Assembly (NCBI GenBank): GCA_030706385.1
Contig: JAUZOQ010000025.1
Coordinates: 1-39,677 of the forward strand
Reading direction: 5' to 3'
Length of the DNA stretch: 39,677 bases
DNA from: Bacteroidota bacterium
Lineage (GTDB): Bacteria > Bacteroidota > Ignavibacteria > Palsa-1295
This document shows, one piece after another, positions 1-39,677 of the stretch. Position 1 is the stretch's first letter, and each line of letters opens with the position of its first letter. Both the position numbers and the translations under genes were made by a program. The notes beneath the pieces were generated by a model that was not told the DNA's origin, did no database searches, and saw nothing but the letters and a program-made list of their open reading frames with translations.

Positions 1-1030
1 TAGGACTATCATCGTAAATAAACTGATATCCGAACTTCGGCAGCGTCGCAACCGGTGTTCCGTTGCGATAGATCGTCTGCGACTGCGAGGCGACAACGAG
101 GAATGCATCGCCGCCATATTTCCTGCCTGCGAAGGGAACAGTGAGGTAGGAGTCTGACCACGAGCGAATCGGCTGCATCATATCCAGAATATAATCGCAA
201 TATTGATCACTTGACGGAATGAAGGGACAAACAGAGGCGCCGATGACTCCCACAGGTTTGTTCGCAGAGACGATCGTGCCGGTAACATCTTCTTCACCGG
301 TCGATGAGCCTGTTACTTGGTACTGAACACATTCGCCTTTGTTCAGGATCTGGGTAAATGGCACGCCCTTCGGATGCTGGACCACGTTCGGAAAACCATC
401 TCTACGAAGATCGTAGCTCGGAGTGATCGTCACCACTGTGTTATTCTGATCGGCGACGACGTCAAACTCCGAAGGATAATCTGCAAGATTTTGGGAGACA
501 AGAAGTGAGGAAAACGAAGCGACAACATAATCCTTCCCCCATCCGGTAGTGGGCACGACATACATTCCATCTGAAGTATACGGGACTCTGGAAAGAAGGT
601 ATACGGAGATGTCGGCGCTATCAGACCATACGTGCACAGACTTTGTCTCAACGACTCCGCTTGTTGTTACTTCCGTGCTTACTGAAATATCGCCATTCGG
701 AAATTTTGGAGACGGACTGGTGAAGATCGTCACTCTTCCGGCTGTTACAGGTTTTCGGATGATCGGCCCCCCGCCAACCTGGAGGTTCACGGTCGTATTA
801 CGCAATGAATTGATATAGACGGTGAAATATTTTTGCGAGTGATCATTTGGATCTGCATTTTGTGGAATTACAAACCAAAAGTTACGTCCGAAGCCGGAAG
901 TCTTGTTTCCTCGTTCCCTGCTGGTAACGGATGTGATGCGGGATGATTGGGAATAGATCGCATCAAAACTCACAGCAAGCAATAGCGAGACTATTGCAAC
1001 CCTGAGAATGCCTTCTGTGTGCCGTTTCAT
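1..1030 (-). CDS. Secreted IgGFc-binding-domain protein (partial, C-terminus beyond window)
   Basis: The reading frame starts with ATG at 1030 on the minus strand and stays open to the window edge, so 343 codons of the N-terminus are visible. It opens with a signal peptide (basic start, hydrophobic run LRVAIVSLLLAVSF) and continues with repeated beta-rich sequence of the IgGFc-binding N-terminal type: GFGRNFWFVIPQN, VHVWSDSADISVYLLSR, YPSEFDVVADQNNTVVTITP, VPFTQILNKGECVQY and PVGVIGAS. It is clearly paralogous to the next gene upstream (1181-3901), which carries matching blocks in the same order. The 150 bp between the two holds only a small perfect hairpin (1121-1136, six-base arms, four-base loop) with no T-run, so co-transcription is possible. 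Likely exported; a C-terminal sorting tail would lie outside the window. Ligand unknown. Confidence 0.85.
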   Translation of the reverse strand, partial: MKRHTEGILRVAIVSLLLAVSFDAIYSQSSRITSVTSRERGNKTSGFGRNFWFVIPQNADPNDHSQKYFTVYINSLRNTTVNLQVGGGPIIRKPVTAGRVTIFTSPSPKFPNGDISVSTEVTTSGVVETKSVHVWSDSADISVYLLSRVPYTSDGMYVVPTTGWGKDYVVASFSSLLVSQNLADYPSEFDVVADQNNTVVTITPSYDLRRDGFPNVVQHPKGVPFTQILNKGECVQYQVTGSSTGEEDVTGTIVSANKPVGVIGASVCPFIPSSDQYCDYILDMMQPIRSWSDSYLTVPFAGRKYGGDAFLVVASQSQTIYRNGTPVATLPKFGYQFIYDDSP

Positions 1031-1180
1031 AACGTTCTGTTATCTACGTTTCAAAAGTTAGACCGAAGAAGATCGGAGATAGCATCGGATGCAGTCGCCG
1101 AAGACTCATACCTCTCCCAACCTGAACAACTTCAGGATACATGTTTTGTTACCCGGAAGACACCAATTTCCTACCGATCA

Positions 1181-3901
1181 TTACTGGCCGATCATTAATT
1201 TTCCGGAAATGACCTTCCCCATAGCCGAGAACCGGTAAATATACATGCCGGAAAGTATCTTGCTGCTGACCGGGAAAACAGCTACGTAAATTCCCGATGC
1301 CTCCTCGTCATCGTGAATGACTTTCCCAATGGAATTGCCAAGGACATCATAGATCTCCAGATCGACAGGCGAACTTCCACTCAGCCCGTAGACGAATCGA
1401 ACGGCATTACCGGCGAGGATAGGGTTCGGCTTTGGTGGCAGCAACGCGGCTTGACTGCCCCTATCGAGTTGAGCACTTATGGCTGCATACTCCGCACTCC
1501 CTTTAGAAAGCGAGGATTCATATCCGCTGCCGGCAACAGCTGCCGGAAGTTGACCGCAGCCTGTCACCGTTGCAGAATCGGTCCCTGCCTCCTTGCTTCG
1601 CAGATGAACTTTCGTAACGAAGTTACCAACTGCTTTCGGAGTGAATGTAAACATGAGGGCAACGTCTGATTCCGGGTTGATAATAAAAGGAGGAACAGGA
1701 ATGCCGTTATATCTAAAATTGACGGTATCATCTACCCAAATGCTATCGATCGTTATCGGAAACGCAGTCGGATTCTCGGCGATCGTCAAGGTATCGGTTT
1801 TGGATTTTCCGGTATCGATGCACTTAAAGTCATTATCACTGAGAGTAAAATAGAGTTCTCCACCGCTGCCCCTCACGACAATCGATTGAGATGCACAAGC
1901 GTAGCGAATGGTAAGCGTATCACTTTCGAATTGTGTGGTGCCGGGCGTGAAACAGATCCGTATCCTCATCGAATCACCAACCTTAATCGTAGAATCGGTG
2001 CCCATACTATCTATTGCAAAGCCGTGTGCGCCGGATCGGAGCGAAATATCCTGGAAGGAGAACGGGATTTTCCCTGTATTGCGGATCGTCGCGTAAAGAC
2101 ACGATGGAGCACCTACGATCACGCCTCCGAAATCAAGCGGCGATGGAGCGATCAACGCAGTTTGCGGAATGTAGGTAGTTGTGACAGTCGTCTTATTTCC
2201 GGCATAATCAAACGCCTCTACACTGAGGTAGGCTGCTTTCGTGCTGTCCATTACATGCATTCTGTAGAATGTGCTGTCCGAAGGAATGCCTTCAGCGTAG
2301 TTCGGATCCGGAATGTAGGACATATTACTGATCGAATCTATTTTCACCGAAGATATACGTGAAGAAGGAGGATCGATCGTTCTATCGCTGATCGTAACCA
2401 ATCCATCGAAACAACTTCCGGAAATAATTGCAGCAGGCGGAATCGTATCAGGATCATTGAGTGTCGTAATTCCAAGATTCCCATTCCAGGAGTAAGCATC
2501 ATTACTTCCATATCCGTACATATAGACTCCAATACCGGAATCGCTTCGTACTTCATGCTTTCCCGGTGACACCGATCGGATAATAAAAGCAGTATGAGTT
2601 GAACCGGGAAGAGGCTCTTGAGTGCTCCCGCGATAACTGGAAATTGGTTGGCCGTCGAACGTAGTCGAGCCTTTTACAGCAGTGTTAACAATGACGTTCA
2701 CGAAATTTTGATAGCCACCGTTAATAAAACTCGGAACAGTGAAGAACGAGGCGTTTCCATATTGCTCTACGGGATTCATGACGACCATCGACGGACCAGC
2801 TGAGCCCAAATTATTAGGCCCGGCCATATTCGGCCAAGTCTGGCTATTGAGATATTGCACGAGCAAGAACGGAGCATCGCTTGTCCACTGAGATGAATCT
2901 GAGATATCGTTATGAAAGTAATACTCGTACTTCTTGTGGAGAACGCAATGAACATCTCCATTACGGTTGATCGTCTGTCCTGCTTTTGTTCCGATGACGA
3001 GATAGGTATCGCCTCCGATGCGACGAGTGAACGGTATCGTGTAATATGTTTTCCCCCATGTTCTGACGGGAGGTATCATCTCACAAATGTGCGAGCAGTA
3101 ATTGAATTCCGCAGGGATATTTGCGCATTCCGATGCTCCTATGACTCCAACGGGATGTGAGCTGGTGATAACGGAGCCGGTAAGATCGAAATTATCGATA
3201 CCGGCTGCAATAACCGCCTTATACTGAATGCACTCGCCTCGATTGAGTACTTGAGTAAACGGTACTGCTACCTTGTGAACAATGGCACTCGCATCGCTGC
3301 CACCACGAATATCAGAGTTCGGCGTAATTGTGCAAACGGTATTATCCTGATTGGCAACAAGGCAAAATTCGGAAGGATAATCATAGGTAAATCCGGCAGA
3401 TCCTTCATAGAGCGATTCAAAGGAGGCGACGACGTACTCCTGACCCCATCCCGATGTAGGAATGACGGAGAACCCGTCGGTTGAACCAGGATTGCGGGAG
3501 AGGAGGTATACGCTCAAATCTGCGTCGGCGGACCAAACATGGATTCCTTTTTCTTCGACAGCGTTGCTTGTTGTTACTTCCCAAGCTAACGGAACAAAGA
3601 AATTCAGGACTTGCCCTGCCGACAGAGGATATTTTGAAGTCGAGCCTCCCATGACTTGGATACTGACTGTCGTAGCTTTTTCACTAATTACAAAGAGCTC
3701 GTAATATTTTCCGCCCTGTGATTGAAAATTTTGGGGCATCGCAAACCAGTACTCTCGACCCAATCCCGTTGCCGTACTGCCTCGTTCATACGTAGTGACC
3801 GATTCGATCTTGGACTGAGCAAAGACATGCGAAACAAAGGTAGCCTGAATGAATACAGTTGTCAGAAGAGCAGTGACGCGAAAAGACTTACATTTAGTCA
3901 T
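1181..3901 (-). CDS. T9SS-secreted surface protein: IgGFc-binding domain, two choice-of-anchor/Hydin-like Ig domains, Por sorting tail
   Basis: The protein has 906 residues. A signal peptide of about 29 residues ends in VSHVFAQ. Residues ~45-460 form the IgGFc-binding N-terminal-like region (GLGREYWFAMPQN, IHVWSADADLSVYLLSR, YPSEFCLVANQDNTVCTITP, PVGVIGASECANIP). A linker with a TTVTTTYIPQTAL segment leads to two tandem ASPM/SPD-2/Hydin-like Ig domains (~585-800; LDFGGVIVGAPSC and FTFTPKAVGNF signatures). The last ~80 residues match a type A type IX secretion sorting domain: PPKPNPI, then LEIYDVLGNSIGKV, then SGMYIYRFS. It is therefore probably moved through the outer membrane by T9SS and attached to or released from the cell surface. 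The IgGFc name comes from a eukaryotic mucin-like protein; binding of IgG by this protein is not implied. A paralogue follows downstream. Confidence 0.9.
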   Translation of the reverse strand: MTKCKSFRVTALLTTVFIQATFVSHVFAQSKIESVTTYERGSTATGLGREYWFAMPQNFQSQGGKYYELFVISEKATTVSIQVMGGSTSKYPLSAGQVLNFFVPLAWEVTTSNAVEEKGIHVWSADADLSVYLLSRNPGSTDGFSVIPTSGWGQEYVVASFESLYEGSAGFTYDYPSEFCLVANQDNTVCTITPNSDIRGGSDASAIVHKVAVPFTQVLNRGECIQYKAVIAAGIDNFDLTGSVITSSHPVGVIGASECANIPAEFNYCSHICEMIPPVRTWGKTYYTIPFTRRIGGDTYLVIGTKAGQTINRNGDVHCVLHKKYEYYFHNDISDSSQWTSDAPFLLVQYLNSQTWPNMAGPNNLGSAGPSMVVMNPVEQYGNASFFTVPSFINGGYQNFVNVIVNTAVKGSTTFDGQPISSYRGSTQEPLPGSTHTAFIIRSVSPGKHEVRSDSGIGVYMYGYGSNDAYSWNGNLGITTLNDPDTIPPAAIISGSCFDGLVTISDRTIDPPSSRISSVKIDSISNMSYIPDPNYAEGIPSDSTFYRMHVMDSTKAAYLSVEAFDYAGNKTTVTTTYIPQTALIAPSPLDFGGVIVGAPSCLYATIRNTGKIPFSFQDISLRSGAHGFAIDSMGTDSTIKVGDSMRIRICFTPGTTQFESDTLTIRYACASQSIVVRGSGGELYFTLSDNDFKCIDTGKSKTDTLTIAENPTAFPITIDSIWVDDTVNFRYNGIPVPPFIINPESDVALMFTFTPKAVGNFVTKVHLRSKEAGTDSATVTGCGQLPAAVAGSGYESSLSKGSAEYAAISAQLDRGSQAALLPPKPNPILAGNAVRFVYGLSGSSPVDLEIYDVLGNSIGKVIHDDEEASGIYVAVFPVSSKILSGMYIYRFSAMGKVISGKLMIGQ

Positions 3902-4024
3902 ATAGGTGACCCTTTTGATTGTTACCCCAATAACGCTTCACGATGCCATAAGTTACGGTATGTTCGGAAGGTGTGTCCTCCCACGATCATTAACCGAATG
4001 TTGAGGAGTTTGTTACTTTAAAAG

Positions 4025-4062
4025 AGAAAAGGCATCTGTCTAAGAGCAGATGCCTTTTCTCA
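4025..4062 (-). terminator. Rho-independent terminator of the PD40/OmpA gene
   Basis: A perfect 15-bp inverted repeat (4025-4039 with 4048-4062) encloses an 8-nt loop. Read on the minus strand it begins about 20 nt past the stop codon of the 4084-6636 gene and is followed by TTTTAAAG, so it should stop that transcript. The A-rich outer stem also gives a T-rich 3' side on the plus strand, but no plus-strand gene enters it. Confidence 0.85.
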
Positions 4063-4083
4063 TTAGTTCTAAGGACTAGCGGC

Positions 4084-6636
4084 TTACTGTGCGTTGATCG
4101 GTGTTTCGATCAGGACTTGTACTGTGCGATTGTAATAGCGGCCTTCCGGAAGCTCGTTGGGATAGAGCGGATCCGTCTTACCATACCCTTTTGCAACCAA
4201 GGTCTTGACATTGCCGCGAATGCGTGCTTCAATATCCTTTTTCGTTGCATTTGCACGGTTCTCCGACAGCTTCAAGTTGTAATCCGGCGTACCGAGAATA
4301 TCAGTGTAACCATTAACCTGAACATCGGAACTCGGTTTGATGCGCTCGAACACATATTCTTCGAGAATCTTGTGATTCCACTTGCCCATATCGGAGCTGT
4401 TATACTTGAAGAGGATAAGATTGTATTTTTCTCTGGTCTTATCGCTGAGATTTTCGCTCTTAACCATCTTCTGTGTGAACTGGCGCACGCCGGTTGCATC
4501 GACATTCGATTTTACGACGCGGCCATTAATGTCAGTTACGAGCATCTGTACGGTCAGATCGGATTCGCCATCGGGCAATTTATGTGTTGCGTCGGAGCGC
4601 CAATTCCATTCCGGAGATTTTGTTGTCGTAATATCGCCCAGGTCGTTGATCGTTGCCCAGGTCTGTCCATCATGCGAGATCACGAGCTGGCGGCTCTTGA
4701 TGCGATCGTTACGAAGGCCATTTGTCATGGAAAACATTGCCGTGCGCCAATCTGGCTCGGTAATAACCTGCTCGCGCTTGATTGGCTTGATGATTTCCCA
4801 ATCATCGGCATGGATCTCTACGCGGCGATTCTCCTGAATACCTTCGGGAGTCGTCGAGAGCGTTGAATTCTCCGGAAGCTTCCGAGCTTCAATGGAAAGA
4901 CGCTCAGGATCGATACCCCAAATTTCGACGAGATACTTTTTCACCACCTCTGCGCGCTGGCGCGAGAGATCGACGGATTTTTCGTTCTCGGCCTCTTGCG
5001 AATTACATCCGACAATTCCGATCTTCGTCTTCGGATTTTTCCGGAGGCGAAGCCCAAGGATATTCAAGTAATTATAATATCCGTTGAATGTGGCCGTAAC
5101 CGTATCTTCGCTAAAATTCTGCGTCTCGGCAGGGCTTGAGAAAAGAACGTAACGAGAAGGCAGTGTGCCAACACCCTGATCGAAGAACACCATCGGAAGA
5201 AGGGCATATAGCTCGATCGTTTGTTTTTCTTTAACGATCAGGCCTTTGAATCCCGGATATTTATTCGGATATGTCTTCATGAACTCCGGCTCGACCGTCA
5301 CCCATTTTACGATAGGCGGAGCTTCGTTATTCATCGGAATGTCATGTGTTACAATTCGAGAAGTATCTTCACGAAGAGGGATGTTGACACGCGTCGGCGG
5401 GTAAGGGAAATGGTTCGGTTCCGTTGCGCTGACAAGGTAGGTTCCTCCCACTTCACCTTTCGCATTTGCCGAAAGCACGCAGAGGTACTCTCCCGAAGAG
5501 CTGTTGGCATCTTTGTAGTAGACCGTATCGTGAGTTTGTTCGTCAACGATCAAGACCTTTGCTCCGAGCCTTTCCTGAGTGACAGAGTCAAAGCAGGTAC
5601 CGCGAAGAACGAGAGTCGGTCTTGGTTTCGGCGGGTTAGTGGCAACATAGATATCGAATCCACCCGAACCGCCGGTGCGATTGGACGCAAAAAAGAGCAC
5701 GTTACCCGAAGCCGGAACGGTTAGAAACATTTCATCGGCTTTTGTATTGATGGGCGGAGGAAGAGCGATCGGCTCCGTCCAATCCGTATCAGATGGCCCT
5801 TTGAATTCTGAGAAAAAGATATCCTTTCCGCCTTCGCCGCCGTGTCCGTCGGAAGCGAAGTACAGGGTCGTTCCATCGGCTGCAATGAATGGAGAAGCAT
5901 CATAACCTTTCGTATTGATCTTCGATCCGAGATTGACCGGCTCGGTCCAGCGTCCATCGGCTAATTGATGAGAGACGAAAATATCGACGCCGTTTCCACC
6001 ACGATTCGAAGCGAAAAAGAGCTTCTTGCCGTCCGGGCTGATCGAGGGCTGAGATTCCCATTTCGTCGTATTTACCGGCGCACCGACTTCGTGAATGTTT
6101 TTCCAATCTTTTCCTTCAAGAGTAGCAACCCAGATATTGACGTCGTTGCTTTCGGTGGTATTACGATTGGTTGCGAAATAGATCGTTTGTCCATCGGCAG
6201 CAATCGAAGCAGCACCATCGGCCGAAGCCAGATTGATCTGCGCGAGGTTCATCGGAGCGAACCAGGTCGTATCGTCATTCTCCGGGCTATGGGTGACCCA
6301 GAAGTCATCCTGCCCTTGTCCGCCCGAGCGACGGGAGACGAAATACATTGTCCGGCCATCGGCTGTGATCGTCGGCCCGAAATCTTCCGAACTGCTATTG
6401 ACGACCGGTCCGAGGTTCTTGACGACGAGCTTACGGAAACTGCTTGTCGACGTATCCGGAACAGGTGCAGGCACTGGCTTGACGGGCGCAGGCGATAGAA
6501 CGGAAAGTGCAGACTTGAATTTTTGAGTGACCGTGCGTCTGAATGCCGAGCTTGTCGATGAAATAACAAGGAGACATAATGCAGTTGCGAGAGCCGCTCC
6601 GAAAAAGAGCGCGCGTTTAGGGGCGATAAATCTCAT
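4084..6636 (-). CDS. Envelope protein with PD40 beta-propeller repeats and two OmpA domains
   Basis: The protein has 850 residues. An N-terminal hydrophobic segment (residues ~10-32) is a signal peptide or membrane anchor. Residues ~75-345 hold five PD40/TolB-like propeller blades, each with a core such as ADGRTMYFVSRRSGG, ADGQTIYFATNRN, PDGKKLFFASNRGG or ADGTTLYFASDGHGG. A CarboxypepD-regulatory-like beta domain follows (~350-440). Two OmpA C-terminal-like domains come next (~490-620 and ~740-850), separated by a ~110-residue Ig-like region. The second keeps YTD and LSENRA, the positions expected to bind peptidoglycan; the first has GCN where the aspartate is expected but keeps LSRQRA and NRRVEI. 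This architecture resembles peptidoglycan-anchored OmpA proteins of Bacteroidota, some of which sit next to T9SS components. It has its own terminator. Confidence 0.88.
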   Translation of the reverse strand: MRFIAPKRALFFGAALATALCLLVISSTSSAFRRTVTQKFKSALSVLSPAPVKPVPAPVPDTSTSSFRKLVVKNLGPVVNSSSEDFGPTITADGRTMYFVSRRSGGQGQDDFWVTHSPENDDTTWFAPMNLAQINLASADGAASIAADGQTIYFATNRNTTESNDVNIWVATLEGKDWKNIHEVGAPVNTTKWESQPSISPDGKKLFFASNRGGNGVDIFVSHQLADGRWTEPVNLGSKINTKGYDASPFIAADGTTLYFASDGHGGEGGKDIFFSEFKGPSDTDWTEPIALPPPINTKADEMFLTVPASGNVLFFASNRTGGSGGFDIYVATNPPKPRPTLVLRGTCFDSVTQERLGAKVLIVDEQTHDTVYYKDANSSSGEYLCVLSANAKGEVGGTYLVSATEPNHFPYPPTRVNIPLREDTSRIVTHDIPMNNEAPPIVKWVTVEPEFMKTYPNKYPGFKGLIVKEKQTIELYALLPMVFFDQGVGTLPSRYVLFSSPAETQNFSEDTVTATFNGYYNYLNILGLRLRKNPKTKIGIVGCNSQEAENEKSVDLSRQRAEVVKKYLVEIWGIDPERLSIEARKLPENSTLSTTPEGIQENRRVEIHADDWEIIKPIKREQVITEPDWRTAMFSMTNGLRNDRIKSRQLVISHDGQTWATINDLGDITTTKSPEWNWRSDATHKLPDGESDLTVQMLVTDINGRVVKSNVDATGVRQFTQKMVKSENLSDKTREKYNLILFKYNSSDMGKWNHKILEEYVFERIKPSSDVQVNGYTDILGTPDYNLKLSENRANATKKDIEARIRGNVKTLVAKGYGKTDPLYPNELPEGRYYNRTVQVLIETPINAQ

Positions 6637-6986
6637 AATGGTTTCTTACTTATGAAATGATTGTATACAGATGATGATGATTGCTACACAACAAACAGCA
6701 TGATAATGAGAGAGAACGGCTAGAGAACCATGCACGGAATTTGTTTCTCTACTGACGTTCCTGGAAGCGCGTTGCTACGCCTCATTGCTCCATAAGTTCT
6801 AACAAAATAACGTCGCTCTTATGCAAAACCGTTCATTCTGCGAACTGAATAAAGATCCCGGTACGTGTGGCAGAACAAGATCTTTTTTCTACACATTGTT
6901 CCTTCCAAAGACGAAACTATATGAAATATGGAGAACGAAAATAAGGAATTTCTGCGGCATCCCACAAAAAATCGAGAAATCGCGGG
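6637..6986. other. 350-bp intergenic region between the PD40/OmpA gene and the PBP gene
   Basis: No convincing gene. It should contain the promoter of the minus-strand OmpA gene; on that strand TATACA lies about 30 nt before the ATG, with only a poor -35 (TTGTGT, 18 bp upstream). A 7-bp inverted repeat AAAGATC/GATCTTT (6851-6857 with 6879-6885, 21-nt loop), followed on the minus strand by TTTATT-like sequence after its second arm, could be a weak terminator for the PBP gene, which ends at 6987. A short plus-strand open frame starting at 6821 runs into the antisense of the PBP gene and looks like chance. Confidence 0.4.
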
Positions 6987-9239
6987 CTATTTCCTGTTGG
7001 GTTCATTCGCCCTCGGCGGCGGATTTTTCTGGCCGTCAGTCGCTTGCGGAAGCTCAGGCGATGCAGACGGAATGGGTGCATGAATTGCTCCGGAATCGCT
7101 CGATTTCAAGGAATCCGGTTTTGGCGATGCGCCATTCCAATTCGTATTAAAGTAGGTGATCTTGGGCTTGAGAGCATCATAGGAATACTTCATGAATCGT
7201 CCCCAGATCGGTGCTGCTGCGCGGCCGCCTTGCCCATCGGCGCTGGTAAAGGTGATTCGTTTGTCGTCAAATCCCACCCATGCTCCTGCCGTATAGAGAG
7301 GAGTATAGCCGATAAACCATGCATCTGCATAGTTTTGCGTTGTGCCCGTTTTCCCGGCGGCCGGGTAGTTGAACCATCTACGGATACTCGTGGCCGTTCC
7401 GGCATCAACGACACTTTTGAGGCAGATCGTCATCATCTGCGCGATCTTCGGCTCGAAAACGAACTCGAATTCTGGCTTAGACCGATAGATCACCTTTCCG
7501 TTTCGGTCTTCCACTCGCAGAATGCCGTACGGTGTAGTCTTGATCCCATCATTGGCGAAGATCGAATACGCGCTCGTCAGTTCCAGCGGACTGACTTCAG
7601 CCGTACCTAAGGCAATCGAAGGCACGGCAGGAATATTAGACTTGATCCCCATCCGTTTAGCCAACTTGACGACATCCTGCGCATTGGTCAGATCCATAAG
7701 TGCATGGATGGCACAAAGATTGATCGAATGCTGCAGCGCCGTTCTAATCGGATAGGCCCCTCCTACTGCTTCACCCATGTTCCCCGGCTTCCAGATCTTA
7801 TCTCCATCTTGCATCTCGATCTCTTCATTAGAAACGATGGATTCCGGAGTATACCCTTTCTCAAATGTCGAGGCATAGACGAAGGGCTTGAACGACGAGC
7901 CCGGCTGGCGGACGATCTGCGTCGCATGATTAAGCCCGTACCGATGCTCGCGGTAATTCGCACTTCCGACCATTGCAAGGATCTGTCCGGTTTTCGGATC
8001 GAGGCACAGGAAGCTTGCCTGCAACCGAGTCTCTCCTTTTTTCACGCTATCGATAAATTTCGGATCGGAGCGGAGTGCCTTTTCGTATTTAACACGCTCG
8101 CCATCGCTCTCAAACGTTCGCAGTGCCGAATGCTGCCTGACAGAATGCATGACAAGCGAATCGAGTAGAGGTTTGTGCTGATTCCAATTCCATCGCTTAT
8201 CGACAATATTCTTCTGGTATTCGGCAACATGTTCATCAACAGCGCGGTTAGCAGCTCGTTGCATCGCTGCATTCAAAGTCGTGTAGACAACGAGTCCGTC
8301 CCGATAGAGATCATAGCCGGCAAGCTCGGGCTTCTTGGATAATTCCTGCCGCACCATTTCGACGAAGTGCGGAGCAATGCCCTGATACGTTTTCGATGCC
8401 ATGACCTTGATCGGATCCTGTTTGATCTTCTCGGCCTTTGCTTTCTCAAGGAATCCGGCATTGACCATATTATCAATGACGGTATTGCGCCGATTGATCG
8501 CACGGTCATAATTATCTTCGGGATCGTAATTCTCCGGACCCTTCAGCACTCCGATCAGATACGCACATTGAGCGGGCGTGAGCTTGCTCACATCTTTTCC
8601 GAAATAGATCTGGCTTGCCACAGCAACTCCATAGGCTCCTCTTCCGAGATAACATACATTGAGATACATTTCCAGGATCTCATTCTTCGTATGGGTTCGC
8701 TCGATCTGGACAGCGCTGACAGCTTCACGCAATTTCCGAAGAACACTTTTTTCCTGCGATAAATAGAGATTCCTGGCAAGCTGCTGCGTGATCGTGCTCG
8801 CCCCTTGTTTCGGCGAAAGCGTAACGATATCGGTCCAGACCGCTTTGAAACTTCGCCAGATGTTCATGCCCCAATGATCGTAGAAATCCCTGTCCTCCGT
8901 TGCAATGAGTGCATCGATCATCGCCTTGGGGACTTCGCGCAGTTTTACCGTCGTGCGATTCTTAATATAAAATTGATCGATAGGCTCTCCGTCGGAGCTG
9001 ATGATACGAGTGGCGAGTTCGGGATGCGGGTTTTCGAGTTGGTCTAGGGTGGGTACGCCTTTTAAGGTTGCGATCGTCAGCGCCGTGCCTCCGCCTCCGA
9101 CAACAATTACGAAAAGCAGGGGCCACTTCCACTTCCGTAAAAAACGGACAAGCTTCTCCCATCCGGTTTCGGGGAATTGAGGCTCGTGAGAGTGCTCCTC
9201 GGCTAAGTGATCGTTTGTCGTGTGCTCGTGTTCGTTCAC
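6987..9239 (-). CDS. Class A penicillin-binding protein (PBP1A-type transglycosylase/transpeptidase)
   Basis: A bifunctional peptidoglycan synthase of 750 residues. It polymerises lipid II glycan strands and cross-links the stem peptides on the outer face of the inner membrane. Residues 1-35 are cytoplasmic and rich in His and acidic residues; a membrane segment lies at ~39-58. The GT51 domain shows ATEDRDFYDHWG (catalytic Glu ~115), STITQQLARNLYL and RKLREAVSAVQIE. The transpeptidase domain has SSFK (Ser448), SIN (505-507) and KTGT (630-633). The C-terminal tail is Pro/Ser-rich and disordered-looking. Length is normal for the family. It lies 36 bp downstream of the LpxH-like gene on the same strand, so the two envelope genes are probably co-transcribed. 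Confidence 0.97.
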   Translation of the reverse strand: MNEHEHTTNDHLAEEHSHEPQFPETGWEKLVRFLRKWKWPLLFVIVVGGGGTALTIATLKGVPTLDQLENPHPELATRIISSDGEPIDQFYIKNRTTVKLREVPKAMIDALIATEDRDFYDHWGMNIWRSFKAVWTDIVTLSPKQGASTITQQLARNLYLSQEKSVLRKLREAVSAVQIERTHTKNEILEMYLNVCYLGRGAYGVAVASQIYFGKDVSKLTPAQCAYLIGVLKGPENYDPEDNYDRAINRRNTVIDNMVNAGFLEKAKAEKIKQDPIKVMASKTYQGIAPHFVEMVRQELSKKPELAGYDLYRDGLVVYTTLNAAMQRAANRAVDEHVAEYQKNIVDKRWNWNQHKPLLDSLVMHSVRQHSALRTFESDGERVKYEKALRSDPKFIDSVKKGETRLQASFLCLDPKTGQILAMVGSANYREHRYGLNHATQIVRQPGSSFKPFVYASTFEKGYTPESIVSNEEIEMQDGDKIWKPGNMGEAVGGAYPIRTALQHSINLCAIHALMDLTNAQDVVKLAKRMGIKSNIPAVPSIALGTAEVSPLELTSAYSIFANDGIKTTPYGILRVEDRNGKVIYRSKPEFEFVFEPKIAQMMTICLKSVVDAGTATSIRRWFNYPAAGKTGTTQNYADAWFIGYTPLYTAGAWVGFDDKRITFTSADGQGGRAAAPIWGRFMKYSYDALKPKITYFNTNWNGASPKPDSLKSSDSGAIHAPIPSASPELPQATDGQKNPPPRANEPNRK

Positions 9240-9275
9240 GGATTCAAAAAACTGTTGGTGGTGTGCCGGGTGAGC

Positions 9276-10016
9276 TCATGCATTTTCGATATGAAACCCC
9301 GATTCGTCGAATCTTCCATACGTATAACTCTTCAGCCAGTCGCCCAGATTGATATACCAGCCGTTGCCGATTTGATCTTGCTGAGGCTTATGACGATGCC
9401 CCATGATGACGTAATCGAACTTCTCACCGGCGATCTTTTTCTCTGCGAATATACGCAGGCCATCCTGCTTTTGTAACGCATCACGGCTATCCGTGTAGGC
9501 GCGGGAGCCGCCACTCATCCGTTCGGCGATCCAGATCCCAATATCCGGATGGATCCACGAAAAGCACCAAAGCAAGCATCTATTCCGAAGTATTTTTCTC
9601 AGGATCAGATATCCAGTATCATTAAGCGCTTTCCCATCTCCATGAGCAATATAGAATTTCTTCCCTAGAAGCTCGCGTTCGATATCGCCACTAAAGATCG
9701 GAATGTTCAACTCTTCACGAAAATAGGTGCGATGGCCGAAATCGTGATTACCCATCAGGTATTCGACCGGGATCAGCGTGCGGATCTCGGCAAGCATTCC
9801 GATCGTGCGAACATGGCGGCGCGGAATGACTTGCCTATACTCAAACCATGAATCGAAAAGATCGCCGACGATAAAGAGATGCTTTGCCTCGCCGCTACGG
9901 GCCTCCTGCCTGATCTTCTCCAGCACCACGAGTAAGCGATCTTCCCGCTGCCGGTCAGTAGCGCGGTCGCGCCCGAAGCCGAGATGACAGTCGCTAATAA
10001 AATAATAATTGGGCAT
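9276..10016 (-). CDS. lpxH: UDP-2,3-diacylglucosamine diphosphatase (LpxH-like metallophosphoesterase)
   Basis: A calcineurin-like phosphoesterase of 246 residues from the chosen start. Metal-binding motifs are all present: SDCHLG (Asp9, His11), VGDLFDSW (Asp52), GNHDFG (90-92), AHGD (His125) and GHRH (207-209). The pattern fits the LpxH family, which releases lipid X from UDP-2,3-diacylglucosamine in lipid A synthesis and implies an LPS-bearing outer membrane. I chose the ATG giving MPNYYFISDC because the metal motif normally begins within ten residues; an in-frame ATG 27 bases upstream (10043) would add nine residues without domain value. Neither has a strong Shine-Dalgarno. A different metallophosphoesterase substrate cannot be excluded from sequence. 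Confidence 0.8.
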   Translation of the reverse strand: MPNYYFISDCHLGFGRDRATDRQREDRLLVVLEKIRQEARSGEAKHLFIVGDLFDSWFEYRQVIPRRHVRTIGMLAEIRTLIPVEYLMGNHDFGHRTYFREELNIPIFSGDIERELLGKKFYIAHGDGKALNDTGYLILRKILRNRCLLWCFSWIHPDIGIWIAERMSGGSRAYTDSRDALQKQDGLRIFAEKKIAGEKFDYVIMGHRHKPQQDQIGNGWYINLGDWLKSYTYGRFDESGFHIENA

Positions 10017-10247
10017 TTCTCTACGAAAATACGCCGAAGCCATGCCAGATGTGCAGAACTATGCGTCCGATCAATCGCGATGCAAGACTGCCATATGCTC
10101 CCCATGATCGCCAATATCAATAGTAGGGCGTGGAGATCGACCTACGCGGATTCAAGCGCGAAGGTTGGTAGGAGCAATGCTGTCAGCGTACGGAATTGGC
10201 AACTTTTTCACTCGGCTAGGTAACTATTACAGTCCGGAGTTGTTTTT

Positions 10248-11678
10248 ATGAAGGCAGAAATCATACCAAGCCCAATATCTATGTACCGAACATTCCGTGC
10301 CGCATCTCTTATCATAGTAACGATCATTCTTGCGAACCCCCTTCTATCGGGCTGTAGCTCTCCCTGCACATATCCCGATCAGCGGACGGTGAAGATCCGG
10401 GTATTTAATGCCATGCCGGATGAGAATCATATCACCGTCTTTCTTAATGGAAAACTCTTCATCAAGGATTTCTCGTACGATCCGCCCGCCACGTTCGGAT
10501 ATTTTTCCACGTATGACGATGGAACTCCGCTAGATGTCGGCTCCGCAATTCCTATTGTCATATCTTCAGACGCAGCAGGAAAGAATATCATTTTGAAGAC
10601 GACCGTGAACATTGATTTTCATCTCCAGACCCTCGTCGTAATGGGGAAAGGGAGCTTGCCAACCACGAGAAGAGTCCTTCGGCTTGCTGACGACATGCAG
10701 GCAACGAAGGCCGGTGTAAATTTTATGCGCTTCGTCCATGCCGTTCCTGATCTTCCAGCCCTCGATATCTACTGGAAGACTAAACCTGACGGCAGTCCGA
10801 ACGCGACGATCCAATACGGAGTAGAGAATCCGTACCTCGATCTTACCGATGCCGATTTCTTAAAAGTCACCGAAGCCGGCAAACCGAATAATGTTATTTT
10901 CAATATCAATACCAAGCCTACGGCATCGCTCACAGGACTCGTACTGACGACGATCGTTCGCGGCGAAAGCAAACCCTACGGACTTGAGAGAATTGTCTCG
11001 ACCTTTATCCTTTCCGATGACATCAGTGGAATCGGCAATTTTGTTTTCGGATTCGAAACGTTCGGCGTTCGTCTTGTCAATGCTTCTCGAGCCCTGAACC
11101 TTAATCTGCTGGTATTAGGCTTTCAGGATAAATTGCCGCGAATCGATTATCCCGGACAGAATGCCGTCGAACATATCGGGCCTGATTCGGTGACGACCTA
11201 TCTGCCCTTGATGCCAAGCTTCGATAGTCTTGCGCGTTTTTGGTTCGCTGCCGATCTGAATTTCCCGAATGTTGATACGCTTCTCTCATTTAATGCACCG
11301 TTCGTGCTTAAGAAGGATCATCGGTATTCCATCATCGCCGTCGAGAATAAGAAATTGAATGAATCGGGCCGATCGATCGATTCGATGATCGTTCTCGACT
11401 CGATGACGAATCAGGCGGGGATGGGAAGAGTCCGCGTGATCGATCTCTCGCCCGATCATCCGACGATCAGTTTCAATATGGGAGCCGGGGTGACGACGAT
11501 GACTAAAAAACAAGTGGCCTTCTTCGATGTTACCCCCGGTAGCAAGACTATCACCTTGAGCGATGGCACCGACACGAAAGATGTCACATTCAATGTCCCC
11601 ATTGGTACGCCTGTCACAGTTTACCTGATGCCGGCCGTGACATCGAATTCATTCCCGATCAATACATCGAACGATTAG
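10248..11678 (+). CDS. DUF4397-like lipoprotein
   Basis: A 476-residue predicted lipoprotein: a hydrophobic signal ends in the lipobox LLSGC near residue 36, followed by Ser and Ser, so it should be lipid-anchored. The mature part is beta-rich and starts with a block typical of DUF4397 proteins (VRVFNAMPDENHITVFLNG-like, then FMRFVHAVPDLPALDIYW); a second related block begins at VRLVNASRALNLNLLVLG. This suggests two or more DUF4397-type domains. The ATG at 10248 has GGAG 9 nt upstream and is preferred; an ATG at 10281 would give a shorter, also workable, signal peptide. A strong terminator follows, so it is probably transcribed alone. Function unknown. Confidence 0.8.
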   Translation: MKAEIIPSPISMYRTFRAASLIIVTIILANPLLSGCSSPCTYPDQRTVKIRVFNAMPDENHITVFLNGKLFIKDFSYDPPATFGYFSTYDDGTPLDVGSAIPIVISSDAAGKNIILKTTVNIDFHLQTLVVMGKGSLPTTRRVLRLADDMQATKAGVNFMRFVHAVPDLPALDIYWKTKPDGSPNATIQYGVENPYLDLTDADFLKVTEAGKPNNVIFNINTKPTASLTGLVLTTIVRGESKPYGLERIVSTFILSDDISGIGNFVFGFETFGVRLVNASRALNLNLLVLGFQDKLPRIDYPGQNAVEHIGPDSVTTYLPLMPSFDSLARFWFAADLNFPNVDTLLSFNAPFVLKKDHRYSIIAVENKKLNESGRSIDSMIVLDSMTNQAGMGRVRVIDLSPDHPTISFNMGAGVTTMTKKQVAFFDVTPGSKTITLSDGTDTKDVTFNVPIGTPVTVYLMPAVTSNSFPINTSND

Positions 11679-11696
11679 CGATCGCAATTACGAAAG

Positions 11697-11735
11697 ACTC
11701 CAAAGGTCAATAGCGGGTTCATTGACCTTTGGAGT
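11697..11735 (+). terminator. Rho-independent terminator after the DUF4397 lipoprotein
   Basis: A perfect 15-bp stem (11697-11711 with 11721-11735) with a 9-nt loop starts 18 nt past the stop codon and is followed by TTTGTATTTG. It separates the lipoprotein transcript from the acyl-CoA dehydrogenase operon that begins at 11796. Confidence 0.88.
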
Positions 11736-11795
11736 TTTGTATTTGAGAGCTCGGTATATTTGCAGATAATATTTCTTTCTTCATCTTCACTTAGC

Positions 11796-12962
11796 ATGGA
11801 TCAGAACAATCTAAACTTTACGCTCACCGATGACCAGCAGGCAATCCGCAGAATGGCGCGGGAATTTGCAGAAGCGGAGATCAAGCCGCATGTCATGGAG
11901 TGGGATGAAGGCCAGATTTTTCCGATGGAAGCGCTTCAGAAGATGGCACAACTTGGTTTTCTTGGAATCATGGTCCCAGCCGAGTTAGGCGGAGCAGGAT
12001 TGGGCGCGCTGGAGAATTCTATTATCATCGAAGAGATCGCACGCGTATGCCCGGGTGTGGCGTTATCGGTTGCAGCTCATAATGGATTGTGTACAGGGCA
12101 TATTTTGAAATTCGGCTCCGATGAACTCAAGGCTAAATATATTCCTGCCCTGGCTCGCGGTGAAGTACTGGGAGCATGGGGATTGACCGAGCCAAGTGCT
12201 GGAAGCGATGCCGGAGGCACGCAGACCGTCGCAGTCCGCGAAGGCGATCATTATGTTCTCAACGGTTCGAAAAATTTCATCACACACGGCACGTACGGAA
12301 AAACGGCCGTCATTATGGCCGTGACCGATCGCTCACAAGGAGCCCATGGCATCAGCGCCTTCGTTCTGGATAAATCGATGCCCGGATTTTCGGCTTCGAA
12401 AAAAGAGAACAAGCTCGGCATGAGAGCAAGTGAGACTTCAAGCTTATTGATGGATAACGTAAAAGTCCCTGTAGCCAATCTCATCGGCGGCGAAGGCGAA
12501 GGATTCCTGCAAGCGCTTCAGATCTTAGATGGTGGCAGAGTCGGAATCGCCGCACTATCCGTCGGTTGCGCTCAGGGCGCATTTGAAGCGGCCATCAAAT
12601 ACTCGCAAGAGCGCAAACAGTTCGGAAAAGCGATTGCACAGCAGCAGGCAACTCAGTTTAAACTTGCACAGATGGCGATGAAGCTCGATGCTGCACGCTT
12701 GCTAACCTACCGAGCCGCATCTCTTCGCGATGCCGGTGAACCGTTCGGCAAAGAGGCGAGCATGGCGAAACTCTACGCCAGCGAGAGCTGCGTTCAAATT
12801 TGCGAAGAAGCGATTCAGATCCACGGTGGGTATGGCTATATTAAGGAATTTCCCGTTGAAAAATTCTGGCGTGATTCCAAACTTCTCACCATTGGCGAGG
12901 GAACAAGCGAAGTCCAGCGCATGGTCATTGCTCGCCATACAATAAAAGAGTTTAGCGCATAA
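11796..12962 (+). CDS. Acyl-CoA dehydrogenase (short/branched-chain type)
   Basis: An FAD-dependent dehydrogenase of 388 residues that introduces the 2,3-double bond in acyl-CoA during fatty-acid or branched-chain amino-acid breakdown. The three family domains are in order: N-terminal helices (TDDQQAIRRMAREFAE), the middle beta domain (GAWGLTEPSAGSDAGG, NGSKNFITHG) and the C-terminal helices with YSQERKQFGKAI and IQIHGGYGYIKEFPVEKFWRD. The catalytic Glu of MCAD-like enzymes aligns with GEGTSEVQR near the end. I start at the ATG giving MDQNNLNF; an upstream in-frame TTG adds 12 non-conserved residues. It is followed after 5 nt by acylphosphatase and then a methyltransferase. Confidence 0.95.
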   Translation: MDQNNLNFTLTDDQQAIRRMAREFAEAEIKPHVMEWDEGQIFPMEALQKMAQLGFLGIMVPAELGGAGLGALENSIIIEEIARVCPGVALSVAAHNGLCTGHILKFGSDELKAKYIPALARGEVLGAWGLTEPSAGSDAGGTQTVAVREGDHYVLNGSKNFITHGTYGKTAVIMAVTDRSQGAHGISAFVLDKSMPGFSASKKENKLGMRASETSSLLMDNVKVPVANLIGGEGEGFLQALQILDGGRVGIAALSVGCAQGAFEAAIKYSQERKQFGKAIAQQQATQFKLAQMAMKLDAARLLTYRAASLRDAGEPFGKEASMAKLYASESCVQICEEAIQIHGGYGYIKEFPVEKFWRDSKLLTIGEGTSEVQRMVIARHTIKEFSA

Positions 12963-12967
12963 CTGGT

Positions 12968-13237
12968 GTGAAGCGTGTTCATCTTATCGTTTCGGGCTTG
13001 GTCCACGGAGTAGGATTCCGCTATAATACCCGCCGAAAGGCGCGGCTGTCCTCACTAACCGGATTCGTTCGAAACCTTGCCGATGGAAGTGTCGAGATCG
13101 AGGCCCAAGGAACGACAGAAGCTCTCGAACGTTTCATACACTGGGCCCATCATGGGCCTGCGAACGCAAAGGTCGAATCCCTCCGCCAGGAAGAGATCGG
13201 TGTAATCGAAAACGAATCGGAATTTGTGATACGATAA
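12968..13237 (+). CDS. acyP: Acylphosphatase
   Basis: A small enzyme (89 residues) that hydrolyses acyl phosphates. It shows the family signature at full length: VSGLVHGVGFRYNTRRKA, with phosphate-binding Arg18, and GFVRNLADGSVEIEAQG, with catalytic Asn36. Translation starts at GTG, five nt after the stop of the acyl-CoA dehydrogenase, and the next gene begins five nt after its own stop. It is thus almost certainly in one transcript with both, and probably translated by coupling. Confidence 0.95.
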   Translation: MKRVHLIVSGLVHGVGFRYNTRRKARLSSLTGFVRNLADGSVEIEAQGTTEALERFIHWAHHGPANAKVESLRQEEIGVIENESEFVIR

Positions 13238-13242
13238 ATCGA

Positions 13243-14025
13243 ATGCTGTTCGATAACAAAACTATTTTCAACGCACTTGCCGAGCAGTATAATGCCTACC
13301 GCCCGCATTACCCTCCTCAGGCCTTGCTCTTTCTTGTCACTCTCGGAGAACTCGATCGAACGAGCGACGTTGCCGATATCGGCACAGGTACCGGTCGCAT
13401 AGCGCTCGAACTTGCAAAATATGTGCGGCTTGTCTATGCCGTCGATACGGCGAACGTGATGCTCGATCAACTGCAGATCACTGCCGAAGAAGAAGGCTTA
13501 TCGAACATTCGTACTATCGAAGCGCCAGGCGAAGCGACGGGATTGCAAAGCGAATCGCTTGACCTTGTCTCGCTTGCACAAGCGTTTCACTGGATGGATA
13601 AGCCATCGGCGCTGAAAGAAGCTTCGCGCATTCTCAAGCCGGAGAAATCACTGGTATTGTTATGGAATCAGGTAACCAATACGAAGGACGATTATTATTC
13701 CGAGATCGTCGGACTCATCAAGAAATACAATCCTCACTATAAAGGCGGCGCCGATATTCTGAGTGCGGATTTCGCGGATCATATCAATGCCTCACATCTC
13801 TTCAGTCCGCCCGAGCGCTACACGTTTTCTTTCGAAGCGATCTACTCGCCTGAAAATTATATCGGCTTCTTACTTTCGAAATCCTACATCGGCGTAGGAA
13901 TAGGCTCTTCCGATCTACCCCATTTTATCGAAGGTTCATACCTGGTGCTTAAAGACGCATTCCCCGATGGCAATGTCGTGGAGAAATATGAAACCGTGAT
14001 GCTTGCGGCACGAAAAAAAGATTGA
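13243..14025 (+). CDS. Class I SAM-dependent methyltransferase
   Basis: 260 residues. A Rossmann-like methyltransferase-11 fold is visible: motif I VADIGTGTGRIALELAK (SAM-binding glycines), acidic motif II in VYAVDTANVMLDQL, motif III around EAPGEATGL, then LDLVSLAQAFHWMDK and ASRILKPEKSLVLLWN. The AQAFHWMD block is common in small-molecule methyltransferases of this superfamily. The substrate cannot be told. It is the last gene of the three-gene set and converges on the esterase gene with only 7 bp between the stops and no terminator hairpin. Confidence 0.88.
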   Translation: MLFDNKTIFNALAEQYNAYRPHYPPQALLFLVTLGELDRTSDVADIGTGTGRIALELAKYVRLVYAVDTANVMLDQLQITAEEEGLSNIRTIEAPGEATGLQSESLDLVSLAQAFHWMDKPSALKEASRILKPEKSLVLLWNQVTNTKDDYYSEIVGLIKKYNPHYKGGADILSADFADHINASHLFSPPERYTFSFEAIYSPENYIGFLLSKSYIGVGIGSSDLPHFIEGSYLVLKDAFPDGNVVEKYETVMLAARKKD

Positions 14026-14032
14026 TCGGCGT

Positions 14033-14767
14033 TCAGAAATATTTTTCAATTGCCTGAGGCAACATTGCCCTCCATGTCGGCCAGTCGTGGCGCCAGGTCT
14101 TATCCCAGCATTCGACCCAATTCGGAATATTCTTCTTCCCTAATGCATCTGCCATCTTCCAACTTCCCGAAGGATCTTCATATTCTCCGCTTCCGGTATA
14201 CATATAGATCTTCTTATTTGTGCGAAGCTGGTGCAACACTTTTTCATCGGTGAGGTTCGGTAAGTAATCCATCGGCGAATTGAAATACACATTATCGTCG
14301 AAATACCCTTTCGCATATTCCTTCAGATCGTAAACTCCGCTCATGCCGATCACACCATCGAAAAGATCCGGACGACGAAGCAGCGTGTTCATAGCGTGTA
14401 GAGCACCGAATGACACACCCATGGTATAGATCTGAGAGCTCTCGCCCCCAGTCTTCTCCTTAATGTAAGGGTACACTTCGTTAACGATATATTTATTGTA
14501 TTGCATATGGCGGATAGCCTTCTGCTTCGGATCGATGGTATCGTTCAACCAGCTTTCGGAATTGATAGAGTTGATCGAGTAGCAGCGAATACGTCCGGAA
14601 TCCAGATGATGCTTGATCGAATCGATCAGATAAAACCGCTCGTACTCTAGAAAATCCGCTGCGGCCGAAGGAAACATCAGGAAGGCAGGGCCTTCAAAAC
14701 CGTATGAAACGATCGGCATTTCCTTGCCGAGATTGGGACTTTCCCACGAATCGAGAATGCGCTCCAT
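14033..14767 (-). CDS. Putative esterase (alpha/beta hydrolase, esterase-D/PF00756-like)
   Basis: 244 residues with no signal peptide, so cytoplasmic. The nucleophile elbow is GVSFG (Ser119), followed by ALHAMNTLLRRPDLFDGVIGMSGVYDL, characteristic of esterase-family alpha/beta hydrolases. A late acidic site (GSGEYEDPSG) and a histidine in RHDWPTWR complete a plausible triad. Related proteins act on S-formylglutathione, mycolyl or siderophore esters; nothing here selects among these. It is divergent from the DedA gene across a 135-bp region and convergent with the methyltransferase gene. Confidence 0.8.
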   Translation of the reverse strand: MERILDSWESPNLGKEMPIVSYGFEGPAFLMFPSAAADFLEYERFYLIDSIKHHLDSGRIRCYSINSINSESWLNDTIDPKQKAIRHMQYNKYIVNEVYPYIKEKTGGESSQIYTMGVSFGALHAMNTLLRRPDLFDGVIGMSGVYDLKEYAKGYFDDNVYFNSPMDYLPNLTDEKVLHQLRTNKKIYMYTGSGEYEDPSGSWKMADALGKKNIPNWVECWDKTWRHDWPTWRAMLPQAIEKYF

Positions 14768-14845
14768 GCGAATTATGAATGTTGTGTGATGAAATGAGAA
14801 TCGGTTCTTTGATCCTGATTAACAACGACAGATACTCTAAATACA

Positions 14846-14876
14846 TTGAACTTCACTACAAAAATATCGGTATTAT
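14846..14876 (+). promoter_or_regulatory. Candidate sigma-70-type promoter of the DedA gene
   Basis: TTGAAC (14846-14851) and TATTAT (14871-14876) are separated by 19 bp, and the -10 element ends 26 nt before the DedA ATG. The match is reasonable, but the spacing is 2 bp longer than optimal and the region is AT-rich, so chance is possible. Confidence 0.35.
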
Positions 14877-14902
14877 AGGCTTCTTAAACGAAAACGGATT
14901 TC

Positions 14903-15547
14903 ATGGACGCAATTTCGCAATTTTTTCACACCCTGTTTTCCTCCGACGGCCTGCACCAGATCATTACTAATGGCGGAGTACCGGTGCTCTGCCTGATCAT
15001 TTTTGCCGAAACAGGATTGCTCATTGGTTTTTTCCTTCCGGGTGATACCCTGCTCATCTCCGCAGGATTACTTTCGGCAACGGGCGTGATCGCTATTGAC
15101 ATAGTTTCGCTGAATCTGCTCCTTGTTGCATCTGCAGTGATCGGCAATTCCGTAGGATACTTCATCGGCGCCAAGGCTGGGAAGAAATTGTTCGAACGGC
15201 CGAACTCGCGATACTTCAATCGCGAGCATTTGATCAAGACTCACAATTTCTACGAAAAATACGGCGGGATCACGATGATCCTCGCGCGGTTTGTGCCGAT
15301 CGTCCGAACATTTGCTCCCGTTGTTGCCGGAACGGCAGAGATGAGCTTGAAGAGATTTACTCTCTTCAATATCATCGGAGCCGTTCTCTGGATTGGTGTT
15401 ACAACTTCGATCGGATATTTTCTTGCGCGCACATTTCCTGAGATCGAGAAATACTTGCAGCTTGCCGTCGTCGGAGTCGTCATTCTCTCACTCCTGCTTC
15501 CGATCATTCAGTGGCTTCGGACCCGGAAGTCTCATTCGACAAACTAA
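14903..15547 (+). CDS. DedA-family membrane protein
   Basis: 214 residues with several membrane segments (roughly 22-45, 60-82, 137-160 and 170-195). The DedA/VTT hallmark motifs are present: ETGLLIGFFLPGDTLL with the conserved acidic residue and the FFLPGD loop, and ARFVPIVRTFAPVVAGT with paired arginines. DedA proteins are inner-membrane proteins tied to undecaprenyl-phosphate or phospholipid flipping and to envelope homeostasis. Its stop overlaps the stop of the convergent ddl gene by 4 bp, so the two transcripts must overlap at their 3' ends. Confidence 0.93.
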   Translation: MDAISQFFHTLFSSDGLHQIITNGGVPVLCLIIFAETGLLIGFFLPGDTLLISAGLLSATGVIAIDIVSLNLLLVASAVIGNSVGYFIGAKAGKKLFERPNSRYFNREHLIKTHNFYEKYGGITMILARFVPIVRTFAPVVAGTAEMSLKRFTLFNIIGAVLWIGVTTSIGYFLARTFPEIEKYLQLAVVGVVILSLLLPIIQWLRTRKSHSTN

Positions 15548-16563
15548 TCGAGCGCAGTCTTTAGGATCTTTGCGCACAATTCTTCAAAACTCATGCCCGC
15601 AGCTTTCGCAGCTTTGGGTACAAGGCTAGTCTCCGTCATACCCGGAAGTGTGTTGATCTCCAGGCAATAGAATGAGCCATCGGGTTTGAGACGGTAATCG
15701 ACACGTGCATAACCTCTGCAATCACAGCAACTGTAGACGGTGAGAGCGGACTGCTGGATCTTTTTCGCAAGTTCGGAAGGCAGATCGGCAGGAGCGAAAT
15801 ATTGCGTCATGCCTTTTGTGTACTTATGATGATAGTCGTAAAACCCACCTTCGGGTGCGATCTCCACGATTGGCAGCGGCTCTCCGTCCAGAACAGTAAC
15901 GGTCAATTCCCTGCCTTCGATAAATTCTTCGATCAATGCACCTTTGGAATATTTCCAGGCAAGCCGGATCCCCGCTTCGAAATCAAAATCAGCTTGCGTG
16001 GAAATTGTAAGACCAACCGTCGAGCCCTGATCGTTCGGCTTAACGACAATTCCACCTGGCATTTTTTCTTTCGACTGTTTCATAATGCTCTCGAGCATTT
16101 CCGGTGAACTGCTTGAAATGAAACTCCACTTTGGTGTCGGCACGCCTGCGGCTTCGAGCAAGATTTTCGTGTAGGCCTTATCGATCGAAATGGCCGAGGA
16201 GCGCGAACCGCTTCCGGTAAATTTTTTCCCAAGAAGTTCAAGCACGGCCTGCACCGTACCATCCTCTCCCGGAACTCCGTGCAAACCGATGACAACAACG
16301 TCGGCTTTTCGAACTGCCTGCGAAGTCAAGCTATCGACAAAAACACTTCCCTGACTCAATGCTCCGAGCTCTTCCGGAGTCGGGGCCGTTGCATGAGGCG
16401 GAGCAATAGTATATTCCTTTATCCCCATGATCCTTCCGGTTGCCGGATCGAGCAGAGTGACATTATGTCCGAGAGTTTCATACGCTCGAGCCATGGCGTA
16501 GCCGGAAAGCAGCGAAATCTCACGCTCCGCGCTCGTTCCGCCGAATAGTACACATAAATCCAT
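15544..16563 (-). CDS. ddl: D-alanine--D-alanine ligase
   Basis: 339 residues, normal length for Ddl. It joins two D-alanines with ATP in the cytoplasm for the peptidoglycan stem peptide. The N-terminal domain has LFGGTSAEREISLLSG, followed by GLHGVPGEDGTVQAVLELLG and the ATP-grasp region (DKAYTKILLEAAGVPTPKW, GGIVVKPNDQGSTVGL). The metal-binding end is CLEINTLPGMTETSLVP. The dipeptide-specific YDYHHKYT region is present. It is divergent from panB across 64 bp that contains a perfect palindrome, and convergent with the DedA gene with a 4-bp stop overlap. Confidence 0.97.
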   Translation of the reverse strand: MDLCVLFGGTSAEREISLLSGYAMARAYETLGHNVTLLDPATGRIMGIKEYTIAPPHATAPTPEELGALSQGSVFVDSLTSQAVRKADVVVIGLHGVPGEDGTVQAVLELLGKKFTGSGSRSSAISIDKAYTKILLEAAGVPTPKWSFISSSSPEMLESIMKQSKEKMPGGIVVKPNDQGSTVGLTISTQADFDFEAGIRLAWKYSKGALIEEFIEGRELTVTVLDGEPLPIVEIAPEGGFYDYHHKYTKGMTQYFAPADLPSELAKKIQQSALTVYSCCDCRGYARVDYRLKPDGSFYCLEINTLPGMTETSLVPKAAKAAGMSFEELCAKILKTALD

Positions 16564-16580
16564 AGATTAGAGAATTTAGA

Positions 16581-16609
16581 TTGACAAATGATTTGTTGCA
16601 AAACTACTT
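16581..16609 (+). promoter_or_regulatory. Divergent ddl/panB control region with a 13-bp palindrome
   Basis: A consensus TTGACA (16581-16586) faces panB; the best -10 partner is the weak TACTTC 18 bp downstream. On the other strand TTGCAA-17 bp-TAAATT faces ddl. A perfect inverted repeat with six-base arms around a single central base (ACAAAT-g-ATTTGT, 16584-16596) overlaps both promoter candidates, so a repressor or activator bound there could affect both genes. The palindrome is seen directly; the promoter roles are inference. Confidence 0.4.
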
Positions 16610-16627
16610 CAATATTCCGTAAATCAC

Positions 16628-17425
16628 GTGAGAGTCACAACTCGGACCATCGCCGATAAAAAACAGCAGCATGAAAAGATCACGATGCTGACGGCATACG
16701 ATTATACATTCGCGCGGCTTCTCGATGAGGCCGAGATCGATATGTTGCTTGTAGGCGACTCTCTTTCTAATGTCATTCAGGGTAACGATACTACTCTTCC
16801 CGTCACGCTCGATGAGATGATCTATCATACGAAAGCTGTCGTTAAGGGAGCGCGTAATTATTCGATGGTTGTCTGCGATCTTCCATTCATGTCCTACCAG
16901 ACCAGCGAGAAAGATGGTTTTCGCAATGCCGGACGAGTCATGAAGGAGACCGGAGCAGGCGCAGTGAAGCTCGAAGGCGGAGAGAGGGTTTGCGGAACGG
17001 TGAAGCTGATGACTGATAACGGCATTCCTGTCTGCGGACATTTAGGACTGACGCCACAATCGATCAATCAATTCGGTACCTATCGCACACGCGGTACAAC
17101 TCCGGATGAAGCCGATCGGATCAAGCAGGATGCATTAGCCTTGCAGGATGCCGGAGTCTTTGCCATCGTTCTTGAAAAAATACCGGCAGCGCTGGCAGCG
17201 GAGGTTACGAAGATGTTAAAAGTTGCAACGATCGGCATTGGTGCCGGCAATGGCTGTGACGGACAAGTACTGGTGCTTCATGATATGCTGGGCTTGAACG
17301 AGGAATTTCATCCGAGATTCGTTCGAAAGTATCTGCGGCTTGCCGAAGAAGTTCGCGGAGCATTCAAAAAGTATGGAGAGGATGTGCGAAGCGGCGGGTT
17401 TCCGAGCAAGGAAGAGTCGTACTGA
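16628..17425 (+). CDS. panB: 3-methyl-2-oxobutanoate hydroxymethyltransferase
   Basis: 265 residues, typical of PanB. It transfers a hydroxymethyl group from methylene-tetrahydrofolate to ketoisovalerate, the first committed step to pantothenate and CoA. Signature blocks are ITMLTAYDYTFARLLDEA, MLLVGDSLSNVIQGND (metal-binding Asp), VVCDLPFMSYQ, GAVKLEGG, GHLGLTPQSINQFG and IGIGAGNGCDGQVLVLHDMLG. The start is GTG at 16628; no other start fits the conserved N-terminus better. It stands alone: the next gene is on the other strand. Confidence 0.97.
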   Translation: MRVTTRTIADKKQQHEKITMLTAYDYTFARLLDEAEIDMLLVGDSLSNVIQGNDTTLPVTLDEMIYHTKAVVKGARNYSMVVCDLPFMSYQTSEKDGFRNAGRVMKETGAGAVKLEGGERVCGTVKLMTDNGIPVCGHLGLTPQSINQFGTYRTRGTTPDEADRIKQDALALQDAGVFAIVLEKIPAALAAEVTKMLKVATIGIGAGNGCDGQVLVLHDMLGLNEEFHPRFVRKYLRLAEEVRGAFKKYGEDVRSGGFPSKEESY

Positions 17426-17435
17426 TCTTTCGTCA

Positions 17436-17792
17436 TTACTCGAGAATTTCGATCCTGTTTCCGAAAGGATCCGAGATGTAGAACCGGCGCACCTTGGGTA
17501 ACGCCGTATCCGGAGTGATTACGAAACCTTTTGCAGTCAAGTGCTTTTCTAATACATCGATATCGCCTGTTCGAAACGCCGGATGTGCTTTTTTGGCGGG
17601 ACGAAAATCTTCCTCTATCCCCAGATGCAGTTCGGCTTGGGCCGACCTGAACCAACAACCTCCGCGCGAGCGCAGCGGCTCGGGTTTTGGTATCTCCTCA
17701 AAGCCGAGGATATCGCAGTAAAATCGGCGCGCTTCGGATTCACCCCCGGATGGCATTGCCAGCTGAACATGATCGAGAGATAGGATGTGCAT
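17436..17792 (-). CDS. VOC-family (glyoxalase/bleomycin-resistance fold) protein
   Basis: 118 residues from the ATG giving MHILSLDHVQLAMP. A longer in-frame start at 17861 would add 23 residues with no domain match. It has the paired beta-alpha-beta modules of the vicinal-oxygen-chelate fold: SLDHVQLAMPSG with the first metal His, ARRFYCDILGFEEIP, ELHLGIEEDFRPAKKAHPAF with the second His, and RRFYISDPFGNRIEILE with the terminal Glu. This version resembles small lactoylglutathione-lyase-like proteins of unknown substrate. It faces panB tail to tail with a 10-bp gap and diverges from the large nucleotidyltransferase gene. Confidence 0.85.
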   Translation of the reverse strand: MHILSLDHVQLAMPSGGESEARRFYCDILGFEEIPKPEPLRSRGGCWFRSAQAELHLGIEEDFRPAKKAHPAFRTGDIDVLEKHLTAKGFVITPDTALPKVRRFYISDPFGNRIEILE

Positions 17793-17883
17793 TCGGATAC
17801 TAATAAAACGTAGAAGAAAAACTTTTCCCGTGGTATTTTCGTGCCGCCGGTGATCACACACGCCCGAAGCAAGAACAAACTAA

Positions 17884-20406
17884 ATGAAAGCAATAATCAT
17901 GGCAGGGGGTTTTGGAACAAGGCTTCGTCCTCTGACGATGAGCATTCCCAAGCCGATGGTGCCGCTTATGAACAAGCCGATGATGGAGCATATCGTGAAC
18001 CTGCTTAAAGAGCATGATATTCGCGATCTTACTTCATTGCTGTTCTTCCAACCCGATGCGATCACATCTTATTTTGGCGATGGCAGCGCCTTCGGAGTCC
18101 ACATGCGCTATACTCGCGCCGAAGCCGATTACGGAACTGCCGGAAGTGTTCGCAACGCGACGGAACAATACGGCATCAAAGAGCGCATCATCATTATCAG
18201 CGGAGATGTCCTGACCGATTTTAACTTAAGCGAGGCCATAGCTTTTCATGAGAAGAAGAAGGCAAAGGCGACCATCGTTCTGACTCGCGTGAAGAATCCT
18301 CTCCAATATGGAGTTGTCATTACCGAAGAAGATGGACGCGTTGCGCGGTTTCTTGAAAAACCATCGTGGGGTGAGGTCTTCAGCGATACCATCAATACCG
18401 GAATTTATATCCTCGAACCCGAAGCCTTCGAACGCATCCCTTACCGCCGCGAACACGATTTCAGCAAAGATCTTTTTCCGCTGCTGCTCGATGAAAATGC
18501 GGGACTCTACGGCTATGTCGCTTCCGGGTACTGGCGCGACATCGGTAATTTGATCGAATACCACGAAGCGCATCTTGATGCACTCAGCGGAAGAGTACAG
18601 CTTCACACCGATGGCCAGGAGCGCGGCAATGCAATGATCGGCGATGGAGCAGAAGTCGAAGGAGTCGAGTTCTACGGCCAGAATGTCATAGGTAAGAATG
18701 TCAAGATCGCTCCTGGCTGCAGAGTTCTCAACAGTGTGATCGGAACGGGTACGACGATCGCAAGCGGTGCAATGATCGAAGACACCGTCATGTGGGATCA
18801 CGTGACGATCGGTGAGCTTGCTTATACAAATCATTCTGTGATCTGCTCCAATTCGACGATCGGAGCTGAAGCAAAGATCCATGAGCATGTCTTCATCGGC
18901 GAGCGCTGCCAGGTCGGTGAAAAAGCAGAGATCATGCCGAACGTCAAGCTCTGGCCGCAAAAACAGATCGAGAGCGGCTCGATCCTGCATACAAGTCTTG
19001 TTCTGGAAGACCGGTGGTCGAAAGCACTCTTCACAAATTCCCGAATTTCCGGAGCATCGAATATCGAGATCACTCCGGAGTTCACTGCAAAAGTTGGCGC
19101 TTCGCTCGGAGCACTGGTCGGAATGGGGCAATACGCCGTTGTCTCTCGTGATAGCGATCCTGGATCTCGCGTCATTGCACGCGCGTTAACGAGCGGCTTA
19201 ATGAGCGCAGGCGTGAATGTGCGCGATCTCGAGCAAACGCCGATACCGCTAACCCGACACGATCTGCTCAATGGCCGGCAGGCCGCCGGAATCCACATAA
19301 GGAAAAATCCGTACGAGAAGCGCCGCTCCGATCTGATCTTCTTCGATTCCGATGGAAAAGATCTGACATCCACCAAGGGAAAGACCATTGAGCGCTATTT
19401 CTTCGGTGAAGATTTTCCGAGAGCGCCGTTCGATAAAGTTGGAACGATCGAATTTCCCGTGCGCACCGGAGAGGCTTACCGGAAGAATTTTCTCAAATCC
19501 GTAAATACGGAGATCATCAGTAAGGCAAAATTCCGCATCGCGATCGATTATGCCTTTGGTATTACTTCGACGATCTTCCCGAATATTCTGGGCACACTTG
19601 GTGTCGAAGTCGTATCCTTGAATGCATACCTGGAGCCGACACGGCTAACACGTGCAAAGGAAGAATTCAAACGCTCGACCGAGCAGCTTAAAAGCATCGT
19701 GACCTCACTGAATTATGACGTTGGATTTATTCTCGATTCAGGTGGGGAGCGAATTTCTGTCGTCGATGAGAATGGCGAATTCCATCATAATCAGAATTTG
19801 CTCACGCTCGTGACGAAATTTTTTCTCGAAAGCCGGGTCCGCGAAGGCAAGCCTATAAAGAAGATCGCCGTACCGATATCGGCATCGAACGAGATCGAAA
19901 CCGTTGCAAAATCCTACGGAGTCGAAGTTACGTATACAAAGAATTCTCATGCAGCGATGATGGTCGCTTCGAACAAGGCGAATATCGGCTTTGTCGGCGG
20001 CACGCGTGGCGGCTTTATCTTCCCCGATTACTTTTTTGCCGTCGATGGAATGTACTCGACGACAAAACTGCTCGAAATGATGGCGCGGACAGGAATCAAG
20101 ATCGGCGAGATCGCCAAAGATCTTCCGCATCGCCACCAGGCGCGGCGCCAGGCGTTCTGCCCGCCCGATCAGCTCGGCACCGTAATGCGCAAAGCGATGG
20201 AGCATACCAAGGGAATGGATAGAACGCTCGTCGATGGAATTCGTTTTTCTCCCATAGCCGGTAATTCGGCATGGGTTCTTGTCATTCCCGAGAAGGAGCG
20301 TCCGTACTGCGAGATTCTGGCCGATGCCGATTCTCAAGAGACTGCGGATGTTTTGGCAGAGGAGTACTCAGCGCAAGTATATGAATGGAGAAAGAGTGTC
20401 ATTTAA
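17884..20406 (+). CDS. Mannose-1-phosphate guanylyltransferase-like protein fused to a degenerate phosphomannomutase domain
   Basis: 840 residues in three parts. Residues 1-235 are an NTP-transferase domain (MAGGFGTRLRPLT, IPKPMVPLMNKPM, ISGDVLTDF, INTGIYILEPE) that should make an NDP-sugar, probably GDP-mannose. Residues ~250-370 are a left-handed beta-helix of hexapeptide repeats (VIGKNVKIAPG, VIGTGTTIASG). Residues ~385-840 follow the phosphohexomutase fold. However, the TASHNP phosphoserine loop is replaced by GIHIRKNPYEK, the DGDxDR metal site by LDSGGERISV, and the GEMSGH sugar loop by GGTRGGFIFPDY. The mutase part therefore probably does not catalyse the normal reaction. I recall similar fusions in cyanobacteria and archaea. 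It is first in a probable six-gene operon. Confidence 0.88.
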   Translation: MKAIIMAGGFGTRLRPLTMSIPKPMVPLMNKPMMEHIVNLLKEHDIRDLTSLLFFQPDAITSYFGDGSAFGVHMRYTRAEADYGTAGSVRNATEQYGIKERIIIISGDVLTDFNLSEAIAFHEKKKAKATIVLTRVKNPLQYGVVITEEDGRVARFLEKPSWGEVFSDTINTGIYILEPEAFERIPYRREHDFSKDLFPLLLDENAGLYGYVASGYWRDIGNLIEYHEAHLDALSGRVQLHTDGQERGNAMIGDGAEVEGVEFYGQNVIGKNVKIAPGCRVLNSVIGTGTTIASGAMIEDTVMWDHVTIGELAYTNHSVICSNSTIGAEAKIHEHVFIGERCQVGEKAEIMPNVKLWPQKQIESGSILHTSLVLEDRWSKALFTNSRISGASNIEITPEFTAKVGASLGALVGMGQYAVVSRDSDPGSRVIARALTSGLMSAGVNVRDLEQTPIPLTRHDLLNGRQAAGIHIRKNPYEKRRSDLIFFDSDGKDLTSTKGKTIERYFFGEDFPRAPFDKVGTIEFPVRTGEAYRKNFLKSVNTEIISKAKFRIAIDYAFGITSTIFPNILGTLGVEVVSLNAYLEPTRLTRAKEEFKRSTEQLKSIVTSLNYDVGFILDSGGERISVVDENGEFHHNQNLLTLVTKFFLESRVREGKPIKKIAVPISASNEIETVAKSYGVEVTYTKNSHAAMMVASNKANIGFVGGTRGGFIFPDYFFAVDGMYSTTKLLEMMARTGIKIGEIAKDLPHRHQARRQAFCPPDQLGTVMRKAMEHTKGMDRTLVDGIRFSPIAGNSAWVLVIPEKERPYCEILADADSQETADVLAEEYSAQVYEWRKSVI

Positions 20407-20407
20407 T

Positions 20408-20415
20408 AGAGGAGG
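20408..20415 (+). promoter_or_regulatory. Strong ribosome binding site of the dienelactone hydrolase gene
   Basis: AGAGGAGG lies 7 nt before the ATG at 20423. It is among the strongest Shine-Dalgarno matches at any start in the window and fixes the start of the gene, which then begins with a good signal peptide. It is unusual beside neighbours that have weak or no such site. Confidence 0.85.
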
Positions 20416-20422
20416 ATTACCT

Positions 20423-21268
20423 ATGAAAAATGCATACCTAATAATCATTACTCTTATGCTTATTCCGATCATCTCGCATGCGCAGCATAGCTGCTGCATC
20501 CCCGATGCAAATGCGAAGTTTGCTTCCTTCGCAGCCGAAGCGGAGTTCATTAGAGCGCATGATCTACCGCTTCCCTATCACGGAGAGAGTCTTGCCGGTA
20601 CGATGATCTCTTTTCCCTGCGCAAGCGGAGCAAACGGCTCGGCATATTTAGCTGCTTCTGATAAGCATCCGAATAAAGTCATTCTCATGTTCCATGAGTT
20701 CTGGGGATTGAACGACTACATTAAATCCGAAGCGGATAACCTCAGCAAAGAACTTGGCGTTACCGTTTGCGCCATCGATCTCTACGACGGCAAAGTTGCA
20801 ACAACTCGCGAGGATGCGTCGAAATATTTGCAGGCACTTACTTCCGATCGTGGCAATGCCCTTATCGATGGGGCAGTCACCTACTTTGGCAAGAACGTCC
20901 GGTTCGGGACGATCGGCTGGTGTATGGGGGGAACCTGGAGCCAACAGGCTGCGATTCGTGCCGGATCGCAGAGCGATGCATGTGTCATCTATTACGGAAT
21001 GCCGGAAACCGATCAGGCTAAACTGAAGGAAATGCATGCTCACGTACTCGGCATCTTCGGGAATAAGGATAAATGGATCAGCCCGAAAGTCGTTAGCGAC
21101 TATAAGGAAGCAATGAAGAAGGCCGGCAAAAAGCTGATTGTTCACTCCTACGAAGCCGATCATGCTTTTGCTAATCCAAGCAATCCTAATCACGATAAAG
21201 CTGCGACGGAGGAAGCCCATAAGTTTACGATTGCATTCTTCAAGAGGGAGATGCAGCTGTTCCAATGA
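20423..21268 (+). CDS. Exported dienelactone-hydrolase-family protein
   Basis: 281 residues. A signal peptide (MKNAYLIIITLMLIPIISHA) precedes QHSCC, so the enzyme should be periplasmic or secreted, whereas classical dienelactone hydrolases are cytoplasmic. The alpha/beta-hydrolase fold carries the Cys-Asp-His triad of this family: GWCMGG (Cys167), GNKDKW (Asp216) and EADHAFANPS (His247). The oxyanion region is VILMFHEFWGLNDYI. The exact ester or lactone substrate is unknown. An upstream in-frame start at 20279 would overlap the previous gene and lose the signal peptide, so it was not used. Its stop overlaps the rsmG start by 4 bp. Confidence 0.9.
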   Translation: MKNAYLIIITLMLIPIISHAQHSCCIPDANAKFASFAAEAEFIRAHDLPLPYHGESLAGTMISFPCASGANGSAYLAASDKHPNKVILMFHEFWGLNDYIKSEADNLSKELGVTVCAIDLYDGKVATTREDASKYLQALTSDRGNALIDGAVTYFGKNVRFGTIGWCMGGTWSQQAAIRAGSQSDACVIYYGMPETDQAKLKEMHAHVLGIFGNKDKWISPKVVSDYKEAMKKAGKKLIVHSYEADHAFANPSNPNHDKAATEEAHKFTIAFFKREMQLFQ

Positions 21269-21936
21269 CGATCACCGAACTCGGAATCATTACGGCTTCG
21301 AACGGCCTCGCTTTAACGGACGGACAACTCGGGAAGCTCAGCGATTATGCTGGGCTTCTTCGCGCTAAGAATCAGGTCGTCAACCTTATCTCCCGGAAAG
21401 ACGAGGAAAATATTCTCTCCAAACATCTTCTTCATTCGCTTACGCTCGTTCTGCCTAAGGTAACCCTAGCTGGCATCGGTCAGGGATCTCGTGTCTTCGA
21501 TCTCGGAACCGGCGGCGGGTTGCCCGGAATTCCACTAAAGATCGCTCGCCCGGATCTATCACTTCTGCTCTGCGATTCGATCCTGAAAAAGATCACCGCT
21601 GTTTCAGAAATGGTGCGAGATCTGGGGCTTTCTACTATTTCTGCGATCACCGATCGAGCCGAGAATCTCGCAACGCGAAGCGAGCATAAGCAGCGATATG
21701 ATTATGTTGTTACTCGCGCTGTTGCACCGTTAGATGAACTGGCACAGTGGTCGCGTGGACTCTTGAAGCCAAAAGGCATTCTGCTCTGCCTTAAGGGCGG
21801 AGATCTCCGATCGGAAATGGAGCAAGCACAGCGGCTGAAATTTATCACTTCCGTAGAAGAGGCAAACCTTACCCTCGAAGGCTTCGATGAATTTCTGCAA
21901 GAGGAAAAGAAGATCGTACGTGTTACGATGGTGTAA
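21265..21936 (+). CDS. rsmG: 16S rRNA (guanine-N7)-methyltransferase RsmG
   Basis: 223 residues, standard for RsmG/GidB, which methylates G527 of 16S rRNA in the decoding region. Seen: LRAKNQVVNLISRKDEENIL with the following LLHSLTLV helix, the SAM site VFDLGTGGGLPGIPLKIA, an acidic CDSILKK strand end, ITDRAENLA, and VVTRAVAPLDELAQWSRGLLKP. Its ATG overlaps the stop of the hydrolase gene (ATGA-type), so translation is probably coupled. There is no mnmG/gidA neighbour here, so the common origin-proximal gidAB arrangement is not present. Confidence 0.96.
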   Translation: MTITELGIITASNGLALTDGQLGKLSDYAGLLRAKNQVVNLISRKDEENILSKHLLHSLTLVLPKVTLAGIGQGSRVFDLGTGGGLPGIPLKIARPDLSLLLCDSILKKITAVSEMVRDLGLSTISAITDRAENLATRSEHKQRYDYVVTRAVAPLDELAQWSRGLLKPKGILLCLKGGDLRSEMEQAQRLKFITSVEEANLTLEGFDEFLQEEKKIVRVTMV

Positions 21937-21952
21937 TAATTCGTGCCATTAG

Positions 21953-24112
21953 ATGAAAACCGTAACTTTCTGTTTTGCCACCCATAACCATCAGCCGATC
22001 GGTAATTTCGGTTATGTCATCGAAGAGGCATATGAGAAATCCTATCTCCCTTTTTTTCAGCTCGCAGAAAAATTCAATATTCGATTCGCAACTCATTTCT
22101 CCGGTATCTTGCTTGAGTGGCTCATCAAGAACCATCCGGAGCAGTTGAAAGTACTGCGGTCATTGAGTGAGAGCGGACGACTTGAGATAATTTCCGGCGG
22201 ATATTACGAACCCATTCTCTCTGTGTTTTCCGAACATGACCGCATAGCGCAGATCCACAAACTTTCTGCCTTGGTAGGCTCCAGCTTCGGATCGAAACCT
22301 TCCGGTCTCTGGCTGGCCGAACGAATTTGGGAGCAGCAACTGGCCTCTTCGCTTTTCGATGCCGGAATAGAGTATACCATCCTTGATGACACCCATTTCC
22401 GCGGAGCCGGTTTGGATGATAACGATCTTACAGGTTACTATGAGACCGAAGACCAGGGAAAACCTCTGGCCATCTTTCCGATCTCAAAAGCATTGCGCTA
22501 CACCATACCTTTTGCAGCAGTCGATGAAACGATCGCCATTTTACGTGATGCTGCGACAGAAAAAGGAAATAATATCATTACCTTTGCCGATGACGGAGAA
22601 AAATTCGGCGTCTGGCCGAATACGTTCGATCATGTCTATAAAGATGGATGGCTGGAAGAATTTTTTCGGAAGTTGGAAGAGAATTCATCCTGGCTCAATA
22701 CGATGACGTTTTCCGAAGCACTGCGCTCATTTCCGCCGAAGGGTAAGATCTACCTTCCAAGCGGCAGTTACGCCGAGATGATGGAGTGGTCCCTCCCATC
22801 GGCAGATGCCGTGCTCAAGTATGAGGCCTTCGTCAGATCTCTATCGGAGAATAAAGAAGAGTGGAAAAAATACCAGCAGTTCGTGCGCGGAGGCTTTTGG
22901 AGAAATTTCTTCGTGAAATATCCTGAGTCCGATCATCTTCATAAGCGAGTCTTGAATGTGAGTGATCGATTTGCCTCGGCAAAGCAATCGCTCAAGAAGT
23001 CGAAGAAATTTCAGGAAGCCTACGATCATCTTCTCGCAGCTCAGTGCAACGATCCATACTGGCACGGAGTATTCGGCGGCATCTATCTTGCAAATCTGCG
23101 CCATGAAGTATACTCTCATCTCATTGCCTCAGAGACTGCGATCGATAGTTTCGAGAAGAGACTGTCTGTTTCGGTGGAATTGAGCGATCACCAGGCAAAT
23201 TCATCCGGCTATGTAGCGCTCAAGAATACATATTTTTCGATTTTCATCGATCCGAGTCGCGGCGGAGCGATCAGCGAGATAGATTACAGACCCAAGGCAT
23301 TCAATCTCTCGAATTTTATTGACCGGCAACGCGAACCCTCCCATGAAAAACTCACCACTGCTGTGGAATCAGGTTCAGCCGAAAGCCCATCGAAATCCAT
23401 TCATGAGTTAGTCCTTACCAAAGAAAAAAATCTTGAAAGCCACCTCATCTATGATTGGTACAGGCACGGATCCTTCATCGATCACTTCCTGAGCAAAGAT
23501 GCGAAGTTAGAAGATCTGCAAGCGATGACATTTCTGGAGCACGGTGATTTCTTCAAAGCAAATGTTGTTCCGATCCTTGAGGAGCCTGAAGGAATGGCCG
23601 GAGTGCGATTCCGACATAGAGGAAATTACTTTATCAACGAAGTTTCTCACCCGATTACAATAGAAAAATCTCTTCGCTTGGAAGAAGATTCGAATACTAT
23701 TTTCGCTTCCATCTCGATCACTAATAATTCCGATGTCGAACTGCCCATGCGCTATGGCTCAGAGTGGACATTTGGTATGCTTGCCGGTGATGCCGACGAT
23801 CGATACTATAGCTCTCCGGGCGTGAGTATTCGGAGTAAGAAAATGAACAGTACCGGAGAGATCCATAATGCATCGGAGCTTTCTCTCACCGATGAATGGA
23901 CTGGCTTCACACTTTCGATAACTGCAGACCAGCCCTGCACATTCTGGCGAACTCCGATTCAAACTGTTTCCTTAAGTGAAGCCGGGTTCGAGAGAGTCTA
24001 TCAAGGGTCAATAATCTTTGCCCTCTGGGATTTCTCCTTAAAACCGGGTGAGTCAAGGGACATTGCGCTTTCGATCGGTGTTACAGAATTACAGACACAT
24101 GCACTGCATTAA
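21953..24112 (+). CDS. Glycoside hydrolase family 57 alpha-amylase / 4-alpha-glucanotransferase
   Basis: 719 residues with no signal peptide, so cytoplasmic. The GH57 catalytic barrel starts with HNHQPIGNFGYVIEEAYEKSY. The nucleophile falls in GLWLAERIWE (Glu123) and the acid/base in FADDGEKFGVWP (Asp214), the same numbering as I recall for the Thermococcus litoralis 4-alpha-glucanotransferase. A helical bundle follows (~280-400; YWHGVFGGIYLANLRHEVY), then the two beta-sandwich domains seen in that enzyme (DUF1925/DUF1926-like, ~430-719). It probably remodels glycogen or malto-oligosaccharides; amylase and transferase activity cannot be separated from sequence. It follows rsmG by 16 bp. Confidence 0.92.
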   Translation: MKTVTFCFATHNHQPIGNFGYVIEEAYEKSYLPFFQLAEKFNIRFATHFSGILLEWLIKNHPEQLKVLRSLSESGRLEIISGGYYEPILSVFSEHDRIAQIHKLSALVGSSFGSKPSGLWLAERIWEQQLASSLFDAGIEYTILDDTHFRGAGLDDNDLTGYYETEDQGKPLAIFPISKALRYTIPFAAVDETIAILRDAATEKGNNIITFADDGEKFGVWPNTFDHVYKDGWLEEFFRKLEENSSWLNTMTFSEALRSFPPKGKIYLPSGSYAEMMEWSLPSADAVLKYEAFVRSLSENKEEWKKYQQFVRGGFWRNFFVKYPESDHLHKRVLNVSDRFASAKQSLKKSKKFQEAYDHLLAAQCNDPYWHGVFGGIYLANLRHEVYSHLIASETAIDSFEKRLSVSVELSDHQANSSGYVALKNTYFSIFIDPSRGGAISEIDYRPKAFNLSNFIDRQREPSHEKLTTAVESGSAESPSKSIHELVLTKEKNLESHLIYDWYRHGSFIDHFLSKDAKLEDLQAMTFLEHGDFFKANVVPILEEPEGMAGVRFRHRGNYFINEVSHPITIEKSLRLEEDSNTIFASISITNNSDVELPMRYGSEWTFGMLAGDADDRYYSSPGVSIRSKKMNSTGEIHNASELSLTDEWTGFTLSITADQPCTFWRTPIQTVSLSEAGFERVYQGSIIFALWDFSLKPGESRDIALSIGVTELQTHALH

Positions 24113-24160
24113 CCTCTTCCGGTGAGAATCTAGGGGTAAGCAGACCAAAGCTCAGATTCA

Positions 24161-25177
24161 GTGAAATATTTTCTAATCTCCGTATTCTTTATTTTTCAAT
24201 CAGTTAGCTTTGCCCAGACAAAGAGCACCGGCGCATCTGCTTCTCCAAAAACGCCAGACAGCCTTCCTCCGGTGATCACCAGTTCGAAAGCAGCGGTTAA
24301 TCCCACCGGAGCCAAATCGCTACCGCGATCATTCGATGTTCAGCCGCAGGAAATTGATTGGGCGAGGTTCGGAATTGCTACCGGAATTCTTGCTGCTTCA
24401 GTGACGGGATTGCATATCTTGCAGAACAATGCCTGGTGGGCCAATCAGCGCGGGCCTTTTCATATTGAAGATGATCCGGACTATAAAGATAATTTCGACA
24501 AGTTCGGCCATGGCTTCGGCGGGTATTACACCAGTCATTTCTTCTACGAAGCCTATACCTGGACGGGCATGGATAGCTCCCAAGCAACCGTACTGGCCGG
24601 CATCTGCGGCGCGATGTACGAATTTTATGTTGAGATCGAAGATGGCTTTGCAAAAGGATGGGGCTTTTCTCCCGGTGATGCGAAAGCCGATATTGCCGGA
24701 GCGGCGTTTTACGTATTGCGCAATAGGATCGATTTCCTGAGAAATTTTCAATACAAGTGGTTCTACTTTCCAAGCTCTCAGTATTTGCACAATCGACCGG
24801 ATATTCCGGGACAAGCGCTCAGTCCTCTTGATGACTATGGCGGGCAAACATATTGGATGGCTGTCGATATTCATCGGATGCTGCCACAAGATGCGAAGCA
24901 GTACTGGCCGGCCTGGTTGAATTTAGCTTTTGGTATTGGAGGATGGAATCTGGATTCCGTCGATCCCGACCCCGCCCATGCTTTTGCCGATAGAAAGCGA
25001 GCCTATTTTATCGGCTTGGATTTCAACCTCGAAAGGATCATTCCCGAGTCCAATATTGGCATCATCAATTTCATCCGGCGCGGTCTTTCGTATTGGCGCT
25101 TCCCTGCTCCGGCATTCAGGATTTCACCGGATCCGAGGTTCTTTATTCTCTTCCCGCTTCAGATGTCCATCGGATGA
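24161..25177 (+). CDS. DUF2279-family exported protein
   Basis: 338 residues. The GTG start at 24161 gives a signal peptide (MKYFLISVFFIFQSVSFAQ). After a Pro/Ser-rich linker, residues ~70-200 match the DUF2279/YfiM pattern: DKFGHGFGGYYTSHFFYEAY, AGICGAMYEFYVEIEDGF, and GFSPGDAKADIAGAAFYVLRN, with the conserved His and acidic residues of that group. Hydrophobic helices in this part suggest membrane association. The C-terminal ~120 residues (WMAVDIHRMLP, WLNLAFGIGGWN, RAYFIGLDFNLERI) look like outer-membrane-type beta strands. Function unknown. It ends one nt before the glycosyltransferase start region. Confidence 0.75.
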   Translation: MKYFLISVFFIFQSVSFAQTKSTGASASPKTPDSLPPVITSSKAAVNPTGAKSLPRSFDVQPQEIDWARFGIATGILAASVTGLHILQNNAWWANQRGPFHIEDDPDYKDNFDKFGHGFGGYYTSHFFYEAYTWTGMDSSQATVLAGICGAMYEFYVEIEDGFAKGWGFSPGDAKADIAGAAFYVLRNRIDFLRNFQYKWFYFPSSQYLHNRPDIPGQALSPLDDYGGQTYWMAVDIHRMLPQDAKQYWPAWLNLAFGIGGWNLDSVDPDPAHAFADRKRAYFIGLDFNLERIIPESNIGIINFIRRGLSYWRFPAPAFRISPDPRFFILFPLQMSIG

Positions 25178-25178
25178 G

Positions 25179-25919
25179 ATGCCACTAGAGCGAATTTCCG
25201 TCATTATCCCGACACGTAACGAAGAAAAACTTCTTGGCAGCTGCCTCGATCAATTTACTCCGGAAATAAAAAAACAATTTGGGATCGAAGTCATTGTAAG
25301 CGATGGCGGCTCCTCCGATTCAACTCTTGCAATTGCTGCAAGGAGCGCCGATAAGGTATTGCAGTTTGAAGACTCAGGAAAGCGGCAGACTATTGCAGGC
25401 GGCCGTAACTCCGGTGCCCAACATGCAAAAGGAAATATTTTTGTCTTCCTCAATGCCGATACTCAGATCCCGCGGATATCAAAATTCTTCGAGCGCATTT
25501 CCCGGCATATGAATGCCGATCCATCGCTGGTGGCTCTGGCAGTGAAAGTTCAGGTTATGCCCGAAGATCGTACCATCACAGACCGACTCTTTCACGGATT
25601 CTTCAATCAGTATGTTCGCGTCTTGAATTTTTTTGGAATGGGAATGGGACGCGGCGAATGTCAGATAGTACTGCGATCGGCATTTGAAAAAATCGGCGGC
25701 TATAATGAATCGCTAGCAGCAGGAGAAGATTTCGATCTCTACAAGCGCCTCCATGAATTAGGAAAAATTCGGTTCGATGGCAAACTCCTTGTCTATGAAT
25801 CTCCACGCCGCTATAGGAAATATGGATATGCAAAAGTCTATGGGCAATGGATCAGGAACGGCGTATCCGTTCTCTTCAGGAAAAAAGCATCGAGTGAAAT
25901 TTGGGAAGAGGTCCGATAA
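25179..25919 (+). CDS. GT2-family glycosyltransferase
   Basis: 246 residues from the ATG giving MPLERISVIIPTRNEE, one nt after the stop of the preceding gene; the open frame extends further upstream but only antisense-like sequence is gained. The GT-A fold shows VIIPTRNEEKLLGSCL, VIVSDGGSSDSTLAIA, GGRNSGAQHAKGNIFVFLNADT (with the Asp-x-Asp-like metal site) and the acceptor-side AGEDFDLYKRLHELG. It resembles small cytosolic GT2 enzymes that act on lipid-linked sugars; donor and acceptor are unknown, but GDP-mannose from the first gene of the operon is a reasonable guess. Last gene of the run, convergent with the next with a 10-bp gap. Confidence 0.88.
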   Translation: MPLERISVIIPTRNEEKLLGSCLDQFTPEIKKQFGIEVIVSDGGSSDSTLAIAARSADKVLQFEDSGKRQTIAGGRNSGAQHAKGNIFVFLNADTQIPRISKFFERISRHMNADPSLVALAVKVQVMPEDRTITDRLFHGFFNQYVRVLNFFGMGMGRGECQIVLRSAFEKIGGYNESLAAGEDFDLYKRLHELGKIRFDGKLLVYESPRRYRKYGYAKVYGQWIRNGVSVLFRKKASSEIWEEVR

Positions 25920-25929
25920 GTTGGCCGGC

Positions 25930-27696
25930 TTAAAACCGTTGGTAGCATTTCACCTGCACATCGAACTCGGCAGGTTTGGGAATACCTAATCCGAAATCCA
26001 GACCGAAGGTCAGGTCGACTCCGAAATTCGAACCGGCTCCGCCGGGTGTAGTCATGATTCCGATGGCCGGCGAAATAAGCGCTGCACTGTGAATACCACC
26101 GACGGTCGAAGGAGATTCGGCCGAATAAATACCGTAATAGCCAAGACGAACCACAGGCTGTATTATCCCATTGAATATCGAAAGCGGCGACCACCCAAGC
26201 TGCAAACCAAGTGATTTCGGCGAACTGAAGATCTGCGAAAAATTCGACGGGTTGTCGTAAGCGAGATACGGTGCGCTGTTCGAATAGAGAAGGCCGTAGG
26301 AAAGATCGAGGGTCAGCGAAGGAACATTCGATTCCACTCCGACAAAGAGATTCAATCCGGAGCTATGCCCAAACCCAGCACCTACACGGTAACGCAGCCC
26401 TGCAATGACATTGCCTTGCGTTGCATCGACCTTTGTTTTTAATTCTTCCTTCTCTCGTGAAACCTGAGTAAGCGTTGCTTCCAGCCGATCGGTCTTTACC
26501 TTTTCGACATTATAGGCCATGTTCAACTCTTGCAAAGCTTTTTGCGCGCTTTCCTTTTTACCGCCTACTTCAAGAGTATCGGCATTGGCGATCGAAACAC
26601 CGTTGCCAACAAGCATCGGCGATTTTTTCTCAAAACTTTTTGTCTCGTCGAACAGTACTTTGCCGGATCCAACCTCTTTTGCCGTGATGCGGTATTGGTA
26701 AGTGCCATTCGGATACGGCTTCATATCATGCTCGGCAAGGTAATCGGCCGGACGCATGACGGAGTCGATAAGCGTTAGCGGATGCGCCGGATCGACAACG
26801 GAAAGAAGATCGACCTTCACTGCCGAAGTTCTGGCAACCGTATAGGGAATCGAAAGGCGCGACGATTGCATGGAGAGATCGGCCTTGCCCAATGCATACT
26901 TCAAGCGTTCGCCATTAAGAATGATATCTTCCTTAAAATGACGAGCGAAATCTTCATAGAAATTTAGGACTTCGTTATCGTCGATCTTGAATATATAGGT
27001 CTGCCTGTCAGGAGGAGTGTTCTCCAGACGCAGGCGGATCGGATCACCGGGCCTGGCAGTAAATTCTTTTGCGTAGCGTTCGAACTTCTTTTCGCTCTCG
27101 CTTCGATTCGATTCGATGGCGCGCTCAATGATCACATAATAATGGATCGAATCGCTCTTTGCATCTTTCGCTTTCGGAAGCGGAAGGATTCCCAGCGATA
27201 CAGTATAGGATGCTTCATCGCCGGAAAGAACTTTGGAGAGATTGCTCACCAGTGGCAAGGCCAGAGGCGTGCGTGCAGACCCAACAAAATACATTACCGA
27301 TTGCGGAGAAGTCTTGACCGTATCGGTCCTCTCGCGCCCTTCGGCAGAGAATGACATGTACCGCGGTTCGAGATGGAAACTTGCTTCGTGCAAGACGATC
27401 TCACCGGTCGGTGCATCGGTGCGAACGTAATTGGCTTCAAGTTTCAGGAGTTCGGGATCGGGCGCGGCGCTATACTTCGCACGTTCGGTTTCAAGCCGCT
27501 CGTGCATGAGATCATCGATGCTTTTGATATACTCCTGCGAGCGTTGAGAGCGCACGGGAGTATCGTATTTCTGAGGCGAGTCCTGATTCTGAGCAAAAAG
27601 GCTTCCGGCACAAACGATCATGACAAAAGCCACAAGCATAGTAGCTATGCTTGCGGCTGTTATCAGTTGTTTTGTTGTCTCGGGTTCTTTTTTCAC
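25930..27696 (-). CDS. Predicted outer-membrane protein of unknown function (third gene of the sigma cassette)
   Basis: 588 residues from a GTG start. The signal sequence is long (basic/polar start, then MLVAFVMIVCAGSLFAQ). Residues ~40-350 are a soluble region with beta strands (FHLEPRYMSFSAEG, TYQYRITAKEVGSGKVLFDE). Residues ~385-435 form a likely coiled coil (ALQELNMAYNVEKVKTDRLE, LTQVSREKEELKTKVD). The last ~150 residues look like an eight- or ten-stranded barrel (YRVGAGFGHSSGLNLFVGVE, LTFGLDFGLGI) and end in Phe, as outer-membrane barrels often do. I do not recognise the family. It lies 75 bp after the anti-sigma gene on the same strand, so it may be a target or signal source for that regulator. 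Confidence 0.75.
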   Translation of the reverse strand: MKKEPETTKQLITAASIATMLVAFVMIVCAGSLFAQNQDSPQKYDTPVRSQRSQEYIKSIDDLMHERLETERAKYSAAPDPELLKLEANYVRTDAPTGEIVLHEASFHLEPRYMSFSAEGRERTDTVKTSPQSVMYFVGSARTPLALPLVSNLSKVLSGDEASYTVSLGILPLPKAKDAKSDSIHYYVIIERAIESNRSESEKKFERYAKEFTARPGDPIRLRLENTPPDRQTYIFKIDDNEVLNFYEDFARHFKEDIILNGERLKYALGKADLSMQSSRLSIPYTVARTSAVKVDLLSVVDPAHPLTLIDSVMRPADYLAEHDMKPYPNGTYQYRITAKEVGSGKVLFDETKSFEKKSPMLVGNGVSIANADTLEVGGKKESAQKALQELNMAYNVEKVKTDRLEATLTQVSREKEELKTKVDATQGNVIAGLRYRVGAGFGHSSGLNLFVGVESNVPSLTLDLSYGLLYSNSAPYLAYDNPSNFSQIFSSPKSLGLQLGWSPLSIFNGIIQPVVRLGYYGIYSAESPSTVGGIHSAALISPAIGIMTTPGGAGSNFGVDLTFGLDFGLGIPKPAEFDVQVKCYQRF

Positions 27697-27771
27697 TTTT
27701 CACCAACTCTTTCGCTTCTATCCTCTAACAGAATGGAAGAGGAGTAAGAAAGAGAAAACCAAAATCAGAGC

Positions 27772-28518
27772 TTACATTCTATCTTGTTGAGTCACTTCAA
27801 CAACGGGTGTAGCTTTGATGAGCTTCACATACCGGTGTGAGATCATGATATCTGCCGGATCCGCTTTCGTCTGTTCTGCCTGAGGCGTTTCGGCCTGGTT
27901 CATTGAGTTTGTTGCCAGGTCAGAAGAGTGCTCGCTCTTAACTACCTCTGCATTCTTCTTGATCGGAAGGCTGGATGAAGCAGCCGGGTGGGTAACAGGA
28001 GTAGAAGCTACTGCAAGTGGAGCCTGCTGCGGCGCGATCAGCTCTTGGGCCGGCGGAGCTGTTTGCTCCGGCGTTACCGAGCGATGCGTAGGAACAGGGA
28101 CTTGCGTGATCTGTTCGTTCTTTCCTGCAAAATCAAACCACAGGAAGGCAAGTAATGCGGCAAATGCAAATCCGATCGATGCGCGCTTCGCCCACATGAA
28201 CTTAATGCTTCGCTGAGCCGGAATGCTGCGCACGGGCGCGGCGTTCGGAGCAGGAGCTGCGGTGCGAACTGCTTTGCGTGAAGTTGCAAGCGAATCGGCA
28301 AGCATCTTTTTCGTACGGTCGTCAACTTTCTGGCTGAGCATAAAGCGCGAATCGGCACGGCTCGACGCCATGGCCTTTCCGAGTGCAGCATATTCAGCGG
28401 TGGCGCGCACGAGCGTTGGCTCGGCACGAAGCTCTTCTTTGAACTCCGGACTTACATGAAGTTCACCGTCTAAATAAGCGACGATGTGCTCATCGGTAAT
28501 TCGGGGGTATTGTTTCAT
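27772..28518 (-). CDS. Putative membrane anti-sigma factor
   Basis: 248 residues, starting 3 bp after the sigma-factor stop. The N-terminus (ITDEHIVAYLDGELHVSPEF) has the AYLDGEL motif common to anti-sigma domains. No HxxxCxxC zinc motif is present. One membrane segment lies at ~113-130 (IGFAFAALLAFLWFDFAG), so the N-terminal 110 residues face the cytoplasm and a ~115-residue Pro/Gln/Ala-rich tail faces the periplasm. By position and topology it should bind and restrain the ECF sigma factor and release it on an envelope signal. The tail does not match a sensor domain that I recognise. Confidence 0.8.
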   Translation of the reverse strand: MKQYPRITDEHIVAYLDGELHVSPEFKEELRAEPTLVRATAEYAALGKAMASSRADSRFMLSQKVDDRTKKMLADSLATSRKAVRTAAPAPNAAPVRSIPAQRSIKFMWAKRASIGFAFAALLAFLWFDFAGKNEQITQVPVPTHRSVTPEQTAPPAQELIAPQQAPLAVASTPVTHPAASSSLPIKKNAEVVKSEHSSDLATNSMNQAETPQAEQTKADPADIMISHRYVKLIKATPVVEVTQQDRM

Positions 28519-28521
28519 ATA

Positions 28522-29469
28522 CTATATCTCTTCGTCTATATCTGCTATGGTTTCCTTCGCAGAGTACTCCTTCCCCAATACGGGGCTTAAAACTTTTCTG
28601 AGCCTTTTCTTTGCTCTGAACACTCGAATGCGAATGGTCGAGAGCGATGTTCCGGTCAACTTGCCGATCTCTTCGTAGGTCAACCCTTCATATTCGCTGA
28701 GCATCAATGCTTCGCGATAGGTCTCCGGCAGTTCGGCTATTGCTGCAAGCAAGAGATTCGTCTGTTCCTTCTGCGTCAGGATCTCAAGCGGATCGTCCGA
28801 TCGCTTGACATTGCTTTGCCCGTTCAGCGCATCATCTTCGGTCAGATTGTCGGGATCGACCATCGAGCCGGAAGAGAGATTATTTCGCAATCCGCGCTTT
28901 TTCGAACTCAGGCAGGTATTACGGGTCACCGTAAAGATCCATGCCCGGAATTCGCCGGAAACAAACGTGTGACGGTACTGGGAAACCCGTAGAAAAACTT
29001 CCTGAAACGTATCCTCTACCAATTCTTCGGGAAGCCCTGCCGATAGCAGTACCTTCGCACAGTACGAATAGACACTGGACTTATATCTCTCATAGAGAAT
29101 AAAAAACGCAGCATCTTCACCTTTTTGGTAGCGGAAAAAACACTCTTCGTCGTTTTCCGCAGTTTGGCCCTTCTTATCAATGAACTGATCCGAAAAAGAT
29201 CTTGCAACTCCTTGCCGCTTCTTATATTGCCCATTGGCAAAGAAACGAGACTTCGGAACTTCCGCTATTTCACGAAGTTCTGCCCCGATGATATCATCCG
29301 TTTCGGGAAGCTCACCGGAGAAAGCCTGCTCAGATGTAGGAAAGTCTTCGATCGGCATGAACGCATTTTGAGACCCCTCAAATAAGTCCCTTGTTTGATC
29401 AACGCTTGCCCCCCTCCTTTCCTCATCCTTCAGAGGCTTGCTTTCTTCGTTATAAGAACTTTGCGACAC
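28522..29469 (-). CDS. ECF-subfamily RNA polymerase sigma factor with long N-terminal extension
   Basis: 315 residues from a GTG start. Sigma region 2 is at ~107-192 (FRYQKGEDAAFFILYERYKS, EELVEDTFQEVFLRVSQYR, FRAWIFTVTRNTCLSSKKR) and region 4 at ~238-295 (AIAELPETYREALMLSEYEG, LTYEEIGKLTGTSLSTIRIR). ECF factors usually begin close to region 2; here about 105 acidic, low-complexity residues precede it. An ATG at 29358 would shorten the protein by 37 residues. A purine-rich run (about 29411-29425) that looks like a strong ribosome site lies inside the extension but has no suitably spaced in-frame ATG. It is first in the cassette with the anti-sigma and OMP genes. Confidence 0.92.
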   Translation of the reverse strand: MSQSSYNEESKPLKDEERRGASVDQTRDLFEGSQNAFMPIEDFPTSEQAFSGELPETDDIIGAELREIAEVPKSRFFANGQYKKRQGVARSFSDQFIDKKGQTAENDEECFFRYQKGEDAAFFILYERYKSSVYSYCAKVLLSAGLPEELVEDTFQEVFLRVSQYRHTFVSGEFRAWIFTVTRNTCLSSKKRGLRNNLSSGSMVDPDNLTEDDALNGQSNVKRSDDPLEILTQKEQTNLLLAAIAELPETYREALMLSEYEGLTYEEIGKLTGTSLSTIRIRVFRAKKRLRKVLSPVLGKEYSAKETIADIDEEI

Positions 29470-29514
29470 AGGAATAATTACACCTCTAAGCTAAAGAATC
29501 AGAAAAAAAACTCT

Positions 29515-29533
29515 CGATTTCGATAAGAAATCG
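29515..29533 (-). promoter_or_regulatory. Perfect inverted repeat upstream of the sigma cassette
   Basis: Seven-base arms (CGATTTC and GAAATCG) flank a 5-nt centre (GATAA). It sits 46 to 64 nt before the sigma-factor start, where a promoter would be. It may be an operator, part of an autoregulated promoter, or a leader hairpin; no T-run follows on either strand that would make it a terminator. Confidence 0.4.
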
Positions 29534-29559
29534 CAGATTGACACAAGTAAATTCAGGCG

Positions 29560-29588
29560 TGTGGAAAAGTGGATAAGAATGGGGATAA
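29560..29588 (-). other. Cluster of three DnaA-box-like 9-mers
   Basis: On the minus strand, reading upstream to downstream, TTATCCCCA (29580-29588), TTATCCACT (29568-29576) and TTTTCCACA (29560-29568) occur within 29 bp in the same direction. The last fits the relaxed TTWTNCACA consensus and the other two differ from TTATCCACA by one base. They lie in an AT-rich 194-bp intergenic region between the sigma and asparaginase genes. No replication genes are near. Chance or a DnaA-regulated promoter are as likely as an origin. Confidence 0.3.
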
Positions 29589-29663
29589 GTACAACTCATT
29601 CTCCCTCTTCTTTCATCTTTTCTCTAAAGAACGTGGGGGGCGTGAAGTTAGTGACAAACTCGA

Positions 29664-30725
29664 TCAAAGGGCGGCAAAGATTTCCTGGATCTTCTCTGAA
29701 GAATACCCGGCTGCCAGAGCAAGCATGAGTTTGATCCTGGCCTTCGGTCCGGTAAGATAGGGAGCAAAGATGCAACCGATCCTCTCAAGTTCAAGCCCGG
29801 CACCCTCATACGCATAATATGGCCGTACCGGTCCGCTAAAACAGCGGCTAGTGATGACAACAGGGATCTTCATCTCGCAAGCACGAGCAATGCCATTCAT
29901 TACTCCAGGAGGGACATTCCCTTGGCCCATGGCTTCGACGACGATACCTTTTGCTCCGGAATCGATTGCTGCTCTGAAAAATAGATCGCCCATACCCGCA
30001 TAGGTCTTCAGGAGCTCGACATGCGGAAGTTCAACTTCATCATCGACCGGAATAGCCATGTGTGAGTTCGAGGCTCGAAGTTTGGTCGGCGCTTCGCAGG
30101 CAAGGACATTCACTCTGCCCAACGGACCAAGATCGGGCGATACGAACGTATCGGTCCGCGTTGTATGCGATTTCGTCACTTGCGTCGAGCTATGGATCGT
30201 GCCATTCATGACGACGACAACTCCTTCACCGATAAATTCCTTCGAGGCTGCGACTGCAACGGCATCGATCAGATTTCTTCCTCCATCCCATCCTACATCG
30301 AGGGAGTGATGCATCGCTCCGGTGAAGACGACGGGCACATGGTCTCCGATAGCTACATCCAGGAAGTAGGCACTTTCCTCCATCGAATCGGTACCGTGCG
30401 TGATCACGACTCCATCGGAGTGATCGCTGACGGCACGGACAAAATCTGCCAAGGTCAGCATCATCTCCGGAGAGATGTGCGGCCCCGGAAGTGTTGCGAA
30501 GTCGAACACTTCGATCTCAACATTGGGCAAGTATGCTGCAAGTTCAGGAATGCGCTCGAGAATTTCCTTGCCGCGCAATGCCGGAATAGGGCCAGCCTTC
30601 TTATCCGAAGTTACAGCTATCGTACCTCCGGTGAAAACGATTGCAACACGAGAGCGAATATCTGACAGCGCTGACTGAGTCGTTTTGGGTTCGATGAGTG
30701 AAAGTGATTCGGTGACAATAGCCAT
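29664..30725 (-). CDS. L-asparaginase (type I/II asparaginase-glutaminase family)
   Basis: 353 residues from the ATG giving MAIVTESLSL. It converts asparagine to aspartate and ammonia. The nucleophile site is FTGGTIAVTS (Thr35), and the second active-site pair is in VITHGTDSMEESAYFLD. VVFTGAMHHSLDVGWDGGRNL and VVEAMGQGNVPPG are further family blocks. No signal peptide is present from this start, so it is cytoplasmic. A GTG at 30827 would add 34 residues with a hydrophobic stretch (PIVAGFLLGFLWF), but that sequence lies in the divergent promoter region shared with the DUF486 gene, so I did not use it. A small hairpin lies just before the ATG. Confidence 0.9.
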   Translation of the reverse strand: MAIVTESLSLIEPKTTQSALSDIRSRVAIVFTGGTIAVTSDKKAGPIPALRGKEILERIPELAAYLPNVEIEVFDFATLPGPHISPEMMLTLADFVRAVSDHSDGVVITHGTDSMEESAYFLDVAIGDHVPVVFTGAMHHSLDVGWDGGRNLIDAVAVAASKEFIGEGVVVVMNGTIHSSTQVTKSHTTRTDTFVSPDLGPLGRVNVLACEAPTKLRASNSHMAIPVDDEVELPHVELLKTYAGMGDLFFRAAIDSGAKGIVVEAMGQGNVPPGVMNGIARACEMKIPVVITSRCFSGPVRPYYAYEGAGLELERIGCIFAPYLTGPKARIKLMLALAAGYSSEKIQEIFAAL

Positions 30726-30731
30726 ACTCAA

Positions 30732-30754
30732 ATTGGGGAAATAATTAACCCAAT
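30732..30754 (-). promoter_or_regulatory. Leader hairpin before the asparaginase start
   Basis: Six-base arms ATTGGG and CCCAAT enclose 11 AT-rich bases, ending 6 nt before the chosen ATG. In the transcript it would sit over the ribosome landing site, and there is no Shine-Dalgarno. A regulatory role is possible but unproven. Confidence 0.25.
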
Positions 30755-30856
30755 CATTGAACCACAAGAATCCGAGGAGAAATCCCGCAACTATTGGAAT
30801 AATTGTCAAGTTATTTTCTAACTTCACACGAAATTTTCACTTCAGATAAACACCGC

Positions 30857-31189
30857 ATGCTAACTCCGATCCTTTTACTTGTTATTTCAAATACGTTTAT
30901 GACCATTGCATGGTACGGACATCTTCGCTATACTTCGAAGCCGTTATGGATCGTCATCCTTGTCAGTTGGGGAATAGCCTTCTTCGAATACTGCTTTCAA
31001 GTACCGGCGAACCGCTTGGGCTATGGAATATTTACCGCCACGCAACTGAAGATCGTTGCTGAAGTCCTCTCCCTTTCGATCTTCATGGTCTTTGCGTTCT
31101 TCTATCTCGATGAGCCGATCAAATGGAATTACATCGTTAGTTTCCTTCTGATCATTGGTGCCGTGGTTTTTGCATTTGCTTTTAAGTAA
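30857..31189 (+). CDS. DUF486 / DMT-superfamily small membrane protein
   Basis: 110 residues from the ATG giving MLTPILLLVISN; a start at 30803 would add an 18-residue polar leader inside the shared promoter region. Four membrane helices can be seen (LTPILLLVISNTFMTIAWYG, PLWIVILVSWGIAFFEY, QLKIVAEVLSLSIFMVFAFF, YIVSFLLIIGAVVFAFAF), with FEYCFQVPANRLGY and TATQLKIV between them, which are DUF486 hallmarks. The family is placed with EmrE-like drug/metabolite transporters; no substrate is known. RuvB follows after 48 bp on the same strand. Confidence 0.9.
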   Translation: MLTPILLLVISNTFMTIAWYGHLRYTSKPLWIVILVSWGIAFFEYCFQVPANRLGYGIFTATQLKIVAEVLSLSIFMVFAFFYLDEPIKWNYIVSFLLIIGAVVFAFAFK

Positions 31190-31237
31190 ACAATTCCGAT
31201 CAATGCGTGTTTGAAATGAACAAATACAATCACCGTA

Positions 31238-32272
31238 ATGCCATCATCGAATCCCCGTTTTCAAAGTGCTGATAGTATGAATATTGATAATGAATTCGAG
31301 CAAACGCTGCGCCCGAAAGCATTCGATGATTTTGCCGGACAGCCTTCGATCGTCGAGAATCTCCGCGTCTTCATTCAAGCAGCCAAACAACGAGGCGAAG
31401 CGCTCGATCATGCGCTTTTTACCGGGCCTCCAGGTCTTGGAAAGACCACGCTTGCCAATATTATCGCTTCCGAGATGGGCTCCAACATCAAGACGACGTC
31501 CGGCCCCGTTCTTGAACGCCCGGGCGATCTTGCCGGACTTCTGACCAATCTCGAAGAAGGCGATGTGCTGTTCATCGATGAGATCCATCGGCTTTCGGCT
31601 GCAGTTGAAGAATATCTGTACTCAGCGATGGAAGACTACCGCCTCGATATCATGATCGATTCGGGACCTTCGGCACGATCGGTGCAGATCGAGTTGAAAC
31701 CGTTCACTCTCGTCGGAGCGACAACACGTGCCGGCCTGCTCTCGGCTCCGCTTCGTTCACGGTTCGGAATCACGAACCGTTTGGATTATTACGACGCAGC
31801 AATTCTCGAACAGATCATCGCTCGCAGCGCGCGCATCATCGGAATCGAAGCCGAAAGTGCAGGGATGGCCGAACTTGCACGTCGTTCGCGCGGCACACCT
31901 CGCATTGCCAATCGTCTGCTTCATCGCACACGGGATTTCGCTCAGGTCAAAGGCTCCGGAATGATCACACGAGAGATCGCCATGATCGCCCTCGAAGCAT
32001 TGGAAGTCGATGAACACGGACTTGATGAGATGGATAAGCGCATCTTGCTCACGATCATCGAAAAATTTGGCGGAGGCCCGGTTGGAGTGAATACGATTGC
32101 TGTCAGTGTCGGTGAAGAGGGCGGCACGATCGAAGAAGTCTACGAACCATTCCTGATCCAGGAAGGATTCTTGAAACGTACTCCTCGCGGCAGAGAGGTG
32201 ACGGAACTTGCATATCGCCACTTCGGACTCGAAAAGAAAAAACAGGATAACGGATTATTTGACGCTCCGTAA
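31238..32272 (+). CDS. ruvB: Holliday junction branch migration helicase RuvB
   Basis: 344 residues, typical of RuvB, the hexameric motor that with RuvA drives branch migration of Holliday junctions. Seen in order: [19 protein letters not shown], Walker [20 protein letters not shown], Walker [11 protein letters not shown], the beta-hairpin region [18 protein letters not shown] that contacts RuvA, sensor [19 protein letters not shown], sensor II arginine in [14 protein letters not shown], and the winged-helix end [18 protein letters not shown]. The start ATG at 31238 has no clear Shine-Dalgarno; a second in-frame ATG near residue 14 is also possible. No ruvA or ruvC lies in the window. Confidence 0.98.
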
Positions 32273-32341
32273 GCTTTTTCTCTAAGGCCGTTGTGCACTC
32301 AATCGTACGGGAGTTGATTTTCTGCGAACCAAAGAAATTTT

Positions 32342-32370
32342 GTGAAATGTTACTAATCAGTAACATTCAC
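32342..32370 (+). promoter_or_regulatory. Imperfect 12-bp inverted repeat over the kinase gene's translation start region
   Basis: GTGAAATGTTACT (32342-32354) pairs with AGTAACATTCAC (32359-32370) with a single bulged A and a 4-nt centre. It ends 7 nt before the ATG of the PAS kinase gene, so it covers the place where a ribosome site would be. It may be an operator for a dimeric regulator or a leader hairpin. No T-run follows, so it is not a terminator for ruvB. Confidence 0.5.
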
Positions 32371-32377
32371 CGTATCT

Positions 32378-35300
32378 ATGGGCAAGAAAACCGCCGCCTC
32401 ACTGCCTCCTCCCCAGATAAGTGAGACCGTTGCTTCAACCAATAGCAGCACACCGAATCCCCGCAGAAAGAATCCGACAAAACCCAAGCAAAAAGGGCCT
32501 CAAGAATCTATGGCCAAATCCGCAAGCGACGAATCTCAGTTTGCGATTGAGACGCTCCGGAAATCAGAGTCGACCCTTCGTGCATTGATCGAAAATGCAA
32601 AAGATGCATTCATACTATTTAGCCGCGAGGGTAAAGTCCTGGCCTTTAATCAGGTTGCAGTAAACCTCTACAGAAAGCAAAACAAAAGGGAGATCACCGA
32701 AGGCAGCAGTATTTACGATCTCGTAATTCCCTCTCGCCATGAAGACACCAGGAAGATTTTCGATCGAGTACTTACCGGACAAACATTCGAACGAATCGTA
32801 AATCATATTTCCGATGACGGAAAGAAATATTCCTTCAAACGATTTTTCAATCCGGTCACTTCGGAGGATGGATCTGTCTATGCTATTGCAAATACGATCA
32901 GCGATATCACTGCCGAAGTAGAAGCAGCAGAAGCGATCCGCAATTCCGAAGCGAATCTTCGTGCACTCTTCGATAATGCCCAACATGGTTTTGCATTGAT
33001 CGATCGATCTGCAAAGATCCTCGCATTCAACAAGATGTTCGATGACATTTTTTCCTTAGCATCAGCAAAGAGACCAATGGTAGGCAGTTCGCTCTTCGAT
33101 CTCTTACGGGAAGAACACATTCCGATCATGAGAGAGACTGTTGCGCAAGTTCTAACGGGAAAAGTATTCGACCGCACGACCCCTCTTCAAAAACCCGATG
33201 GAAGTATTTTTTGGGCTCGCGGTTCGTATAGTCCGGTCAAGGATAACTCCGGTAATATCATCGGTGTGTGCATCGGTACCACGGACGTTACCAAGGAAAT
33301 TGGTGCACAAGCTGCTATCAGGGAATCCGAGGCAAATCTTCGCGCGCTCTTCGATAATACGAAAGAGGGCTTCGTGCTGATCGATCTAAATTCGACGATC
33401 CTCGCATTCAATCATGCTGCCGGTTACCTCTATGAGGAGGTCATTGGCAAAACCCTCACTGTCGGAAAAGGCGTCTCCGAAGTTCTTGGCCGCCAATTAG
33501 GAGAATACATGCGTACGGCATTCGATACGGTTCTGGCAGGCGGTTCGATCGAACGAACATCGAAACAGACTGCGACTGACGGAAAAACCTATTGGCTGCG
33601 CGGCAATTACAATGCTGTGCGATCTTCCGAAGGCGCGATCATCGGCATCTGCATCGGGATCTCCGATATTAGTGCCGAAGTCGAAGCCGGTGCTTATGTA
33701 TCGCAGCTTGCAGCCATCGTCGAATCCAGCAACGATGCGATTATCGGAAAGACACTCGAGGGAATAGTCACGAGTTGGAATTTCGGCGCCGAGAAGATAT
33801 TCGGCTATACTGCGAAGGAAATGCTCGGAAGATCGATCACGACTTTGATCCCTCGCGAACGGCTTGAGGAAGAGCAGCAGATCCTCGAAAAAATTTCTCG
33901 CGGTGAAAAGATCGAGCAGTTCACTACTACGCGCATCACCAGATCAGGAGAGCAACTTATCGTTTCAGTTACGATCTCGCCGATCCGGAACCGTGATGGC
34001 GTTATCATCGGAGCCTCGAAGATCGCCAGAGATATTACCGAGCAGAACCGTCTGAATAACAAGATCCGTGAAAGTGAGAAGCGATTCCGTACGGTAGCTG
34101 ATACTGCTCCGATTCTCATTTGGATGAGTGATGAAAGCGATCACGTTGATTTTCTGAACACGGGATGGGTCGATTTCACCGGAAGATCGATGAAAGAACT
34201 GCTGAGTGATTGGAATTCCTGCATTCATCCGGATGATCGGCCAGGCCGGAACGCTGTTCGCGCAGAGGCGTATTCCGAGAAGAAAGAGTTCAGCTTCGAG
34301 TATCGCATTCGCAGACATGATGGTGAGTACCGATGGGTTGCCGGAAATGGCCGGCCGCGTTTCTCCTTCGATGGAACATTCCTTGGATTTATTGGGACGT
34401 GTACCGATATCACCGAGCGCAAAATGGCACGCGAAGAACTGGAGAAAGAGGTCAACGAGCGCACCTTCGCACTTCGGACTGCCAACCATGAACTTCGCGA
34501 GCAGAAAGAATTCATGGAAACAGTTCTGGATTCCTCGATCGATCAGATCTGCGTCTATGACAAGGCGGGCCGCTTCATTACTGCCAACCGGAAATTCCGG
34601 GAAGAATCCGATAAGGATCTTTCCGAACTGACCGGAAAAACATTTCTCGAAGTCTATCCCGAACTGGAGCATTCCGTCATCTATCAGGGCCTGAAGAAAG
34701 CGCTTGCGGGCGAACCCTCCAGTGCTCCGTGGAGATCGCCGCAGAGCGGCCGCAACTATACGATATCCTTCATTACTCCGGAGCGAAATAATGAGAGCTA
34801 TGGCGTAATGGTCAGTGCACATGACATTACCGATATCCTCCAAGCTGCAGATCAGATACAGCAATTCAACACCGTTTTAGAAGCCAAAAATACCGTACTG
34901 CAACAGACGAACGCAGAACTGCAGCAGCAAAAAGAGTTTATCGAAACGATGCTCGATGCTTCAATCGATCAGATCGTCGTCTGTGATAAAGACTTGCGTC
35001 TTCTGGCATGGAACAAGAAATGCGAAGAACATTTTGGCTTGAAGAAAGAAGACGTCATCGGGAAAACCTATGAAGAGTTATTCCCGGATTTCGTCGGCGC
35101 TCAGGGCTATAGCGATATCCGTGAAGTCCTCAGGACCGGTGAGATCCGGTACCGAAGCCCAAGGAAATCTCCACTGTCAGACCGCATTTTCGAAGCATTT
35201 ATTGTTCCGCTCAAGCATAACAAGGAAGTCTACGCAACGCTGACGATCTCTCACGATGTGACCGAGATCATATCCATTTCGGAAAAACTCCGACAGACAA

Positions 35301-36490
35301 ACGAAATGCTCGAACGCCAGAATGACGAGCTTCTGCGCCAGAACGACCTGATCCAAACGATGATCGATTCCTCCGTCGATTTCATCAGCGTCTATGATAA
35401 GGATCTCCGGCTCATTTCACTCAACAAGAGAGCTCTCGATTCGCTGAACGTGAAAAAGGAGCAGATCATCGGAAAAACATTTCCGGAGATCAACCGGAGC
35501 ACGGATGCAGCCGAAGAGACGATGAAGGATATTCGCAAAGCGCTTGCCGGAGAATATGTGCACCGAGTCAATGGGCGAACCGAAGAGACATTCGGAAGAG
35601 ATTATGAGATTTTCTTTATTCCTCTGGTCCACAATAATGAAGTCTACGCAGCTCTTATTATGGCTCATGATATTACCGATATCATGAACATCTCAGAAAA
35701 ACTACGTAAGGCCAATGCACTCCTTGGCGAGAAGAACATGGAGCTGGAGCGGAGCAATACGGAGCTCGAACGCTTCGCCTACGCAGCTTCTCATGATCTG
35801 CAAGAGCCGCTTCGAAAGATCCGGATGTTCGCCGGAAGGCTTCGAGAGCATGGCGGATCTATCGTCGATGAGGTCTCGCAAAATTACTTTGCGAAGATCG
35901 ATCACTCCTCCGATCGCATGAGCAATCTTATTAAGGATATCCTGAATTACTCAAGGCTCAACAGCGCTGCCGACAAATTCGAACTGACCGATCTTAATGA
36001 AGTTGTTTCCCAGGCTCTTGCAGATTTCGATCTTGTCATTGAAGAAAAGAAGGCGAAGATCCGGATCGACAAACTTCCGGAGATCGAATGTTTGCAGATC
36101 CAGCTCGTTCAGCTATTCCATAACCTCTTCAGCAACAGCCTGAAGTTTTCGCGGCCCGGAGTCCATCCCGAAATCCATGTTTCTTCGCGAACACTAGTTC
36201 CTACTGAAATCGCCGAGCGTAAGCTCGATCGAACGAATTCGTATTGCGAGATCATTCTTACCGATAACGGAATCGGATTCGATCAGGAATTTGCCGAGAA
36301 GATCTTTGTCATCTTCCAACGGCTGAACGAACGCAACAAGTACGAAGGCACCGGAATCGGCTTGGCACTCTGCCGCAAGATCGCCGAAAAGCATAAAGGG
36401 ATTATCTATGCTCTCTCGACGGAAGGCAAGGGATCGGAGTTCCATATTATTCTTCCCTTCAAGCAAATGCCAGAGAAGGATAACAATTAG
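32378..36490 (+). CDS. Soluble hybrid-free sensor histidine kinase with eight PAS domains
   Basis: 1370 residues with no membrane segment or signal peptide, so the sensor is cytoplasmic. After a Pro/Lys-rich start come PAS1 (~60-185), PAS2 (~187-312), PAS3 (~314-438), PAS4 (~441-560), PAS5 (~565-690, PAS_3-like with FLGFIGTCTDITERK), then PAS6 (~716-820), PAS7 (~858-965) and PAS8 (~996-1103), joined by coiled-coil linkers. The kinase core has the H-box AASHDLQEPLRKI (His1139), N-box FHNLFSNSLKFSRP, G1 DNGIGFDQ and G2 GTGIGLALCRKIAEKHKG. No receiver domain is present and no response-regulator gene is adjacent, so the partner is elsewhere. No heme- or flavin-binding signature is obvious. Its stop overlaps that of the convergent lipoprotein gene by 4 bp. 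Confidence 0.95.
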   Translation: MGKKTAASLPPPQISETVASTNSSTPNPRRKNPTKPKQKGPQESMAKSASDESQFAIETLRKSESTLRALIENAKDAFILFSREGKVLAFNQVAVNLYRKQNKREITEGSSIYDLVIPSRHEDTRKIFDRVLTGQTFERIVNHISDDGKKYSFKRFFNPVTSEDGSVYAIANTISDITAEVEAAEAIRNSEANLRALFDNAQHGFALIDRSAKILAFNKMFDDIFSLASAKRPMVGSSLFDLLREEHIPIMRETVAQVLTGKVFDRTTPLQKPDGSIFWARGSYSPVKDNSGNIIGVCIGTTDVTKEIGAQAAIRESEANLRALFDNTKEGFVLIDLNSTILAFNHAAGYLYEEVIGKTLTVGKGVSEVLGRQLGEYMRTAFDTVLAGGSIERTSKQTATDGKTYWLRGNYNAVRSSEGAIIGICIGISDISAEVEAGAYVSQLAAIVESSNDAIIGKTLEGIVTSWNFGAEKIFGYTAKEMLGRSITTLIPRERLEEEQQILEKISRGEKIEQFTTTRITRSGEQLIVSVTISPIRNRDGVIIGASKIARDITEQNRLNNKIRESEKRFRTVADTAPILIWMSDESDHVDFLNTGWVDFTGRSMKELLSDWNSCIHPDDRPGRNAVRAEAYSEKKEFSFEYRIRRHDGEYRWVAGNGRPRFSFDGTFLGFIGTCTDITERKMAREELEKEVNERTFALRTANHELREQKEFMETVLDSSIDQICVYDKAGRFITANRKFREESDKDLSELTGKTFLEVYPELEHSVIYQGLKKALAGEPSSAPWRSPQSGRNYTISFITPERNNESYGVMVSAHDITDILQAADQIQQFNTVLEAKNTVLQQTNAELQQQKEFIETMLDASIDQIVVCDKDLRLLAWNKKCEEHFGLKKEDVIGKTYEELFPDFVGAQGYSDIREVLRTGEIRYRSPRKSPLSDRIFEAFIVPLKHNKEVYATLTISHDVTEIISISEKLRQTNEMLERQNDELLRQNDLIQTMIDSSVDFISVYDKDLRLISLNKRALDSLNVKKEQIIGKTFPEINRSTDAAEETMKDIRKALAGEYVHRVNGRTEETFGRDYEIFFIPLVHNNEVYAALIMAHDITDIMNISEKLRKANALLGEKNMELERSNTELERFAYAASHDLQEPLRKIRMFAGRLREHGGSIVDEVSQNYFAKIDHSSDRMSNLIKDILNYSRLNSAADKFELTDLNEVVSQALADFDLVIEEKKAKIRIDKLPEIECLQIQLVQLFHNLFSNSLKFSRPGVHPEIHVSSRTLVPTEIAERKLDRTNSYCEIILTDNGIGFDQEFAEKIFVIFQRLNERNKYEGTGIGLALCRKIAEKHKGIIYALSTEGKGSEFHIILPFKQMPEKDNN

Positions 36491-37164
36491 TGATAGAATA
36501 CCACTCTGCATACCGGCGGTGATACCGTACCAAGCGTATCGAAGGCCGTCATCTTGATCTGTTTGATATACGTCGTGTATGAGACTTCGTCATGAGCAAA
36601 TCCCAATGCGCCTGCCCCTTCGCCGCCTGTCATAACAAATGAGATCGAATCTTCCGATAACGATTCAAGTCCTACATTCGAAGTCTTGATGAATGCATAA
36701 TCCGAAATGTAGTTATTCGGATCCTGACATCCCTCGCATTTCTGGAAAATACAGAGAAGATCCGAAATCGTTTTCGTACTCTGGTGAAAGGTACCGCTCA
36801 TCACGGAGTTATTTCCATCATCGCCTTCGATGGCAAAACTCGGATCGAGCTCTCGGAATGCGAACGATCCGCGCGCCGAAAAAGCGGAGTCCTGCCAAAC
36901 GATGGAAATGATCGAATCACTCTTCTCATAATCCTCTTCGCGCAGAAGCCACTGATCGGTTTTATTCCCATGATCGAGAGTGCCCTGCTTGAGATACGTC
37001 TGAAGGAGTGTTTGCGCGGTGAAGGAGACACGAATCTTCGTCATCGATTGAAGCCAGGAGAGATAATCGTAATCCTGGCCGCCGTGAAATGGAGTCGTTG
37101 TCGGCGTATCGCATCCGCCCAAGAGAGAGCCGAGAAGAATAATGCTAATGATCGGTATTCGCAT
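36487..37164 (-). CDS. Small predicted lipoprotein of unknown function
   Basis: 225 residues from the ATG giving MRIPIISIILLGSLLGGC; the lipobox LGGC makes lipid anchoring likely. An upstream start at 37200 would add 12 residues before the signal. The mature protein has one CxxC-like pair (FQKCEGCQDP), a possible disulfide or metal site, and a beta-rich remainder (SARGSFAFRELDPSFAIEG, DEVSYTTYIKQIKMTAFD). I do not recognise the family. It lies 67 bp downstream of the aconitase gene on the same strand, with a weak terminator between, and its stop overlaps that of the PAS kinase gene. Confidence 0.75.
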   Translation of the reverse strand: MRIPIISIILLGSLLGGCDTPTTTPFHGGQDYDYLSWLQSMTKIRVSFTAQTLLQTYLKQGTLDHGNKTDQWLLREEDYEKSDSIISIVWQDSAFSARGSFAFRELDPSFAIEGDDGNNSVMSGTFHQSTKTISDLLCIFQKCEGCQDPNNYISDYAFIKTSNVGLESLSEDSISFVMTGGEGAGALGFAHDEVSYTTYIKQIKMTAFDTLGTVSPPVCRVVFYH

Positions 37165-37214
37165 TGCAGTAATTCGGTTTGCCCTACTTACTGCGAACAC
37201 ACACCATTCATAAA

Positions 37215-37229
37215 AGTAGCAGAGCTACT
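37215..37229 (-). terminator. Weak terminator hairpin after the aconitase gene
   Basis: Perfect six-base arms (AGTAGC/GCTACT) around a 3-nt loop begin 2 nt past the aconitase stop and are followed on the minus strand by TTTATG. The stem is short and the T-run is only three, so read-through into the lipoprotein gene is likely. Confidence 0.4.
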
Positions 37230-37231
37230 AA

Positions 37232-39190
37232 TTAGGCTTCTATTTTCTCAGCTTGCTGTTTTGCGAAGGCAAGAGTGCCGCCGGCAAGGATGATATGACG
37301 TTGGCGCTCAGTCAGCGGAGAAGTGATCTGATAGGTCAGCTTCTTCGTCTTATTGAGCATCGTGATATTCTCCGGATGATCGGCGATCTGCTCCCGCGCA
37401 TTTTCGATCACGAGTTCATCGCCCTGGGCGATCGATGCATAATCCTGAGGGTTCAGGAATGTTGCCGGAAGAATTCCGAAGTTGATCAAATTGGCCAGAT
37501 GGATTCGGGCAAAGCTCTTAACGACGACCGCCGTAACGCCGAGATAGCGCGGCGCAAGTGCAGCATGTTCGCGCGAAGAACCTTGTCCGTAATTATCACC
37601 TGCTATGATCATTCCACCACCCCATTCGCGGGCACGTGCCGGGAATTCGGGATCGACACGCACGAGTGTGAACTCGCTGATAGCCGGAATGTTCGAGCGC
37701 AGCGGAAGTACTTTCGCACCGGCAGGCATGATATGATCGGTCGTGATATTATCAGCCATCTTCAGAAGTACTTTGCCGTGAAGATTTTCCGGCATTGCAG
37801 TGAATGAAGGAAGTGGCTTGATGTTCGGTCCGCGAATGATGGCAATTTCCGAACGGTTTTCGATCGGAGCGATAAGCATATCATCGTTGACGATGATCTC
37901 ATCCATTTCTCCAATGAACTTGTACGGAATTCCCGTATCGCGAGGATCGGTGATCACACCTTTGAGAGCCGAAGCAGCCGTTGTTTCCGGAGATGCCAGA
38001 TAGACCTTTGCATCTGCCGTGCCCGAACGTCCTTCGAAATTTCTGTTGAACGAACGAACCGAGACTGCACCCGATGGCGGAGCCTGTCCCATTCCGATAC
38101 ACGGACCGCAAGCCGATTCCAAGACGCGCGCACCGCTCGTGATCAAGCTTGCCAGAGTCATATCGCTGTCGCGGGCGATCATCTCAAAGACTTGCTTCGA
38201 TCCCGGAGTAAGCGTGAAGCTTACCGAAGGATGAATTGCTTTGTCTTTCAGGATATAAGCCGAGATGCCAAGATCATGGTAGCTCGAATTCGTGCAGCTT
38301 CCGACGCATGCTTGTGCGATCGGCATGCCTGCGATCTCGCGAACTTTGACGACGGCATCCGGCATGTGCGGCTGCGCGATCATCGGTTCGAGTTCGCTTA
38401 AGTTGATCTCCATCTCTTCATCGAACGTTGCGCCGTCATCGGCTTTCATTTCGACCCAACCTTCAGAGCGTTTCTGCGACTTCATGAATGCCTTCGTCTT
38501 TTCATCCGAAGGAAAGAGCGATGTTGTTGCACCAAGCTCTGCACCCATGTTGCAGATCGTGAAGCGGTCACTGATCGAAAGGCTGTGCGCTCCTTCGCCG
38601 TAGTACTCGACGATGCGTCCCGTACCACCTTTAACAGTGAGGCGGCGAAGCATTTCGAGGATCACGTCTTTACCCGTAACCCAATCCTGAAGTTTTCCGG
38701 TGAGCTTGACACCAAGCACTTTCGGCATACCGGTCCAGAACGGCTGTCCGGCAAGAGCCATGGCAATATCGAGGCCGCCGGCGCCGATGGCGATCATGCC
38801 GAGTCCGCCTGCAGTCGGAGTATGCGAATCGGATCCGAGCAATGTATCGCCCGGAATTGCAAAGCGCTCGCGATGAACCTGATGGCAGATGCCATTGCCA
38901 GGACGAGAGAAGAAGAGTCCGTACTTGGCGGCAACTGACTGAAGATACTGGTGATCGTCGGCATTCTCAAATCCCGTCTGCAGCATGTTATGATCGACAT
39001 AGCTGACCGATACTTTCGTCTTTGGAGTATCGAGCCCCATGGATTCGAATTGCAGATAAGCCATGGTACCCGTTGCATCCTGAGTAAGTGTCTGATCGAT
39101 GCGAAGTCCGATCTCCGTACCAGGAGCCGGAAGCGTATCGTGGGAAATAAGATGGGCTGAAAGTATCTTTTGTGTCAGGCTCTGTTTCAT
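37232..39190 (-). CDS. acn: Aconitate hydratase (Aquifex-type, single-chain ~650 residues)
   Basis: 652 residues. It isomerises citrate and isocitrate in the TCA cycle using a [4Fe-4S] cluster. Cluster ligands are Cys299 (CVGSCTNSS) and Cys361 and Cys364 (SACGPCIGMGQ). Other blocks are SVSYVDHNMLQTGFEN, LLGSDSHTPTAGGLGMIAIG, the SVRSFNRNFEGRSGT segment, and in the swivelling C-terminal domain TTDHIMPAG and DNYGQGSSREHAALAPRYLG. The length is that of the shorter aconitase group found in Aquifex and some FCB bacteria, not the ~900-residue AcnA/AcnB. A homoaconitase or isopropylmalate isomerase role is less likely because both halves are fused and the spacing matches aconitase. Confidence 0.94.
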   Translation of the reverse strand: MKQSLTQKILSAHLISHDTLPAPGTEIGLRIDQTLTQDATGTMAYLQFESMGLDTPKTKVSVSYVDHNMLQTGFENADDHQYLQSVAAKYGLFFSRPGNGICHQVHRERFAIPGDTLLGSDSHTPTAGGLGMIAIGAGGLDIAMALAGQPFWTGMPKVLGVKLTGKLQDWVTGKDVILEMLRRLTVKGGTGRIVEYYGEGAHSLSISDRFTICNMGAELGATTSLFPSDEKTKAFMKSQKRSEGWVEMKADDGATFDEEMEINLSELEPMIAQPHMPDAVVKVREIAGMPIAQACVGSCTNSSYHDLGISAYILKDKAIHPSVSFTLTPGSKQVFEMIARDSDMTLASLITSGARVLESACGPCIGMGQAPPSGAVSVRSFNRNFEGRSGTADAKVYLASPETTAASALKGVITDPRDTGIPYKFIGEMDEIIVNDDMLIAPIENRSEIAIIRGPNIKPLPSFTAMPENLHGKVLLKMADNITTDHIMPAGAKVLPLRSNIPAISEFTLVRVDPEFPARAREWGGGMIIAGDNYGQGSSREHAALAPRYLGVTAVVVKSFARIHLANLINFGILPATFLNPQDYASIAQGDELVIENAREQIADHPENITMLNKTKKLTYQITSPLTERQRHIILAGGTLAFAKQQAEKIEA

Positions 39191-39210
39191 ATATTTCGAG
39201 GTTGGTTTTC

Positions 39211-39219
39211 GTTATAGCA
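39211..39219 (-). promoter_or_regulatory. Candidate extended -10 promoter of the aconitase gene
   Basis: On the minus strand TGCTATAAC (TG-n-TATAAC) ends 20 nt before the ATG. There is no consensus -35, but a run of ten T (39230-39239) lies where the -35/UP contacts would be. Confidence is limited by the AT-rich context. Confidence 0.4.
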
Positions 39220-39349
39220 TAATGTTAACAAAAAAAAAACCGAAATAATTTTGAAAACTGAGAGCAGCGGGCATGCTGCTTTCGATGCGGCCTGAGCGCC
39301 GGATTACTTTCTAATTTTAAGTTGTCAATGAACTGACGAAGGGGAAGGG

Positions 39350-39405
39350 GTCGATGGTCGATAGTCGATAGTCGATGGTATGTAGTCGTTAGTCTTTAGT
39401 CGTTA
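39350..39405. repeat. Eight-unit 7-bp tandem repeat (GTCGATR and variants)
   Basis: Eight consecutive 7-mers without gaps: GTCGATG, GTCGATA, GTCGATA, GTCGATG, GTATGTA, GTCGTTA, GTCTTTA, GTCGTTA. The units share G at position 1 and T at position 2 and drift in the second half, as expected from slipped-strand growth followed by decay. It is not coding and not a CRISPR. Confidence 0.85.
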
Positions 39406-39449
39406 GCAGAGAATTGCAACTGAGTCGGCAAAGAGAACTGTCTCCGGTG

Positions 39450-39470
39450 GGACGGACTCTCAGTCCGTCC
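39450..39470. repeat. Perfect 9-bp hairpin in the non-coding right end
   Basis: GGACGGACT, three-base loop CTC, AGTCCGTCC. Highly GC-rich for this region and without a T-run, so not a typical terminator. It may be a copy of a dispersed palindromic repeat; other copies would have to be sought in the whole genome. Confidence 0.75.
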
Positions 39471-39559
39471 GACAGAGTCAGAACTCGGATCGTCGGATTA
39501 ACGGATTCTTCGGATTATAACTCCTGAGATAAAGGACTTACCTCAGACTTGGGACTACC

Positions 39560-39594
39560 ACTGCATACTGCTTACTGCAAACTGCCTACTCCCT
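39560..39594. repeat. Five-unit 7-bp tandem repeat (ACTGCNT)
   Basis: Five consecutive 7-mers: ACTGCAT, ACTGCTT, ACTGCAA, ACTGCCT, ACTCCCT. The period is the same as in the tract 155 bp to the left but the unit is unrelated, so two separate slippage-prone or copied elements share one intergenic region. Confidence 0.85.
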
Positions 39595-39677
39595 GTCTCG
39601 CCAAAGCTCACTTCAAACAATACTCTCTCCCTTACCGGCAGGACACTCTTGGAAGAGCGATCTGTTTGCCATCCAGA

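Follow-up and report, generated by a model that had tools for sequence, protein, structure and literature searches.

The ECF sigma factor, the anti-sigma factor and the outer-membrane protein (OMP) encoded in the window (the whole stretch of DNA analysed, 39,677 nucleotides) adjoin in that order on the minus strand, and the trio, like the sigma/anti-sigma pair within it, is almost certainly a real, conserved module. At the level of sequence, comparison between genomes shows the conservation of the trio, the homology of its anti-sigma factor to fused, Dma-like proteins, a conserved tail on the anti-sigma factor, and a promoter-like element that recurs only within one family. We consider the odds slightly in favour of a mechanism in which the OMP gates release of the sigma factor, which would then drive a secretome regulon.

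Conservation of the trio

The OMP was present in 12 of the 13 genomes of the family, one copy in each; the sole genome without it is a 67%-complete assembly. In all 12 OMP-carrying genomes the sigma, anti-sigma and OMP genes kept their order on one strand, with neighbouring genes overlapping or lying apart by no more than 81 nt, and no unlinked OMP was found among them. The genes flanking the trio varied from genome to genome, most of all on the upstream side. The constant order and the varying flanks thus indicate that the trio is one unit. A sequence-only reading of this DNA had described the three proteins in this order on one strand, with coordinates that were right, and had named an OMP gene unlinked from the pair in relatives as the finding that would overturn its proposal; the order instead held in every genome that carries the OMP.

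Among the 293 genomes of the class that were searched, none outside the family yielded a full-length relative of the OMP. A pattern-based scan covering 84,980 species picked up nine contigs, in keeping with genomes of the same family; they are titled as Ignavibacteriae, Ignavibacteria, Bacteroidetes or Candidatus Kapaibacterium MAGs. The hosts of the trio are a family of uncultured bacteria of the phylum Bacteroidota in the wide sense.

Features of the trio in the window, and candidate regulon members elsewhere in the window genome (contig:position)
Feature	Position	Strand	Remarks
OMP	25930..27696	-	588 aa: signal sequence, beta-rich periplasmic domains 84-357, coiled coil 384-427, predicted 8-strand barrel 434-587, final F; AlphaFold model m95200412fc43, Foldseek 4rlc, kept in 12 genomes
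OMP C-terminal barrel region	25933..26415	-	residues 428-588; eight predicted strands, identity 0.50
OMP periplasmic beta domains	26626..27447	-	residues 84-357; identity 0.57-0.59
Anti-sigma factor	27772-28518	-	248 aa: cytoplasmic domain 8-63, TM about 109-130, variable tether 131-219, conserved tail 221-248; profile homology to Dma-like N-termini, regional identity, gene order
Anti-sigma C-terminal periplasmic tail, candidate OMP-docking peptide	27775..27858	-	residues 221-248; identity 0.53, against 0.17 in the tether
ECF sigma ORF	28522-29469	-	315 aa as ORF, open from GTG 29469
ECF sigma, likely true coding region	28522..29358	-	ATG 29358; Pfam regions 2 and 4, TIGR02937, codon differences
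Promoter-like element GTGTAATTATTCCTGTGTCGCAAAGTTCTT	29454..29483	-	same spacing in 12/12 relatives; overlaps annotated sigma start
-35-like half GTGTAATT	29483-29476	-	
-10-like half CAAAGTTCTT	29463-29454	-	
Candidate	C48:1853		BNR-type secreted protein
Candidate	C100:28047		Kelch-type T9SS cargo
Candidate	C126:19101		133-aa secreted protein before murC-like gene
Candidate	C24:24767		MbnH-like lipoprotein
Candidate	C132:12687		ResA-like lipoprotein
Candidate	C68:26802		phosphotransferase-like, not exported

The three proteins

The sigma factor carries both regions by which ECF membership was judged, sigma-70 region 2 (Pfam Sigma70_r2, PF04542, 4.6e-10) and region 4 (Sigma70_r4_2, PF08281, 5.3e-18), each above cut-off, and it matches the ECF model TIGR02937 (6.6e-26, above cut-off), which bears out its earlier assignment as an ECF sigma factor. 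Between two congeneric genomes, codons 1–37 of the ORF differ 7, 10 and 10 times at the three codon positions, without third-position bias; codons 38–105 (11/9/33) and the remaining codons (25/6/77) are both third-position biased. In one relative (G002) a start codon is absent that far upstream, and the conserved promoter-like element straddles the annotated start. These three observations together make ATG 29358 the likely start. The long sigma N-terminus proposed earlier, thus, stands only in part: about 70 poorly conserved residues (identity 0.24) do precede region 2 from this ATG, but codons 1–37 are probably not translated and appear to be a start-codon artefact.

The anti-sigma factor had no Pfam match at E 0.1. 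It has one hydrophobic span (about residues 109–130) and not a single cysteine, and hence no zinc motif (the HxxxCxxC of the ZAS family is absent), in agreement with the sequence-only reading of a one-span anti-sigma-like protein. It presumably binds the sigma factor encoded beside it. Mean pairwise identity is 0.55 in the sigma-binding domain, falls to 0.17 in the tether and is 0.53 in the tail (the last 28 residues), where S227, R229, K232 and D246 are invariant. With conservation resuming at the far end of a variable tether, the tail is most likely a docking peptide, for which the adjoining OMP would be the obvious partner. The most conserved part of the OMP is its periplasmic beta domains rather than the barrel region.

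The OMP has no relative by sequence in Pfam, NCBIfam or PDB, and so is as unrecognised as it had first seemed. Residues of about 265–355 resemble FlgD/T9SS-tail Ig domains, a similarity that we take to be at the level of the domain; matches across the class were weak and confined to the same stretch. An AlphaFold model built with 11 relatives (12 sequences; mean pLDDT 69.7, pTM 0.42) contains the long coiled-coil helix and eight strands, with pLDDT mostly 70–90. The strands superimposed on the eight-strand barrel of OprF (Foldseek) with a TM score of 0.75 normalised by target and an rmsd of 3.9. Foldseek matches of the whole model to large porins are meaningless (rmsd near 30 or more), and small-barrel matches alone were kept. 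The N-terminus is signal-like. Outer-membrane barrels commonly end in F, as does the OMP in all 12 genomes. With a signal sequence, an even-numbered predicted barrel and a terminal aromatic residue, the OMP is predicted to be a barrel protein. The coiled coil and C-terminal barrel noticed from the letters alone are both present in the model, and a structure without a barrel, which would have told against that reading, was not what the modelling returned.

Fused relatives and known systems

When the anti-sigma factor was used for a profile search, its N-terminal domain turned up again in other ORFs, most of them 400–500 aa long. Those that were read out, in the window genome and in other families of the class, adjoin ECF sigma genes directly downstream, and the proteins, which we call Dma-like, consist of an anti-sigma domain, a TM, a disordered tether and a C-terminal barrel. 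In the model of one of them (built from 9 sequences; mean pLDDT 54.3, barrel mostly 70–90) a helical domain is followed by a TM (105–125), a disordered stretch (126–268) and eight strands (271–461), and the barrel matches OmpA-type barrels. Profile comparison of the window anti-sigma factor with the Dma-like N-terminal half gave 98.2% and E 5.6e-14 over 128 columns, including the TM. No homology was detected at the profile level between the barrel of the window OMP and the fused barrels. A simple split of a Dma protein was, thus, rejected as an origin, the anti-sigma half being homologous but the barrel half not.

Two further loci of the window genome, C107 and C124, encode a sigma factor, a short anti-sigma factor (213 and 216 aa, respectively) and an OMP with an OmpA domain. 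All 12 genomes contain two further anti-sigma matches, one of each kind; the sigma gene precedes and the OMP gene follows the anti-sigma gene in 12 of 12 genomes for the C107 type, and in the window genome and the three relatives checked for the C124 type. The pairing of an ECF sigma factor with an OMP encoded by a gene of its own therefore recurs in this family, alongside the fused form.

Among known systems, the trio comes closest to the recently found Dma family of gut Bacteroides. In Bacteroides thetaiotaomicron, Dma (dual membrane-spanning anti-sigma), whose sigma factor Das belongs to ECF21, is defined by an anti-sigma domain, a TM, a disordered tether and a C-terminal barrel, and the class has been described as unique in structure (PMC13088901). 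The likeness to the trio is one of layout: the sigma gene adjoins the anti-sigma gene, a cytoplasmic domain, one TM and a disordered tether follow one another, an eight-strand outer-membrane barrel lies at the far end, and the system upregulates its own operon (which for the trio is our proposal). Homology in sequence was established against the Dma-like proteins of the same genome. The window anti-sigma factor has the N-terminal anti-sigma domain, TM and long tether of a Dma, but its chain ends in the 28-residue tail, whereas the barrel belongs to a second, secreted protein that has additional periplasmic domains and a coiled coil. Because the single-chain barrel is missing, the trio would work like Dma without being a member of it.

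FecI/FecR/FecA (PMC9249621) likewise unites a sigma factor, a membrane anti-sigma factor and an OMP in one cell-surface pathway, and the trio follows the same plan of an ECF sigma factor, a one-span anti-sigma factor and an OMP. The idea that it is a FecIR/TonB-type system whose OMP is a degenerate receptor is, however, barely credible, as it is already contradicted by the absence of a FecR domain from the anti-sigma factor (Pfam, E 0.1), by a TIGR02985 score of 82 bits against a cut-off of 126, and by an OMP with eight predicted strands and neither a TonB-dependent receptor nor a plug domain. The earlier proposal of an envelope route outside standard TonB-FecIR systems holds to this extent; the route from the outer membrane to an ECF sigma factor itself has, however, already been described in fused form, since Dma shares the fused anti-sigma layout.

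Other systems resemble the trio in single respects. RpoE/RseA of E. coli (PMC8103513) combines a membrane anti-sigma factor with an outer-membrane-protein signal, whereas the trio operon holds a dedicated OMP and the window anti-sigma factor lacks an RseA domain (Pfam). PorXY-SigP of Porphyromonas gingivalis (PMC4800418, PMC7712824) ties an ECF sigma factor to type IX secretion, as the trio may do through the cargo in its candidate regulon; SigP, however, works with a two-component system and controls the secretion machinery, while the trio has a linked anti-sigma factor and OMP and a candidate regulon mostly of cargo and lipoproteins.

In Pseudomonas aeruginosa SigX/OprF (PMC3832394, PMC7641640), an ECF sigma factor is likewise linked to an OMP gene, and the OprF barrel is the closest solved structure to that of the window OMP. 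OprF differs in being a peptidoglycan-binding protein of the OmpA type, whereas the window OMP has no OmpA domain (Pfam), and in the trio the anti-sigma gene sits between the sigma and OMP genes in all 12 genomes. This parallel raises the possibility, which we regard as unlikely, that the OMP is only a target: the sigma factor would maintain a structural OMP, as SigX does for oprF, and the anti-sigma factor would sense something else, such as the state of the membrane or a protease, while the OMP itself would have no signalling role. The OMP lies in the operon of the sigma factor and would thus be transcribed with it, the best small-barrel match is OprF, and it was for oprF transcription that SigX first became known (PMC3832394). 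On the other hand, the conserved periplasmic tail of the anti-sigma factor needs a partner, the OMP is in no case lost or separated from the pair, other loci of the window genome have this anti-sigma half fused to a barrel, and the other loci with a sigma factor and a short anti-sigma factor also carry an OMP.

Promoter-like element, candidate regulon and proposed mechanism

The promoter-like element is 30 bp long, the -35-like half being followed by 12 bases and a ten-base CRAAGTTMTT-like half, and it stands ungapped upstream of the sigma gene in 12 of 12 genomes, 332–558 nt from region 2. A search of the 13 genomes with one mismatch allowed gave 22 matches, of which the trio accounted for 12; the reversed pattern gave none. 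Matches outside the trio suggested GTGTAACTTTT as a common variant. With a broadened pattern the 12 family genomes yielded 71 matches and the reversed control 4; with a stricter one there were 46 matches, spread over 11 of 11 family genomes, against 0 in the control (7 of the 46 being the trio itself). In 138 other genomes of the class the stricter pattern matched 11 times and its control 7 times. Judged by these counts, the element is confined to the trio-carrying family.

Candidates for a regulon were found by pattern search of the genomes. The ORFs behind the element mostly start 5–60 nt past it and mostly carry lipoprotein or ordinary signal sequences. An N-terminal hydrophobic segment was seen in 46 of 56 of them compared with 49 of 132 in the background (p = 1.1e-8), by a crude test applied under the same rule to both sets. 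We used this plain rule because a strict signal-peptide rule, under which the counts were 31/59 and 24/134 (p = 2e-6), missed obvious signal peptides. The proteins include T9SS type A cargo, MbnH/MauG-like di-heme proteins and a ResA-like lipoprotein, and the element sites at C48 and C126 also precede the corresponding genes in the congeneric genome (C203 and C29).

A regulon of exported proteins under the window sigma factor is probable. We assign it to this sigma factor because the -10-like half is shared, the element is restricted to the family, and the other ECF genes of the window genome lack it, two of them having no more than weak matches with two mismatches in front. Position 7 of the element, however, is T in front of the sigma gene in all 12 genomes, whereas most other matches have C there, and so another sigma factor could read the elements outside the trio. 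The trio would then still signal but its regulon would be small, consisting of itself, and ECF paralogues that could serve are many (22 sigma-like matches in the window genome). We think this improbable, given that the spacing as well as the -10-like half is common to both sets of sites, and that the family restriction and the near-absence before other ECF genes point the other way.

The OMP-gated mechanism would run as follows. The trio would be a single signalling operon spanning both membranes, with the cytoplasmic domain of the anti-sigma factor keeping the sigma factor bound at the inner membrane, and with its single helix and long disordered tether reaching into the periplasm. There the OMP, anchored in the outer membrane by the eight-strand barrel, would offer its large periplasmic portion as a dock for the conserved tail. 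Acting in trans as the fused barrel of Dma does in cis, the OMP would report on the condition of the outer membrane or on how surface-protein export is proceeding, and a change in that condition would make the anti-sigma factor release the sigma factor, by conformational change or by proteolysis. The freed sigma factor would drive its own operon, giving positive feedback and more OMP, as well as a regulon of genes for exported proteins, among which lipoproteins and type IX secretion cargo are numerous. We infer the role of the OMP as sensor, and likewise the docking of the tail, the direction of the signal and the reading by the window sigma factor of its promoter-like element. Weighing against the mechanism are the lack of detectable homology between the barrels, the difference at position 7, and the small numbers of sequences (12 and 9) behind the models.

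More tentatively, and at somewhat less than even likelihood, the family may couple ECF sigma factors to the outer membrane in a modular way, with two forms side by side in one genome: in cis by fusion, and in trans through two kinds of OMP spread over three loci. The window OMP would then gate a regulon that extends across the secretome and comprises T9SS cargo and lipoproteins. That a two-protein counterpart exists, with an anti-sigma half homologous to that of Dma-like proteins, suggests how such proteins could arise, by fusion or by fission, and the separation of tail and OMP makes the sensing step easier to study. The window genome contains at least 150 T9SS-tail matches, and the trio is also a candidate means of matching their expression to the condition of its outer membrane.

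Fused anti-sigma factors and related loci

We found that anti-sigma factors resembling Dma (dual membrane-spanning anti-sigma factors with a C-terminal barrel), which were described in Bacteroides (PMC13088901), are present in the genome of the window and in other families of the same class. These fused proteins are 388-472 aa long, carry the barrel at the C-terminus and are encoded next to ECF sigma genes. A lipoprotein gene follows several of the fused genes. At another ECF sigma gene, the periplasmic part of the adjoining anti-sigma-like protein, as read by eye, looks like YCF48/BNR propeller repeats in place of a barrel.

The sigma, short anti-sigma and OMP arrangement occurs at two loci besides the window trio; the OMP at these loci gave two OmpA-domain matches. 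The gene order of the C107-type locus is kept in 12/12 genomes of the window's bacterial family that have the trio.

Features in the window, elsewhere in its genome and in other families of the class
Feature	Locus (contig)	Position
IgGFc-binding-domain protein, C-terminal T9SS sorting domain	window	1181-3901
DnaA box-like stretches	window	29545-29580
Histidine kinase, 1370 aa, about eight PAS domains	window	32378-36490
Anti-sigma-like protein, 331 aa	L144 (C81)	about 873-1868
Fused Dma-like anti-sigma factors	L101 (C68), L102 (C118), L134 (C88), L147 (C83), L106, L107	
Sigma / short anti-sigma / OMP	L135 (C124), L136 (C107)	
ECF genes	L113 (C88), L114 (C124), L116 (C107)	

T9SS content

Sorting-tail matches of the type IX secretion system (T9SS) number at least 150 in the whole 3.5-Mb genome.

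Regions upstream of the sigma genes

Upstream of the window sigma gene, at 29545-29580, lie DnaA box-like TTATCC(CC)/TTATCCAC/TTTTCCACA stretches, which have a near-identical counterpart in a congeneric genome. Upstream of the paralogous ECF genes L113, L114 and L116, we noted by eye -35 regions (TGTAAC- or TGTCAC-like) followed by GTGTCTTT, which suggests that these systems may have a separate -10 class.
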